DNA of 49,546 bases, taken from contig DYMX01000008.1 of assembly GCA_020721345.1 (NCBI GenBank), forward strand, positions 1 to 49,546, given 5' to 3'. The stretch comes from Sulfurovum sp. Lineage in GTDB: Bacteria; Campylobacterota; Campylobacteria; Campylobacterales; Sulfurovaceae. The number at the start of each line of letters is the position of its first letter. Positions within the stretch are counted from its first letter, which is position 1. The translations under genes and the position numbers were made by a program. The notes beneath the pieces are model-generated. The model was not told where the DNA came from, did no database searches, and saw only the letters and a list, made by a program, of their open reading frames with translations. This document shows positions 1-49,546 of the stretch, one piece after another.

Positions 1-53
1 CCATTTTCATCTGGTTGTGCTAATTCTAAAAATAATTCTTGTTGTGTTGCCAT
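1..53 (-). CDS. Start of a third gene in the restriction-modification-like operon (partial)
   Basis: Only the first 17 codons are inside the window; the gene runs off the left edge on the minus strand. The visible N-terminus is MATQQELFLELAQPDEN. Its ATG shares one base with the TAA of the upstream nuclease-like gene (TAATG), so it is almost certainly translated by coupling in the same operon. By position after a methyltransferase and an EVE-nuclease gene it could be another restriction or specificity component, but that is inference. The fragment is too short to assign to a family. Confidence 0.6.
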   Translation of the reverse strand, partial: MATQQELFLELAQPDEN

Positions 54-1111
54 TATATTATTTGACTCCCTAATATATTCCAATTATTTATATAATCAAT
101 TTCACTTAGTATTATTCCATTATTTTGTAATTCGTATTCAAAATATTTTATTGGGCTACTCATATTTTTATTATTAAAATTTATAAATTCGAAGGTTCTT
201 GAAGATGTTTTTCTATTGCCATTAATTTTGCAACCGACAATAATTGGCTGAAAATATTGAGGATTGAAATATTGAAATCTATTTTGAAGCCATTGAATAT
301 ATTTTAAAACTTGAGAAGTTATGTTTGGCGGTATTTCATCCCTTTTAACTTCAACGATATTAAAAATGTTATTTGAATCTATAGTTAAAATATCGATTGC
401 TTGCATTCCTGCACCAGAATACACTTCATTGCCAAGCCATACGGAATTTGCGAAAATCAAATTTGGCAAATATTCAATCAATAAAGCATGTAAATGATGT
501 TCTGTATAGTTACTGTTCAAAATAATATTTTTAATATTTGGATTATTTCCATATCCAGAATATGGTATATTTGATATAGAAGGCAATATTTGATAACCAT
601 CAAAAGAGAAGTTATTCCCAATCAATGGCATTTGATTATTCATTATTGATAATTTATGAAAAATTATTTGGTATTCGTGTTGAAATATAGGACTACACCC
701 TCTGCCGCCTTTTAATTTTCTATATAAAATACTCCATAAAATATCAGTAACATTATTAGGTAATATATCTATTAAATCAAATTCGTCAATGCCATTAGAA
801 AAAACTATATCTGGCGCCATTAAAGCTCTGTATTGAAGCATTACATCATTGCTGTCTCCCAAATAAGGTAATGGGTATGGCTGTAAATAGTGACTATTAT
901 CATAAAATGGAGTAGATGTAACTTTAAAAAATCCATAAAATTTTTTTGTTTTTTGAACATAAAAAACTATTTTATCATCAATTTTTAATCGAGCTATATC
1001 TTTCCATAACCCTACATTAAAATCATTACTTGAATTTCCAGTACCAACAAAACCATATTCAATGTGATATTTTAAACTTATTTCATCAACAACAAATAAA
1101 TGATAATTCAT
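53..1111 (-). CDS. EVE/PUA-like domain fused to a NucS/DUF91-like (PD-(D/E)XK) nuclease domain
   Basis: About 352 residues. Residues 1-120 (starting NYHLFVVDEISLKYHIEYGF, with a central FYGFFKV strand) resemble an EVE/YTH-like PUA-fold module, a type known to read modified bases. The C-terminal third carries a nuclease-like core: a Glu near 213, Asp near 240 in AIDILTID, then EVK near 254-256 and a helix QVLKYIQW, the layout of NucS/DUF91 and other RecB-like nucleases. The ATG at 1111 overlaps the methyltransferase stop (TGATG); a TTG one codon upstream is less likely. The likely role is the restriction arm of the operon, cutting according to base modification. Domain calls are by eye and the EVE call is the weaker one. 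Confidence 0.6.
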   Translation of the reverse strand: MNYHLFVVDEISLKYHIEYGFVGTGNSSNDFNVGLWKDIARLKIDDKIVFYVQKTKKFYGFFKVTSTPFYDNSHYLQPYPLPYLGDSNDVMLQYRALMAPDIVFSNGIDEFDLIDILPNNVTDILWSILYRKLKGGRGCSPIFQHEYQIIFHKLSIMNNQMPLIGNNFSFDGYQILPSISNIPYSGYGNNPNIKNIILNSNYTEHHLHALLIEYLPNLIFANSVWLGNEVYSGAGMQAIDILTIDSNNIFNIVEVKRDEIPPNITSQVLKYIQWLQNRFQYFNPQYFQPIIVGCKINGNRKTSSRTFEFINFNNKNMSSPIKYFEYELQNNGIILSEIDYINNWNILGSQII

Positions 1112-1908
1112 CAAAACTCCTTCTTAAACACAAAAATATATTCATGTTTGAAAATATAATAATCACTATTTAAAGCCCTATATCTCCAAATACCACCAAC
1201 TCCAAGTTTCCCTCGATTTCCCTCGACATTTTTGATAATTGTCCCTTTGAGTTTCACTTTAAAATTTCGTTTTATCATATCCATACAATAAAATCCAAGA
1301 GGTATCACTTCCCCATTTTTATATACATCGCCGATAACAACAGCAAAATATCTATCTTTATCAAGATGTTTCAAACTATTTTCACAAATGATTTTAAATT
1401 TTTTCACAAATTCATTGATATTATCTATCTTTGACATATCATTAACATCATCTGTAAATTTCACTATATCCATATAAGGTGGGTGCATAAGTACGAACTG
1501 AACACCTTTGGTTTTGAATTTTTCATTTGCATTTTGGATATTTTCATCCACTTGCTCATTATCCAAACTATTGCAATGATTGATATAAAAATTACTTTCA
1601 TATTTTCCATCACTCATAGCACCGTTTACATATTCAAACATAGCTGGATTTATATCAAAACCGATATATTTTCTCCCCAATTTCTCGCACTCAAAAAGTG
1701 TCGTTCCACTTCCCATAAAAGGTTCTAGAATAACATCAAATTCTTGTGTGTATCTTCTGATAAGTTGATTTGGAATTTGTGGAATAAAATTTCCATGATA
1801 AACATTTTTGTGTTTACCACTCTTATCCCTTTCGCTGATAACCCATAGCGAATCTGTATCAATGTCAAGTTCTTTCCAATTTGTGAGATCTAAATCATTA
1901 TATTTCAT
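1111..1908 (-). CDS. SAM-dependent DNA methyltransferase (N6-adenine or N4-cytosine amino type)
   Basis: 265 residues. The SAM-binding motif I is EPFMGSGTT (residues 62-70), followed by GRKYIGFDINP, where the Asp should hold the SAM ribose. The catalytic motif IV is HPPY (142-145), a variant of the D/N/S-PPY tetrapeptide of exocyclic amino methyltransferases. Motif I precedes motif IV, unlike classic beta-class enzymes that share the FMGSGTT sequence. The protein ends in HEYIFVFKK, typical of this superfamily. It is first in the operon, has its own TATAAT-like box upstream and an AAGAGA ribosome site, and overlaps the EVE-nuclease gene by one base. It probably protects host DNA or makes the mark the partner reads. 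Target base and site cannot be read from sequence. Confidence 0.85.
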   Translation of the reverse strand: MKYNDLDLTNWKELDIDTDSLWVISERDKSGKHKNVYHGNFIPQIPNQLIRRYTQEFDVILEPFMGSGTTLFECEKLGRKYIGFDINPAMFEYVNGAMSDGKYESNFYINHCNSLDNEQVDENIQNANEKFKTKGVQFVLMHPPYMDIVKFTDDVNDMSKIDNINEFVKKFKIICENSLKHLDKDRYFAVVIGDVYKNGEVIPLGFYCMDMIKRNFKVKLKGTIIKNVEGNRGKLGVGGIWRYRALNSDYYIFKHEYIFVFKKEF

Positions 1909-1972
1909 ATAAATCTCTTGGTATTTTGATATCTAGTTTCACTAATTTTTCCCAATAAATATATTTGGATAA

Positions 1973-1978
1973 ATTATA
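1973..1978 (-). promoter_or_regulatory. Putative -10 box for the methyltransferase operon
   Basis: On the minus strand the gap between the histidine kinase stop and the methyltransferase start contains GATATAATTT, with a perfect TATAAT about 65 bases before the ATG. No clear -35 is visible, as is common in Campylobacterota. The box lies just beyond the kinase gene, which suggests the operon has its own transcription start. Confidence 0.4.
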
Positions 1979-2000
1979 TCTATGTTTATTTAAAAACTAT

Positions 2001-2897
2001 TCATATCTCAAACGAAAAGCTTGATCCTTTATCTATTTGACTCTCTATTTTAAGTTCACTTGCGTGCATATCCAATATTTTTTTAACGATAGACAAGCCA
2101 AGCCCCATTGAATTATCCCAACTATGTTCTCCGGATCTAAAAAACTTTTTAGTAACTTTTTCCAAGTTTTGGACCGATATGCCTGCGCCCCTATCGACTA
2201 TCTCTATCGTTTTTGGATTTATGAAAATATCAACATCGTCTTTTGAATATTTGATGGCATTTTCAACTAGATTTTTTATGACTATCTCCAAAAGTATCCT
2301 ATCGGCCATAACTGTTCTGTCACTGCCGTGAATATTGATAATCCTATACGGATATCGCTCCAACAACGCACTTTTGACATCTTCTGCAAGCTGGAGTAAG
2401 TTAAATTTTTGCACATTAAAAGTTGCCTGCCCATTTTCAAATCTATTCCACAATACAAGTCTTGACAAAAGCGACTCTATCTTTTGACTATTATTGTAGA
2501 TTTTATCCAAAAATCGGTTCCTCAACTCTTCATCTATATCCTTATCTTCTTGCAATGTAGAGGCATATCCTACTATTGAGGCGATAGGATTTCTAAATTC
2601 ATGAGCAAGCGCTGAGATCATGTCGTTTCTCTGTCTATTTTTAAGTTTGAGTTTAGCATCCATTTTGGCTTTCAAAACTTTTCTTTTTTGGGACTGTCTT
2701 ATAAGAGTATCCACCTCCTCTTGTATCTCATTAAGTAAATTATTTTCTAATGTTTGTTTTTCGGTTATCTTTGGATAAGTGATCCACTCATTTAAATGCT
2801 TTATTTCCGTTTTTAGATTTTTTAATTTGATAAATAGATATAAACTAAATATTACAGATACAAGAAGGAATATTTCTAAGATAAAAACGAATGACAC
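2001..2897 (-). CDS. Orphan membrane sensor histidine kinase
   Basis: 298 residues. One N-terminal membrane segment (about 3-23), then a charged probable coiled coil (about 25-90), with no separate sensor domain. The HisKA box ALAHEFRNPIASIVGY has the phospho-acceptor at His99. The HATPase domain shows an N-box with Asn213 (NLVENAIKYSK), DRGAG (235-239) and GLGLSIVKK (265-273). The start is GTG, overlapping the stop of the upstream thioredoxin gene by one base (TAGTG). No response regulator is adjacent, so its partner is elsewhere. Coupling to a periplasmic thioredoxin hints at redox or envelope sensing, but that is inference. Confidence 0.85.
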   Translation of the reverse strand: MSFVFILEIFLLVSVIFSLYLFIKLKNLKTEIKHLNEWITYPKITEKQTLENNLLNEIQEEVDTLIRQSQKRKVLKAKMDAKLKLKNRQRNDMISALAHEFRNPIASIVGYASTLQEDKDIDEELRNRFLDKIYNNSQKIESLLSRLVLWNRFENGQATFNVQKFNLLQLAEDVKSALLERYPYRIINIHGSDRTVMADRILLEIVIKNLVENAIKYSKDDVDIFINPKTIEIVDRGAGISVQNLEKVTKKFFRSGEHSWDNSMGLGLSIVKKILDMHASELKIESQIDKGSSFSFEI

Positions 2898-3295
2898 TAT
2901 TTTTTACTCTTTGCTCTTGTGTTAAATTTATTGATAACCTCATGCATATCCTCGCTTTCCAGATACCCCACGCCTTGTTCTATTATTTTTCTATCCGGTG
3001 TCATAATAAGCATAGTCGGTACTCCTATAATAGGTGGCAAAGCATATTTTGCGCTATCTTCTCGCATTGTTTTTACTAATATGAACTTGTTTAGCTTGGC
3101 TTGGATTTTTGGGTCGCTTAGCGTAGTCTCTTTCAGCAGCTTACACCATCTGCAATGGTTGCTTTCGACTAAAACAAAAAGATTCTTTTTGCTTTGCTTT
3201 GCTTCGATCGCGGCTTTATTTAAATCGCTCCGCCAAGCAAGATCGGCGTTTGCAAAAGATAAAACAAATGCTATGATCATTAAAATTTTTTTCAT
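2897..3295 (-). CDS. Secreted thioredoxin-fold protein (SoxW / thioredoxin_7-like)
   Basis: 132 residues. A typical Sec signal peptide occupies residues 1-17 (MKKILMIIAFVLSFANA). The mature part has a thioredoxin active site CRWC in ESNHCRWCKLLKETTL and the cis-proline region GVPTMLIMTPD, followed by QGVGYLESEDM. It probably acts in the periplasm as a thiol-disulfide reductase or thiol-protecting protein. It lies 9 bases after dapE and is coupled to the histidine kinase, so these genes probably share a transcript. Its electron donor and substrate cannot be deduced here. Confidence 0.82.
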   Translation of the reverse strand: MKKILMIIAFVLSFANADLAWRSDLNKAAIEAKQSKKNLFVLVESNHCRWCKLLKETTLSDPKIQAKLNKFILVKTMREDSAKYALPPIIGVPTMLIMTPDRKIIEQGVGYLESEDMHEVINKFNTRAKSKK

Positions 3296-3304
3296 AAAAA
3301 TATC

Positions 3305-4411
3305 CTAAATGTTAGAAAAATTTTTTATAAGCCCTGAAAAAACCGCATACAGTTTTTCAACTTCATCTATCGTAGTTGATTCATTTGGCGCATGAATGGT
3401 ATCGTTTATCACTCCAAACTCAGCAACATCAATCCCGAATTCGGCGATAAATCTAGCATCACTCGTGCCACCTGCAGTGGAATACTCGGGAGCAACAAGA
3501 CAAACAGACTCTATGGATTCGCTTAAAGCCTCGATAAGTTTGCTTTTTTTACTTGTAATAAACGGCTTTGCGCTTTGGCTTAACTCCAAAGTAAAATCAA
3601 GACCGTTTAACTTACTTTCCATAAATGCTCTTATCTTCTCTATGTCCGTTTTTGTCGAATTTCTAACATTGAACATCATTTTAAGTTCGCCTGGAGTTAC
3701 ATTTGTAACTTCCATTCCAGCCCTTATGTCTGTAATGACAAGTTTGCTTGGCGCAAAATATTCATCCCCGCTATCAAGATCAACACCAGCAATACTGGAA
3801 AGAAGCGGCGCTATCTGATGAACCGGATTTATCGCTTTTTGGGGATAAGCAGCATGTCCTTGCTTGCCTTTTATGATTACTTTGCCGTTGATAGAACCTC
3901 TTCTGCCTACTTTTATCGAATCACCGAAAACTTTATCGCATGTAGGTTCTGCAACTATACAATATTGCGGCAAAAGGTCCTTCTCTTTTAAGTGTTTTAA
4001 CATTTCAACAGTTCCGTATTTTGCATCCCCCTCTTCATCAGAGGTGAGCAAAACAGAGAGTCTTCCCTTAAAATATGCGGCATCTTTAACAGCTGTCACA
4101 AATGCGGCGACACCGCTTTTCATATCTTGCGCCCCGCGGCCGTATATTCTTGCATTTTCTATTCTAGGCACAAAAGCATCATAGCTCCAGCCGTCTCCTG
4201 CAGGTACTACGTCAATATGTCCCGCAAAACAAAGATGAGTATCGTCATCGCTGAATTTCTTTGTTAAAAAAATATTTTTTACTTCATTTACGTCGTAATG
4301 AATAACTTCAAAATCATCCAAATACTCTTGTAAAAACGCGTAAGAACCGTCTTCATTCGGAGTTACTGTCTTGTAGCTAATTAATTTTAGTAACAGATCA
4401 ACAACATGCAT
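3305..4411 (-). CDS. dapE: Succinyl-diaminopimelate desuccinylase
   Basis: 368 residues, normal length for DapE. It hydrolyses N-succinyl-LL-diaminopimelate to LL-diaminopimelate and succinate, in the cytoplasm, for lysine and peptidoglycan synthesis. Metal-site motifs are visible: GHIDVVP (His65, Asp67), GRGAQDMKSG (Asp96), TSDEEGDA (catalytic and ligand Glu126/127) and a C-terminal HAPNES. The dimerisation insert (about 175-285) is present. DapE and the related ArgE/CPG2 peptidases are similar, but GRGAQDMKSG and overall length favour DapE. It starts 2 bases after the Fe-S protein gene and is followed closely by the thioredoxin gene. Confidence 0.93.
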   Translation of the reverse strand: MHVVDLLLKLISYKTVTPNEDGSYAFLQEYLDDFEVIHYDVNEVKNIFLTKKFSDDDTHLCFAGHIDVVPAGDGWSYDAFVPRIENARIYGRGAQDMKSGVAAFVTAVKDAAYFKGRLSVLLTSDEEGDAKYGTVEMLKHLKEKDLLPQYCIVAEPTCDKVFGDSIKVGRRGSINGKVIIKGKQGHAAYPQKAINPVHQIAPLLSSIAGVDLDSGDEYFAPSKLVITDIRAGMEVTNVTPGELKMMFNVRNSTKTDIEKIRAFMESKLNGLDFTLELSQSAKPFITSKKSKLIEALSESIESVCLVAPEYSTAGGTSDARFIAEFGIDVAEFGVINDTIHAPNESTTIDEVEKLYAVFSGLIKNFSNI

Positions 4412-4413
4412 GC

Positions 4414-4752
4414 TTAACTATTCGCTTTTGCATATTCCGGTGTACAGAAAATTCCACAATGGCATTTGCCTTCATCAGGTATTTCGTGCTCTAAGGCAGG
4501 CTTGCATGGGCATATTCTATCATCTGCGCTCTTTGGCTTGCCGCTCTCATCCTCAACAACCATAAAACAAGGACAAAATCTCTTGCCGTAAAGCATTTTA
4601 TGGCGCGCCAATCCCATCAAAACACCCTCTTTTACATCTTCATTCGGATGATACACAAAACCGAATTGTTTGCATACCTTATCTGTAAATTGTTTTGTTT
4701 TTTCCATCTCATTTAAAAATTCTTGTGAGCTCATATCTATATTTTTTAACAT
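4414..4752 (-). CDS. Ferredoxin-thioredoxin reductase catalytic-chain-like Fe-S protein
   Basis: 112 residues. The cysteine pattern CPC ... CPC ... CHC (RFCPCFMV, ICPCKPAL, KCHCGIFC) is that of the ferredoxin-thioredoxin reductase catalytic chain, whose cysteines hold a 4Fe-4S cluster next to a redox-active disulfide. In the known enzyme electrons pass from ferredoxin to thioredoxin. No variable-chain gene is adjacent, as is usual outside cyanobacteria. It is first in an operon with dapE and a secreted thioredoxin, with an AAAGGA ribosome site. The electron partners here are unknown. Confidence 0.85.
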   Translation of the reverse strand: MLKNIDMSSQEFLNEMEKTKQFTDKVCKQFGFVYHPNEDVKEGVLMGLARHKMLYGKRFCPCFMVVEDESGKPKSADDRICPCKPALEHEIPDEGKCHCGIFCTPEYAKANS

Positions 4753-4840
4753 TCAACAATCCTTTGCTAAAGTTGTATAAAGTTATATCTTAAAGTAATT
4801 TAATGTACAATAATAAAACTTCAATTAAAGAGATAAATAT
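4753..4840. promoter_or_regulatory. Divergent promoter region between the FTR-like gene and gatC
   Basis: This 88-base AT-rich gap separates two operons reading away from each other. On the plus strand TACAAT (4806-4811) is a plausible -10 for gatC, with an AAAGAGA ribosome site before its ATG. On the minus strand TATAAC and TATACA boxes lie upstream of the AAAGGA site of the Fe-S protein gene. No -35 boxes are evident. Confidence 0.4.
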
Positions 4841-5131
4841 ATGCAAATCGACATCGGTGTTTTGGAAAAATTAGAAAAATTATCCGCCTTAAAGGTAGAC
4901 GAAAACAAAAAAGATGAAATTATTCATCAGCTCTCAAGCATTGTTGAGTATGTAGAAAATTTAAATGAATTGAATACCGATGCTCTTGATGCATCTTTTT
5001 CAACACTGAGCGGCGGAACGCCTATGAGAGAGGATGTCTCGATCGACAAAAGTGAGATCGGGAAAAAAATATTATCTCATGCCGCCGGGAGTGAAGATGA
5101 CTTCTTTATAGTTCCTGCGATCTTAGAATAA
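4841..5131 (+). CDS. gatC: Aspartyl/glutamyl-tRNA amidotransferase subunit C
   Basis: 96 residues, the usual length. GatC is the small subunit of GatCAB, which converts Glu-tRNA(Gln), and in many bacteria Asp-tRNA(Asn), to the correctly amidated form. Family features seen are VLEKLEKLSAL near the start, a central IVEYVENLNELNTD, and a C-terminal motif with PMREDV and the ending DDFFIVPAILE. gatA and gatB are not in the window. It opens the long plus-strand run and lies 16 bases before pilT. Confidence 0.93.
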   Translation: MQIDIGVLEKLEKLSALKVDENKKDEIIHQLSSIVEYVENLNELNTDALDASFSTLSGGTPMREDVSIDKSEIGKKILSHAAGSEDDFFIVPAILE

Positions 5132-5147
5132 GTAAAGGATTTTTCAA

Positions 5148-6221
5148 ATGTCAAACTTCAACATAGATCAACTTTTAAGAGCCATGGTAAGCCATAAGGC
5201 TTCAGACCTACACCTTATCAGCCGTTCAAAACCGCTCATCAGACTTGACGGTAAACTAAAACCTGTGAATTTATCGGAACTTGAGGGCAAAGATATAGAA
5301 GAGATGTGCTTCCCGCTGATAACGCAAAAACAAAAACAGCATTACGAAGATTTCGGCGAACTTGACTTTTCATTTGAGATTCATGGTGTTGCTCGTTTTA
5401 GGGCAAACTTTTATCATGCTATGGGGGATATGGCAGCAGCCTTTAGAACAATTCCTGTGGATATCCCGTCTCTCGATGATCTTGGAGCTCCTTCTGTATA
5501 TAAAAAGCTTATCAAAAGAGAAAAAGGCATTATTCTTGTAACCGGTCCTACGGGATCGGGTAAATCAACGACGCTTGCCGCGATGCTAAATGAGATTAAC
5601 ATGAACGAGCAAAAACATATAATTACTATCGAGGATCCTATAGAGTTTATACACACGAACAAACAGTCGGTATTTTCACACAGAGAAGTAGGAAGCGATA
5701 CGTCATCGTTTTCAACAGCGCTAAAATACGCAATGCGTCAAGACCCCGATGTTATACTGGTAGGGGAGATGAGGGACAAAGAGACTATCGCCGCTGCCTT
5801 GACTGCGGCAGAAACGGGTCACTTGGTTTTCAGTACGCTTCACACAAGCTCTGCGCCAAATACTATGAACCGTATCATAGACGTTTTTACAGGAGATGAG
5901 CAGCCTCAGATCAGGGCTATGCTTGCAACATCGCTTGTGGCGGTTGTTGCGCAAACGCTTGTTCCAAAGATTGGCGGAGGAAGGATAGCAACGGCAGAGA
6001 TAATGGTTATGAACCATGCGATAGCAAATTTGATCCGTGAAGAAAAAATACACCAGATATATTCTCAAATGCAGCTGGGTCAAGAGGAAACAGGCATGCA
6101 AACTCAAACACAGGTTTTGCTTTCTTTGGTAAAACAGGGCATCATCACAAGAGAAAATGCTATCCAGTATTCAAACAAACAAGATGAGATCTTAAAGCTG
6201 CTCCCTAGCGGATTGTATTAA
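5148..6221 (+). CDS. pilT: PilT-type retraction ATPase
   Basis: 357 residues. A hexameric secretion ATPase of the PilT/GspE superfamily: N-terminal PAS-like domain (about 1-100), Walker A GPTGSGKST (133-141), Asp box IEDPIEF (161-167), Walker B DPDVILVGEMRD (199-210) and His box ETGHLVFSTLHT (222-233). The Walker B arginine and AMRQDPD match PilT rather than the PilB extension ATPase. The C-terminal motif reads AIANLIREEK where classical PilT has AIRNLIRE. It probably powers type IV pilus retraction or twitching at the inner membrane. No pilus structural genes are in the window, so pilus function is inferred from family. Confidence 0.9.
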   Translation: MSNFNIDQLLRAMVSHKASDLHLISRSKPLIRLDGKLKPVNLSELEGKDIEEMCFPLITQKQKQHYEDFGELDFSFEIHGVARFRANFYHAMGDMAAAFRTIPVDIPSLDDLGAPSVYKKLIKREKGIILVTGPTGSGKSTTLAAMLNEINMNEQKHIITIEDPIEFIHTNKQSVFSHREVGSDTSSFSTALKYAMRQDPDVILVGEMRDKETIAAALTAAETGHLVFSTLHTSSAPNTMNRIIDVFTGDEQPQIRAMLATSLVAVVAQTLVPKIGGGRIATAEIMVMNHAIANLIREEKIHQIYSQMQLGQEETGMQTQTQVLLSLVKQGIITRENAIQYSNKQDEILKLLPSGLY

Positions 6222-6249
6222 AATTATTTGATTAGATTAAAAGGTTTAT

Positions 6250-6837
6250 ATGGACAATATAAGTTCACTTGATATTGTTATTGGCTCTATTGTCATAATA
6301 TTAGGCATAAAAGGTTTTTTTAGCGGTTTTCTAAAAGAAACTTTTAGTTTTATAGGATTGGTAGTTGGAGTATATACGGCTTCTAACGTATCAAAGAAAA
6401 TGGCGCTTAGTATGGGTGAAAATTTTCTACACATCGAAAATACCACCGTATTGACATTGATTATCTTTTTGACCGTTTTAGCATTTATATGGCTCTCATC
6501 TATTACTATTGGGGCACTTTTATCGAAACTTACAAAAGCTACCGGTCTTGGATTTATAAATAATATTCTAGGATTTCTGATCGGCGGAGGTAAGTATTTT
6601 ATTATTTTTGCCGTTATAATAACTGCATTGTCAAATGTAAAATTACTTAAAAACAGTATGACAAATTTTGAAAAAAATAGTTTGCTTTATCCATATCTTA
6701 TAATGGCAGGAGATTTTTTGATACAGCTAAATCCACAGGATCTTAATGCTCTTAAAATTGAACAAAATAACACTTTGCATAAAATACCTAACGATGAAAA
6801 TGATACCGAACAACTACAAGAAGGCAATAAAATATGA
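6250..6837 (+). CDS. cvpA: CvpA-family membrane protein
   Basis: 195 residues with about four hydrophobic membrane segments in the first 150 (starting LDIVIGSIVIILGIKGFFSG). The early GFFSGFLKE motif and the layout match CvpA/colicin V production proteins, inner-membrane proteins of poorly defined role. The last 40 residues are hydrophilic and Asn/Asp-rich. It has an AAAAGG ribosome site and overlaps fur by 4 bases (ATGA), so the two are co-translated. Confident for the family, not for function. Confidence 0.82.
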   Translation: MDNISSLDIVIGSIVIILGIKGFFSGFLKETFSFIGLVVGVYTASNVSKKMALSMGENFLHIENTTVLTLIIFLTVLAFIWLSSITIGALLSKLTKATGLGFINNILGFLIGGGKYFIIFAVIITALSNVKLLKNSMTNFEKNSLLYPYLIMAGDFLIQLNPQDLNALKIEQNNTLHKIPNDENDTEQLQEGNKI

Positions 6838-7292
6838 TTGATTATAGTGTTTTAATTGAGAAATTTAAATCAATTATCAAAGAAAATGGGCTAAAATTCA
6901 CAAAGCAAAGGGAATTGATACTAAAGTTTCTTTATGAGCATGAAGGACATTTTACGCCTGAAGAGTTAAACGGTGAATTAAGAAAAATTTATCCGGATGA
7001 AAATATAGGCATTGCAACAATTTACCGCACATTAACACTGCTTGAAGAATCCGGTATTGTAACATCAATATCTTTTGGTACTCAAGGCAAAAAATACGAA
7101 TTTGGGTTAAAAAAACATCATGATCATTTGGTTTGCATACAATGCGGCGGTATCACAGAGTTTTATGATGAAACAATAGAAAAAAGACAGCAAGAGATCG
7201 CCGATAATTTCAATTTTCAAATGACGGATCATATCATGAAGATAATAGGAATTTGTGAAACTTGTCAAAAAAATAAAAGGGAAAAAGTTTGA
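6834..7292 (+). CDS. fur: Fur-family ferric uptake regulator
   Basis: 152 residues. A winged-helix DNA-binding half (about 1-90, with [20 protein letters not shown] as recognition region) is followed by a metal-binding dimerisation half. That half shows HHDHLVC (95-101), structural zinc pair CIQC (101-104) and a second pair CETC (141-144). The context fur-lysS-glyA matches the order I remember from Campylobacter jejuni, where this gene is the iron regulator Fur. Zur or PerR specificity cannot be fully excluded by eye. It overlaps both cvpA and lysS by 4 bases. Confidence 0.9.
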
Positions 7293-8800
7293 TATTTGAA
7301 AATCAATACATTCAAGAGAGAATAAAAAAAGCGGACGAGCTAAGAAGTGAAGGGATAAACCCATATCCAAACATAACAAAAACTGCCGTAACATCAAAAG
7401 AGTTCAACGAAACATACGAATACGTAAAAGAGAACGAAAGCAAGAGAGATGAAGGTAAAAGCGTAACTTTGAAAGGGAGAATAAAACTTCTTCGCATAAT
7501 GGGAAAAGCGGCATTTGCAAAACTTGAAGACTCGTGCGGCTTGGTGCAGGTTTACTACAGCAGGGACGATCTGCCAGAAGGATACTACAACAAGATCAAA
7601 AAACTTATTGAAGTTGGCGATATTGTCGAAGCTACCGGTTTTCCATTTATTACCCAAACCGGTGAACTAACATTGCACTGTAAAGATTTCAAAATCATTA
7701 CCAAAGCCATTTCGCCTCTTCCTGAAAAGTTCCATGGACTTCAAGATACGGAGATCAGGTATCGCCAAAGATACTTGGATATGATAGTCAATCCTGAAGT
7801 AAAGGATATTTTCATACAAAGAAGCCGCATAGTATCATTGGTAAGAAGATTTTTTGAGGGTAAAACATTTTTAGAAGTTGAAACTCCTATGCTTCACCCG
7901 ATTCCAGGCGGCGCAAATGCAAGACCGTTTATTACTCATCATAATGCGCTTGATGTTGAGAGATATCTAAGAGTTGCGCCTGAGCTTTATCTAAAAAGAC
8001 TAATAGTCGGCGGAATGGAAGCTGTATTTGAGATAAACAGAAACTTTAGAAATGAGGGCATGGACCATACGCACAATCCTGAATTTACGATGATAGAGTT
8101 TTACTGGGCTTATCATAGATATACTGATCTTATGAATATAACCGAGGAGCTGTTTGAATATCTTTTTGAAAACCTACAATTGCCAAAAACACTTAGCTAT
8201 GGAGACAAGGAGGTTAATTTCTCCACTCCTTTTGCAAAAATAAGTTACATTGATTCACTAACATCAATAGGCAATATTCATACCGATATCACAAGCAACG
8301 AAGAAAAAATTATTAATTTCTTAAATCAAAACAATATCAAAGTTGATTCAAACTTAACGCTTGGCTATCTGCAGGCAGAACTATTTGATAATTTTGTGGA
8401 AGACAAACTGACAAACCCGACATTTATCACAGATTTTCCTATCGACATATCTCCCCTTGCGCGACGCTCTGATGAAAATCCGCAGATCGCAGAAAGATTT
8501 GAACTTTTCATAGCCGGCAAAGAGATAGCAAACGGATTTAGCGAATTAAACGATCCTATAGACCAATATGAGAGATTTAAAGCTCAAGTAGAAGCAAAAG
8601 ACGTCACGGGAGACGAAGAGGCTATGCATATGGATCTAGATTATGTAAGAGCGCTTAGCCACGGTATGCCTCCAACTGCCGGCGAGGGAATAGGAATTGA
8701 CAGACTTGTTATGATGCTTACAGATCAACACTCTATAAGAGATGTTTTATTGTTTCCTGCCATGAAGCCTGAAGTAAACTTGCAAACAAATATTGATTAA
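7289..8800 (+). CDS. lysS: Lysyl-tRNA synthetase, class II
   Basis: 503 residues, normal length. It charges tRNA(Lys). An N-terminal OB-fold anticodon-binding domain (about 55-150) precedes a class II catalytic core. Motif 2 reads [22 protein letters not shown]; motif 3 is [13 protein letters not shown] near the C-terminus. [14 protein letters not shown] is typical of class II LysRS. The start is TTG, overlapping the fur stop (TTGA). The next gene is glyA. Confidence 0.96.
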
Positions 8801-8821
8801 ATTTTACAAAAAGGAACAACA

Positions 8822-10072
8822 ATGAGTTATATTATGAAAACTTTTGACCCAGAGATATTCGAAGCAATTGAAAATGAACTCTCAAGACAAACCAATCATC
8901 TAGAGATGATTGCTAGTGAAAACTTCACTCATCCTGCGGTTATGGAAGCTATGGGGAGCGTATTTACAAACAAATACGCGGAGGGCTATCCATATAAAAG
9001 ATATTACGGCGGCTGCGAGTATGCTGATAGAGTTGAGCAACTAGCAATTGATAGAGCTTGCGAACTATTTGGCTGTAACTTTGCCAATGTTCAGCCACAT
9101 TCAGGAAGCCAAGCGAATGGTGCTGTTTACGCTGCTCTTCTAAGCGCTGGAGACAAGATACTAGGGATGGATCTAAGCCATGGCGGACACTTGACGCATG
9201 GCAGCAAGGTAAGTTTTTCCGGTAAAAACTATCAAAGCTTTTTTTATGGTGTTGAACTTGACGGCAGGATCAATTATGATAAAGTTGCCGAAATTGCAAA
9301 AGTAGTACAGCCGAAAATAATAGTATGCGGCGCATCTGCATATGCTAGAGAGATTGACTTTGCGCGTTTTAGAGAAATTGCGGATAGCGTTGGGGCATTG
9401 TTATTTGCAGATGTGGCTCATATTGCAGGTCTTGTAGTAGCAGGCGAACATCCAAGCCCGTTTCCTCATGCCCACATAGTAACTTCAACTACTCATAAAA
9501 CATTGGCTGGTCCGAGAGGCGGCATCATCCTGACTAATGATGAAGAGGTAGCCAAAAAAATAAATTCGGCAATATTTCCTGGGATTCAAGGCGGACCTCT
9601 TGTTCATGTAATAGCTGGAAAAGCGGTTGGATTTAAACATAACTTGAGCAAGGAATGGAAAACATACGCTAAACAAGTAAAGGCAAATGCTAAAGTATTG
9701 GCAGATATTTTAATGGAAAGAGGATACGATATAGTATCTAACGGCACAGACAACCATCTTGTTCTTGTATCATTTCTAAATAAAGAATTCTCAGGAAAAG
9801 ATGCTGACGCGGCATTAAGCAATGCAGGAATAACGGTAAATAAAAACACGGTTCCAGGAGAAACAAGAAGTCCATTTGTAACTTCAGGCATACGTGTAGG
9901 TTCACCTGCACTTACAAGCAGAGGGATGAAAGAAGCTGAATTTGAAATAATTGCAAATAAAATAGCTGATGTTCTTGACAATATCAATGACACTGTTCTT
10001 CATGCAAAAATAAAAGAAGAGATGAAAGAACTTGCCCTTAAATTTGTTATTTATGATAGACCTATTTATTAG
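8822..10072 (+). CDS. glyA: Serine hydroxymethyltransferase
   Basis: 416 residues, usual length. A PLP enzyme interconverting serine and glycine with transfer of a one-carbon unit to tetrahydrofolate, in the cytoplasm. Clear motifs are [13 protein letters not shown] near the N-terminus, [15 protein letters not shown], the PLP-lysine site [14 protein letters not shown], and [20 protein letters not shown] near the C-terminus. The start has an AAAGGA site upstream. It sits between lysS and the DUF1882 gene. Confidence 0.97.
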
Positions 10073-10080
10073 AGTTATGA

Positions 10081-10584
10081 TTGATTGATTTAATAGATAA
10101 TTTAGTAATTGATAATTCATTCTACTACATAAAAAGAGACTATGTAGTAGAAAAAATAGAGTTTAAAAATAGAACTTTCTATGCAAAATTTGAAAAAATT
10201 ATCGAACCGCTAGACAAACAAATAATCAAAGATCATTTAAATAAAAAAAATACTATTGCTTCTCCTCTTATAAAAGACGGATATACCAATAATCTTCTTT
10301 TGATATATAAAGGTGATGATGGAGCGAAATTTTATCACACTGTAAAACAACTTTTTGTTGCTATTAAAATAGAAAAATATTATATTTTCAAAGGCAAAAG
10401 CGAAAAACATATCCAGGTATTTATTCCTGTTGATAAAATGGATTTAGATGAAGCAACAAAAAAGCTGCAAGTTATTTCAAAGTCATTGGAATTAAAATTA
10501 CCACTTGAATGGCAGACACTGCCAAATATAAATCTTCCGATCGATTATAATATCTTTACTTTGCCGTATGAAATTTATGAATAA
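10081..10584 (+). CDS. DUF1882-type conserved hypothetical protein
   Basis: 167 residues, soluble, rich in Lys and Ile, with no signal peptide or membrane segment. Its place directly after glyA and before a SPOR-domain gene matches the Campylobacter jejuni order, where the gene is a DUF1882 protein of unknown function. The start is TTG, 8 bases after glyA; an ATG four bases upstream runs into a stop after three codons and cannot be used. I see no catalytic motif. Confidence 0.75.
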   Translation: MIDLIDNLVIDNSFYYIKRDYVVEKIEFKNRTFYAKFEKIIEPLDKQIIKDHLNKKNTIASPLIKDGYTNNLLLIYKGDDGAKFYHTVKQLFVAIKIEKYYIFKGKSEKHIQVFIPVDKMDLDEATKKLQVISKSLELKLPLEWQTLPNINLPIDYNIFTLPYEIYE

Positions 10585-10634
10585 AAAATATATCTGAAGT
10601 GATAAAATCAAAAAAAATACAATAAAATTAATGT

Positions 10635-10648
10635 TATAATTATATAAT
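10635..10648 (+). promoter_or_regulatory. Tandem TATAAT boxes upstream of the SPOR-domain gene
   Basis: The 85-base gap before the SPOR gene is strongly AT-rich and contains TATAAT twice (10635-10640 and 10643-10648), about 25-35 bases before the ATG, with a TGGAGC ribosome site between. Either could be the -10 of an internal promoter for the SPOR-trpE-aroE-response regulator part of the run. Confidence 0.4.
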
Positions 10649-10669
10649 ATAAAAAAATGGAGCAAACCT

Positions 10670-11500
10670 ATGAAAAAGCAAGATAGTCTTGATGATCTGA
10701 TTATTAATGAAAATATAAGTACAGGCAAAAATAGCAATACTAAAAATATTTTGACTATGATCGGATTAGTACTTGCAGTTTTAATCGGCGCTATTTTATT
10801 GACAAAAATGATACTTGAAGAACCTCAAAAACCTAAAATACCGGTTGAAGAGAATTTAACAAATAGTGCATTAATCCAAGCGGATACAAATGAATCAAAC
10901 GGAAGCGATATAAATGACTCCACAATACAAGCAACAAATGTTGATGGGCAGATTGTTGATGATATAAATGCAGCTATAGGGACATCTAAAACAGAACAAA
11001 ACAGAACAAATGCGGTAATGCCAAGCGAAGTTGCTCCTGCTGGAGCAGTTGCAGCTAAAAAAATCATAGAAAAGCAAGCGCATAAACCTATACCTGTTAA
11101 AAACAAAGCGAATGTGGAACAAAACACAAAAACAAAACCTGCAAAGAAAGATCAAAATAAAACAGATACAAAACCTGCAACAACTACTTTAAAATCCGAG
11201 ACTGTAAAAACGGCAGATACACCAAAATCTGAAACAAAACCTACGGTAAAAAATACGAATGTAAAAAAAGAACAAACAAACAGTGAAACTTATTATGCTC
11301 AAGTTGGTGCATTTTCAAATAAACCAAATGATGAATTTATTTCAATAATCAAAAAAAATGGTTACAACTATAAAGTAGTAACTAGCGAAAACGGTTCATC
11401 TAAGATATTGATAGGTCCATATGAAGGAAAAGAAAAAGCAAATACTGCTTTGGCAAAAATCAGAGATAGAATAAACAAGTCTGCATTCTTAGTAAAGTAG
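10670..11500 (+). CDS. SPOR-domain, single-pass inner-membrane protein
   Basis: 276 residues. A short cytoplasmic N-terminus (about 1-23), one membrane helix (about 25-47, MIGLVLAVLIGAILLTKMIL), a long Thr/Lys/Pro/Asn-rich flexible linker (about 50-205) and a C-terminal SPOR domain (about 208-276). The SPOR domain begins TYYAQVGAFSNKPNDEF and has the repeat IGPYEGKEKANTAL. SPOR domains bind glycan strands lacking stem peptides at division septa, so a septal envelope role is likely. DedD- and FtsN-like proteins share this layout; I do not assign either name. Confidence 0.87.
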   Translation: MKKQDSLDDLIINENISTGKNSNTKNILTMIGLVLAVLIGAILLTKMILEEPQKPKIPVEENLTNSALIQADTNESNGSDINDSTIQATNVDGQIVDDINAAIGTSKTEQNRTNAVMPSEVAPAGAVAAKKIIEKQAHKPIPVKNKANVEQNTKTKPAKKDQNKTDTKPATTTLKSETVKTADTPKSETKPTVKNTNVKKEQTNSETYYAQVGAFSNKPNDEFISIIKKNGYNYKVVTSENGSSKILIGPYEGKEKANTALAKIRDRINKSAFLVK

Positions 11501-11512
11501 TAGGTAAAAATA

Positions 11513-12916
11513 TTGAAAACTTTTCTTTTTGATGAATTAACACCGGTAGCATTGTATGGGGAATTAAAAAAGATCTTTAAAAATGAGATAACAATGCTAT
11601 TTGAAAGCGTTGTAAACACAAGCGACGGTAATTTCAGCTTTATTGCAATTGGCGCCAAAGAGAGAATTACATATAAAAATGAGGCTACTCTTTACATTGA
11701 TGAAAACAAAGAGTCCCATAATCTAAATATTAGTCCTTTTGAATTCCTAAAATCATATTATGCAAAAATAGACAAGAGTGAGTATATCAAAAAAGCAGAA
11801 ATTGCCGGTTTTAGTTTTACTGACGGTTTTATAGGTTTTATCGGATACGATATGGTCAAGGTATTTGAACCTGTTTTAAAAGAAAACATGGACAACCTTG
11901 AAGATAACCTCAATACTCCTGACCTTGATTTGATAAGACCAAAGATAATTATCGGATTTTCGCATAAAAACTCAATGCTAACGATCATCAATAATGAAAA
12001 TAACAATGATGAGAATATATCAAAAATAGAAAATATATTAAAGCAATCCCACACACCAACTCCTCTAAAAAAAGCCGACCTAAAAGAAGGCAAACTAAAT
12101 ATCAATGAGGATAGATTCAAACAGTTAGTAGATGAATCCAAAGAACATATAAGATCAGGGGATGTCTTTCAGATATTAATATCCAACAGATACACGCAAT
12201 TTGGAAGTGTCGATAGACTTAGTTTTTATAGGCTTTTGAGATCAAAAAATCCGTCACCTTATCTTTTTTTACTAGAATTTGAAGATTTTGCTATTTGCGG
12301 TTCGTCGCCTGAAGTCATGATAAAATTAAGCGAGGGTGATATATTGCTTCGCCCGATTGCAGGAACAAGAAAAAGAGGCAGGGACAGAAAAAGGGATATT
12401 GAGCTGGAAGCTGAAATGCTAAATGACCCCAAAGAGTGCGCAGAACATCTTATGCTTATAGATCTTGGGCGAAATGATGTAGGCAGAGTTGCAAAGACCG
12501 GCAGTGTAAAAGTGACTGAGATGATGAGGGTTGAGAGATATTCTCATGTTATGCATATGGTTTCAGATATTGAAGCAAAGCTTGCTAAGGACAAAGATAT
12601 GTTTGATCTGTTTATGGCAACTTTCACGGCAGGAACAATGACAGGCGCGCCAAAGATAAAAGCAATGGAGCTGATAGCAAAATTTGAAAAACTCAAACGT
12701 GGATTTTACAGCGGATGCATAGGCTATTTTGCATTTAACGGCAATATGGATTCAGCCATTGCAATAAGGACTGCTCTTTTGCAAGATGATAAAGTTACAC
12801 TTCAGGCAGGCGCAGGTGTTGTTGCGGATTCAAAACCTGAACTTGAATTTTTAGAAGTAAATAATAAACTAGGTGCCCTGAAAGCAACACTAGAAGAGTT
12901 ACAAAATATACAATGA
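11513..12916 (+). CDS. trpE: Anthranilate synthase component I
   Basis: 467 residues. Chorismate plus ammonia (from a glutamine amidotransferase partner) to anthranilate, the first tryptophan-specific step. Chorismate-binding motifs are clear: RPIAGTRKRGRD, LIDLGRNDVGRVAKTG, GTMTGAPKIKAMELI and YSGCIGYF. The alanine in PIAGTR favours TrpE over PabB, which usually has lysine there. An N-terminal MLFESVVN resembles the tryptophan feedback-site region. The start is TTG. It overlaps aroE by 4 bases (ATGA). No trpG is in the window, so the partner is encoded elsewhere. Confidence 0.88.
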   Translation: MKTFLFDELTPVALYGELKKIFKNEITMLFESVVNTSDGNFSFIAIGAKERITYKNEATLYIDENKESHNLNISPFEFLKSYYAKIDKSEYIKKAEIAGFSFTDGFIGFIGYDMVKVFEPVLKENMDNLEDNLNTPDLDLIRPKIIIGFSHKNSMLTIINNENNNDENISKIENILKQSHTPTPLKKADLKEGKLNINEDRFKQLVDESKEHIRSGDVFQILISNRYTQFGSVDRLSFYRLLRSKNPSPYLFLLEFEDFAICGSSPEVMIKLSEGDILLRPIAGTRKRGRDRKRDIELEAEMLNDPKECAEHLMLIDLGRNDVGRVAKTGSVKVTEMMRVERYSHVMHMVSDIEAKLAKDKDMFDLFMATFTAGTMTGAPKIKAMELIAKFEKLKRGFYSGCIGYFAFNGNMDSAIAIRTALLQDDKVTLQAGAGVVADSKPELEFLEVNNKLGALKATLEELQNIQ

Positions 12917-13704
12917 AGCAAATTTTTGCGATATTTGGCAATCCCGTAAGTCATTCAAAATCACCTCTTATGCACAATACGGCATTTGATATATTAAAAT
13001 TCAACGGCTGTTACACACGATATCTTCTTGAAGAAGGCAATGATATAAAAGATAAATTCATATCCCTTGGTCTTAACGGAGCAAACATTACCGTACCGCA
13101 CAAAGAAGCTGCATTTAGAGCTTGTGATGAACTTGACGAGTTTGCTAAAAGTGTCGGTGCAGTCAATACTATCATTTTAAGAAATGGCAAACTCAAGGGA
13201 TACAATACCGATGCTCCCGGTTTTCTAAAATGCGTAAAAGACTTTAGCGGAGTCAAAACTGTTTTAATCTTAGGGGCAGGAGGTACGGTTAAGTCTACTT
13301 CGTATATGCTAAAAGATAACGGATACAAAGTAGAAATACTTGCAAGAAATAGAGATAGGCTAAAAGATTTTGAGAGCAGTTTTGGCTGTTTCACATTTGA
13401 TAATTTTAAAGAAAAAAAATATGACCTTATTATCAATATGACATCAGCCGGTTTGCAAGATGATCTGCTTCCTGCTCCCAAAGAAATTTTAGACAACATT
13501 ATGGTGGGCTCAAAAGGCGTAATTGACATAATTTACGGCAAACAAACTCCGTTTTTAAATCTAGCACATGAGAAGGGTGTAGTTTCAAAAGATGGAGTTG
13601 ATATGCTTATAAATCAAGGGGCTTTAGCTTTCGATTATTTTACAGATCATAAATTTACCCTTGAAACAATAGAAAATGCTATGAAAAGAGCATTTTCTTA
13701 TTAG
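12913..13704 (+). CDS. aroE: Shikimate 5-dehydrogenase
   Basis: 263 residues. NADPH-dependent reduction of 3-dehydroshikimate to shikimate. The N-terminal substrate half has FGNPVSHSKSPLMHN, NITVPHKE (catalytic Lys) and GAVNTI; the C-terminal Rossmann half has LILGAGGTVKSTSY; DMLINQGALAF is near the end. The first Gly-rich loop continues GGTVKST where many enzymes have GGAARA. It is coupled to trpE, so chorismate synthesis and use are linked. Confidence 0.95.
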   Translation: MKQIFAIFGNPVSHSKSPLMHNTAFDILKFNGCYTRYLLEEGNDIKDKFISLGLNGANITVPHKEAAFRACDELDEFAKSVGAVNTIILRNGKLKGYNTDAPGFLKCVKDFSGVKTVLILGAGGTVKSTSYMLKDNGYKVEILARNRDRLKDFESSFGCFTFDNFKEKKYDLIINMTSAGLQDDLLPAPKEILDNIMVGSKGVIDIIYGKQTPFLNLAHEKGVVSKDGVDMLINQGALAFDYFTDHKFTLETIENAMKRAFSY

Positions 13705-13709
13705 GAGAA

Positions 13710-14363
13710 ATGATGATAAACATCCTAATGATAGAAGACGATGCTGAATTTGCTGAAATACTAAGCGATTACTTAAGCCGATTTGATATAAAAACAACAA
13801 ACTATGAAGATCCTTTTTTGGGTCTAAGCGCCGGCATCACAAAATATGATCTAATACTTTTAGACCTTACGCTTCCGGGCATTGATGGACTTGAAGTATG
13901 CAAAGAGATAAGAGAAAGATACGATATTCCCATCATTATATCATCGGCTAGAATCGATATAAAAGATAAACTTGAGGCTCTAAATCTAGGGGCGGATGAC
14001 TATTTGCCAAAACCATATGATCCACAAGAGCTTTATGCAAGGATTTTATCACTTCTGAGAAGACATAACAATGATTTTGAAAAAATACCGAATAAAGATA
14101 GTGATACACAAATCAAAGACAACTGTATATACTTTAATGACAAACAAATAACGCTCACTCCTGCTGAACATGAAGTATTTTCGATCCTTTTAAAAAATAG
14201 AGGTATAACACAATCAAGAGAGTATATACTAAATAATGCTCCGTCTATGAATATCGACTCATCGGCAAAAAGTCTTGATGTGATCATAAGTAAGATAAGA
14301 TCCAAGCTCGATGACATTGGCAAAATAAAATCCGTAAGAGGCATAGGATATAAATTATTATGA
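13710..14363 (+). CDS. OmpR-family response regulator (ArsR-like of Campylobacterota)
   Basis: 217 residues. The receiver domain (about 3-120) has the acidic pair near 10-11, phospho-acceptor Asp52 (LILLDLTLPG), a switch Ser in IIISSARID and conserved Lys in LPKPYDP. The C-terminal winged helix (about 130-217) ends [24 protein letters not shown]. Two tandem ATGs follow an AGGAGAA site; the second may be used. It overlaps the kinase by 4 bases. Layout resembles the acid-responsive ArsRS system of Helicobacter; the signal here is unknown. Confidence 0.9.
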   Translation: MMINILMIEDDAEFAEILSDYLSRFDIKTTNYEDPFLGLSAGITKYDLILLDLTLPGIDGLEVCKEIRERYDIPIIISSARIDIKDKLEALNLGADDYLPKPYDPQELYARILSLLRRHNNDFEKIPNKDSDTQIKDNCIYFNDKQITLTPAEHEVFSILLKNRGITQSREYILNNAPSMNIDSSAKSLDVIISKIRSKLDDIGKIKSVRGIGYKLL

Positions 14364-15559
14364 CAGGTCTAACTACACTTAAAAGCAAGATCAATCTTAT
14401 CTTTTTTATCTCTTTTATGCTGTTAACTGCTCTTTTTGTACTGCTTTTCTATATTTCAAAACACGAGCTTGAAGAGATAAACAGGGAGCATGAAAGACAA
14501 GTAACAAGTTATTTATATAGCTATTTTTTGAAGTACGGTAAAATTGACTATGATTTTCTAAAGTCGCAAAACATCTCTGTCATTAAAGATAAAGATGAAA
14601 TAGTAAAAATCGAACATTTTTTAAAAAAGAAAAACAGATATGCCAAATACGGTACAGACAGATACCGTTTAAAAAGAATCATTTTTGTTAATAATGACAG
14701 ATTTAAACTATTACTTGAAAATAAAAATAGAAGACACCTTCCGCTTAAAACATTTGCAGTATTCTTGATGTTTTTTATAATAATGATAGTAATTTATATA
14801 TGGATACAAAAAAGCCTGAAACCACTTGCCAACCTAAAAGATAAAATAATAAAATTTTCGCAAGGGGATTTGGATATTGAGTGCCCAAGTCAAAATAATG
14901 ATGAAATTGCAGAAGTTGCAAATGAATTCAACAATGCTGTTATTAGAATAAGGGAACTGTTAAATTCTAGATATTTAATGCTAAGAACCATGATGCATGA
15001 ACTTAAAACTCCAATAGCCAAGGGTCGAATAGCAAGTGAAATGATAAGCGATAAAAAACAAAAACAAAGAATTATCGGCGCATTTGACAAGCTAAATTTT
15101 ATCATAGATGAATTTATAAAAATAGAACAGATCGCATCTAAACATTTTAAACCCGATAAAAAACCTTATTTGATAAGCAACCTGATAGAGGCTGGTATTG
15201 ATAAACTTTTAATTGATGATCCAGGCGACCATATTTCCCTAAAAATAATTGATAACGATGTTTGGAGTGTTGATTTTGAACTCTTTGCGTTAACGCTTAA
15301 AAATCTTATAGATAACGGCATCAAATACAGCGATACAAAAAAAATAAAAATTGAAGCTACAAAAGAGAAGCTTATTTTTACAAATCAAGGCTTAAAACTC
15401 AAAAATAAGATAAAAACATACTTTGAGCCTTTCCATGAATCGAGCAATAGTATGGGATTGGGGCTTTATATAGTTAAGAGTATTTTAGATATTCATGATC
15501 TCAAATTCGATTATGAATATCTAGACGGTAATAATATATTTATTATTTCGCGTATTTAG
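14360..15559 (+). CDS. Sensor histidine kinase, ArsS-like
   Basis: 399 residues. Two membrane helices (about 12-33 and 131-150) flank a periplasmic sensor of about 100 residues rich in Lys, Arg, Tyr and Asp/Glu but with a single His near the second helix. A HAMP linker (about 150-203) leads to the H-box [12 protein letters not shown] (His213), an N-box [11 protein letters not shown] and [10 protein letters not shown]. The G1 segment reads FTNQGLKL, without the Asp-x-Gly-x-Gly of most kinases; I believe close ArsS relatives share this. It is coupled to the response regulator and overlaps convergent aroG by 17 bases. Confidence 0.88.
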
Positions 15560-16892
15560 CTAAAATATCTGAGAGCATAAACGAGAGCTCAAGGGCTTGT
15601 TTTGCATTAAGCCTTGGATCACACTGCGTGTGATATCTGCTTGCAAGTCCATCAGCAGTAATAGCGCAGCTCTGGCTTCCCGTACACTCTGTTACATCCT
15701 CTCCCGTCATCTCAAGATGAATTCCCCCTGCAATGGTTCCTTCACTTTCATGAATTTCAAAAAACTGTTTAACTTCTTTCAATATATTGTCAAAATCCCT
15801 AGTTTTAAATCCACTGCTTGCTTTTTCAACATTACCATGCATCGGATCCGTTGACCAAACTACATTTCTTCCTTCTTCTTTAACTCGTCTTAGAAGATTT
15901 GGATAAAACTCGTTTATATTATCTGCGCCCATCCTGACAATTAGATTTAGTCTTCCCTCTTCATTTGTTGGATTAAGCGCGTCAATAAGCTTGATTAGTT
16001 CATCTTCTTTCATGCTAGGTCCAACTTTACAGCCTATCGGATTTTTTATGCCTCTAAAGTATTCTATATGAGCATCATCAAGTCCTCTTGTACGATCTCC
16101 TATCCAGAGCATATGCGCAGAACAATCATACCAATCATCTGTTAGAGTATCTTTTCTAGTAAGTGCTTCTTCATACTTCAAAAGAAGCGCTTCATGCGAT
16201 GTATAAAGAACAGTTTGATGAAGCTGCGGTATCTTGCTTACTTCAAGCCCGCAAGCATTCATAAATCTAAGCGCATCATCTATTTTAAGGCTTAAATCAT
16301 CATATTTTTTACCGATAGGATGATCTTTGATAAAATCAAGATTCCATTGATGAACTTGTGCTAGATCTGCCATTCCGCCTCTTGTAAATGCGCGAATCAA
16401 ATTAAGCGTTGCTGCCGATTGGTTGTATGCTTTTATCATTCTCTGAGGATCAGGCACTCTAGCCTCGCTCGTAAACTCTATATCGTTTATGATATCGCCG
16501 CGATAACTTGGCAGGCTTACGCCCTTTATCTCTTCAAAATCGCTGCTTCTCGGCTTTGCAAACTGACCTGCAATTCTACCTACCTTGACGATAGGTTTGC
16601 CCGATGAATACATCAAGACCATATTCATTTGAAGCATTAATTTAAATAGATTTTTTATAGTGCTTGCCTTAAACTCGCCAAAACTCTCTGCACAATCTCC
16701 GCCTTGAAGCAAAAATGCCTCTCCTCGCCCAGCTTTTGCAAGCTCATTTTTTAGATTTCTGGCTTCTCCGGCAAATATAAGCGGAGGATAAGAAGATAGC
16801 TCATTTTCAACTTTTTTTAGTAAGTCTTGATCTTGATATTGTGGCTGCTGCTTTATTGGAAAATTTCTCCAACTGCTTGGTGTCCAACTCAT
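15543..16892 (-). CDS. aroG: 3-deoxy-7-phosphoheptulonate synthase, class II
   Basis: 449 residues. Condenses phosphoenolpyruvate and erythrose 4-phosphate, the first step of the shikimate pathway. Class II (plant-type) features include [17 protein letters not shown] at the start, [39 protein letters not shown] and [12 protein letters not shown]. It carries its own strong promoter and an AAGGGAT ribosome site. aroE and trpE lie nearby on the other strand. The gene symbol varies between genomes (aroF, aroG, aroH). Confidence 0.95.
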
Positions 16893-16924
16893 AGTATGTA
16901 TCCCTTGAAAAATTTATTGGCAAG

Positions 16925-16952
16925 ATTATACCTTATTGAAAAAAAATGTCAA
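16925..16952 (-). promoter_or_regulatory. Sigma-70-type promoter of aroG
   Basis: On the minus strand a perfect -35 TTGACA (16947-16952) is followed after 16 bases by a perfect -10 TATAAT (16925-16930), about 35 bases before the aroG ATG. A full -35 is uncommon in this clade, so this is one of the strongest promoter candidates in the window. Confidence 0.7.
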
Positions 16953-16992
16953 ATTCTTTTCTTAAAAAGATAATTTTTTTCCGCTTTCACAA

Positions 16993-17035
16993 TGTGAATA
17001 AGTTCTATTAAAAAATATAATAAAAATGTGAATAA
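16993..17035 (-). promoter_or_regulatory. Two DnaA-box-like sites between cmoA and aroG
   Basis: The minus strand has two perfect TTATTCACA sites (16993-17001 and 17027-17035), matching the DnaA-box consensus TTATNCACA. They sit inside a longer 13-base direct repeat (16991-17003 and 17025-17037) with a 34-base period. The sequence between is almost all A/T. The first copy is also part of a 13-base inverted repeat (16986-16998, TTCACA and TGTGAA around one base). They lie in the 156-base gap upstream of aroG. dnaA is not in the window. Confidence 0.5.
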
Positions 17036-17048
17036 GTCAAATTTTATC

Positions 17049-17771
17049 TTATTTTTTTTGCGCAACGAATGTTACAAAATTTGCCCATTGGAAAATTGTT
17101 GTCACATCATCAAATCCGGCATCCATACAAAGCTTTATATTCTCTTTTATAGTATATGGTACGAGAACATTTTCCAAGGCTTCTCTTTTGTTTGATATCT
17201 CATACACGCTGTATCCTTGGGCTTTCTTGAAGTTATAGTAAATATCTATCATGGTTTTATCTATCTTTTTTTCTTCAAAAACAACTTTTTCGGAAAAGAT
17301 AAAATATCCGTCTTGTTGTAATGAATCGTAGATTTTTTTTACCAAATTTGCTCTCTCTATCGGGCGGATAAACTGCAATGTATAATTTGATGTTATGAAA
17401 TCCTGTGTGTCAAAATTATATGTGATCAAGTCTGCCAAAATAAGTTCTATATCTGCACCGTATGCTTTGCATTTTGCTTTGGCTTGTTTTAGCATAGCTT
17501 CAGAGTTATCAAGACCTTTTAGATGCATATTTGAACTCATTGCCAAATGCAGATCTATCAAAAATCTTGCTGTTGATGAGCCAAGATCCAAAACCCTCTT
17601 GCCGTCTTTTTGGTTTTGGAGTATAAAAGATATGATCAGTTTTTGCACCTCATCATAAAATGGAACAGAACGACTAAGCATATCATCAAAAACTGTTGCT
17701 ACGGATTCATCAAACTCAAACTTTTTATCCAAACTACTTTCAAAAACATTATCTTTTTTATTGTTATTCAT
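17049..17771 (-). CDS. cmoA: Carboxy-S-adenosyl-L-methionine synthase
   Basis: 240 residues, close to the Escherichia coli length. CmoA makes carboxy-SAM from SAM and prephenate, used by CmoB to build 5-oxyacetyluridine at the tRNA wobble position. Matches to the family include [34 protein letters not shown] (SAM site), [18 protein letters not shown] and LSEK-like FSEKVVFE followed by [11 protein letters not shown]. The start overlaps ribF by 4 bases. The tlyA-ribF-cmoA order matches Campylobacter. cmoB is not in the window. Confidence 0.9.
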
Positions 17772-18556
17772 ATCAACTCTTTTACTTTTTCGATATCTTC
17801 GTCAATTTGCGCTTTAAGAGCATCAAGATCATCAAATTTTTTGTTTTCTCGTATAAATTGCTCAAAGCAAATATCAACCATACCCTTTACGCCGTGTATA
17901 TCTTTGTCTATTATATGTGTTTCAACGGCAAATTTACCATCAGTGCTAACTCTATGCCCTACAAAGCTAACACTTTTATGCCAAATATCTCCTATCTTGA
18001 TTTGCGTTGCATATATACCCTCTTTTGGTAATAGATATCCAACAACATCAATATTAAGAGTCGGCACAAATCTTTTGCTGCCCAAACCTTGACCTGTTAT
18101 CACGCTGCCGCTTATCTGATAACTTCTACTTAGCATTTGATTGGCTTCTTGTATCTTGCCTTCTCTTATGTAGTTTTTTATTATTCTTGAATGGATAGCC
18201 GTATCTTCATACTTTATGGCCTCCATTACTGTTACCTTTCCATTAAAAAATTCTTTTAGGGTATTGATGTTACCGCTTTTATTTTTTCCAAAGCCAAAAT
18301 CATATCCCACCACTATCTCTTCAAGACCTTTAAAATTTTCTTTCAAAAGGTCTACAAACTCCTTGGGTGTCATATCCTTTATTTTATCTAAATGATAAAA
18401 AAATATTGGTTTTGTTATATCTCCGGCTCTTTTATGCCCAGGGGTAAGTACAGCGCTATTTCTCTCTATTACAACAAGCGCGTCCGCTTTATCGGCAAGA
18501 ATACTATGAGCTGCATGGATACCGTCAAAAGCCCCGATAGCTATTGATCTTATCAA
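17768..18556 (-). CDS. ribF: Bifunctional riboflavin kinase / FAD synthetase
   Basis: 262 residues, shorter than the roughly 310 of many bacteria but similar to relatives. The N-terminal nucleotidyltransferase has [15 protein letters not shown], a variant of the GxFDGxHxGH motif, then [10 protein letters not shown]. The C-terminal flavokinase has [21 protein letters not shown], with the usual G-x-xG and P-T-N signature. It converts riboflavin to FMN and FAD. It overlaps tlyA and cmoA by 4 bases each, so the three are one transcript. Confidence 0.92.
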
Positions 18557-19272
18557 GCCTTAACCTTTCTGAAATGATAAAAATACTCAGTATTGCCTTC
18601 TTTGCCCTGGACTTTTGATATGGCATCTATGATCTTTTGCCATCCCAACTCTTGACACTTTTGCTCAAAGCCGATTCTTGCATGCCTGATAGCATCAACA
18701 TCTGTTACCACGCCGTTGCTATCTCTTTTTATCAGCCTGCCGACTTCAAATTGCGGTTTATAAAGTAAGACTATATCGGCGTTTTTGTCTGCTAGGCGAT
18801 CTATTGCATCTATTGTCTCCAACAAAGATATAAAAGATACATCACAGCTTATAACTTCAAATCCATCATCAACTCTAAAATTTCTTATATCACAATTTTC
18901 ATGAACTTCTACTCGCTCATCTTCTCTTATACTAAAATGAAGTTGATTTGTTCCAACATCAACACATATTAGGTTTTTCACTCCGCCTTCAAGTAAGATC
19001 TGAGCAAATCCACCTGTACTTGAGCCGATATCTAGGGCTTTTTTATCTTTTAAATCCATCTTGTGTTCATCCAAAAATGCTTCCAGCTTTCTTCCTGCCC
19101 TGCTAGCGTAGAACTTTTCATTTTCCACTTCAATATCACTTGTCTCATCACACTTAACAGAAGGCTTGGCTATCTTGCCGTCAACTTTAATCTTGCCTGA
19201 CTTTATAGCCTCTAATGCCCTATTTCGGCTCTCAAAGTAGCCGTTTTCTACCAAATGTACATCAAGTCTCAT
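18553..19272 (-). CDS. tlyA: TlyA-type rRNA 2'-O-methyltransferase / hemolysin
   Basis: 239 residues. An N-terminal S4 RNA-binding domain (about 1-60, MRLDVHLVENGYFESRNRALEAIKSG) is joined to an FtsJ-like methyltransferase core with LDIGSSTGGFAQILLEGG and ICVDVGTNQLH. TlyA proteins methylate 16S and/or 23S rRNA at specific cytidines, which affects capreomycin sensitivity and, in Campylobacter, biofilm and virulence traits. It is first in the operon tlyA-ribF-cmoA, with a TATAAT box and an AGAGAGAA site upstream. Confidence 0.92.
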   Translation of the reverse strand: MRLDVHLVENGYFESRNRALEAIKSGKIKVDGKIAKPSVKCDETSDIEVENEKFYASRAGRKLEAFLDEHKMDLKDKKALDIGSSTGGFAQILLEGGVKNLICVDVGTNQLHFSIREDERVEVHENCDIRNFRVDDGFEVISCDVSFISLLETIDAIDRLADKNADIVLLYKPQFEVGRLIKRDSNGVVTDVDAIRHARIGFEQKCQELGWQKIIDAISKVQGKEGNTEYFYHFRKVKA

Positions 19273-19299
19273 ATATTCTCTCTATATTTTATTGTCATA

Positions 19300-19305
19300 A
19301 TTATA
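19300..19305 (-). promoter_or_regulatory. -10 box of the tlyA operon
   Basis: In the 46-base gap between the MFS gene and tlyA the minus strand reads TTGTATAATTATG, an extended -10 with perfect TATAAT, about 28 bases before the ATG. The core operon therefore has its own promoter beyond the accessory block. Confidence 0.5.
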
Positions 19306-19318
19306 CAATAAACCGATA

Positions 19319-20521
19319 CTAATTATATTTTTTGGTATCAGTGGCAATTTTATCTCTTAGTATAAAAGCATAAAATGCAGCCAAAAAGAATATAGCTCCT
19401 ATCATCATACTTATATGACTTAATGCCGCACCAGCGCTTGCCATTTTTCCGATAGCGTATGTCATACCGACACTCACTGCCATAAAAATCATATCATTAT
19501 ATGATATAACTCGCCCCAAATACTCATCATCGGTATTTTGCTGAAGCATATAATATGTAAATGACCATATAGAAGTGGTAAACAATCCAACAAAAAACAT
19601 TGCTATTAGCGAAAGGTGAAAGTCGTATTGCAAATAAGCCCAAATAATGATGGTAACCCCTTGAAATATCATTACCGCCCACAAATTATTCATCTTGACA
19701 TATTTTCCAAAAACAAAAGGACCTATCATTAGTGCCAAGGCTCTTGAAAAGTTTATCCAACCGATAGCAAGCGGAACAGCAATAATATATTTATAATTTT
19801 GTTTTGCAAGAAGTGTAACGATAGTATCAAATACGGTTAGCCCTACGCTTGAGTGAAGTATTATTATATGAACTATTTTTGGATTTGTCTTTATATAGCC
19901 AAAAACTTCTTTTGTGGCGCTCCAAGCACTTTGCGCTTTATTTCGTATGATTTCAATAGGCAATTTCAACATAACAAAAAAAGCTATCACATAAAATGAA
20001 AAATCTATCATAAATGTGCCGATATAACCAAAATAGTATGTGCTAAGCCCTCCTAAAGCCATACCGAAAGCAAATGTACTTGACCAAATGATACTATGAA
20101 CTTCATTTGCCTCTTTTAGCATCTCGCCTGATATAACTTTTGGCAGATAGGACATTTCTGCTGTAAATATGATAGTCCCAGCGATGGAGCGAATAAACAA
20201 AAATGTCCAAAGAAGCCAGATATACTCCAAACTATCAACCATCATAAAACATATAGTCATGCTCGTCTCGATAACCAACAATACCAAAATAAGTTTTTTA
20301 AACTCAAACCTGTCTATGATATAGCCATTGATTGGAGCAAGAACAAGGCTTGGAAGTAAAATAGCTATAAATATCATGGCTATCATATCTGCTCCGGCTC
20401 CAAGCTTCACTAGTAGTGATGCTATTGCCACATGGGAAAACACGGTACCAAAATAGCTAAGAAACTGGATAGTGGTCAAGCCTCTAGTAACTGGATTTTT
20501 AAATATTTGTGAGTATTTCAT
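19319..20521 (-). CDS. MFS transporter (EntS/MFS_3-like)
   Basis: 400 residues with about 12 hydrophobic helices. The first cytoplasmic loop reads GYIIDRFEFKK, a degenerate MFS motif A (G-x-x-x-D-R), and SIIWSSTFAFGMALGG marks helix 5. The best match by eye is the MFS_3 group that includes enterobactin exporter-type permeases. The substrate is unknown. It starts 3 bases after the toxin gene, so it is probably co-transcribed with the toxin-antitoxin pair. It forms the left end of an accessory block between tlyA and ligA. Confidence 0.8.
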   Translation of the reverse strand: MKYSQIFKNPVTRGLTTIQFLSYFGTVFSHVAIASLLVKLGAGADMIAMIFIAILLPSLVLAPINGYIIDRFEFKKLILVLLVIETSMTICFMMVDSLEYIWLLWTFLFIRSIAGTIIFTAEMSYLPKVISGEMLKEANEVHSIIWSSTFAFGMALGGLSTYYFGYIGTFMIDFSFYVIAFFVMLKLPIEIIRNKAQSAWSATKEVFGYIKTNPKIVHIIILHSSVGLTVFDTIVTLLAKQNYKYIIAVPLAIGWINFSRALALMIGPFVFGKYVKMNNLWAVMIFQGVTIIIWAYLQYDFHLSLIAMFFVGLFTTSIWSFTYYMLQQNTDDEYLGRVISYNDMIFMAVSVGMTYAIGKMASAGAALSHISMMIGAIFFLAAFYAFILRDKIATDTKKYN

Positions 20522-20524
20522 CGC

Positions 20525-20776
20525 TCAATACACTTCTTTTCTGTGGGCTATTTTGGATATTAGCATCAGATTGTTATCTTGATAAAATATCACTCTATAA
20601 TCCCCGATCCTAAGCCTGTAAGCTCCATCAAATGGGGTTTTAAGTTTTTTTATCTTTGTAACAACGGGAGTATTGGCAAACTCTTCGATACCATCAAGTA
20701 ACTCTTTGGTTATGGTTGGATTGAGTTTTTGAAGTTGTTTAACTGCTTTTGGGTCATACTCTATATCATAAGCCAA
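20525..20776 (-). CDS. RelE/ParE-family toxin
   Basis: 83 residues. The pattern YDIEYDPKAVKQLQKLNP, then LKTPFDGAYRLRIGDYRVIFYQDN and ISKIAHRKEVY at the end, is that of RelE-type mRNA interferases; the Arg pair in YRLRIGDYRV and the C-terminal HRKEVY lie where catalytic residues fall. Its start overlaps the antitoxin by 11 bases, the typical tight coupling. In related pairs the toxin blocks translation when the antitoxin is degraded. It looks intact. Confidence 0.9.
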   Translation of the reverse strand: MAYDIEYDPKAVKQLQKLNPTITKELLDGIEEFANTPVVTKIKKLKTPFDGAYRLRIGDYRVIFYQDNNLMLISKIAHRKEVY

Positions 20777-20981
20777 GCGATTTTCTCACATCACTATGTT
20801 TTATAGTTTTTAGAGTTCCCATTTTGTACTCAGTGACTGTTTTTGTTACAGCACTCATATCAAAATAATCCTGCAAAGCTTCTCTGATGATCTGAGTTTT
20901 TTTCTTGCCACTCTCAAGTGCCATAGTATCTATCTCATCAATTAGCGACTCTTCTAATGTTATGGTCATTTTTTTGGTCAT
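20766..20981 (-). CDS. Ribbon-helix-helix (CopG-like) antitoxin
   Basis: 71 residues. The N-terminal ribbon-helix-helix motif MTITLEESLIDEIDTMALESG and KKTQIIREALQDYF binds DNA as a dimer; the C-terminal tail probably wraps the toxin. I place the start at the ATG at 20981, with AAAGGTAG before it. An upstream in-frame ATG at 21017 would overlap the -10 box and operator repeats, so it should not be in the transcript. It pairs with the RelE toxin that follows and probably represses its own promoter. Confidence 0.88.
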   Translation of the reverse strand: MTKKMTITLEESLIDEIDTMALESGKKKTQIIREALQDYFDMSAVTKTVTEYKMGTLKTIKHSDVRKSLGL

Positions 20982-21000
20982 CACGCTACCTTTTGTAAAT

Positions 21001-21036
21001 TTACCATACTTTACCATACTTTTTTATTTTTGTCAA
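21001..21036 (-). promoter_or_regulatory. Promoter and tandem-repeat operator of the toxin-antitoxin operon
   Basis: Minus strand: a perfect TTGACA (21031-21036), 17 bases, then TAAAGT (21008-21013) as a -10. Two exact adjacent 10-base repeats, AGTATGGTAA on the minus strand (21011-21020 and 21001-21010), cover the -10 box. Ten-base spacing is one helical turn, as expected for side-by-side ribbon-helix-helix dimers. Transcription would begin near 21001, about 20 bases before the chosen ATG. Confidence 0.65.
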
Positions 21037-21048
21037 ATATTTGTGAAC

Positions 21049-21957
21049 TTATGCATAAATAATTTCTTTTGAAAATTTATCCAAGCTAAAATTTAATGGA
21101 TTATAATCTTTTATAGTTGGTTGAATTGTAATATCACTAAAAAATAATATCTCTTTACCTTCTCTGCTTTCGTAGGCTGTATGTTTAAAAGAGAACTCTT
21201 TTTTTAAATATTCACTATATAGCTCTTGAATTTGAGGAACATTGTCGTATGAAACTATCCATTTTATATTTTTGATTGATTTTATTTTTTCACTAACTTG
21301 CTTATGGCTTTCATCTTCGTAATGATTCATATAAAGTGTGCTTGCTTTGAGATAATATGGTGGATCAAAGTAAAAAATTACATTACTATTTTCAGACTCA
21401 TTTTGAATCATATCGATTAACTCCAAGGCATCTTTATTAAAAAGCCTTATTTGCTTTTTCATTTTTGATATTTTTTTAATCCTATCTATCAAATCCTTTT
21501 TATTAAATCTACAATCCATGAGATAATTACCATTTTGCTCCTTACCACCCATTATACCAGCATTAATTATCCCGGAACGATTAGTTCTGTTAAGATAAAA
21601 TGTAGAAAATCCTAGCGCGAGCAAATCGTCTGTATTTTTATTTTTTTGAACCTCTTTTTGTTTTCTCCATTCTTCTATAGTAAGTTCTGCATTTTCTATG
21701 ATTTCACATAATTGTTTTGTTTTGTTTAATACACTATGCCAAAAAGCATATATTGCCCTATCTTTATCATTGATGGTTATTTTCTCTACAAAGCCCTCCA
21801 TCAAAAGAAACAATGCTACAGAAGCTCCACCAGAATAAGGCTCTACATAATGCCCATTAATGTCATTGTCTATACATACCTTTGCAATAAAAGCAGATAA
21901 TTTATTTTTGCCGCCAGGGTATCTAAGTGGGGAATAATTTTTTTTAGCCATTTGCAT
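21049..21957 (-). CDS. Dam-like (D12 class) DNA N6-adenine methyltransferase
   Basis: 302 residues. Class-defining motifs appear in order: LRYPGGKNKL (11-20), the motif X/SAM region; YVEPYSGGASVAL (37-49), motif I; and FYFDPPYYLK with DPPY at 198-201, motif IV. This is the alpha class that includes Dam and M.EcoRV. Its start overlaps the upstream ATPase gene by 14 bases (a second ATG at 21951 also overlaps), so expression is coupled. It probably marks host DNA for a system whose effector is the ATPase. A solitary regulatory Dam is less likely given this coupling. Confidence 0.9.
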   Translation of the reverse strand: MQMAKKNYSPLRYPGGKNKLSAFIAKVCIDNDINGHYVEPYSGGASVALFLLMEGFVEKITINDKDRAIYAFWHSVLNKTKQLCEIIENAELTIEEWRKQKEVQKNKNTDDLLALGFSTFYLNRTNRSGIINAGIMGGKEQNGNYLMDCRFNKKDLIDRIKKISKMKKQIRLFNKDALELIDMIQNESENSNVIFYFDPPYYLKASTLYMNHYEDESHKQVSEKIKSIKNIKWIVSYDNVPQIQELYSEYLKKEFSFKHTAYESREGKEILFFSDITIQPTIKDYNPLNFSLDKFSKEIIYA

Positions 21958-23629
21958 CCATTTTAGGCCATGAAGAGATATCTATATTAACAGACTTTCC
22001 ATTTTTGTAAAACAAAATTTGAAGATTTTTAAAAAATCCATCAATTCCTGATTCATTTTGTTTTATCCAATATCCAAACAGCCTGCGCATGAAACCAATA
22101 TTATTGTTAAAAAGTTTTTTATATTCTTCTCTCAGAAATCCGCCTATACTTTCTCCATTTGTTTGTTTAGTGTTACATTTTTCATTTATTTTATTATATT
22201 CATCAATTAATATTCCACGAATAGCATCACTTGTAAAACCATTTTGAATATTGGTTAAATCATCCCAAAAATCAGATGAAGACCCTACTAAATTTTTTGC
22301 AAATTCAAATAGAAATTTTTCTGGAGAATCTTGACCAGGCAATACCAAAATATTATTATTTAGTTCTTGACTTGAATGCTTATCCCCATCTAATATACAA
22401 ATTGACCATTTAAAATTATCAATTGTTTTATTTTTAAACATGTTTTTTAAATTTTCACTACCTATGCTTATATCTTCTACAATATATAAAAAATTTCTTA
22501 CTTTACTAAATCCATCTTTATCTTTACCACAAAAATAGTCAAATAATATCTCTAATAACAATCTTGCTTCTGCATCTTCGGTAAAAATAGGTATTTTTTT
22601 AGGAGTAAATATATCACTATTATCGGTTGTTACATTTAAAAGCAATCGGTTGATTGTTGCCATATCAACCTTCTCTAATGTTGTAATGCCGCTTGGTTTA
22701 TTAATAAAATATAAAATATTTTCTTTTAACGACAAAGCATATTCGATTAATGTCAAACTATGTGTTGTAAAAAATATTTGTATTTGATATTGTCTAGAGT
22801 ATTGCTGAAGCAATAATAGTAATTTTAGTTGAAAAGCCGGATGAAGTGTAGCATCTACTTCATCAATTAAAAGAATGCTTGATTTATTAAATACTTCATA
22901 ATAATAACGTAAAGACACTAATGCCGTGAGTATGATGTACAAATTATCTTGACCTGCTGAAATTGTATTTGAATCTATGCCATCATCATTTGTTGAAAAG
23001 TCTGACTTGTGTTTTACATTACCCATTTTTTGATGCGAAACATTTGAAATTTGTAAACCGGTAAAACCTTTAAATAAATCATTTATTATAATTTGATATT
23101 CATCTTTTAATTTTTTAGTAATTTTTTTTACTGATTCTTCATCTTGAAATTCTCCAAATGAAACAAGCCTGCTTAACCCAAGATAAACAATAGGGCAAAA
23201 TGGTAAAGAGTTGCTTGTACCCTGCAAATACTTTGGAACTAGCCTGTATCTAAAACTATTCTGCAAACTAGCTTTTGTGGCATTATGTCGTCTAAAGTCT
23301 AATGAATACGGAGGTTCATATGTCACCGAATAGAGTGAGCCAGTTACATCTTTTGCGGGGTTGTTATACCTCTTGTCACCTTTTGTTAATTTCTCTATTT
23401 TTGGATTGAAAATATGGTTTATATTTTTTATTTGGTCTAAACAGCCTTTTTGCTCATTTGATAAGTCTTGACTTTTTGTAGGTTCTTGAAAAGAATTACT
23501 AACTAAATATAACAATGAACTTTTACCTGTACCATTTTGCCCTGAAATAATATTAAGTTTATCTGTTGAAAATGTAAATTCCATATCTTGAAATTTTTTA
23601 TATTTAATGAACTTAATACTTTTAATCAT
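21944..23629 (-). CDS. OLD-like AAA/ABC-type ATPase with a C-terminal TOPRIM-like domain
   Basis: 561 residues. The N-terminal ABC/SMC-like ATPase has Walker A GQNGTGKSS (30-38), a signature-like TISAGQDNL (222-230), Walker B with D-loop ILLIDEVDATLHP (252-264) and a switch His290 in FFTTHS. Beyond about 345 comes a TOPRIM-like pattern: Glu351 in IFTEDAEAR, then Asp414 and Asp416 in CILDGDKHS, then LPGQDSPEKFLFEF. This layout is that of OLD-family nucleases and related defence ATPases. It has its own TATAAT box and an AAGGAAG site, and is coupled to the Dam-like methylase. Confidence 0.82.
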   Translation of the reverse strand: MIKSIKFIKYKKFQDMEFTFSTDKLNIISGQNGTGKSSLLYLVSNSFQEPTKSQDLSNEQKGCLDQIKNINHIFNPKIEKLTKGDKRYNNPAKDVTGSLYSVTYEPPYSLDFRRHNATKASLQNSFRYRLVPKYLQGTSNSLPFCPIVYLGLSRLVSFGEFQDEESVKKITKKLKDEYQIIINDLFKGFTGLQISNVSHQKMGNVKHKSDFSTNDDGIDSNTISAGQDNLYIILTALVSLRYYYEVFNKSSILLIDEVDATLHPAFQLKLLLLLQQYSRQYQIQIFFTTHSLTLIEYALSLKENILYFINKPSGITTLEKVDMATINRLLLNVTTDNSDIFTPKKIPIFTEDAEARLLLEILFDYFCGKDKDGFSKVRNFLYIVEDISIGSENLKNMFKNKTIDNFKWSICILDGDKHSSQELNNNILVLPGQDSPEKFLFEFAKNLVGSSSDFWDDLTNIQNGFTSDAIRGILIDEYNKINEKCNTKQTNGESIGGFLREEYKKLFNNNIGFMRRLFGYWIKQNESGIDGFFKNLQILFYKNGKSVNIDISSWPKMDANG

Positions 23630-23658
23630 AAAACTTCCTTTTAAATGTAAATTTTAAC

Positions 23659-23664
23659 ATTATA
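23659..23664 (-). promoter_or_regulatory. -10 box of the ATPase-methylase operon
   Basis: In the 54-base gap after ligA the minus strand reads GAATATAATGTT, with a perfect TATAAT about 30 bases before the ATPase ATG and an AAGGAAG ribosome site after it. No good -35 is seen. It implies the accessory pair is not dependent on the ligA transcript. Confidence 0.45.
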
Positions 23665-23683
23665 TTCATTTATTTCTCAAACT

Positions 23684-25645
<1,962 letters not shown>

Positions 25646-26287
25646 TCAAAACTTATCTTTAAACTCTTTTTTCCACGGCTCATAAAATTTTGGGAGTCCA
25701 AAAAGATCCAATAGCGCAATTGGTCTTGCAAAAAATTCCCTCGCTATCATATTTGCGCTTGCGCTGCTGCCCTCGTTTTCCGGAGCAACAAATCCTATTG
25801 CCTTGTCTCCCCTGCTGAGCGCCAAAAATATAGCGCGTTGGAGATGAAACTTTTGAGATACTATGATATAGTCATTAACCCCATAAATATCTTTTGCTCT
25901 TTTTATCGAATCAAATGTTCTTATTCCTTTTCTATCACTTTTTATATCACCCATATCCACGCCTGAGCGTATCAGATCTTTTCTCATAGTTACAGTTTCT
26001 CGGTAATATTTATCGCTCGTACTATCGCCTGAGATGAGGATCTTTTTAACTATGCCTCTTTTGTATAGCTGGGCGGCGGTTTTTATACGATATTTATAAA
26101 AAGGATTTATTTCGTGTTTTGTTGTGTATTTTGTAGTGCCAAGCAGTAACGCTGTTTCCTTATGAGGAACTTTATCAAAATCATCATATATCCTGCCAAA
26201 ACTTACAATATTCATAACAAAATAAATAAAAAATGGCAAAAGAAAAATAAAAATGATACTTTTAAATAAAAAACGTATTAGTTTCAA
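25646..26287 (-). CDS. SanA-like YdcF-family (DUF218) membrane-anchored protein
   Basis: 213 residues with one N-terminal membrane helix (about 5-28). The body has ALLLGTTKY, YKYRIKTAAQLYKRG, ILISGDSTSDKYY, TMRKDLIRSGVD, GIRTFDSIKRAKDI, IIVSQKFHLQRAIFLAL and a C-terminal REFFARPIALLD. This follows Escherichia coli SanA closely along the full length. SanA affects envelope permeability (vancomycin exclusion); its biochemical role is unknown. The start is TTG with AAGGGG upstream. Confidence 0.85.
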   Translation of the reverse strand: MKLIRFLFKSIIFIFLLPFFIYFVMNIVSFGRIYDDFDKVPHKETALLLGTTKYTTKHEINPFYKYRIKTAAQLYKRGIVKKILISGDSTSDKYYRETVTMRKDLIRSGVDMGDIKSDRKGIRTFDSIKRAKDIYGVNDYIIVSQKFHLQRAIFLALSRGDKAIGFVAPENEGSSASANMIAREFFARPIALLDLFGLPKFYEPWKKEFKDKF

Positions 26288-26338
26288 CTCAAACTGCCCC
26301 TTGTATAATTATAATTATATCCAAAGCCTATAAATATT

Positions 26339-27475
26339 TTATTTTATAGCCTCATAAACTCTCAAAGCTCTAATATGCTCTTTTACATCATGACATCTGA
26401 TAATATTTGCTCCATTGTCAAGCGCCTTTAGGTGAATGACAAGTGTGCCTTCGAGTCTATCAGCTATGGGCGATTTTATGATTTTATCTATCATTGATTT
26501 TCTGCTAGCGCCTATAAGTATCTCGCATCCGAATTTTTTAAAATGAGATAAATTTTTAAGAAGTGTGATATTGTGCTCCAAGTTTTTTCCAAAACCTATA
26601 CCGACATCCAAAATTATATCTTTTTTCAATAATCCAAAAGCCTCGCACTTGCTTATTCTCTCTTCAAAAAAGTCGCTCACCTCTGCTGTTACGTCATCAT
26701 AATGCGGATTTTGCTGCATTGTTTGAGGATTGCCTTGCATATGCATAATGCATATTTTGGCATTGTGCTTAAGCGCTAATTTGACAACTTCATCATTACT
26801 TGCTCCGGTAATGTCGTTTACTATACTAAAACCGCAATTCAATGCATACTCAATGACGCTAGGCGTATAGCTATCTATGCTAAAAAGAGCTTTTTCATAA
26901 AGCTTGGAACTTTTTATCGTATCGCATATATCTTTGATTCTTTGCATTTCGTCTTGAGGAGTTACCGGAAGTGAGTTAGGGCGAGAAGATACGGCGCCTA
27001 TATCGATGATATCAGCACCGTTTTCTATCATCTGCTCTATGGCTTTAACGGCACTCTTGGCTTCATATCTGCTTTTGTCGTAAAAACTATCATCGTTAGC
27101 ATTGATAATGCCCATAATCCTATTTGGAAACTTATGGTCCACTAAAAACTCTTTTAGTTTTCTAGCAACACTCTTGAGCCCGAACGGCTGAGCAAGCTCT
27201 TTGGTTGATAGTATCTCTAAATGCTTTTTTGAAGCGATCAGCAAGCAGTCATAGTGACTTTTTTTGCACAATATAACGCCCCCGGGAACCGCAAGTTCTG
27301 CCCCAATACTAAGCGCGTCTTGTTTTAGAATATTAACTGCCGGTGTTTTTAGATTTTTGATAAAAATATGAAAAAGATCCATTTTTTTTGAGATGATCTC
27401 AACTCCACCGCTTTCAACCCCCAGAGTTTTTAAAAAATCTTTTTTATTTTCTATATTGATCCTATAAAGATTCAT
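26339..27475 (-). CDS. folP: Dihydropteroate synthase with N-terminal extension
   Basis: 378 residues. It condenses 4-aminobenzoate with the pterin pyrophosphate in folate synthesis and is the sulfonamide target. About 110 extra N-terminal residues precede the TIM barrel, which I recall from other Campylobacterota. The first loop reads IMGIINANDDSFYD where most enzymes have NVTPDSFSDGG; the second signature is IENGADIIDIGAVSSRPNS. Later motifs include DSYTPSVIEYAL, VNDITG, HMQGNPQTMQ, DVGIGFGK and LIGASRKSMI. It lies 9 bases after holB. Confidence 0.93.
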   Translation of the reverse strand: MNLYRINIENKKDFLKTLGVESGGVEIISKKMDLFHIFIKNLKTPAVNILKQDALSIGAELAVPGGVILCKKSHYDCLLIASKKHLEILSTKELAQPFGLKSVARKLKEFLVDHKFPNRIMGIINANDDSFYDKSRYEAKSAVKAIEQMIENGADIIDIGAVSSRPNSLPVTPQDEMQRIKDICDTIKSSKLYEKALFSIDSYTPSVIEYALNCGFSIVNDITGASNDEVVKLALKHNAKICIMHMQGNPQTMQQNPHYDDVTAEVSDFFEERISKCEAFGLLKKDIILDVGIGFGKNLEHNITLLKNLSHFKKFGCEILIGASRKSMIDKIIKSPIADRLEGTLVIHLKALDNGANIIRCHDVKEHIRALRVYEAIK

Positions 27476-27484
27476 CTGTACTCC

Positions 27485-28108
27485 TTATCTCTCTATCTTC
27501 TTTTTGTTTGCCAATAGCTTTAGCAAGACGGCAGATAAGATAAATTGTGAATTTGAACCCATATTTAAAGCTTTTATAGACTTTGAAAAAAGCTCTAATG
27601 CTTTATAGTCAAATTTATACCTATTGCTTTTTAATGCTTTTTCTACGATCGCCTGCACTATCTGCTGCATTTCATTAAAAGTGGTTTTTTGATGGAGTTT
27701 TATAAAATCATACACATTTTGAAGCGTCATATTTTCAACATTCAATCCAAGCTCATAGGAACTATTCTTATTTGTTATCACAGACATTGGAAGTCTTGAT
27801 TTTATCGTATCGAGTATCATTGCTTTTTGATTTGCTAAAATTATAAATATAATATTTTTTGGCGGCTCTTCTAGTATTTTTAGAAGTTTGTTTTGGACGA
27901 TATCGCTAAACTTTTTTGCCGCCATAATGATAACAACCTCATCGCTACTGGCGATAGAAGCTTTTTCTATGACATATTTTACATCTTCAACTAAAAAATT
28001 ATCATCTTTGATGATGCGAATGAATCTTTGGTTTTTTTTAACGCTTTCAAGCTTGGCTATTGTATGCTCAAAATCATCACATATAATAACCTGACTTTGT
28101 ATCATCAT
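27485..28108 (-). CDS. holB: DNA polymerase III delta-prime subunit, short form
   Basis: 207 residues, against about 330 in Escherichia coli. It retains the clamp-loader core NKLLKILEEPPKNIIFIILAN and a DTIKSRLP motif in place of SRC, but has no Walker A and an abbreviated N-terminal ATPase domain. I recall short HolB in Helicobacter and Campylobacter at this locus. It is part of the clamp loader in those models. It overlaps hobA by 4 bases, and a second ATG follows the first. Confidence 0.85.
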   Translation of the reverse strand: MMIQSQVIICDDFEHTIAKLESVKKNQRFIRIIKDDNFLVEDVKYVIEKASIASSDEVVIIMAAKKFSDIVQNKLLKILEEPPKNIIFIILANQKAMILDTIKSRLPMSVITNKNSSYELGLNVENMTLQNVYDFIKLHQKTTFNEMQQIVQAIVEKALKSNRYKFDYKALELFSKSIKALNMGSNSQFILSAVLLKLLANKKKIER

Positions 28109-28653
28109 GATTCTATCTCTATATTTCCATACAATGCTTCAGATAAACTTCTATCAAAAAGCTTGAAAAGTTGCAATAACTTTATATCAAACAGAGGATC
28201 GCTACCATTTAGGTGAAATCCATTTTGTATCTGGGAATCAACTATCCATAAAAAGCTATTATCTTTTTTAAATACCAATTTTGTATATGGGGAATCGTCT
28301 TTTCCTATGTACCATATGATATATCCGTTTGGAAATGAAATATCGAGCATATCTTCTAAAAGTTGCAAATCTTGGTTGTTTTGTATCTCATCTAGCGATA
28401 AAAAGAGTTTTGCAAGCTGATAAAAAGGCAGAAAAGGTCTATTTTTTGATACGTCATTTATTTTGCTTTGAATGTAGTCACCAAACCATTGTCTTGGGGC
28501 ATCAGTCAATACCAGAACACTTTGACCGCCTAGAATATGTTCTAAAAAATTATTAACTAACGGCGTCCATTCAAAGCGATACTCTTCCATCCATGAAAAG
28601 TCGGAATTCTCATCCCTGATCGCCCCTAGTGTCCAAGATAGTAGATTTTGCAT
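28105..28653 (-). CDS. hobA: DnaA-binding initiation regulator HobA
   Basis: 182 residues, no signal or membrane segment. HobA is a Campylobacterota-specific partner of DnaA domain I that helps assemble the initiation complex at oriC; it has a SIS-like fold and is a structural counterpart of DiaA. Segments shared with the Helicobacter protein by memory are LSWTLGAIRDENSDFSW, SVLVLTDAPRQWFGDYIQS, RPFLPFYQL and DIKLLQLFKLFDRSLSEALY. It is located between lysC (4 bases) and holB (4-base overlap), the gene order known from Helicobacter. Confidence 0.9.
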   Translation of the reverse strand: MQNLLSWTLGAIRDENSDFSWMEEYRFEWTPLVNNFLEHILGGQSVLVLTDAPRQWFGDYIQSKINDVSKNRPFLPFYQLAKLFLSLDEIQNNQDLQLLEDMLDISFPNGYIIWYIGKDDSPYTKLVFKKDNSFLWIVDSQIQNGFHLNGSDPLFDIKLLQLFKLFDRSLSEALYGNIEIES

Positions 28654-28657
28654 TTTT

Positions 28658-29863
28658 TTACTTGTCTAGCTCATATGCGTCATGGAGCACTCTGATAGCA
28701 AGCTCACCGTACTTTTCATCTATTATCATAGATATCTTGATCTCGCTCGTTGAGATCATTTGTATATTTATATTACTAGTTGCTAGCGTACTAAATGCTT
28801 TTGCCGCAACACCAGCGTGAGATTTCATACCGACACCGACAACTGAAACTTTACATACGTTTTTATCAAAATCCATACTTCCTATATCGTGATCAAAAGA
28901 CTCTATTGCATTTTTTGCATTGTCTAATTCGCTTTGAGGTATTGTGAATCCTAAATTTGTAGAACCGTCAATGCCTACATTTTGAGTTATCATATCCACA
29001 TTGATACCCTCATCTGCAAGTTTTGTAAAAATCTCTGCCGCAATTCCTGGTTTATCCGACACGTTTCTAAGTGTTACTCTAGCTTGATTTTTATCCAAAA
29101 CTACTCCGCTAACCAAAACTTCTTCCATATTTGCGCTCTCCTTTGTAATAAGTGTTCCTTCATTGTCGCTAAAACTGCTTTTTGCATACAATTTGACATC
29201 TAGTTTTTTAGCCAATTCTACCGAACGGTTTTGCAATACTTTTGCTCCCAATGAAGCCATTTCTAACATCTCATCATATGAAATTGTATCAAGTTTTTTT
29301 GCCTTTGGCTCAATTCTAGGATCCGTTGTATATATGCCGTCAACATCACTGTAAATTTCACAAGCATCTGCTCTTAAAGCGCCTGCTATGGCAACAGCCG
29401 AGAGATCGCTTCCACCGCGCCCCAATGTTGTCACTTTGCCGTCTTCGTTGATTCCCTGAAAACCTGCAACTATGACTATCTTACCTTCTTTTATGGCTTC
29501 TTGCATAGAAGTTGGGTCTATTGATCTTATTCTGGCATATGTATGTACGGCATCTGTAACTATTCCGGCTTGTCTGCCTGTCATAGCAACCGCCTTATAT
29601 CCTTTTGCCTGAAGAGCAATTGCAAGTAACGCTGCCGTCACTCTTTCTCCTGAGCTTAAAAGCATATCCAACTCTTGCTTTGCCGGCGTAGATGTAAAGT
29701 GCGTTGCATAATCTATAAGCTTATTTGTTTCACCGCTCATAGCAGAAACTACTACAACAATATCATTTCCTGCATCTCTTGCTTTTATAATTCTTGAAGC
29801 AACATTTCCGATTCTTTCTAGATCGCCAACACTAGTACCGCCATATTTATGAACTAACAACAT
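28658..29863 (-). CDS. lysC: Aspartate kinase
   Basis: 401 residues. It phosphorylates aspartate, the entry to lysine, threonine, methionine and diaminopimelate synthesis. The kinase domain has VHKYGGTSVGDLERI, SAMSGETNKLID, GRGGSDLSAVAIAGAL and SDVDGIYTTDPR; two ACT regulatory domains follow (about 265-400), with NVDMITQNVG and NIQMISTSEIKIS. It sits between rppH and hobA in one transcript. No lysine riboswitch is visible before the operon. Confidence 0.96.
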   Translation of the reverse strand: MLLVHKYGGTSVGDLERIGNVASRIIKARDAGNDIVVVVSAMSGETNKLIDYATHFTSTPAKQELDMLLSSGERVTAALLAIALQAKGYKAVAMTGRQAGIVTDAVHTYARIRSIDPTSMQEAIKEGKIVIVAGFQGINEDGKVTTLGRGGSDLSAVAIAGALRADACEIYSDVDGIYTTDPRIEPKAKKLDTISYDEMLEMASLGAKVLQNRSVELAKKLDVKLYAKSSFSDNEGTLITKESANMEEVLVSGVVLDKNQARVTLRNVSDKPGIAAEIFTKLADEGINVDMITQNVGIDGSTNLGFTIPQSELDNAKNAIESFDHDIGSMDFDKNVCKVSVVGVGMKSHAGVAAKAFSTLATSNINIQMISTSEIKISMIIDEKYGELAIRVLHDAYELDK

Positions 29864-29864
29864 A

Positions 29865-30350
29865 CTAAATAAATCCTTCCTTGATAAAATAGTCTATCAC
29901 TCTTCGATAAACTTTTCTTTTAAAATATGTAACTTTTTTGAAAACCTCATCATAAGAGACAAATTCAAAATCCTCAAACTCAGGCACTTCAAAAGCATCA
30001 AGATTGATATCTGAATGATTTTTTAATCTTACCAAAAAATATTTTTGAGTTTGACCGTCAAATGGATATCTTTTTGTGGTTTTAATTTTAGGAAAATCAT
30101 ATGTTATCCACTCTGGGAATTCCCCTAAAACTTCAACATTGCTACATCCTATCTCTTCTTCAAGCTCTCTAAAAAGCGCCTCTTTTGGTGTTTCAAAACC
30201 GTCAATACCGCCCTGTGGGAACTGCCATCTGTTTTTTATATCTTTACAAAGTCCAACAAAAAATTTGCACTCATCTGGATATTTCGGCGATAATATAACA
30301 GCTGCAACATTTTGTCTATAACGTTTCTTCTTAAATTTTTTATGGCTCAT
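29865..30350 (-). CDS. rppH: RNA pyrophosphohydrolase (Nudix)
   Basis: 161 residues. RppH removes pyrophosphate from mRNA 5' ends to trigger decay; it was earlier called an invasion protein in Helicobacter and Campylobacter. The Nudix box is GGIDGFETPKEALFRELEEEIG, giving G-x5-E-x7-REVxEExG with Leu at the variable position. Flanking RQNVAAVILSPKYP and RWQFPQGG match the family. It is first in the rppH-lysC-hobA-holB-folP run. Confidence 0.94.
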   Translation of the reverse strand: MSHKKFKKKRYRQNVAAVILSPKYPDECKFFVGLCKDIKNRWQFPQGGIDGFETPKEALFRELEEEIGCSNVEVLGEFPEWITYDFPKIKTTKRYPFDGQTQKYFLVRLKNHSDINLDAFEVPEFEDFEFVSYDEVFKKVTYFKRKVYRRVIDYFIKEGFI

Positions 30351-30379
30351 AATTACTTCATTTTTTCATTAATTGAAAG

Positions 30380-30398
30380 TATCAAACAAATTTTGATA
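30380..30398. repeat. Inverted repeat in the rppH-hemW divergent region
   Basis: TATCAAA and TTTGATA face each other around five bases. The element is about 30 bases upstream of the rppH start in the 145-base gap shared with hemW, where a regulator could bind. A second short inverted repeat, GTGTC-N8-GACAC (30447-30464), lies nearer hemW. Both are short enough to be chance in AT-rich sequence. No other feature is evident in this gap. Confidence 0.3.
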
Positions 30399-30495
30399 TG
30401 TTTACTCAAGGTATTTCTATATATAATTTTATCTCATTTGGACTTAGTGTCATATAAAGGACACCTACAAAAATATTTAAAAAAGAGTTTTTATA

Positions 30496-31545
30496 ATGCT
30501 TGTTTATCTACATATCCCTTACTGTGACTCAAAATGTCACTACTGCAACTTCAACTCTTATGTAGATAAATTTGACACGAGAGCGGATTATATGAAGGCC
30601 ATATTAGCGCAGCTTGACTTTGAATTAAAAAGATTTGACGTAAAAGCAAATCAAATATCTTCCATTTTCATAGGGGGCGGTACGCCATCGACTATAAAAC
30701 CGAAAGACTATAAAGATTTTTTCACCAAATTAAAGCCTTTTTTAACGCAAAATTGCGAAATCACTACAGAAGCAAACCCAAATTCAGCCACATCCCAATG
30801 GCTTATCGGAATGTTTAAAAACGGAGTTAATCGGATTAGCTTTGGAGTGCAGAGCTTTGATGATGAAAAACTAAAAAGGCTTGGACGCTCTCACGATAAA
30901 AATCAAGCCATTGAGGCAATTTTGAATGCAAAAAAAGCAGGTTTTTCACATATATCGTGCGATCTCATTTATAATGCCGCAAATGACACGAAAAATCTGC
31001 TTGGCAGCGATATAGACACAGCCTTTAGGCTGCCTATAGACCATATATCTGCATATGAATTAACCATAGAAGACGGGGTTAAATTTAGCGATGCCGACAA
31101 GCAGGAAAATGATGATCTGGCATTTTTTGTAACACAAAAAATAACCCAAAGCGGCTTTGGTCAATATGAAATTTCAAACTTTGGAAAATATCACTGTAAA
31201 CACAATATAGGATACTGGAAACTTGATAATTATATAGGCATAGGCGCAGGTGCGGTTGGATTTTTAAATAATACCAGACTATATCCGACAAAAGATATAA
31301 ATGAGTACATAAAAAATCCGCTTAATATAAAAAAAGAAGCGATAAAACAAGATGATCTGCTTTTTGAAAAGATATTTTTAGGACTTAGAAGTAAAATCGG
31401 CATCAAAAAAGAACTGTTGACCTCTGCTCAAAGAAACAGAGCAGATATCCTTGTAGAAAATAAAAAATTATCTGAAAATGATACCCACTACTTCAATCTA
31501 AACTTTTTTATAAGCGACGAAATTGCTTTATATATTACCGGCTAA
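30496..31545 (+). CDS. hemW: Radical SAM heme chaperone HemW / HemN-like protein
   Basis: 349 residues. Radical SAM cluster motif CDSKCHYCNF (C-x3-C-x2-C), with the fourth HemN cysteine replaced by Phe, then GGGTPSTI, TTEANPNSAT, RISFGVQSFDDEKLKRLGR and FGQYEISNFGK. This pattern separates HemW, a heme-binding chaperone, from the oxygen-independent coproporphyrinogen oxidase HemN. The last four bases overlap the convergent LysR gene. The gene order near rppH resembles Helicobacter. Confidence 0.92.
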   Translation: MLVYLHIPYCDSKCHYCNFNSYVDKFDTRADYMKAILAQLDFELKRFDVKANQISSIFIGGGTPSTIKPKDYKDFFTKLKPFLTQNCEITTEANPNSATSQWLIGMFKNGVNRISFGVQSFDDEKLKRLGRSHDKNQAIEAILNAKKAGFSHISCDLIYNAANDTKNLLGSDIDTAFRLPIDHISAYELTIEDGVKFSDADKQENDDLAFFVTQKITQSGFGQYEISNFGKYHCKHNIGYWKLDNYIGIGAGAVGFLNNTRLYPTKDINEYIKNPLNIKKEAIKQDDLLFEKIFLGLRSKIGIKKELLTSAQRNRADILVENKKLSENDTHYFNLNFFISDEIALYITG

Positions 31546-32444
31546 CAACGGCCACTTAAAATATATTCAACTATATTTTCTATAAAGGCATTTCTTTTGT
31601 TCTCTTTTGAGTATACGATATAAAACTTTCTTTTCATTTTATATCCTCTGATCCTTGCTTCAAAAAATTGACCATTTTGTATCTCATCGGCTACCGTGTA
31701 TTTTGAAATTATCGATACAACCGGATGAGCCGGATCTTTTTTGCTTTTCTTGATTCCCTGAAGTACCGCGGTTGTATTGCTAACTTCGCTTCTCATTTTA
31801 AAATCTTTACAATTTACGCCTAACTCGTCAAAAACCTCTGCAACCATTTTTCTTGTATGGCTGCTCTCTTCTCTGCATATCCATTCAAAATCATACAGAT
31901 CTTCAGTTTGAATGATTTTCGGAATAGGGACATTGCTTACAACTATAAGTTCATCTTCCAGCCACTCTCTATATATAAGATCATTATCCATTATAGGCGA
32001 TTCGATAAGACCGATATCAATTTTTTTATCTTTTATCTGATCTACGATATCTTGGCTAAGGGCGATATTTAACGTTACATCGTTATTTACTATTTTTCTA
32101 AGGTTTTCTAAACACTCGCCTGGAATTACATACATACCTATTGTAAAAGAAGCTCCTATTCTAAATGTCATCTCTTTATTTATTATTTTGATCAAATCTA
32201 TCTCTGCGCTTTGGATAGCTTTTTCAAGTCTGATTATAATTTTATATAACTCTTCGCCCTCTGCTGTGAGCTTGATCCCATTTTTCTTTCTTTCGATTAT
32301 AGGAGTGTTGAGATAATTTTCCAAAAATTTTATCTGTTGAGTAACCGCCGGTTGAGAAATACCGAGCTTTGCAGATGCTTTAGAAAAGCTCCTCTCTCTT
32401 ACGGTTGTTAAAAATGTTTCTAATTTAACAAAATCCTTCAGCAT
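31542..32444 (-). CDS. LysR-family transcriptional regulator
   Basis: 300 residues. An N-terminal winged helix-turn-helix (about 4-62) with FSKASAKLGISQPAVTQQIKFLE, a linker helix and a C-terminal inducer-binding domain (about 90-295). The effector is unknown. It resembles the CysB/CysL-like regulators found near this place in Campylobacter, but that match is not certain. An AGGAG site precedes the ATG. It lies opposite uvrD, with 173 bases of AT-rich sequence between. Its own targets may include the divergent region, but no paired site is obvious. Confidence 0.88.
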   Translation of the reverse strand: MLKDFVKLETFLTTVRERSFSKASAKLGISQPAVTQQIKFLENYLNTPIIERKKNGIKLTAEGEELYKIIIRLEKAIQSAEIDLIKIINKEMTFRIGASFTIGMYVIPGECLENLRKIVNNDVTLNIALSQDIVDQIKDKKIDIGLIESPIMDNDLIYREWLEDELIVVSNVPIPKIIQTEDLYDFEWICREESSHTRKMVAEVFDELGVNCKDFKMRSEVSNTTAVLQGIKKSKKDPAHPVVSIISKYTVADEIQNGQFFEARIRGYKMKRKFYIVYSKENKRNAFIENIVEYILSGRC

Positions 32445-32588
32445 ATATACTCCTAGTTATTTTTGTTTATTTGATTTAATTATATTACTTATACTTTTAA
32501 CTTTTGCTTATATTTAATTTTAATTTTACAAAATATTATAATTTTACGTGGAACGGGTGTTAAAACATGCCCTTTAATCTATTTTTGA

Positions 32589-32594
32589 TATAAT
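32589..32594 (+). promoter_or_regulatory. -10 box of the uvrD operon
   Basis: TTTTTGATATAATCTAA carries a perfect TATAAT 23 bases before the uvrD ATG, with T-rich sequence before it in the style of Campylobacterota promoters. The remaining 173-base gap to the LysR gene is AT-rich and holds only a weak inverted repeat (about 32555-32572, GGGTGTT and AACATGCCC). Confidence 0.5.
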
Positions 32595-32617
32595 CTAACT
32601 CAATTATTTATAAACAA

Positions 32618-34684
32618 ATGGTAGAAACTTTGGAAAATTTAAACGAAGAACAACTTAACGCGGTAAAACATATCGATGGACCAATGTTGATATTGGCAGG
32701 TGCTGGGAGCGGAAAAACAAAAACTCTCACATCAAGACTTGCATATCTAATAGGTGAGGTCGGCATAGACCCTGCAAATACATTAACTTTAACATTTACC
32801 AATAAAGCCGCGAGCGAAATGAGAGAACGCGCATTAAAACTGCTAAATAATAGCGAGATATATCCGCCGCTACTTTGTACTTTTCATAAGTTCGGACTTC
32901 TATTTTTAAAATTTCATATCGAAAAGATCGGCAGAAAAAATAACTTTGTTATCATTGATACAGATGATAAAAAGAGAATAATAAGAAGCATTGCCAAAGA
33001 GTTAAAATTTGACATTAGCGCATCAATGGCGGCATCAGAGATATCAAAATACAAAAACTCGCTCCTATCTCCGTCTGTGATCATAGACAAAGCGCAAATT
33101 CCGGAATATCAAAAAATAGCGCAAATATACAAAGAGTATCAAAAAAATATCGAAGACAATAATTTGGTTGATTTTGATGATCTTCTAAAACTTACATATG
33201 AAATTTTAAACCAAGAAGATGAACTTAGGCGCGAGATAAGCAAAAAATATACATATATCATGGTAGATGAGTATCAAGACACAAACGAATTGCAATTCAA
33301 ACTGCTTGAACTTTTAGCAAGTGAACATAACAATTTATGTGTCGTAGGAGATGATGATCAAAGCATATATGGTTGGAGGGGAGCAAATATAAGAAATATA
33401 CTTGAATTTGCCGAAATTTTTTCAAATACAAAAACCGTAAAACTAGAAACAAACTATAGATCTAAAAAAGAGATACTCGATGCCGCAAATGGACTCATAG
33501 AACATAACTCATCAAGACTGGGCAAAAAACTCATAAGCCACAAGGGCGAAGGTGGAAGTATCAAGATAATCCACTCAATTGATGAAAGCAATGAAGCAAG
33601 AACGATTGCTTCGGAGATCAAATCATTGATAGAAAAAGGAATTGATGCAAAAGAGATAGCGGTTCTATACAGAATAAATGCGCTTTCACGTTCACTAGAA
33701 GAAGGTTTTACAAAAGAAAGGCTTGCATATAAACTAATTGGCGGAATACGATTTTATGAAAGAAGCGAAATAAAAGACATCATATCATACTTAAGAATAC
33801 TAACCAATCTAGATGATGATTTTTCACTTCTTAGAATAATCAACAAGCCAAAAAGAGGCGTAGGCAAAACATCAATTGAAAAACTTCAAAACCTTGCAGA
33901 TCAAAATCATTGTTCGATATTTTCGCTTTATAAAAATCATGGTGATTTAATATCAAAAGGGCTCGGCAAAAAAGCTGCTCTTGCCATAAATGAACTTTTT
34001 GAAAATCTAATCGCTCTTCAAGATGAAATAAAAGAGGGGAAGCTTCCCAGTCTTCTTGATATGCTTGAAGACAAAATCAAGCTCAAAGCGTATTATCAAA
34101 GTTTACCCGATGGCTTTGAGAGAGTTTTGAATATTGATGAATTTTACGGCTTTTTCCAAGAAAGTATTTTATTGAATCCGGATCTAGGACTTGAAGAACT
34201 TTTAAATGATATATCATTGCAAAGCGATCAGGATAATATCACAAATGATGAAATTTCTATCATGAGCATACATGCCGCTAAAGGACTGGAGTTTGAATAT
34301 GTTTATGTTATCGGCTTAGAAGAAGAGTTTTTTCCGCTATTGGGCGATGATTGCAATATAGAAGAAGAGAGACGATTAGGATATGTTGCTATCACTAGAG
34401 CAAAATCCCATTTGACCCTGTGTTATAGCGATAGTAGATTTTATAAAGGCAAAAGAAAAATTATGCAAAAAAGCAGATTTTTAGGAGAAGCCGGACTTAT
34501 ACAAAACAGCAGCTTAAAGATAACGAAAAGTGCTATTTTCAAAAAAGGGGACTTAGTTAAGCATAAAATCTTCGGCATAGGAAGAATACAAAACATAAGT
34601 CCAAGCGGAAAAGAGTATAAACTTCTTATAAATTTTGGCGGCAACAAAAAAGAGATATTAAGCTCATTTGTACAAAGTGTTTAA
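32618..34684 (+). CDS. uvrD: UvrD/PcrA-family superfamily I DNA helicase
   Basis: 688 residues. 3'-5' helicase of repair and replication. Motifs: LNEEQLNAVKHIDGP (Q-like), AGAGSGKTKTL (I), LTFTNKAASEM (Ia), IMVDEYQDTN (II), VVGDDDQSIYGWRGA (III), ETNYRSKKEI (IV), SIMSIHAAKGLEFEYV (V) and EEERRLGYVAITRAK (VI). The C-terminal tail (KHKIFGIGRI) has the usual UvrD beta-strand motif. It is first in uvrD-truB-ispE-smpB; truB follows by coupling. Confidence 0.95.
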   Translation: MVETLENLNEEQLNAVKHIDGPMLILAGAGSGKTKTLTSRLAYLIGEVGIDPANTLTLTFTNKAASEMRERALKLLNNSEIYPPLLCTFHKFGLLFLKFHIEKIGRKNNFVIIDTDDKKRIIRSIAKELKFDISASMAASEISKYKNSLLSPSVIIDKAQIPEYQKIAQIYKEYQKNIEDNNLVDFDDLLKLTYEILNQEDELRREISKKYTYIMVDEYQDTNELQFKLLELLASEHNNLCVVGDDDQSIYGWRGANIRNILEFAEIFSNTKTVKLETNYRSKKEILDAANGLIEHNSSRLGKKLISHKGEGGSIKIIHSIDESNEARTIASEIKSLIEKGIDAKEIAVLYRINALSRSLEEGFTKERLAYKLIGGIRFYERSEIKDIISYLRILTNLDDDFSLLRIINKPKRGVGKTSIEKLQNLADQNHCSIFSLYKNHGDLISKGLGKKAALAINELFENLIALQDEIKEGKLPSLLDMLEDKIKLKAYYQSLPDGFERVLNIDEFYGFFQESILLNPDLGLEELLNDISLQSDQDNITNDEISIMSIHAAKGLEFEYVYVIGLEEEFFPLLGDDCNIEEERRLGYVAITRAKSHLTLCYSDSRFYKGKRKIMQKSRFLGEAGLIQNSSLKITKSAIFKKGDLVKHKIFGIGRIQNISPSGKEYKLLINFGGNKKEILSSFVQSV

Positions 34685-34694
34685 GCGCGTGGCT

Positions 34695-35540
34695 GTGAAT
34701 AGACTATTTGTTGTAAATAAACCTATTTTTCGCTCATCAAATGGGTATATGAATGTACTGAAAAGAAAATACAATACTAAAAAAATAGGCTTTTCGGGAA
34801 CATTGGATCCTTTTGCCTCGGGTTGCCTTATAGTTGCCACAGGACAATATACAAAACTTTTTCAATTTTTAGATAAAACACCAAAAACATATGGCGCAAC
34901 TATTTGGCTGGGCGCTGAGTCTTCTTCGCTTGACATCGAACAGGTAAATAGCCCTAAAGAGGTTCAACCTTTTAAAGCAAATGCAGTTGAAGATGCAATA
35001 TTGTCCCTAAAGGGTATATTATCGTATTATCCGCCGCAATTTTGCGCAAAAAAAGTTGATGGTATTGCATCATATAAAAATGCCAGAAGTGGCATTAAAA
35101 CAGATCTCAAAAAGATCACTTCAACCATATATGATATAAAAATGACAAACTATAATCATCCGTTTTTAAGCTTTGAAGCAACAGTTAGCGAGGGAACATA
35201 TATAAGATCGCTTGGTGAAATTATTTGCAAAAAACTTGGTGTTTTAGGTTCATTGTCTTGTCTCAAAAGAATAAATGAAGGCAAATTTACATTCAACGAT
35301 GAAGAAGCGCTCGATCCTCTTGGTTTTATCAGTTTAGAGCAAAACAGATATCTAAAAGATGAGATTGATATAGAACTTGGCAAAAAGCTAAGGAGTGACG
35401 ATTTTATGATAAAAAATGACGGTATATATTTGATTGTTACTGCTAACTTTTTTTCTATTATAGAGATAAAAGAAGGCGATGTGACCTATAAAATAAATCG
35501 TATGCCATTATTTAAAAAGGTGATAAAATGTACACTATAA
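34695..35540 (+). CDS. truB: tRNA pseudouridine-55 synthase
   Basis: About 281 residues. Modifies U55 in the T loop of tRNAs. KVGFSGTLDP-like motif KIGFSGTLDPFASGCLIVATG carries the catalytic Asp; YYPPQFCAKKVDG and ATVSEGTYIRSLGEII follow. I choose the GTG at 34695, which gives the usual VNRLFVVNKP start; a TTG at 34668 and a GTG at 34689 are alternatives. No strong ribosome site is seen, so it may rely on coupling from uvrD. It overlaps ispE by 13 bases. Confidence 0.92.
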   Translation: MNRLFVVNKPIFRSSNGYMNVLKRKYNTKKIGFSGTLDPFASGCLIVATGQYTKLFQFLDKTPKTYGATIWLGAESSSLDIEQVNSPKEVQPFKANAVEDAILSLKGILSYYPPQFCAKKVDGIASYKNARSGIKTDLKKITSTIYDIKMTNYNHPFLSFEATVSEGTYIRSLGEIICKKLGVLGSLSCLKRINEGKFTFNDEEALDPLGFISLEQNRYLKDEIDIELGKKLRSDDFMIKNDGIYLIVTANFFSIIEIKEGDVTYKINRMPLFKKVIKCTL

Positions 35541-36316
35541 AAGCATTTGCTAAAGTTAATCTATACCTCAAAATAACCGGATTTTCAGATGGATACCATA
35601 CTATAAATTCTAGATTTCTAAGAGTTGATGATCTATACGACACTATCAGCTTTATTCCCTATAAATGTGAATCTTTTACAATAGAAGGTATGAATGGGAT
35701 TGAGTTAAAAAGCAATACCATATATAAAGCATTTATTGCTCTAAATAATTTTAGCGGCATTTTAGATATACTCAATTTTTTTCATCATCACAAAGTGGTA
35801 GTAGATAAACAGATACCTACTCTTGCAGGACTTGGAGGCGGAAGCAGCGATGCGGCATCTTTTTTGCTTCTAGCAAACAAAGTATGTAACTTAAATATTG
35901 ATACGCCCACCCTTGCCAAGATAGGTTCTTTTGTAGGGGCCGATGTTGCTTTTTTTATATATAATTACAGGGTAGCAAATGTTAGCGGCTTTGGAGAAAT
36001 TATCGAATCATTTGAAGAAGATGATATAAAAGTAGAGCTTTTTACTCCGAGCTTTGGGTGCGATACGGCAGATGTATACAAAGCATTCAAAAATAACTTT
36101 TTAGATAAAATTGAGCCAAAAAAATTTGAACATTGGACAAAACTAAAATTCGCTGACATACTAAAAGAGGCTTCAAGTGACAGGAGTTTACTAAATGATC
36201 TTTACGGAGCGGCAAAGCTGATATATCCTGACCTAAAAAACCAAAAAGATAAAGATTGGTTTTTTAGCGGAAGCGGCAGTACATTTTTTAAAATTAAAAA
36301 TTTAACAGAGAGCTGA
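35528..36316 (+). CDS. ispE: 4-diphosphocytidyl-2-C-methyl-D-erythritol kinase
   Basis: 262 residues. GHMP kinase of the non-mevalonate isoprenoid pathway. It begins AFAKVNLYLKITGFSDGYH; the ATP-binding loop is LAGLGGGSSDAASFLLL, with catalytic Asp in GADVAFF. FFSGSGSTFFKI is the last GHMP motif. Length is slightly short against about 280 residues. The ATG has AGGTGAT upstream and is embedded in the truB end. Confidence 0.93.
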   Translation: MYTIKAFAKVNLYLKITGFSDGYHTINSRFLRVDDLYDTISFIPYKCESFTIEGMNGIELKSNTIYKAFIALNNFSGILDILNFFHHHKVVVDKQIPTLAGLGGGSSDAASFLLLANKVCNLNIDTPTLAKIGSFVGADVAFFIYNYRVANVSGFGEIIESFEEDDIKVELFTPSFGCDTADVYKAFKNNFLDKIEPKKFEHWTKLKFADILKEASSDRSLLNDLYGAAKLIYPDLKNQKDKDWFFSGSGSTFFKIKNLTES

Positions 36317-36322
36317 AAACAT

Positions 36323-36784
36323 ATGGGAATAAATATAGTTGCGCAAAATAAAAAAGCAAGACATGATTATGAGATACTTGATACTTATGAAGCGGGGATT
36401 GTGCTTAGCGGAAGTGAGGTAAAAGCCCTTAGAGCCAAAAGAGCAAATCTCAAAGATTCATATTGTAAGTTTATAAAAAATGAATTATATCTGACAAATG
36501 CTCATATATCTCATCTTGAAACAGTTTATAAAAATTTTGCGCCAGATACCAGAACTCCTCGAAAACTGCTGCTTCATAAAAAAGAGTTAAATAAACTTTT
36601 TACGACATCGACTCAAGAGAGTTTAACTATAGTTGCACTCATGATATATTTTAATGAAAAAAACAAAGCTAAAGTACAGATAGCACTAGCAAGAGGAAAA
36701 AAACTCTATGACAAAAGAGCTGACCTTAAAGCTAAAACCCTCAACATGGAAGCCAAACAAGCTATGAAGAATAGCTTTAAATAA
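36323..36784 (+). CDS. smpB: tmRNA-binding protein SmpB
   Basis: 153 residues. SmpB brings tmRNA to stalled ribosomes for trans-translation. Family motifs: ARHDYEILDTYEAGIVLSGSEVKALRA, NLKDSYCKF, DTRTPRKLLLHKKEL and GKKLYDKRADLKAKTLN; the C-terminal tail is basic as expected. No ssrA gene was seen in the window. It closes the uvrD-truB-ispE-smpB operon; the next gene is convergent. Confidence 0.96.
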   Translation: MGINIVAQNKKARHDYEILDTYEAGIVLSGSEVKALRAKRANLKDSYCKFIKNELYLTNAHISHLETVYKNFAPDTRTPRKLLLHKKELNKLFTTSTQESLTIVALMIYFNEKNKAKVQIALARGKKLYDKRADLKAKTLNMEAKQAMKNSFK

Positions 36785-36822
36785 TCACATACTCTGATAA
36801 ATTCTCAAATTTTTAGTAATGC

Positions 36823-36877
36823 AAAAAATTAGGTCTTCAGCAGACTGCTTTCGCAACATAGTTGCTCTATGAAACCT
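36823..36877 (-). terminator. Branched hairpin and T-run, likely terminator of the PBP1A operon
   Basis: The 112-base convergent gap after smpB holds three nested or adjacent inverted repeats: an outer AGGTcTTC/GAAACCT (36831-36838 and 36871-36877), AGCAG-A-CTGCT (36839-36849) and GCAAC-ATA-GTTGC (36853-36865). On the minus strand the structure is followed by AATTTTTT, so it could terminate transcription from PBP1A. The small loops mean folding of the inner arms must be checked. No clear T-run exists on the plus side. Confidence 0.45.
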
Positions 36878-36896
36878 CTGAATAATCAAGGCTTTC

Positions 36897-38957
36897 CTAC
36901 ATTCCTCCGCCTTGCTCATCGGGAACGGCATTATTAAATATTTCATCTATTGATGGGGGCTTATGACCTTCGTTGCCATCATTATCTTCATTTGCGCTAT
37001 CTGTTATGTTCATATCTGTTGCGTTGGCATCCGTTGCATTATTATCAAGTAAGTTTTGATCTATTGGGAATGGTGATATGTCCGTATAATACTCATTTGC
37101 TCCTCCGATAGTTCCGGTTTCAACACCTTCTGGCATATCAAAATGTCTTTTTGTTTTTGGATAAGTTGAAATCAATTTTTTATAGTAAACACTGAAAGCT
37201 GAGGCGACAGTTTTACCTCCGGTAATACTATGATTCATCGGCTTATTATCATCTCTCCCAACCCATATCACAGTACTAATCTCAGGGGAATATCCGCAAA
37301 ACCACGCATCAACATTATTATTTGTTGTTCCTGTTTTGCCTGCAAGTTCAATTTCATCAACATTTGCTGCCGTGCCGGTACCGCGTCTAACTACATCTTG
37401 AAGCATTGATGTCATAAGATAAGCTTGTTTTGGTATCGTAAATTCTCCTGCTTCTTTTACATCAGTCTGCAAAATAACTTCACCATCCCTTGATACTATT
37501 TTATCGACCAGTCTAGGTGTAAGCATTTCCCCACCGTTTGGAAAAATAGAATATAGCTGTGCCATTTTAAGCGGTGTGGTGCTTAATGATCCAAGAGCAA
37601 TAGACATGACGCGTGGCATGTTTTCAATCTGCAGAACATCTAGTTTATCGGTAATATTAAGCAGCCCCATACTGTCTACTAAATTTATTATAGGTAAATT
37701 TCTAGATTCTATAAGCGCTTGACGGAGCGTCATATATCCCTTATTTTTCCCATCATAGTTTTTAGGGTTCCATATTGTGGGTCTACCTCTTCCCTGAATG
37801 ATCTCAAATGACCTTGCAGAATCATCAAGAGGACTGGCAGGATTATATCCGCTATCAAGCGCTACTTGATATACAAAAGGCTTAAAAGACGATCCGGGCT
37901 GTCTAAATGCGCTGACTGCGCGATTAAACGGACTTTTAACATAATCAACTCCTCCTACCATTGCCAATATATTTCCCGTCGCACTCTCCATTGATACAAC
38001 TGCAACATTGAGTGAATTGTTTGAAGAGTATACTTTTGCATTGCTGTATGCTTTAAGCGCTGCTTCCTTTGCCGCACTTTGGAGCTTTACGTCAAGGGTG
38101 GTATAAATTTTATATCCGCCTGTTCGCAAGTCTTCCATTGTAGGCTCATACTCTTTTATTATGGCATCTACTGCATATGGCGCTAAATTTTGGGTTAAAC
38201 TCTCTTTGTAAACAATGGGTCTTTCCTTTATCGCATTGTTGTATTGCTGCTCATTTATCCAGCCTAAATTTTTTAGCCTCATAAGAACTAGATTTGCTCT
38301 TTTTGTTGCTCTGTCATAGTATTTTATTGGGTTAAGAAAACTTGGTGCATTTGGGATACCGGCTAGCATTGCACTCTCTTTTAGTGTTAATTGTTCCAAG
38401 TTTTTATGAAAATATCCATTTGCTGCGGTTCTGACCCCATAATAGCCGTTTCCGAAAAATATTTCATTCAGATAAACTTCCAATATCTGCTCTTTTGTTA
38501 AAGCCTTTTCTATTTTAAGCGCAAGTATTGCCTCTTTTATTTTTCTAGTTATCTTTTTTTCATTGCTTAGATAGGTATTTTTTATAAGCTGCTGAGTTAA
38601 TGTACTTCCGCCCTCTACAAAACTACCGGCTTGTATATCTTTAAAAATTGCTCTTAATATCGCTTCAGGGCTAACGCCTTTATGCTCAAAAAAACCGCTA
38701 TCTTCAATAGCAACTAGAGAATAAACCAGTTTTTTCGGCATTTCATCATACTTGGCATAAAGACGATGTTGATCTTTGAATACATAAGCAACTATCTTGC
38801 CGTTTCTATCGATAACTTCAGTTGAAAGCTCCGGCTTGTATTCTATTAGCTTTCTAGCGTCCAATGAGATGATGGTATAGGCATAAATACCCGCCGCTAG
38901 CAGACCGATGAACAAAAGAATTACTGCTTTGATAAAAAATTTTGATAGAGCTTTCAA
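36897..38957 (-). CDS. Bifunctional penicillin-binding protein 1A
   Basis: 686 residues, class A PBP. A cytoplasmic tail and membrane helix (about 10-30), glycosyltransferase domain (IEDSGFFEHKGVSP with catalytic Glu, GGSTLTQQL, KEAILALKIEKAL and LNEIFFGNGYYGV) and transpeptidase domain with QPGSSFKPF (Ser-x-x-Lys), SRN at ESRNLP and AGKTGTTN. The last 60 residues are Asn/Asp/Thr-rich with repeated NATD/NITD units. It polymerises and cross-links peptidoglycan. The start is TTG after TAGGAG. A BioF-like gene follows on the upstream side, as in Helicobacter. Confidence 0.93.
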   Translation of the reverse strand: MKALSKFFIKAVILLFIGLLAAGIYAYTIISLDARKLIEYKPELSTEVIDRNGKIVAYVFKDQHRLYAKYDEMPKKLVYSLVAIEDSGFFEHKGVSPEAILRAIFKDIQAGSFVEGGSTLTQQLIKNTYLSNEKKITRKIKEAILALKIEKALTKEQILEVYLNEIFFGNGYYGVRTAANGYFHKNLEQLTLKESAMLAGIPNAPSFLNPIKYYDRATKRANLVLMRLKNLGWINEQQYNNAIKERPIVYKESLTQNLAPYAVDAIIKEYEPTMEDLRTGGYKIYTTLDVKLQSAAKEAALKAYSNAKVYSSNNSLNVAVVSMESATGNILAMVGGVDYVKSPFNRAVSAFRQPGSSFKPFVYQVALDSGYNPASPLDDSARSFEIIQGRGRPTIWNPKNYDGKNKGYMTLRQALIESRNLPIINLVDSMGLLNITDKLDVLQIENMPRVMSIALGSLSTTPLKMAQLYSIFPNGGEMLTPRLVDKIVSRDGEVILQTDVKEAGEFTIPKQAYLMTSMLQDVVRRGTGTAANVDEIELAGKTGTTNNNVDAWFCGYSPEISTVIWVGRDDNKPMNHSITGGKTVASAFSVYYKKLISTYPKTKRHFDMPEGVETGTIGGANEYYTDISPFPIDQNLLDNNATDANATDMNITDSANEDNDGNEGHKPPSIDEIFNNAVPDEQGGGM

Positions 38958-39021
38958 ACTAATTGACTCCTAAAATATTAAGGCTTTTTCTAGGCTTATT
39001 GTAGCAAATTTTGTGTAATAT

Positions 39022-40107
39022 TTATAGCGATTTTGCAAGTTTTGTAAAAAGTAATTTCAAATCTTTGATACTACTGCCAAGCCTTGGAATAATTCTAAGT
39101 ATCGGCTCTTTAACGGTTGGCTGTCTGATAGCGCCAACTAGAAAGCCGTCATTTAATAAAAGATCCTTATTGCGCATTGCTTGTGAGTTGCTTTTTTGCG
39201 GTACCGGAACGATAAGAGAATTTATATCGTATCCAAACTCACGAAGTATATCTTTTCTCTGTCTTATCTCGTCAACAAAAAATTTAATATTTTCTTGTAT
39301 ATATCGCATATTTACAAGTGCTAACGCTATATCAAAAACAGAAGGTGCTGTTGAGTAGATAATGGGCTTAGCCCTATTTTCTAAAAATGAAATGATATTT
39401 TCTGAAGCCAAGATATACGCACCGTAACTACCGTACGCCTTGCCTAGCGTTCCCATTTTAATATAATTTGATTTTGGTGAAATGCCGTAATGATCAAAAA
39501 CGCCAAGGAGTTTATCACCGAGAACTCCGTTGCTATGCGCCTCATCTACTATAAGTATAGCGCCCGCCTCATCTGCGATATTAAAAAACTCTTTTTTGCA
39601 AATATCGCCACTCATAGAATAAATACCTTCAATGGCAATGATAACTCTTTTTGCTTTTGTTTGCAAAATCTTTTCTCTGAGATCTTCGGGCGAGTTATGT
39701 TTAAATTTTATAAATCTGCCATTTATATTTGGCAGAGCTGCCATCCCGCTTGCGTGATACTCTTCATCTATAAAAAGTACATCTCCTTTGCGCACAAGTG
39801 ATTCTATGAGAGCAAAATTGGCCAGAAACCCGCTGCCTACAACAATGCAATCATCAAAACCGTTTAATTTACTGATCTCATTTTCAAACATTTGATGAAT
39901 CTGATGATAGCCGCCGACAAGCATGCTGGACTTCGGAGCAAAATAATCATACTTAAGGGTAATATCTATAGCTTTTTGAAATTGTTCTTTACTGTGAGCT
40001 AAACCCAAATAATCATTACTTGCAAGATCGATCAAATTATTATCATAAACGAATCTTTCTCTAAAACGGTTCTGTTTTTTTAGTGCTTTCAATTCGTTTT
40101 GATACAT
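39022..40107 (-). CDS. BioF/KBL-like alpha-oxoamine synthase (PLP enzyme)
   Basis: 361 residues. It matches 8-amino-7-oxononanoate synthase and the related 2-amino-3-ketobutyrate CoA ligase: DLASNDYLGL, GGYHQIHQMFENEIS, VDEAHSNGVLG (Asp/His) and GTLGKAYGSYGAYI with the PLP lysine. BioF makes the biotin precursor from pimeloyl thioester and alanine. No biotin genes are nearby, so biotin synthesis is a guess and another acyl-CoA/amino-acid condensation is possible. It starts 8 bases after the CopD-like gene; PBP1A is downstream. Confidence 0.85.
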   Translation of the reverse strand: MYQNELKALKKQNRFRERFVYDNNLIDLASNDYLGLAHSKEQFQKAIDITLKYDYFAPKSSMLVGGYHQIHQMFENEISKLNGFDDCIVVGSGFLANFALIESLVRKGDVLFIDEEYHASGMAALPNINGRFIKFKHNSPEDLREKILQTKAKRVIIAIEGIYSMSGDICKKEFFNIADEAGAILIVDEAHSNGVLGDKLLGVFDHYGISPKSNYIKMGTLGKAYGSYGAYILASENIISFLENRAKPIIYSTAPSVFDIALALVNMRYIQENIKFFVDEIRQRKDILREFGYDINSLIVPVPQKSNSQAMRNKDLLLNDGFLVGAIRQPTVKEPILRIIPRLGSSIKDLKLLFTKLAKSL

Positions 40108-40115
40108 ATTTATAT

Positions 40116-40562
40116 TTAAGTGCCCCTCAAACTAACGCCTAAATAAATTGTTATGATCCCTAAAATTATATTTATAGGTAAAAATAAGTTTGCAACAGGA
40201 GTCATTACTTTTCTAGCTCCGGTGATGTCAAAATTATTAAATGCTCTTGTGGCAACTCTGCTTCTATAGATAATGAAAAGATAATTCAAGAACATTAAAA
40301 GCCATATTGACTCTTTTATGTGTATCATTGGCGATCTATTTCCGCTTGATATTATAACGCCGGTAGCGATTGACAATACCACAAACGGAAAGACCAAAAC
40401 CAAAAGTCTTTTTGTCACCTTTAAATTTCTTTCTATTCTCTGCTGCATATCTTCAAATTGCAAACTTATAGGGTGAACAACTAACCTAGCGGTAATCATA
40501 CCGCCTATCCAAATAACTGCAGATAACACATGCAGCGTCAAAAGCAAATGAAACTGACTCAT
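40116..40562 (-). CDS. CopD/HemJ-like four-helix membrane protein
   Basis: About 148 residues with four hydrophobic helices. I start it at MSQFHLLL (ATG at 40562) with AAGGGC upstream; a longer frame would lie inside alaS. The first helix reads LHVLSAVIWIGGMI, with a conserved-looking His and W-x-GG typical of CopD/HemJ-type membrane proteins. The role is unknown: copper handling and heme-pathway protoporphyrinogen oxidation are both known for relatives. It follows alaS by 10 bases. Confidence 0.75.
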   Translation of the reverse strand: MSQFHLLLTLHVLSAVIWIGGMITARLVVHPISLQFEDMQQRIERNLKVTKRLLVLVFPFVVLSIATGVIISSGNRSPMIHIKESIWLLMFLNYLFIIYRSRVATRAFNNFDITGARKVMTPVANLFLPINIILGIITIYLGVSLRGT

Positions 40563-40572
40563 AAACAAGCCC

Positions 40573-43119
40573 TTATAGATTATTTTTAATATATTCTCTT
40601 GAAGCAGCAAGCGCTTCTGATATTTTGGATGCTTCTTTTCCGCCAGCTTGAGCAAAATCATCACGACCGCCGCCTCCACCGCCAAGAATCGGCGCAATAT
40701 TCTTGATCCAATCACCGGCTTTTACAGGAGCTCCTTTGCTGCCGCAGGCGATAAGCACTTTGTCATCTTTTGGCTGTACCAGCATGATCAAGGCTTTATC
40801 AAATTTATTTTTGAAATCGTCTATCATGGTTTTTATATCGCCTGATCCTACCTCGGATATCGCAACAGATATTCCATTTATCTCTTCTATTTGAAGTTCG
40901 CTTTTTTGGCTATTTAGAGAAGCTTCCAACTCTTGTTTTAATGATTTGACCTGCTCTTTTAATTTAGAGATACCGTTTATAGGATCTTGATTTTTTAATT
41001 CGGTTTTTATCTCTTCTATTTGAACTCTTAGGCTCTTGCTATAATTAATAGCCTCCTTGCCGCAAATCGCTTCAATTCTTCTTACTCCGGCACTTACTCC
41101 GCTCTCTTTTAAAATAATAAATTGACCGATCTGCGAACTATTTTCCACATGAGTTCCGCCACAAAGCTCAATAGAAGAATCGCTAAACTCCACCACCCTT
41201 ACATGTTCGCCGTATTTTTCGCCAAATAGCGCCATAGCGCCTTTGTCTTTTGCGCTTTGTATATCCATAGCATTTGTTTTACTTAGGATTGATTTATCTA
41301 TCTTATCATTTACCCAAGCTTCGATCATTTCAAGCTCCTCATTGCTCAAAGCCTGCGGATGTGAAAAGTCAAATCTCAAACGATTTTCTTCCACAAGTGA
41401 TCCCGCTTGAGCTATATGAGTGCCGAGAATTTCCCTAAGTGCAGAATGAAGCAAGTGGGTTGCAGAGTGGTGTTTTGCTATCTGCTCTCTTAGATCATCG
41501 ACCATAGCCTCAACATTATTGCCGACTTTGGCTTTGCCTTCGATATGGCTAAGATTGATATCTAAGAACTTTTTAGTGTCTGTCACTCTAATCGTATCAT
41601 TAAGAGTCCCAATGTCGCCTCTTTGTCCGCCACTTTGAGGGTAAAAAGGCGTATTATCAAGCATTATCCATCCGCTTGTTGTGATCTCATTTGTTATTTT
41701 AAAATCTTCGTCAAGAAGAGCTAGAACTTTACTTTTATAGCTTTTATGCTCGTATCCTACAAAATTATTTATACCAAATGCTTCTTTTAGTTCTTTAAAG
41801 TCGCCATTTGCAAGTGCATCGCCGCTTCCTTTCCATGAAGCTTTTGATTGCTCTCTTTGTATGGTCATATGTTTTTCAAACTCATCTTTATCTAACCCGA
41901 TTTCCAGCTCTCTAAGCATATCTTCGGTTAGATCGAGTGGGAAACCGTATGTGTCGTAAAGTTTAAATGCAACTTCTCCACTAAATACATCTTTAGTATT
42001 TGCAAGCTCTTTATTAAAAAGTGTGATTCCTGCTTCTATGGTGTCAAAAAATTTCTCTTCCTCAAGTTTCATTGCACTTTTAATAGGCTCTCGTCTGGCT
42101 TCAAGATATCCATAATGAGAAGACATTTTATCAACCAACACATCAGCAAGCTTGTACATAAACGGTTCTCTTAGACCTAGAAGATATCCATGCCTTATGG
42201 CTCTTCTTATTATACGGCGAAGAACATACCCTCTGCCTTCTTTGTCAAAATTTACACCTTGGGCCAAAAGAAAAGAAACTGATCTTAAGTGATCTGCAAT
42301 AACTCTAAAACTTGCGCTTTGTTTATCTTTGAAGTCATATTTTTTACCGACAATCTTCTCTAAGGCTTCAATATAAGGCATAAAAAGTGTTGAATGATAA
42401 TTATTTAAAACTCCTTCTTTAATTGCAACAACTCTCTCTAATCCCATTCCGGTATCTATGCTAGGTTTTGGAAGCGGATGAAGAGTACAGCTCTCGTCTC
42501 TCTCAAATTGCATAAATACAAGATTCCAAATCTCTAAGAACCTGTCTCCGTCCCCGCCCATTTTGTCTTCAGGAGTATTAAAGTTCTCTTCGCCTTGATC
42601 ATAAAATATTTCACTACAAGGACCGCATGGTCCAGTCTCGCCCATTTGCCAAAAATTATCTTTATCGCCAAATCTAACAATTCTGCTTGGCTCTATGTGG
42701 CTGCTCCAACTTTCAAATGCTTCATCATCGCTATCATGTACCGTTACCCATATTTTATTCACAGGAAGCGCCAAATAATCTTTACTTGTTACAAATTCCC
42801 ATGCATAAGCAATAGCATCTTTTTTAAAATAATCCCCAAATGAAAAATTTCCAAGCATTTCAAAAAAAGTATGGTGTCTAGCGGTATAACCTACATTATC
42901 GAGGTCATTGTGCTTTCCTCCTGCCCTTATACAAGTTTGACTTGAAGTTGCTTTAGGATTTTGAGGAATCGGAGCAATACCTGTAAAAATATTTTTAAAT
43001 TGCACCATACCTGCATTTGTAAATAGCAAAGTAGCATCATCCGGAACCAGAGGTGAACTTTGCACCACTTCGTGAGCTTTGTTTGCAAAAAAATCTAAAA
43101 ATTGTTGCCTAATATCCAT
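40573..43119 (-). CDS. alaS: Alanyl-tRNA synthetase
   Basis: About 848 residues, usual length. [26 protein letters not shown] is the normal start; I use the ATG at 43119, 8 bases after GGGGAT, rather than an ATG five codons upstream. Catalytic motifs [15 protein letters not shown] and [12 protein letters not shown] are clear. The editing domain has [11 protein letters not shown] and the Cys/His site ELCGGTHV; the C-terminal C-Ala region has [16 protein letters not shown]. It charges tRNA(Ala). Confidence 0.96.
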
Positions 43120-43172
43120 TGGATCAATCCCCATTGTAAAATGGATATTATTTTACCCAAATTGTAGTGAAA

Positions 43173-44198
43173 CTAGCCTTTAGAGGATAATCCAAGTAAT
43201 AAATCAGCTATTTGTCTGCTACCGTTCTTATCAATTGTATTTTTTAATACTTTACTTTTTATTTCTAGATTTTTACTGTCTTTTATTATATTTTTGATTG
43301 TCTCAGTATTAACTTCGCTTTCTCTGAAAACAAAAGCCAGATTTTGTTCGACTAAAAATTTTGCATTAAAAAACTGGTGATCACCCGCAGCGTAAGGATA
43401 GGGTATAAAAATTGAAGGCAGATCATTTGCGCAAAGCTCCCAAAGTGTCGATGCGCCGCTTCGGGCAACTGCAATATCTACTTCAGACATAATTTGCGGC
43501 ATATTGTTCGCAAATCCAAAAACATCAGCAACAATGCCAAGTTCTTTATATCTTGCTTTTACATTGTCTATATTTTTCTCTCCGGCTTGATGGACGATTT
43601 TTATATTTTCATCATTTAGCCAAGAGGCTAGTGAAAGCGCTATGTTATTTATAGCCAATGAGCCTTGGGAGCCGCCCAAAAAAAGGATACTTTTGACATT
43701 TTTTCTCGTTCTTGCAGTATCAAAAAATTCTTTTTTTACAGGGTAGCTCTTTATAGGACTATCTTCAATATATGATGATATAAAGGCTTTAGAATATTTC
43801 ATCAAACGGCGATTAAGTGAGCCTATAACTGCATTCTGTTCATGTATAACGAGCGGGACACCGGCAATTATAGAAGCTATTGATGCCGGCGCGGCACTAA
43901 AACCGCCAACACAAAAAACAACTTTTACATCTTCTTGTTTTAAAATTTTATATGAATCCACAACCGCACGAGCCAACATCCAAAGAGATTTTATTTTTCC
44001 TAAAAGTCCTTGATTTACTACGCCTCTTGTTTGTAAAAAATATTTTTTTTCAAAATCGTTATCATTTTCGAACCAAGTTTTATCTTGACCGGAAATTGAG
44101 CCGATATAGATAATTTTTTTTTCTTTTAGTTCTTCTTTGACAGCTCTTATGATCGCTAAATGTCCGCCTGTCCCGCCGCCTGTCATAACTATTGACAT
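43173..44198 (-). CDS. murG: Undecaprenyl-PP-MurNAc-pentapeptide GlcNAc transferase
   Basis: 341 residues. MurG adds GlcNAc to lipid I to form lipid II on the inner leaflet of the inner membrane. N-terminal glycine loop TGGGTGGHLAI, VVFCVGGFSAAPASIA, VIHEQNAVIGSLNR, LFLGGSQGSLAIN and AVARSGASTLWELCANDLPSIFIPYPYAAGDHQ are all present. It follows ftsW by one base in the same operon. Adjacency to ftsW and the opposite ftsI-like gene makes this a division and envelope cluster. Confidence 0.96.
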   Translation of the reverse strand: MSIVMTGGGTGGHLAIIRAVKEELKEKKIIYIGSISGQDKTWFENDNDFEKKYFLQTRGVVNQGLLGKIKSLWMLARAVVDSYKILKQEDVKVVFCVGGFSAAPASIASIIAGVPLVIHEQNAVIGSLNRRLMKYSKAFISSYIEDSPIKSYPVKKEFFDTARTRKNVKSILFLGGSQGSLAINNIALSLASWLNDENIKIVHQAGEKNIDNVKARYKELGIVADVFGFANNMPQIMSEVDIAVARSGASTLWELCANDLPSIFIPYPYAAGDHQFFNAKFLVEQNLAFVFRESEVNTETIKNIIKDSKNLEIKSKVLKNTIDKNGSRQIADLLLGLSSKG

Positions 44199-44199
44199 A

Positions 44200-45411
44200 T
44201 TATTCGCCTTTAATTGGATTTATATTTTCTTCTTTTACAGATATTTTCTTAGAAACCATCAGAACCATGCCTATAGCCAATGAAAGTGACAATATCTGAG
44301 AGCCCCCATAACTTAAAAACGGAACAGCTATGCCCTTAACCGGTGTAACTCCTGCGATCCCAAAACTGTTAATAATAAATGCAAATCCTATGAGCAATGC
44401 AACACCTATGCAAAACAGAGAATATACCGGATTTTTCAGCTTTGATGCTATTTTAAAAATTCTGAAAATAATAGTTAACATCAAAATCAAAACAAAAACA
44501 AGACCGATAAAACCAAACTCTTCTGCTACTCCTGCCAGTGCAAAATCTGTATGCACATCACTTAAATATCCTAGCTTAAACTGACCGTTTCCTAGTCCTG
44601 TGCCAAAAAATCCGCCATGATTTATAGCATTTAGAGAATTTGAAACTTGATATGATTCTTTGGCTATCGCGTCAACCCTAAGAGAATTACTCAAATCGCT
44701 CGGCAATGCGGAAAGTATAGGATCTTGAACGGTTGCCCACCACTCCATGACCCGTTGAACCCTATGCGGAGCTGTTTTTATAAGAATTATAAGTCCGACA
44801 AATCCTGTACCGATCAAGGATAAAAAGAACTTTAAACTGCTTCCCGCAAAAATAAACATTACCATAAGCGTAGCAGCCAAAACCATGGTTTGCCCCAAAT
44901 CTTTTTGCAAAACCGCAATCAAAACAGTCGATATCATAAAGACTATAAGATAAGGCAGATATGCCGCAAATTCTTCAGAAAAAGTCATATTTTGCCTATG
45001 AAGTATTTTTCTTGAAAAACTCCAAGCCAAGAAAAAAACAAAACCGACCTTGAAAAATTCAACAGGTGTGATCTTAAAGAAACCAAACCCGATCCATCTT
45101 TTGGCTCCGCCTGTATCGCTAACCATCGATGTCGGCAAAAGCGGCATAGCGATCATTATGATAAAAAACAGTAAAAAAACGCTAAGCCCTATTTTGTTAA
45201 ACCATTTATCAGGATTGAGCCTACTTAAAACCATAATCATTAAAAAGCCTATTGAAACCGCTACAATCTGCCTAATCAAAAAATGATATACAGGATATTC
45301 ATTATAAAGTACAGGATAAGTTGATAGTGAAAATACCATGACCAGTGAAAAGAACATAGCTACCACAACGAATATATATAGTGTTTTATCGATCATAAGC
45401 CAAGCCGCCAT
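44200..45411 (-). CDS. ftsW: Peptidoglycan glycosyltransferase FtsW
   Basis: 403 residues, about ten membrane helices. SEDS-family polymerase: DTGGAKRWIGFGFFKITPVEFFKVG (with the R-W and P-x-E-x-x-K pattern), LAGVAEEFGFIGLVFVL and a final VKGIAVPFLSYGGSQ. The GGAKRWI segment and context with murG favour FtsW over RodA. Two possible starts exist, ATG at 45411 and ATG at 45396; neither has a clear ribosome site. Cooperates with the FtsI-like transpeptidase encoded opposite. Confidence 0.92.
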   Translation of the reverse strand: MAAWLMIDKTLYIFVVVAMFFSLVMVFSLSTYPVLYNEYPVYHFLIRQIVAVSIGFLMIMVLSRLNPDKWFNKIGLSVFLLFFIIMIAMPLLPTSMVSDTGGAKRWIGFGFFKITPVEFFKVGFVFFLAWSFSRKILHRQNMTFSEEFAAYLPYLIVFMISTVLIAVLQKDLGQTMVLAATLMVMFIFAGSSLKFFLSLIGTGFVGLIILIKTAPHRVQRVMEWWATVQDPILSALPSDLSNSLRVDAIAKESYQVSNSLNAINHGGFFGTGLGNGQFKLGYLSDVHTDFALAGVAEEFGFIGLVFVLILMLTIIFRIFKIASKLKNPVYSLFCIGVALLIGFAFIINSFGIAGVTPVKGIAVPFLSYGGSQILSLSLAIGMVLMVSKKISVKEENINPIKGE

Positions 45412-45460
45412 TTTAAAAAATTTAATGAAATTTTATCAAAATTTTTCAAAATCTCAGCTC

Positions 45461-45482
45461 ATCTCGTGTAACTCGAAGAGAT
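45461..45482. repeat. Inverted repeat in the ftsW-ftsI divergent region
   Basis: ATCTC and GAGAT flank 12 bases in the 133-base gap between two division genes reading apart. AT-rich sequence on both sides could hold promoters for each, e.g. TAAAAT near 45490 for the plus gene. The repeat is short and may be chance. Confidence 0.25.
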
Positions 45483-45544
45483 ATTTTAATAAAATATACT
45501 TTTAATTTAAAAAATAAATTTTATGGCTTACGCTTGGAAACTCA

Positions 45545-47404
45545 ATGAATCAAGATATAAAGAACGACTATTACACGCAAAAAAGTACAAAAATATTATT
45601 TCTATTTTTATTGTTTGTGTTAGCATTTCTAATATTTTTATTTTCAACATTAAAAACGATATTTTCAGACAGAGATCTGCCAAGTCATACTTCGATAATA
45701 AACGATAGATCGATTCGAGGTCAAATCATTTCAAAAGATAATTATACGATTTCAAAAAGTCAAAAAATTTACCAAGCAAGCATAAGAAGCGAAAGTATAA
45801 ACCCAGACAATAAAGAGTTGTTTATCTCACTATTTAGCCTTTATAGCGATATTCCGAAAAGAGAGGTTAAAAATAAGTTCATAGATAAAAATGGATATAA
45901 AATAAAAAATGGAGAAATAATACTCTCAAAAACACTCGACGCAAGACATGCCGCACAACTCAGATCCCTTAAAAGCAAACTTAGAAACCTTAATATACTA
46001 AAGCCCGTAAAGAGACAAAACGGTGTTGAGATAGTATACGGTTTAGATGTGGTAGAGATAGGAGAGACGAGAATTTTGCCTTTAAATGACACACTATCTC
46101 CTATACTGGGATATGTCGGCAAGCAAACCGAAAAAGATTACATAAGACCAAAAGGCATGCAAGGGCTTGAGCGTAAATACGATAAATATATAAAATTTCA
46201 ACAAAACGGTATCATAGAAGGCAAAAGGGATGTAGTCGGAGATGTCATCCATAACAACTTTTCAAAAATAGAACAAAGAGTGAACGGCATGGATCTTCAT
46301 TTGACAATACCGCTTAAGCTTCAAAGAAATGTTGAACTTATGCTTGATGGAATGAAAATAGAGACAAATGCTGATGAGATACTAGCAACGGTCATTGACA
46401 GTAAAAGCGGAGAGGTATTGGTTATGGCAAGCTCAAACAGATACAATCCAAACCTCATTACCAAAGATAGCATAAATGCATTGAATCCTAAATTTAGCGA
46501 ATACCTCTATGAGCCCGGTTCTGTGCTAAAACCTTTGACATTGGCAATTGCTCTTGAACTGGGCATAGTAGCGCCTGATACCGTATTTAATCTATTCAAC
46601 GGCGAGCTCGACATTGGCGGAAAAGATAAAATCACGGATGGTGAGCATAGATTTTCAGCGCTCAGCGCCGAAGACATTATCGTTCATTCGTCAAATGTCG
46701 GCATATCGCTTATATCATGGAGGCTGAGTGGAAAAGAGTTTAGAGACGGTTTGGTGAAATTTGGACTCTCACAACCTAGCGGTATAGACCTATCGAGAGA
46801 TTTAGTTGGTTCTCTTAGATCCACAGCGAAACTAGATCAGAAAATATATAGAGCTAACAGCTCTTACGGCTATGGTCTCATGGCATCATTTTTACAACTA
46901 GTCAAAGCTTATACTGCATTTGATAATGATGGAATTATCACTACTCCGCATATGGTCGACTACCTAGAAGATCATAACGGTATCAAATATAAACCTGCAG
47001 ATCAAAACCGAAAGACAAGAATCCTAAGCGCTAAAACAGCATCGCAAATGAAAAAAATACTCATAAAAACAGTTGAAGAAGGAACTGGGGAACAGACAAA
47101 AACACCGGGTCTGATGGTAGGAGGAAAAACAGGAACGGCAAAAATGATAAGCGGAGGAAGATATACTCAAAATTCATTTAGAACAAGTTTTATAGGATTT
47201 GTCAATGATGACAAAGGGTACAAGTATACAATAGGTGTACTGGTAATCAATCCAAATAGACCGTTTCCATACTATTATGCATCGGCAACAGCCGTTCCTA
47301 CAACAAAAAAAATTATAGATATGCTTGTAATTCTAAACTATTTAAGTCCGAATAAAAATGCTATAGCAGCTTTACGGAAAGACAATAATACTTCCGATAA
47401 CTAG
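45545..47404 (+). CDS. ftsI: FtsI-type class B penicillin-binding protein (septal transpeptidase)
   Basis: 619 residues. A cytoplasmic N-terminus and one membrane helix (about 19-41) lead to a PBP dimerisation region beginning [15 protein letters not shown] and a transpeptidase domain. The transpeptidase has [10 protein letters not shown] (Ser-x-x-Lys), [10 protein letters not shown] (SxN) and GGKTGTAK (KTG). It cross-links septal peptidoglycan with FtsW. I place the start at 45545, after TTGGAAA. Its last four bases overlap panC, which reads the other way. RodA-partner PBP2 is an alternative but the ftsW/murG context argues for division. Confidence 0.88.
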
Positions 47405-48228
47405 ATCCACAAATTATCAATAAGTCTTGTTGTGCCTACTTTTGCAGCTACTAAGATTATAGTATTTTTAAGTTCAACACTATCGAGTATTTCAAAATCC
47501 CTATTTACTATCTCGACATACTCTATACTGCTAACATTTTTTTCCAAAATGTCTATCATGCTTTTCTTTATGATCTGTGCGTCCAATTTGCCTGAAATTA
47601 TTATTTGTGATGCTTTTTGCAGAGAACTAGGTATTGACAAAGCCATCTCTCTCTCATCTTGGCTCAAATATACGTTTCTGCTGCTTAGCGCTAACCCGTC
47701 ATAATCTCTTACGATATCGCAAGGCACTATTTTTGATCTCAAAAAATAATTCTCAGCCATTTTATTTATCAAGGATAGCTGCTGAGCATCTTTTTTGCCA
47801 AAATATGCATTATGAGGATCTGCGAGATTGAGCAGCTTCATAACTATTTGCAGCATTCCATCAAAGTGTCTCGGTCTATTAAAGCCGTCAAGTATGTATC
47901 CCTTTATCTTTGGGGCTAGGATTTTTAACTCATCGCTCCCATACATTACATTCGTTGTCGGCACAAATAGCACATCAACACCGGCGAGCTTGCATATCTC
48001 CATATCAGCTTCTTCTTTCTTGGGATATTTATCAAGATCCTCGCCTTCTAAGAATTGGGTTGGATTGACAAAAATAGATACAATAACATGCTCATTTTCT
48101 TCTTTGGCTCTTTGAATAAGACTTAGATGTCCCTTGTGCAGTGCGCCCATGGTCGGAACAAATCCAACGGACCCTTTGAGATTTTTTCTAGCAATATTAA
48201 ATTGATCAATTGTTTTGGTTACTAGCAT
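47401..48228 (-). CDS. panC: Pantothenate synthetase
   Basis: 275 residues. Condenses pantoate and beta-alanine with [23 protein letters not shown] (HIGH-like HKGH), [44 protein letters not shown] and a final TTRLIDNLW match the family. A strong GGAGGTT ribosome site precedes the ATG. It lies between the convergent ftsI end and the divergent prfB; panB and panD are not in the window. Confidence 0.95.
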
Positions 48229-48255
48229 ATCTAACCTCCGCTTGTAGAATATTAG

Positions 48256-48261
48256 GGTAGA
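48256..48261 (+). promoter_or_regulatory. Putative -10 box of prfB
   Basis: In the 68-base gap between panC and prfB the plus strand reads GGTAGAATAATATC; TAGAAT is a fair -10, 36 bases before the prfB ATG. AGGATT follows as a ribosome site, 11 bases before the ATG, a rather long spacing. Confidence 0.35.
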
Positions 48262-48296
48262 ATAATATCAAAATTTTTAATAGGATTAATTTATTT

Positions 48297-49391
48297 ATGG
48301 ATGCATACGAATATAGTGAAATGCTTAAATCTCTAAATATCAAAATGGACAACATTACACATATTGTTAAACCTGATATTTTAATGACTAGATTAAAAGA
48401 GATAGAAGAGCTTCAACAAGATTCAAACTTTTGGAATGACAGCGGAAATGTTGCAAAGATAGGTCAAGAAAAAACAAGAACAGAGCGCGTTCTAGCAAAG
48501 TACAATTCTGCTTTAAATGCCTTGAGGGACGGTGTTGAATACTTTGAGTTAGCAAAATCAGAAAAAGATGAAGAAACACTAGAAATGCTCTTTGAAGATG
48601 CTACAAGTCTCGAAAATGCCATACACTCTTTGGAAATTGAAATGATGTTAAGCGGCAAACACGACAGCGCAAATGCCATTGTTACAATTCATCCCGGAGC
48701 TGGGGGAACTGAATCCCAAGACTGGGCTAGTATGCTTTATAGAATGTATCTCAGATGGGCCGAGAGACACGATTTTAAAGTTGAAGAGCTTGACTATCAA
48801 GCAGGTGAAGAGGCGGGTATCAAAGATGCCACTTTTATCATTAAAGGTGAAAATGCCTATGGCTACCTCAAGGTTGAAAATGGCATCCATAGACTTGTAA
48901 GAATATCTCCTTTTGATAGCAATGCCAAAAGACATACATCGTTTACTTCTGTGATGGTAAGTCCGGAAATAGAAGATGATGTGGATCTAACGATAGAAGA
49001 TAAAGATATAAGGATAGATACATATCGCGCAAGCGGTGCAGGCGGACAGCATGTCAATAAAACTGAAAGCGCTATCAGAATTACACACATACCTACAAAT
49101 ATAGTTGTTCAATGCCAAAATGACAGAAGCCAGCATAAAAACAAAGCAAGCGCTATGAAAATGCTAAAATCCCGTCTTTATGAATATGAAATGGCAAAAA
49201 AACAAGCAGAGATCGACGGCATAGAAAAAAGTGAGATCGGCTGGGGACATCAGATAAGATCATATGTTCTTGCACCTTATCAGCAAGTAAAGGATTCTAG
49301 GAGCAATCAGGCATTTTCAAATGTAGATGCTATACTTGACGGCGATATTGATGCAATACTTGAAGGCGTCTTGATATCACAAGCGAAATAA
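48297..49391 (+). CDS. prfB: Peptide chain release factor 2
   Basis: 364 residues. RF2 recognises UAA and UGA stop codons. It has the RF2 selectivity tripeptide SPF in [15 protein letters not shown] and the catalytic GGQ in [17 protein letters not shown]. The frame is continuous from the ATG; the programmed +1 frameshift with an in-frame UGA near codon 26 known in many bacteria is absent, as I recall for this clade. It lies divergent from panC, with a promoter-rich stretch downstream. Confidence 0.96.
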
Positions 49392-49404
49392 ATTTGATTT
49401 CTTA

Positions 49405-49433
49405 TTGACAAAAAAGCTAAATTGGTTTATCAT
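49405..49433 (+). promoter_or_regulatory. Sigma-70-type promoter downstream of prfB
   Basis: A perfect TTGACA (49405-49410) is followed after exactly 17 bases by TATCAT (49428-49433), a well-spaced promoter just after the prfB stop. A second TATAAT lies at 49495-49500, with TTGAAT 16 bases before it. They probably serve a gene beyond the window. Confidence 0.55.
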
Positions 49434-49440
49434 ATGTTTT

Positions 49441-49474
49441 AGATAGACATTTTTGTTTGTCTAAATATCTTTTT
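49441..49474 (+). terminator. Hairpin followed by T-run downstream of prfB
   Basis: TAGACA and TGTCTA (49444-49449 and 49458-49463) form a six-base stem, possibly extended by AGAT/ATCT, and TTTTT follows at 49470-49474. It may end prfB transcription, or, since it lies just after a promoter, act as an attenuator or very short transcript. The T-run is short and the stem is AT-rich. Confidence 0.35.
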
Positions 49475-49546
49475 GAATATTTAAACTTTATCTCTATAAT
49501 GCCCTGAATTTTTTAGACAGCTAAATCCTAAAATTTATTTCCTAAT

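Follow-up and report, generated by a model that had tools for sequence, protein, structure and literature searches.

Three tightly linked genes stand at one end of the window, the whole stretch of 49,546 nucleotides that was analysed: a DNA methyltransferase (M1), a protein with EVE-like and NucS-like domains (gene 2) and the start of a third gene (gene 3). The question raised by this locus is whether methylation directs the nuclease to its DNA, as an EVE-like domain might imply, or holds it back. The latter is favoured here. With a probability of about 0.6, this is a type II restriction-modification (R-M) operon of the CATG type (NlaIII/HpyIM-IceA1), in which gene 2 is a second restriction endonuclease, unrelated to the first and guarded by a D12 methylase.

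Layout of the operon and domains of gene 2

Contig C21 of a 51-contig, 1.24-Mb assembly makes up the window in full and gives no room for extension to the left. Features are listed in Table 1. The sequence-only reading had described a three-gene operon with one-base overlaps, a methylase as its first gene and an EVE-like plus NucS-like nuclease fusion as its second. The genes, with their overlaps, were found at the place that it gave, on the minus strand. M1 was matched by PF01555 (Pfam, E 4e-22) and by PADLOC MTase_II (E 3e-85). Gene 3 runs for 17 codons before the contig end and its readable part is MATQQELFLELAQPDEN(G).

Table 1. Coordinates of the operon features in the window.
Feature	Position	Strand	Description
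M1, DNA methyltransferase	1111..1908	-	265 aa; FMGSGTT precedes HPPY (permuted N6/N4 type); PF01555 and PADLOC
Gene 2, EVE/YTH-like + NucS-like nuclease	53..1111	-	352 aa from ATG; predicted restriction endonuclease
Gene 2 aa 41-75, EVE-like	887..991	-	PF01878; EVE structures matched by the profile
Gene 2 aa 205-278, NucS_C-like and catalytic	278..499	-	PF01939; EndoMS/NucS top fold matches
Predicted active-site residues D240, E254, K256, Q267, Y271 of gene 2	299..394	-	Conservation and NucS spacing
Gene 3, 5' end, predicted IceA/NlaIII-type HNH restriction endonuclease	1..53	-	Cut by contig end; N-terminal residues and synteny
TGATG, M1 stop/gene 2 start overlap	1109..1113	-	
TAATG, gene 2 stop/gene 3 start overlap	51..55	-	TAATG likewise in L002, L003 and L018

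The gene block has a G+C content of 27.9%, against 35.1% in the remainder of the window. Upstream of M1 lies a histidine kinase gene, which was followed by other genes in the four congeners examined (kinase identity 49-60%). The low G+C and the different genes after the kinase indicate that the M1/gene 2/gene 3 block was probably acquired horizontally. Across the window (1-49546), GGCC is strongly depleted (10 sites, 81 expected) and CATG moderately so (98 sites, 172 expected), with similar avoidance in several related genomes.

None of the library models used matched gene 2 above its cut-off. Single-sequence HMM scores were E 0.019 for EVE (PF01878; 15.4 bits, curated cut-off 23) and E 0.059 for NucS_C (PF01939; 13.8 bits, curated cut-off 24). 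The NCBIfam NucS model was matched at E 3e-6 over aa 201-296 only (26.3 bits, cut-off 216). The PADLOC models that matched were solely candidate defence models, within the nuclease part. Full membership of the EVE (PF01878) or NucS family was rejected on these sub-threshold scores, and the domains are accordingly termed EVE-like and NucS-like. Among 13 homologues, nine matched PF01878, weakly (best E 0.0022), and eight matched PF01939 (best E 0.0005). When a profile of the 13 was compared with known structures, EVE structures were recovered (1wmm, E 0.002; 2p5d, E 0.0065); NucS 2vld was matched at E 0.22.

The five predicted active-site residues are invariant across the 13 homologues. Their spacing is identical to that of the catalytic residues D160, E174, K176, Q187 and Y191 of P. 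abyssi NucS (PMC7343888). Gene 2 differs from NucS/EndoMS in its R-M context and in its N-terminus, which is EVE/YTH-like where NucS has a DNA-binding and dimerisation domain; no match to the NucS N-terminal domain was found in gene 2. AlphaFold models of gene 2 from a five-sequence input were of low confidence (pLDDT 56 and 50), and for this reason fold matches served as support only. Best PDB matches of the pLDDT 56 model were EndoMS/NucS, followed by YTH, EVE and VcaM4I entries (E 0.0016 and weaker), the part of gene 2 covered by each being assigned from the sequence evidence. A viral fold library gave nothing specific for gene 2. Together, the profile, residue and fold comparisons support, weakly at the N-terminus, an EVE/YTH-like domain followed by a NucS/EndoMS-like PD-(D/E)XK domain whose catalytic residues are intact. 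The fusion and the methylase were thus correctly called from the sequence.

Relatives with the same gene order

Conserved triads were sought in other genomes and found at three loci, L002, L018 and L003 (counted in the census as G349). Their M1-gene 2-gene 3 order is that of the window, with genes overlapping or abutting, and their gene 2 proteins are 70-74% identical to that of the window. Recurrence of this order indicates that the arrangement is not due to chance. Gene 3 is complete at all three loci and starts with nearly the same residues as in the window, 16/18 being identical to the IceA start in L002 and 15/18 in L018. The two complete third proteins that were scanned matched ICEA (PF05315) at E 3e-80 (L002) and 2e-73 (L003). 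In these relatives, the third gene is followed by a gene for a small HTH protein and then by a D12 adenine methylase, present in L002, L003 and L018 (PF02086, E 1e-52; PADLOC type II methylase, E 2e-137).

From its 17-18 residues and the synteny, gene 3 of the window is predicted to encode the N-terminus of a restriction endonuclease of the IceA/NlaIII type. It is not, on this assignment, a gene unrelated to DNA processing. A second methylase, of the D12 (NlaIII/HpyIM CATG) kind, is expected beyond the contig end, and the contig stops before the place where it should lie. All contigs of the window's assembly were searched, and neither iceA nor a D12 methylase was found on any other contig. The operon of the window is of the form with both nucleases and a second methylase.

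IceA1 is a functional NlaIII isoschizomer that cuts CATG, and hpyIM encodes a CATG-specific methylase (PMC2816704, PMC4687069, PMC13340068). In that system, as in the window's relatives, an IceA-family HNH endonuclease adjoins a D12 N6-adenine methylase. The present locus differs in its extra methylase, M1, in its extra nuclease of another fold and in a D12 gene that falls outside the window's assembly. The known NlaIII/HpyIM-IceA1 R-M system is here seen in variant form, a point missed by the sequence-only reading, which had rightly taken it for an unusual restriction module. According to PMC4687069 and PMC4658567, C. jejuni ST-677 likewise has iceA1, hpyIM and an additional 'orphan' methylase in one cluster. 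Judged by gene order, this cluster is probably of the L025/L028 locus type; the passages of the two papers that were consulted make no mention of a gene 2-like nuclease.

Distribution and exchange of the nuclease genes

A census was made of 397 genomes from a single phylum, Campylobacterota. Genes with gaps under 5 kb were placed in one cluster, and D12 was counted at E below 1e-60. Gene 2 was present in 13 genomes, ICEA in 41 (part of the short matches being fragments) and D12 in 100. Clusters with gene 2 comprised five gene 2-D12, three M1-gene 2-D12, two M1-gene 2-Ice-D12 and two M1-Ice-gene 2-D12; those without it comprised 23 Ice-D12, 11 M1-Ice-D12, six M1-D12 and 56 D12 alone. D12 was in the same cluster at 12/12 gene 2 loci where the contig continues, compared with its presence in 100 of all 397 genomes (for presence alone, P is about 4e-8, uncorrected for shared ancestry). 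At five loci gene 2 immediately precedes D12, with neither M1 nor IceA in the cluster.

These five loci are a stronger argument than position in the M1-D12 slot. Location alone is no proof of shared specificity, since the slot can house unrelated systems with their own methylases. In L106 (2417-6370; G200), an entire R-M system is nested between M1 and D12; it consists of a BpuJI-like endonuclease (PF11564, E 1e-112) and two methylases of the C5-cytosine type.

Further occupants of the slot were recorded. In L099 (2778-5150) and L101 (2781-5194), D12 is preceded by M1 and by three further proteins, of GmrSD_N, HEPN and divergent IceA-like type; this is a further defence cassette, which may be composite. 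Slot genes of L108 (2401-3078), L110 (2591-3271), L107 (2308-3042) and L109 (2690-3415) have a common N-terminal stretch; that of L108 has an HNH_2 domain and that of L109 was assigned to no family. A Cys-containing protein of 73-84 aa precedes gene 2 in L020 (6171-6401), L024 (141-395), L025 (7521-7742) and L028 (7711-7932). It resembles the N-terminus of the divergent IceA-like proteins and is perhaps a DNA-binding helper. A protein of 417-419 aa lies between gene 2 and D12 in L022 (7312-9185) and L027 (7784-9043), accompanied in L022 by a 207-aa protein whose family also adjoins D12 in L123. Neither the 417-419 aa nor the 207-aa proteins had a convincing Pfam or PADLOC match.

Relatives of M1 (44-88% identity) were clustered with iceA, gene 2 and/or D12 in 25/31 other places. 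A hidden gene 2 was sought in seven genomes with M1 and no known gene 2, and none was found. Viral scans returned two contigs only. One viral contig, L049, has M1-gene 2 and no D12 within 11.8 kb. The occurrence of M1 beside either nuclease, and with gene 2 in L049 where no D12 is seen, suggests that M1 may also give protection. L050, also from the viral scan and truncated, leads into a D12 start in inverted orientation and is probably a rearrangement or chimera. Searches of plasmids and phages with the window protein gave no matches; with the L049 protein as query they gave one distant match, in Halobaculum. This solitary homologue (WP_277556200.1; L052, 5995-7167; Halobaculum limi plasmid NZ_CP120469.1) keeps the catalytic residues. 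Apart from an arsenite methyltransferase, no annotated methylase lies within 6 kb of it, and it is possibly a stand-alone form.

Gene 2 and iceA swap beside a 96-98% identical methylase in close relatives. At one rplQ site, three genomes of one genus have the orders rplQ-gene 2-D12 (L026), rplQ-broken iceA-D12 (L074) and rplQ-D12 (L125). Compared with D12 of L026, that of L074 and L125 shows 96.4-97.6% identity; the D12 proteins of the rplQ site have 84-86% identity to those of the same genus beside iceA at cysE-type sites. Blastn homology at the rplQ site stops at the D12 start, the junction with the nuclease gene, and restarts upstream of the nuclease gene. L024 and L023 (gene 2-D12) were also compared with L085 and L083 (iceA-D12). 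Their D12 proteins are 96-98% identical, the nucleases are unlike, and a 30-bp leader with TATAAT is identical, with no homology in the stretch from leader to D12. A remnant of the iceA start lies upstream of the gene 2 cassette in L020. In the D12 tree, gene 2 partners are interleaved with IceA partners and well-supported branches force at least five label changes. The gene 2 tree was usable for the window clade alone and otherwise too poorly resolved. As a separate observation, gene 2 of L028 (6564-7708; G011) and iceA of L074 (2461-3094; G185) are both in pieces beside an intact D12.

In H. pylori, restriction genes are known to be replaced while the neighbouring methylase stays (iceA1/iceA2 and hpyIIIR/hrgA; PMC13340068, PMC4687069). 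There too the swap is at a fixed site, but the replacing genes have not been demonstrated to be nucleases of gene 2 make-up.

Role and target of gene 2

The constancy of D12 and the replacement of iceA by gene 2 argue that gene 2 most likely serves as an alternative restriction enzyme, with the CATG methylase as its guard. Gene 2 would bind DNA through its EVE/YTH-like domain and cut it through its NucS-like PD-(D/E)XK domain. D12, probably with help from M1, would methylate the target and so protect host DNA, and in other lineages gene 2 would take the place of IceA as the nuclease. If D12 methylation suffices against gene 2, the gene 2 target should be CATG or overlap it. The target in the window clade may differ, since its gene 2 has only 31-36% identity to most other forms. 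CATG avoidance was rejected as evidence for the target: CATG is also avoided by Helicobacteraceae controls that lack the system, G271 (gene 2-D12) does not avoid it, and avoidance did not separate genomes with gene 2 from those without it. Counting against the restriction enzyme reading are the solitary Halobaculum homologue and the absence of D12 from the window's assembly.

The main rival, with which the Halobaculum protein would fit, is a modification-dependent (type IV-like) nuclease, in which the EVE/YTH-like domain flips and reads a modified phage base and the NucS-like domain cuts. Such an enzyme would complement IceA, which is unable to cut modified phage DNA, and would simply travel with the CATG locus. 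Precedents exist in VcaM4I, an EVE nuclease reading 5mC/5hmC (PMC7897488), and in a YTH-McrB reading m6A (PMC12707154); both domain types resemble the gene 2 N-terminus, and gene 2 occurs together with IceA in four census clusters and L002. Like VcaM4I and other PUA-superfamily modification-dependent nucleases, gene 2 has its EVE-like domain N-terminal to the nuclease domain. Unlike them, it is PD-(D/E)XK and not HNH, linked to a methylase and exchangeable with a methylation-blocked enzyme. A type IV-like nuclease needs no methylase, yet in the 397 genomes gene 2 was always with D12 where the contig continues. A complement also has no need to replace iceA itself, and a loosely sequence-specific m6A reader would attack the CATG-methylated host. 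This explanation is considered unlikely. The modification-directed system that the sequence-only reading had raised as a possibility from the EVE-like domain has so far found no support, and the gene 2/iceA swap points to a methylation-blocked enzyme.

Another proposal is that two R-M pairs are fused, M1 guarding against gene 2 at one target while D12 guards against IceA at CATG. This would account for the direct joining of M1 and gene 2 in L019 and the window clade, and for L049. It is at odds with the five loci that have gene 2 and D12 without M1, and with the 11 clusters lacking gene 2 in which M1 lies upstream of iceA, and appears improbable. Similarly doubtful is the idea that gene 2 recognises D12's own adenine methyl mark through its YTH/EVE-like domain, as a stop signal or a cue for placing the cut; if true, gene 2 would be a PUA-superfamily m6A reader in conventional R-M and not in a type IV system. 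The least probable reading makes gene 2 no restriction nuclease but an accessory protein of the R-M operon, or a repair factor, that handles damaged or mismatched DNA in the manner of NucS. The catalytic domain is indeed nearest to the mismatch nuclease EndoMS/NucS, but the NucS N-terminal domain is unmatched, gene 2 is the sole recognised nuclease beside D12 in several loci, and it swaps with iceA.

Novelty appears to lie in the gene 2 family, in the swapping of gene 2 with iceA and in the presence of gene 2 and IceA in one operon; a survey of EVE/DCD proteins (PMC7641849) does not mention NucS, iceA or Helicobacter. A predicted restriction-enzyme family is added in which an EVE/YTH-like domain is paired with a NucS-like domain. 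The loci give natural evidence that unrelated nucleases are exchangeable under one protective methylase, or can be stacked so that one mark guards two. The 'orphan' methylase of iceA1/hpyIM clusters is suggested to be a recurrent component of the locus. If the restriction enzyme reading is confirmed, a methylation-blocked enzyme would contain a working PUA-superfamily domain, and restriction would have recruited a nuclease fold of mismatch repair.
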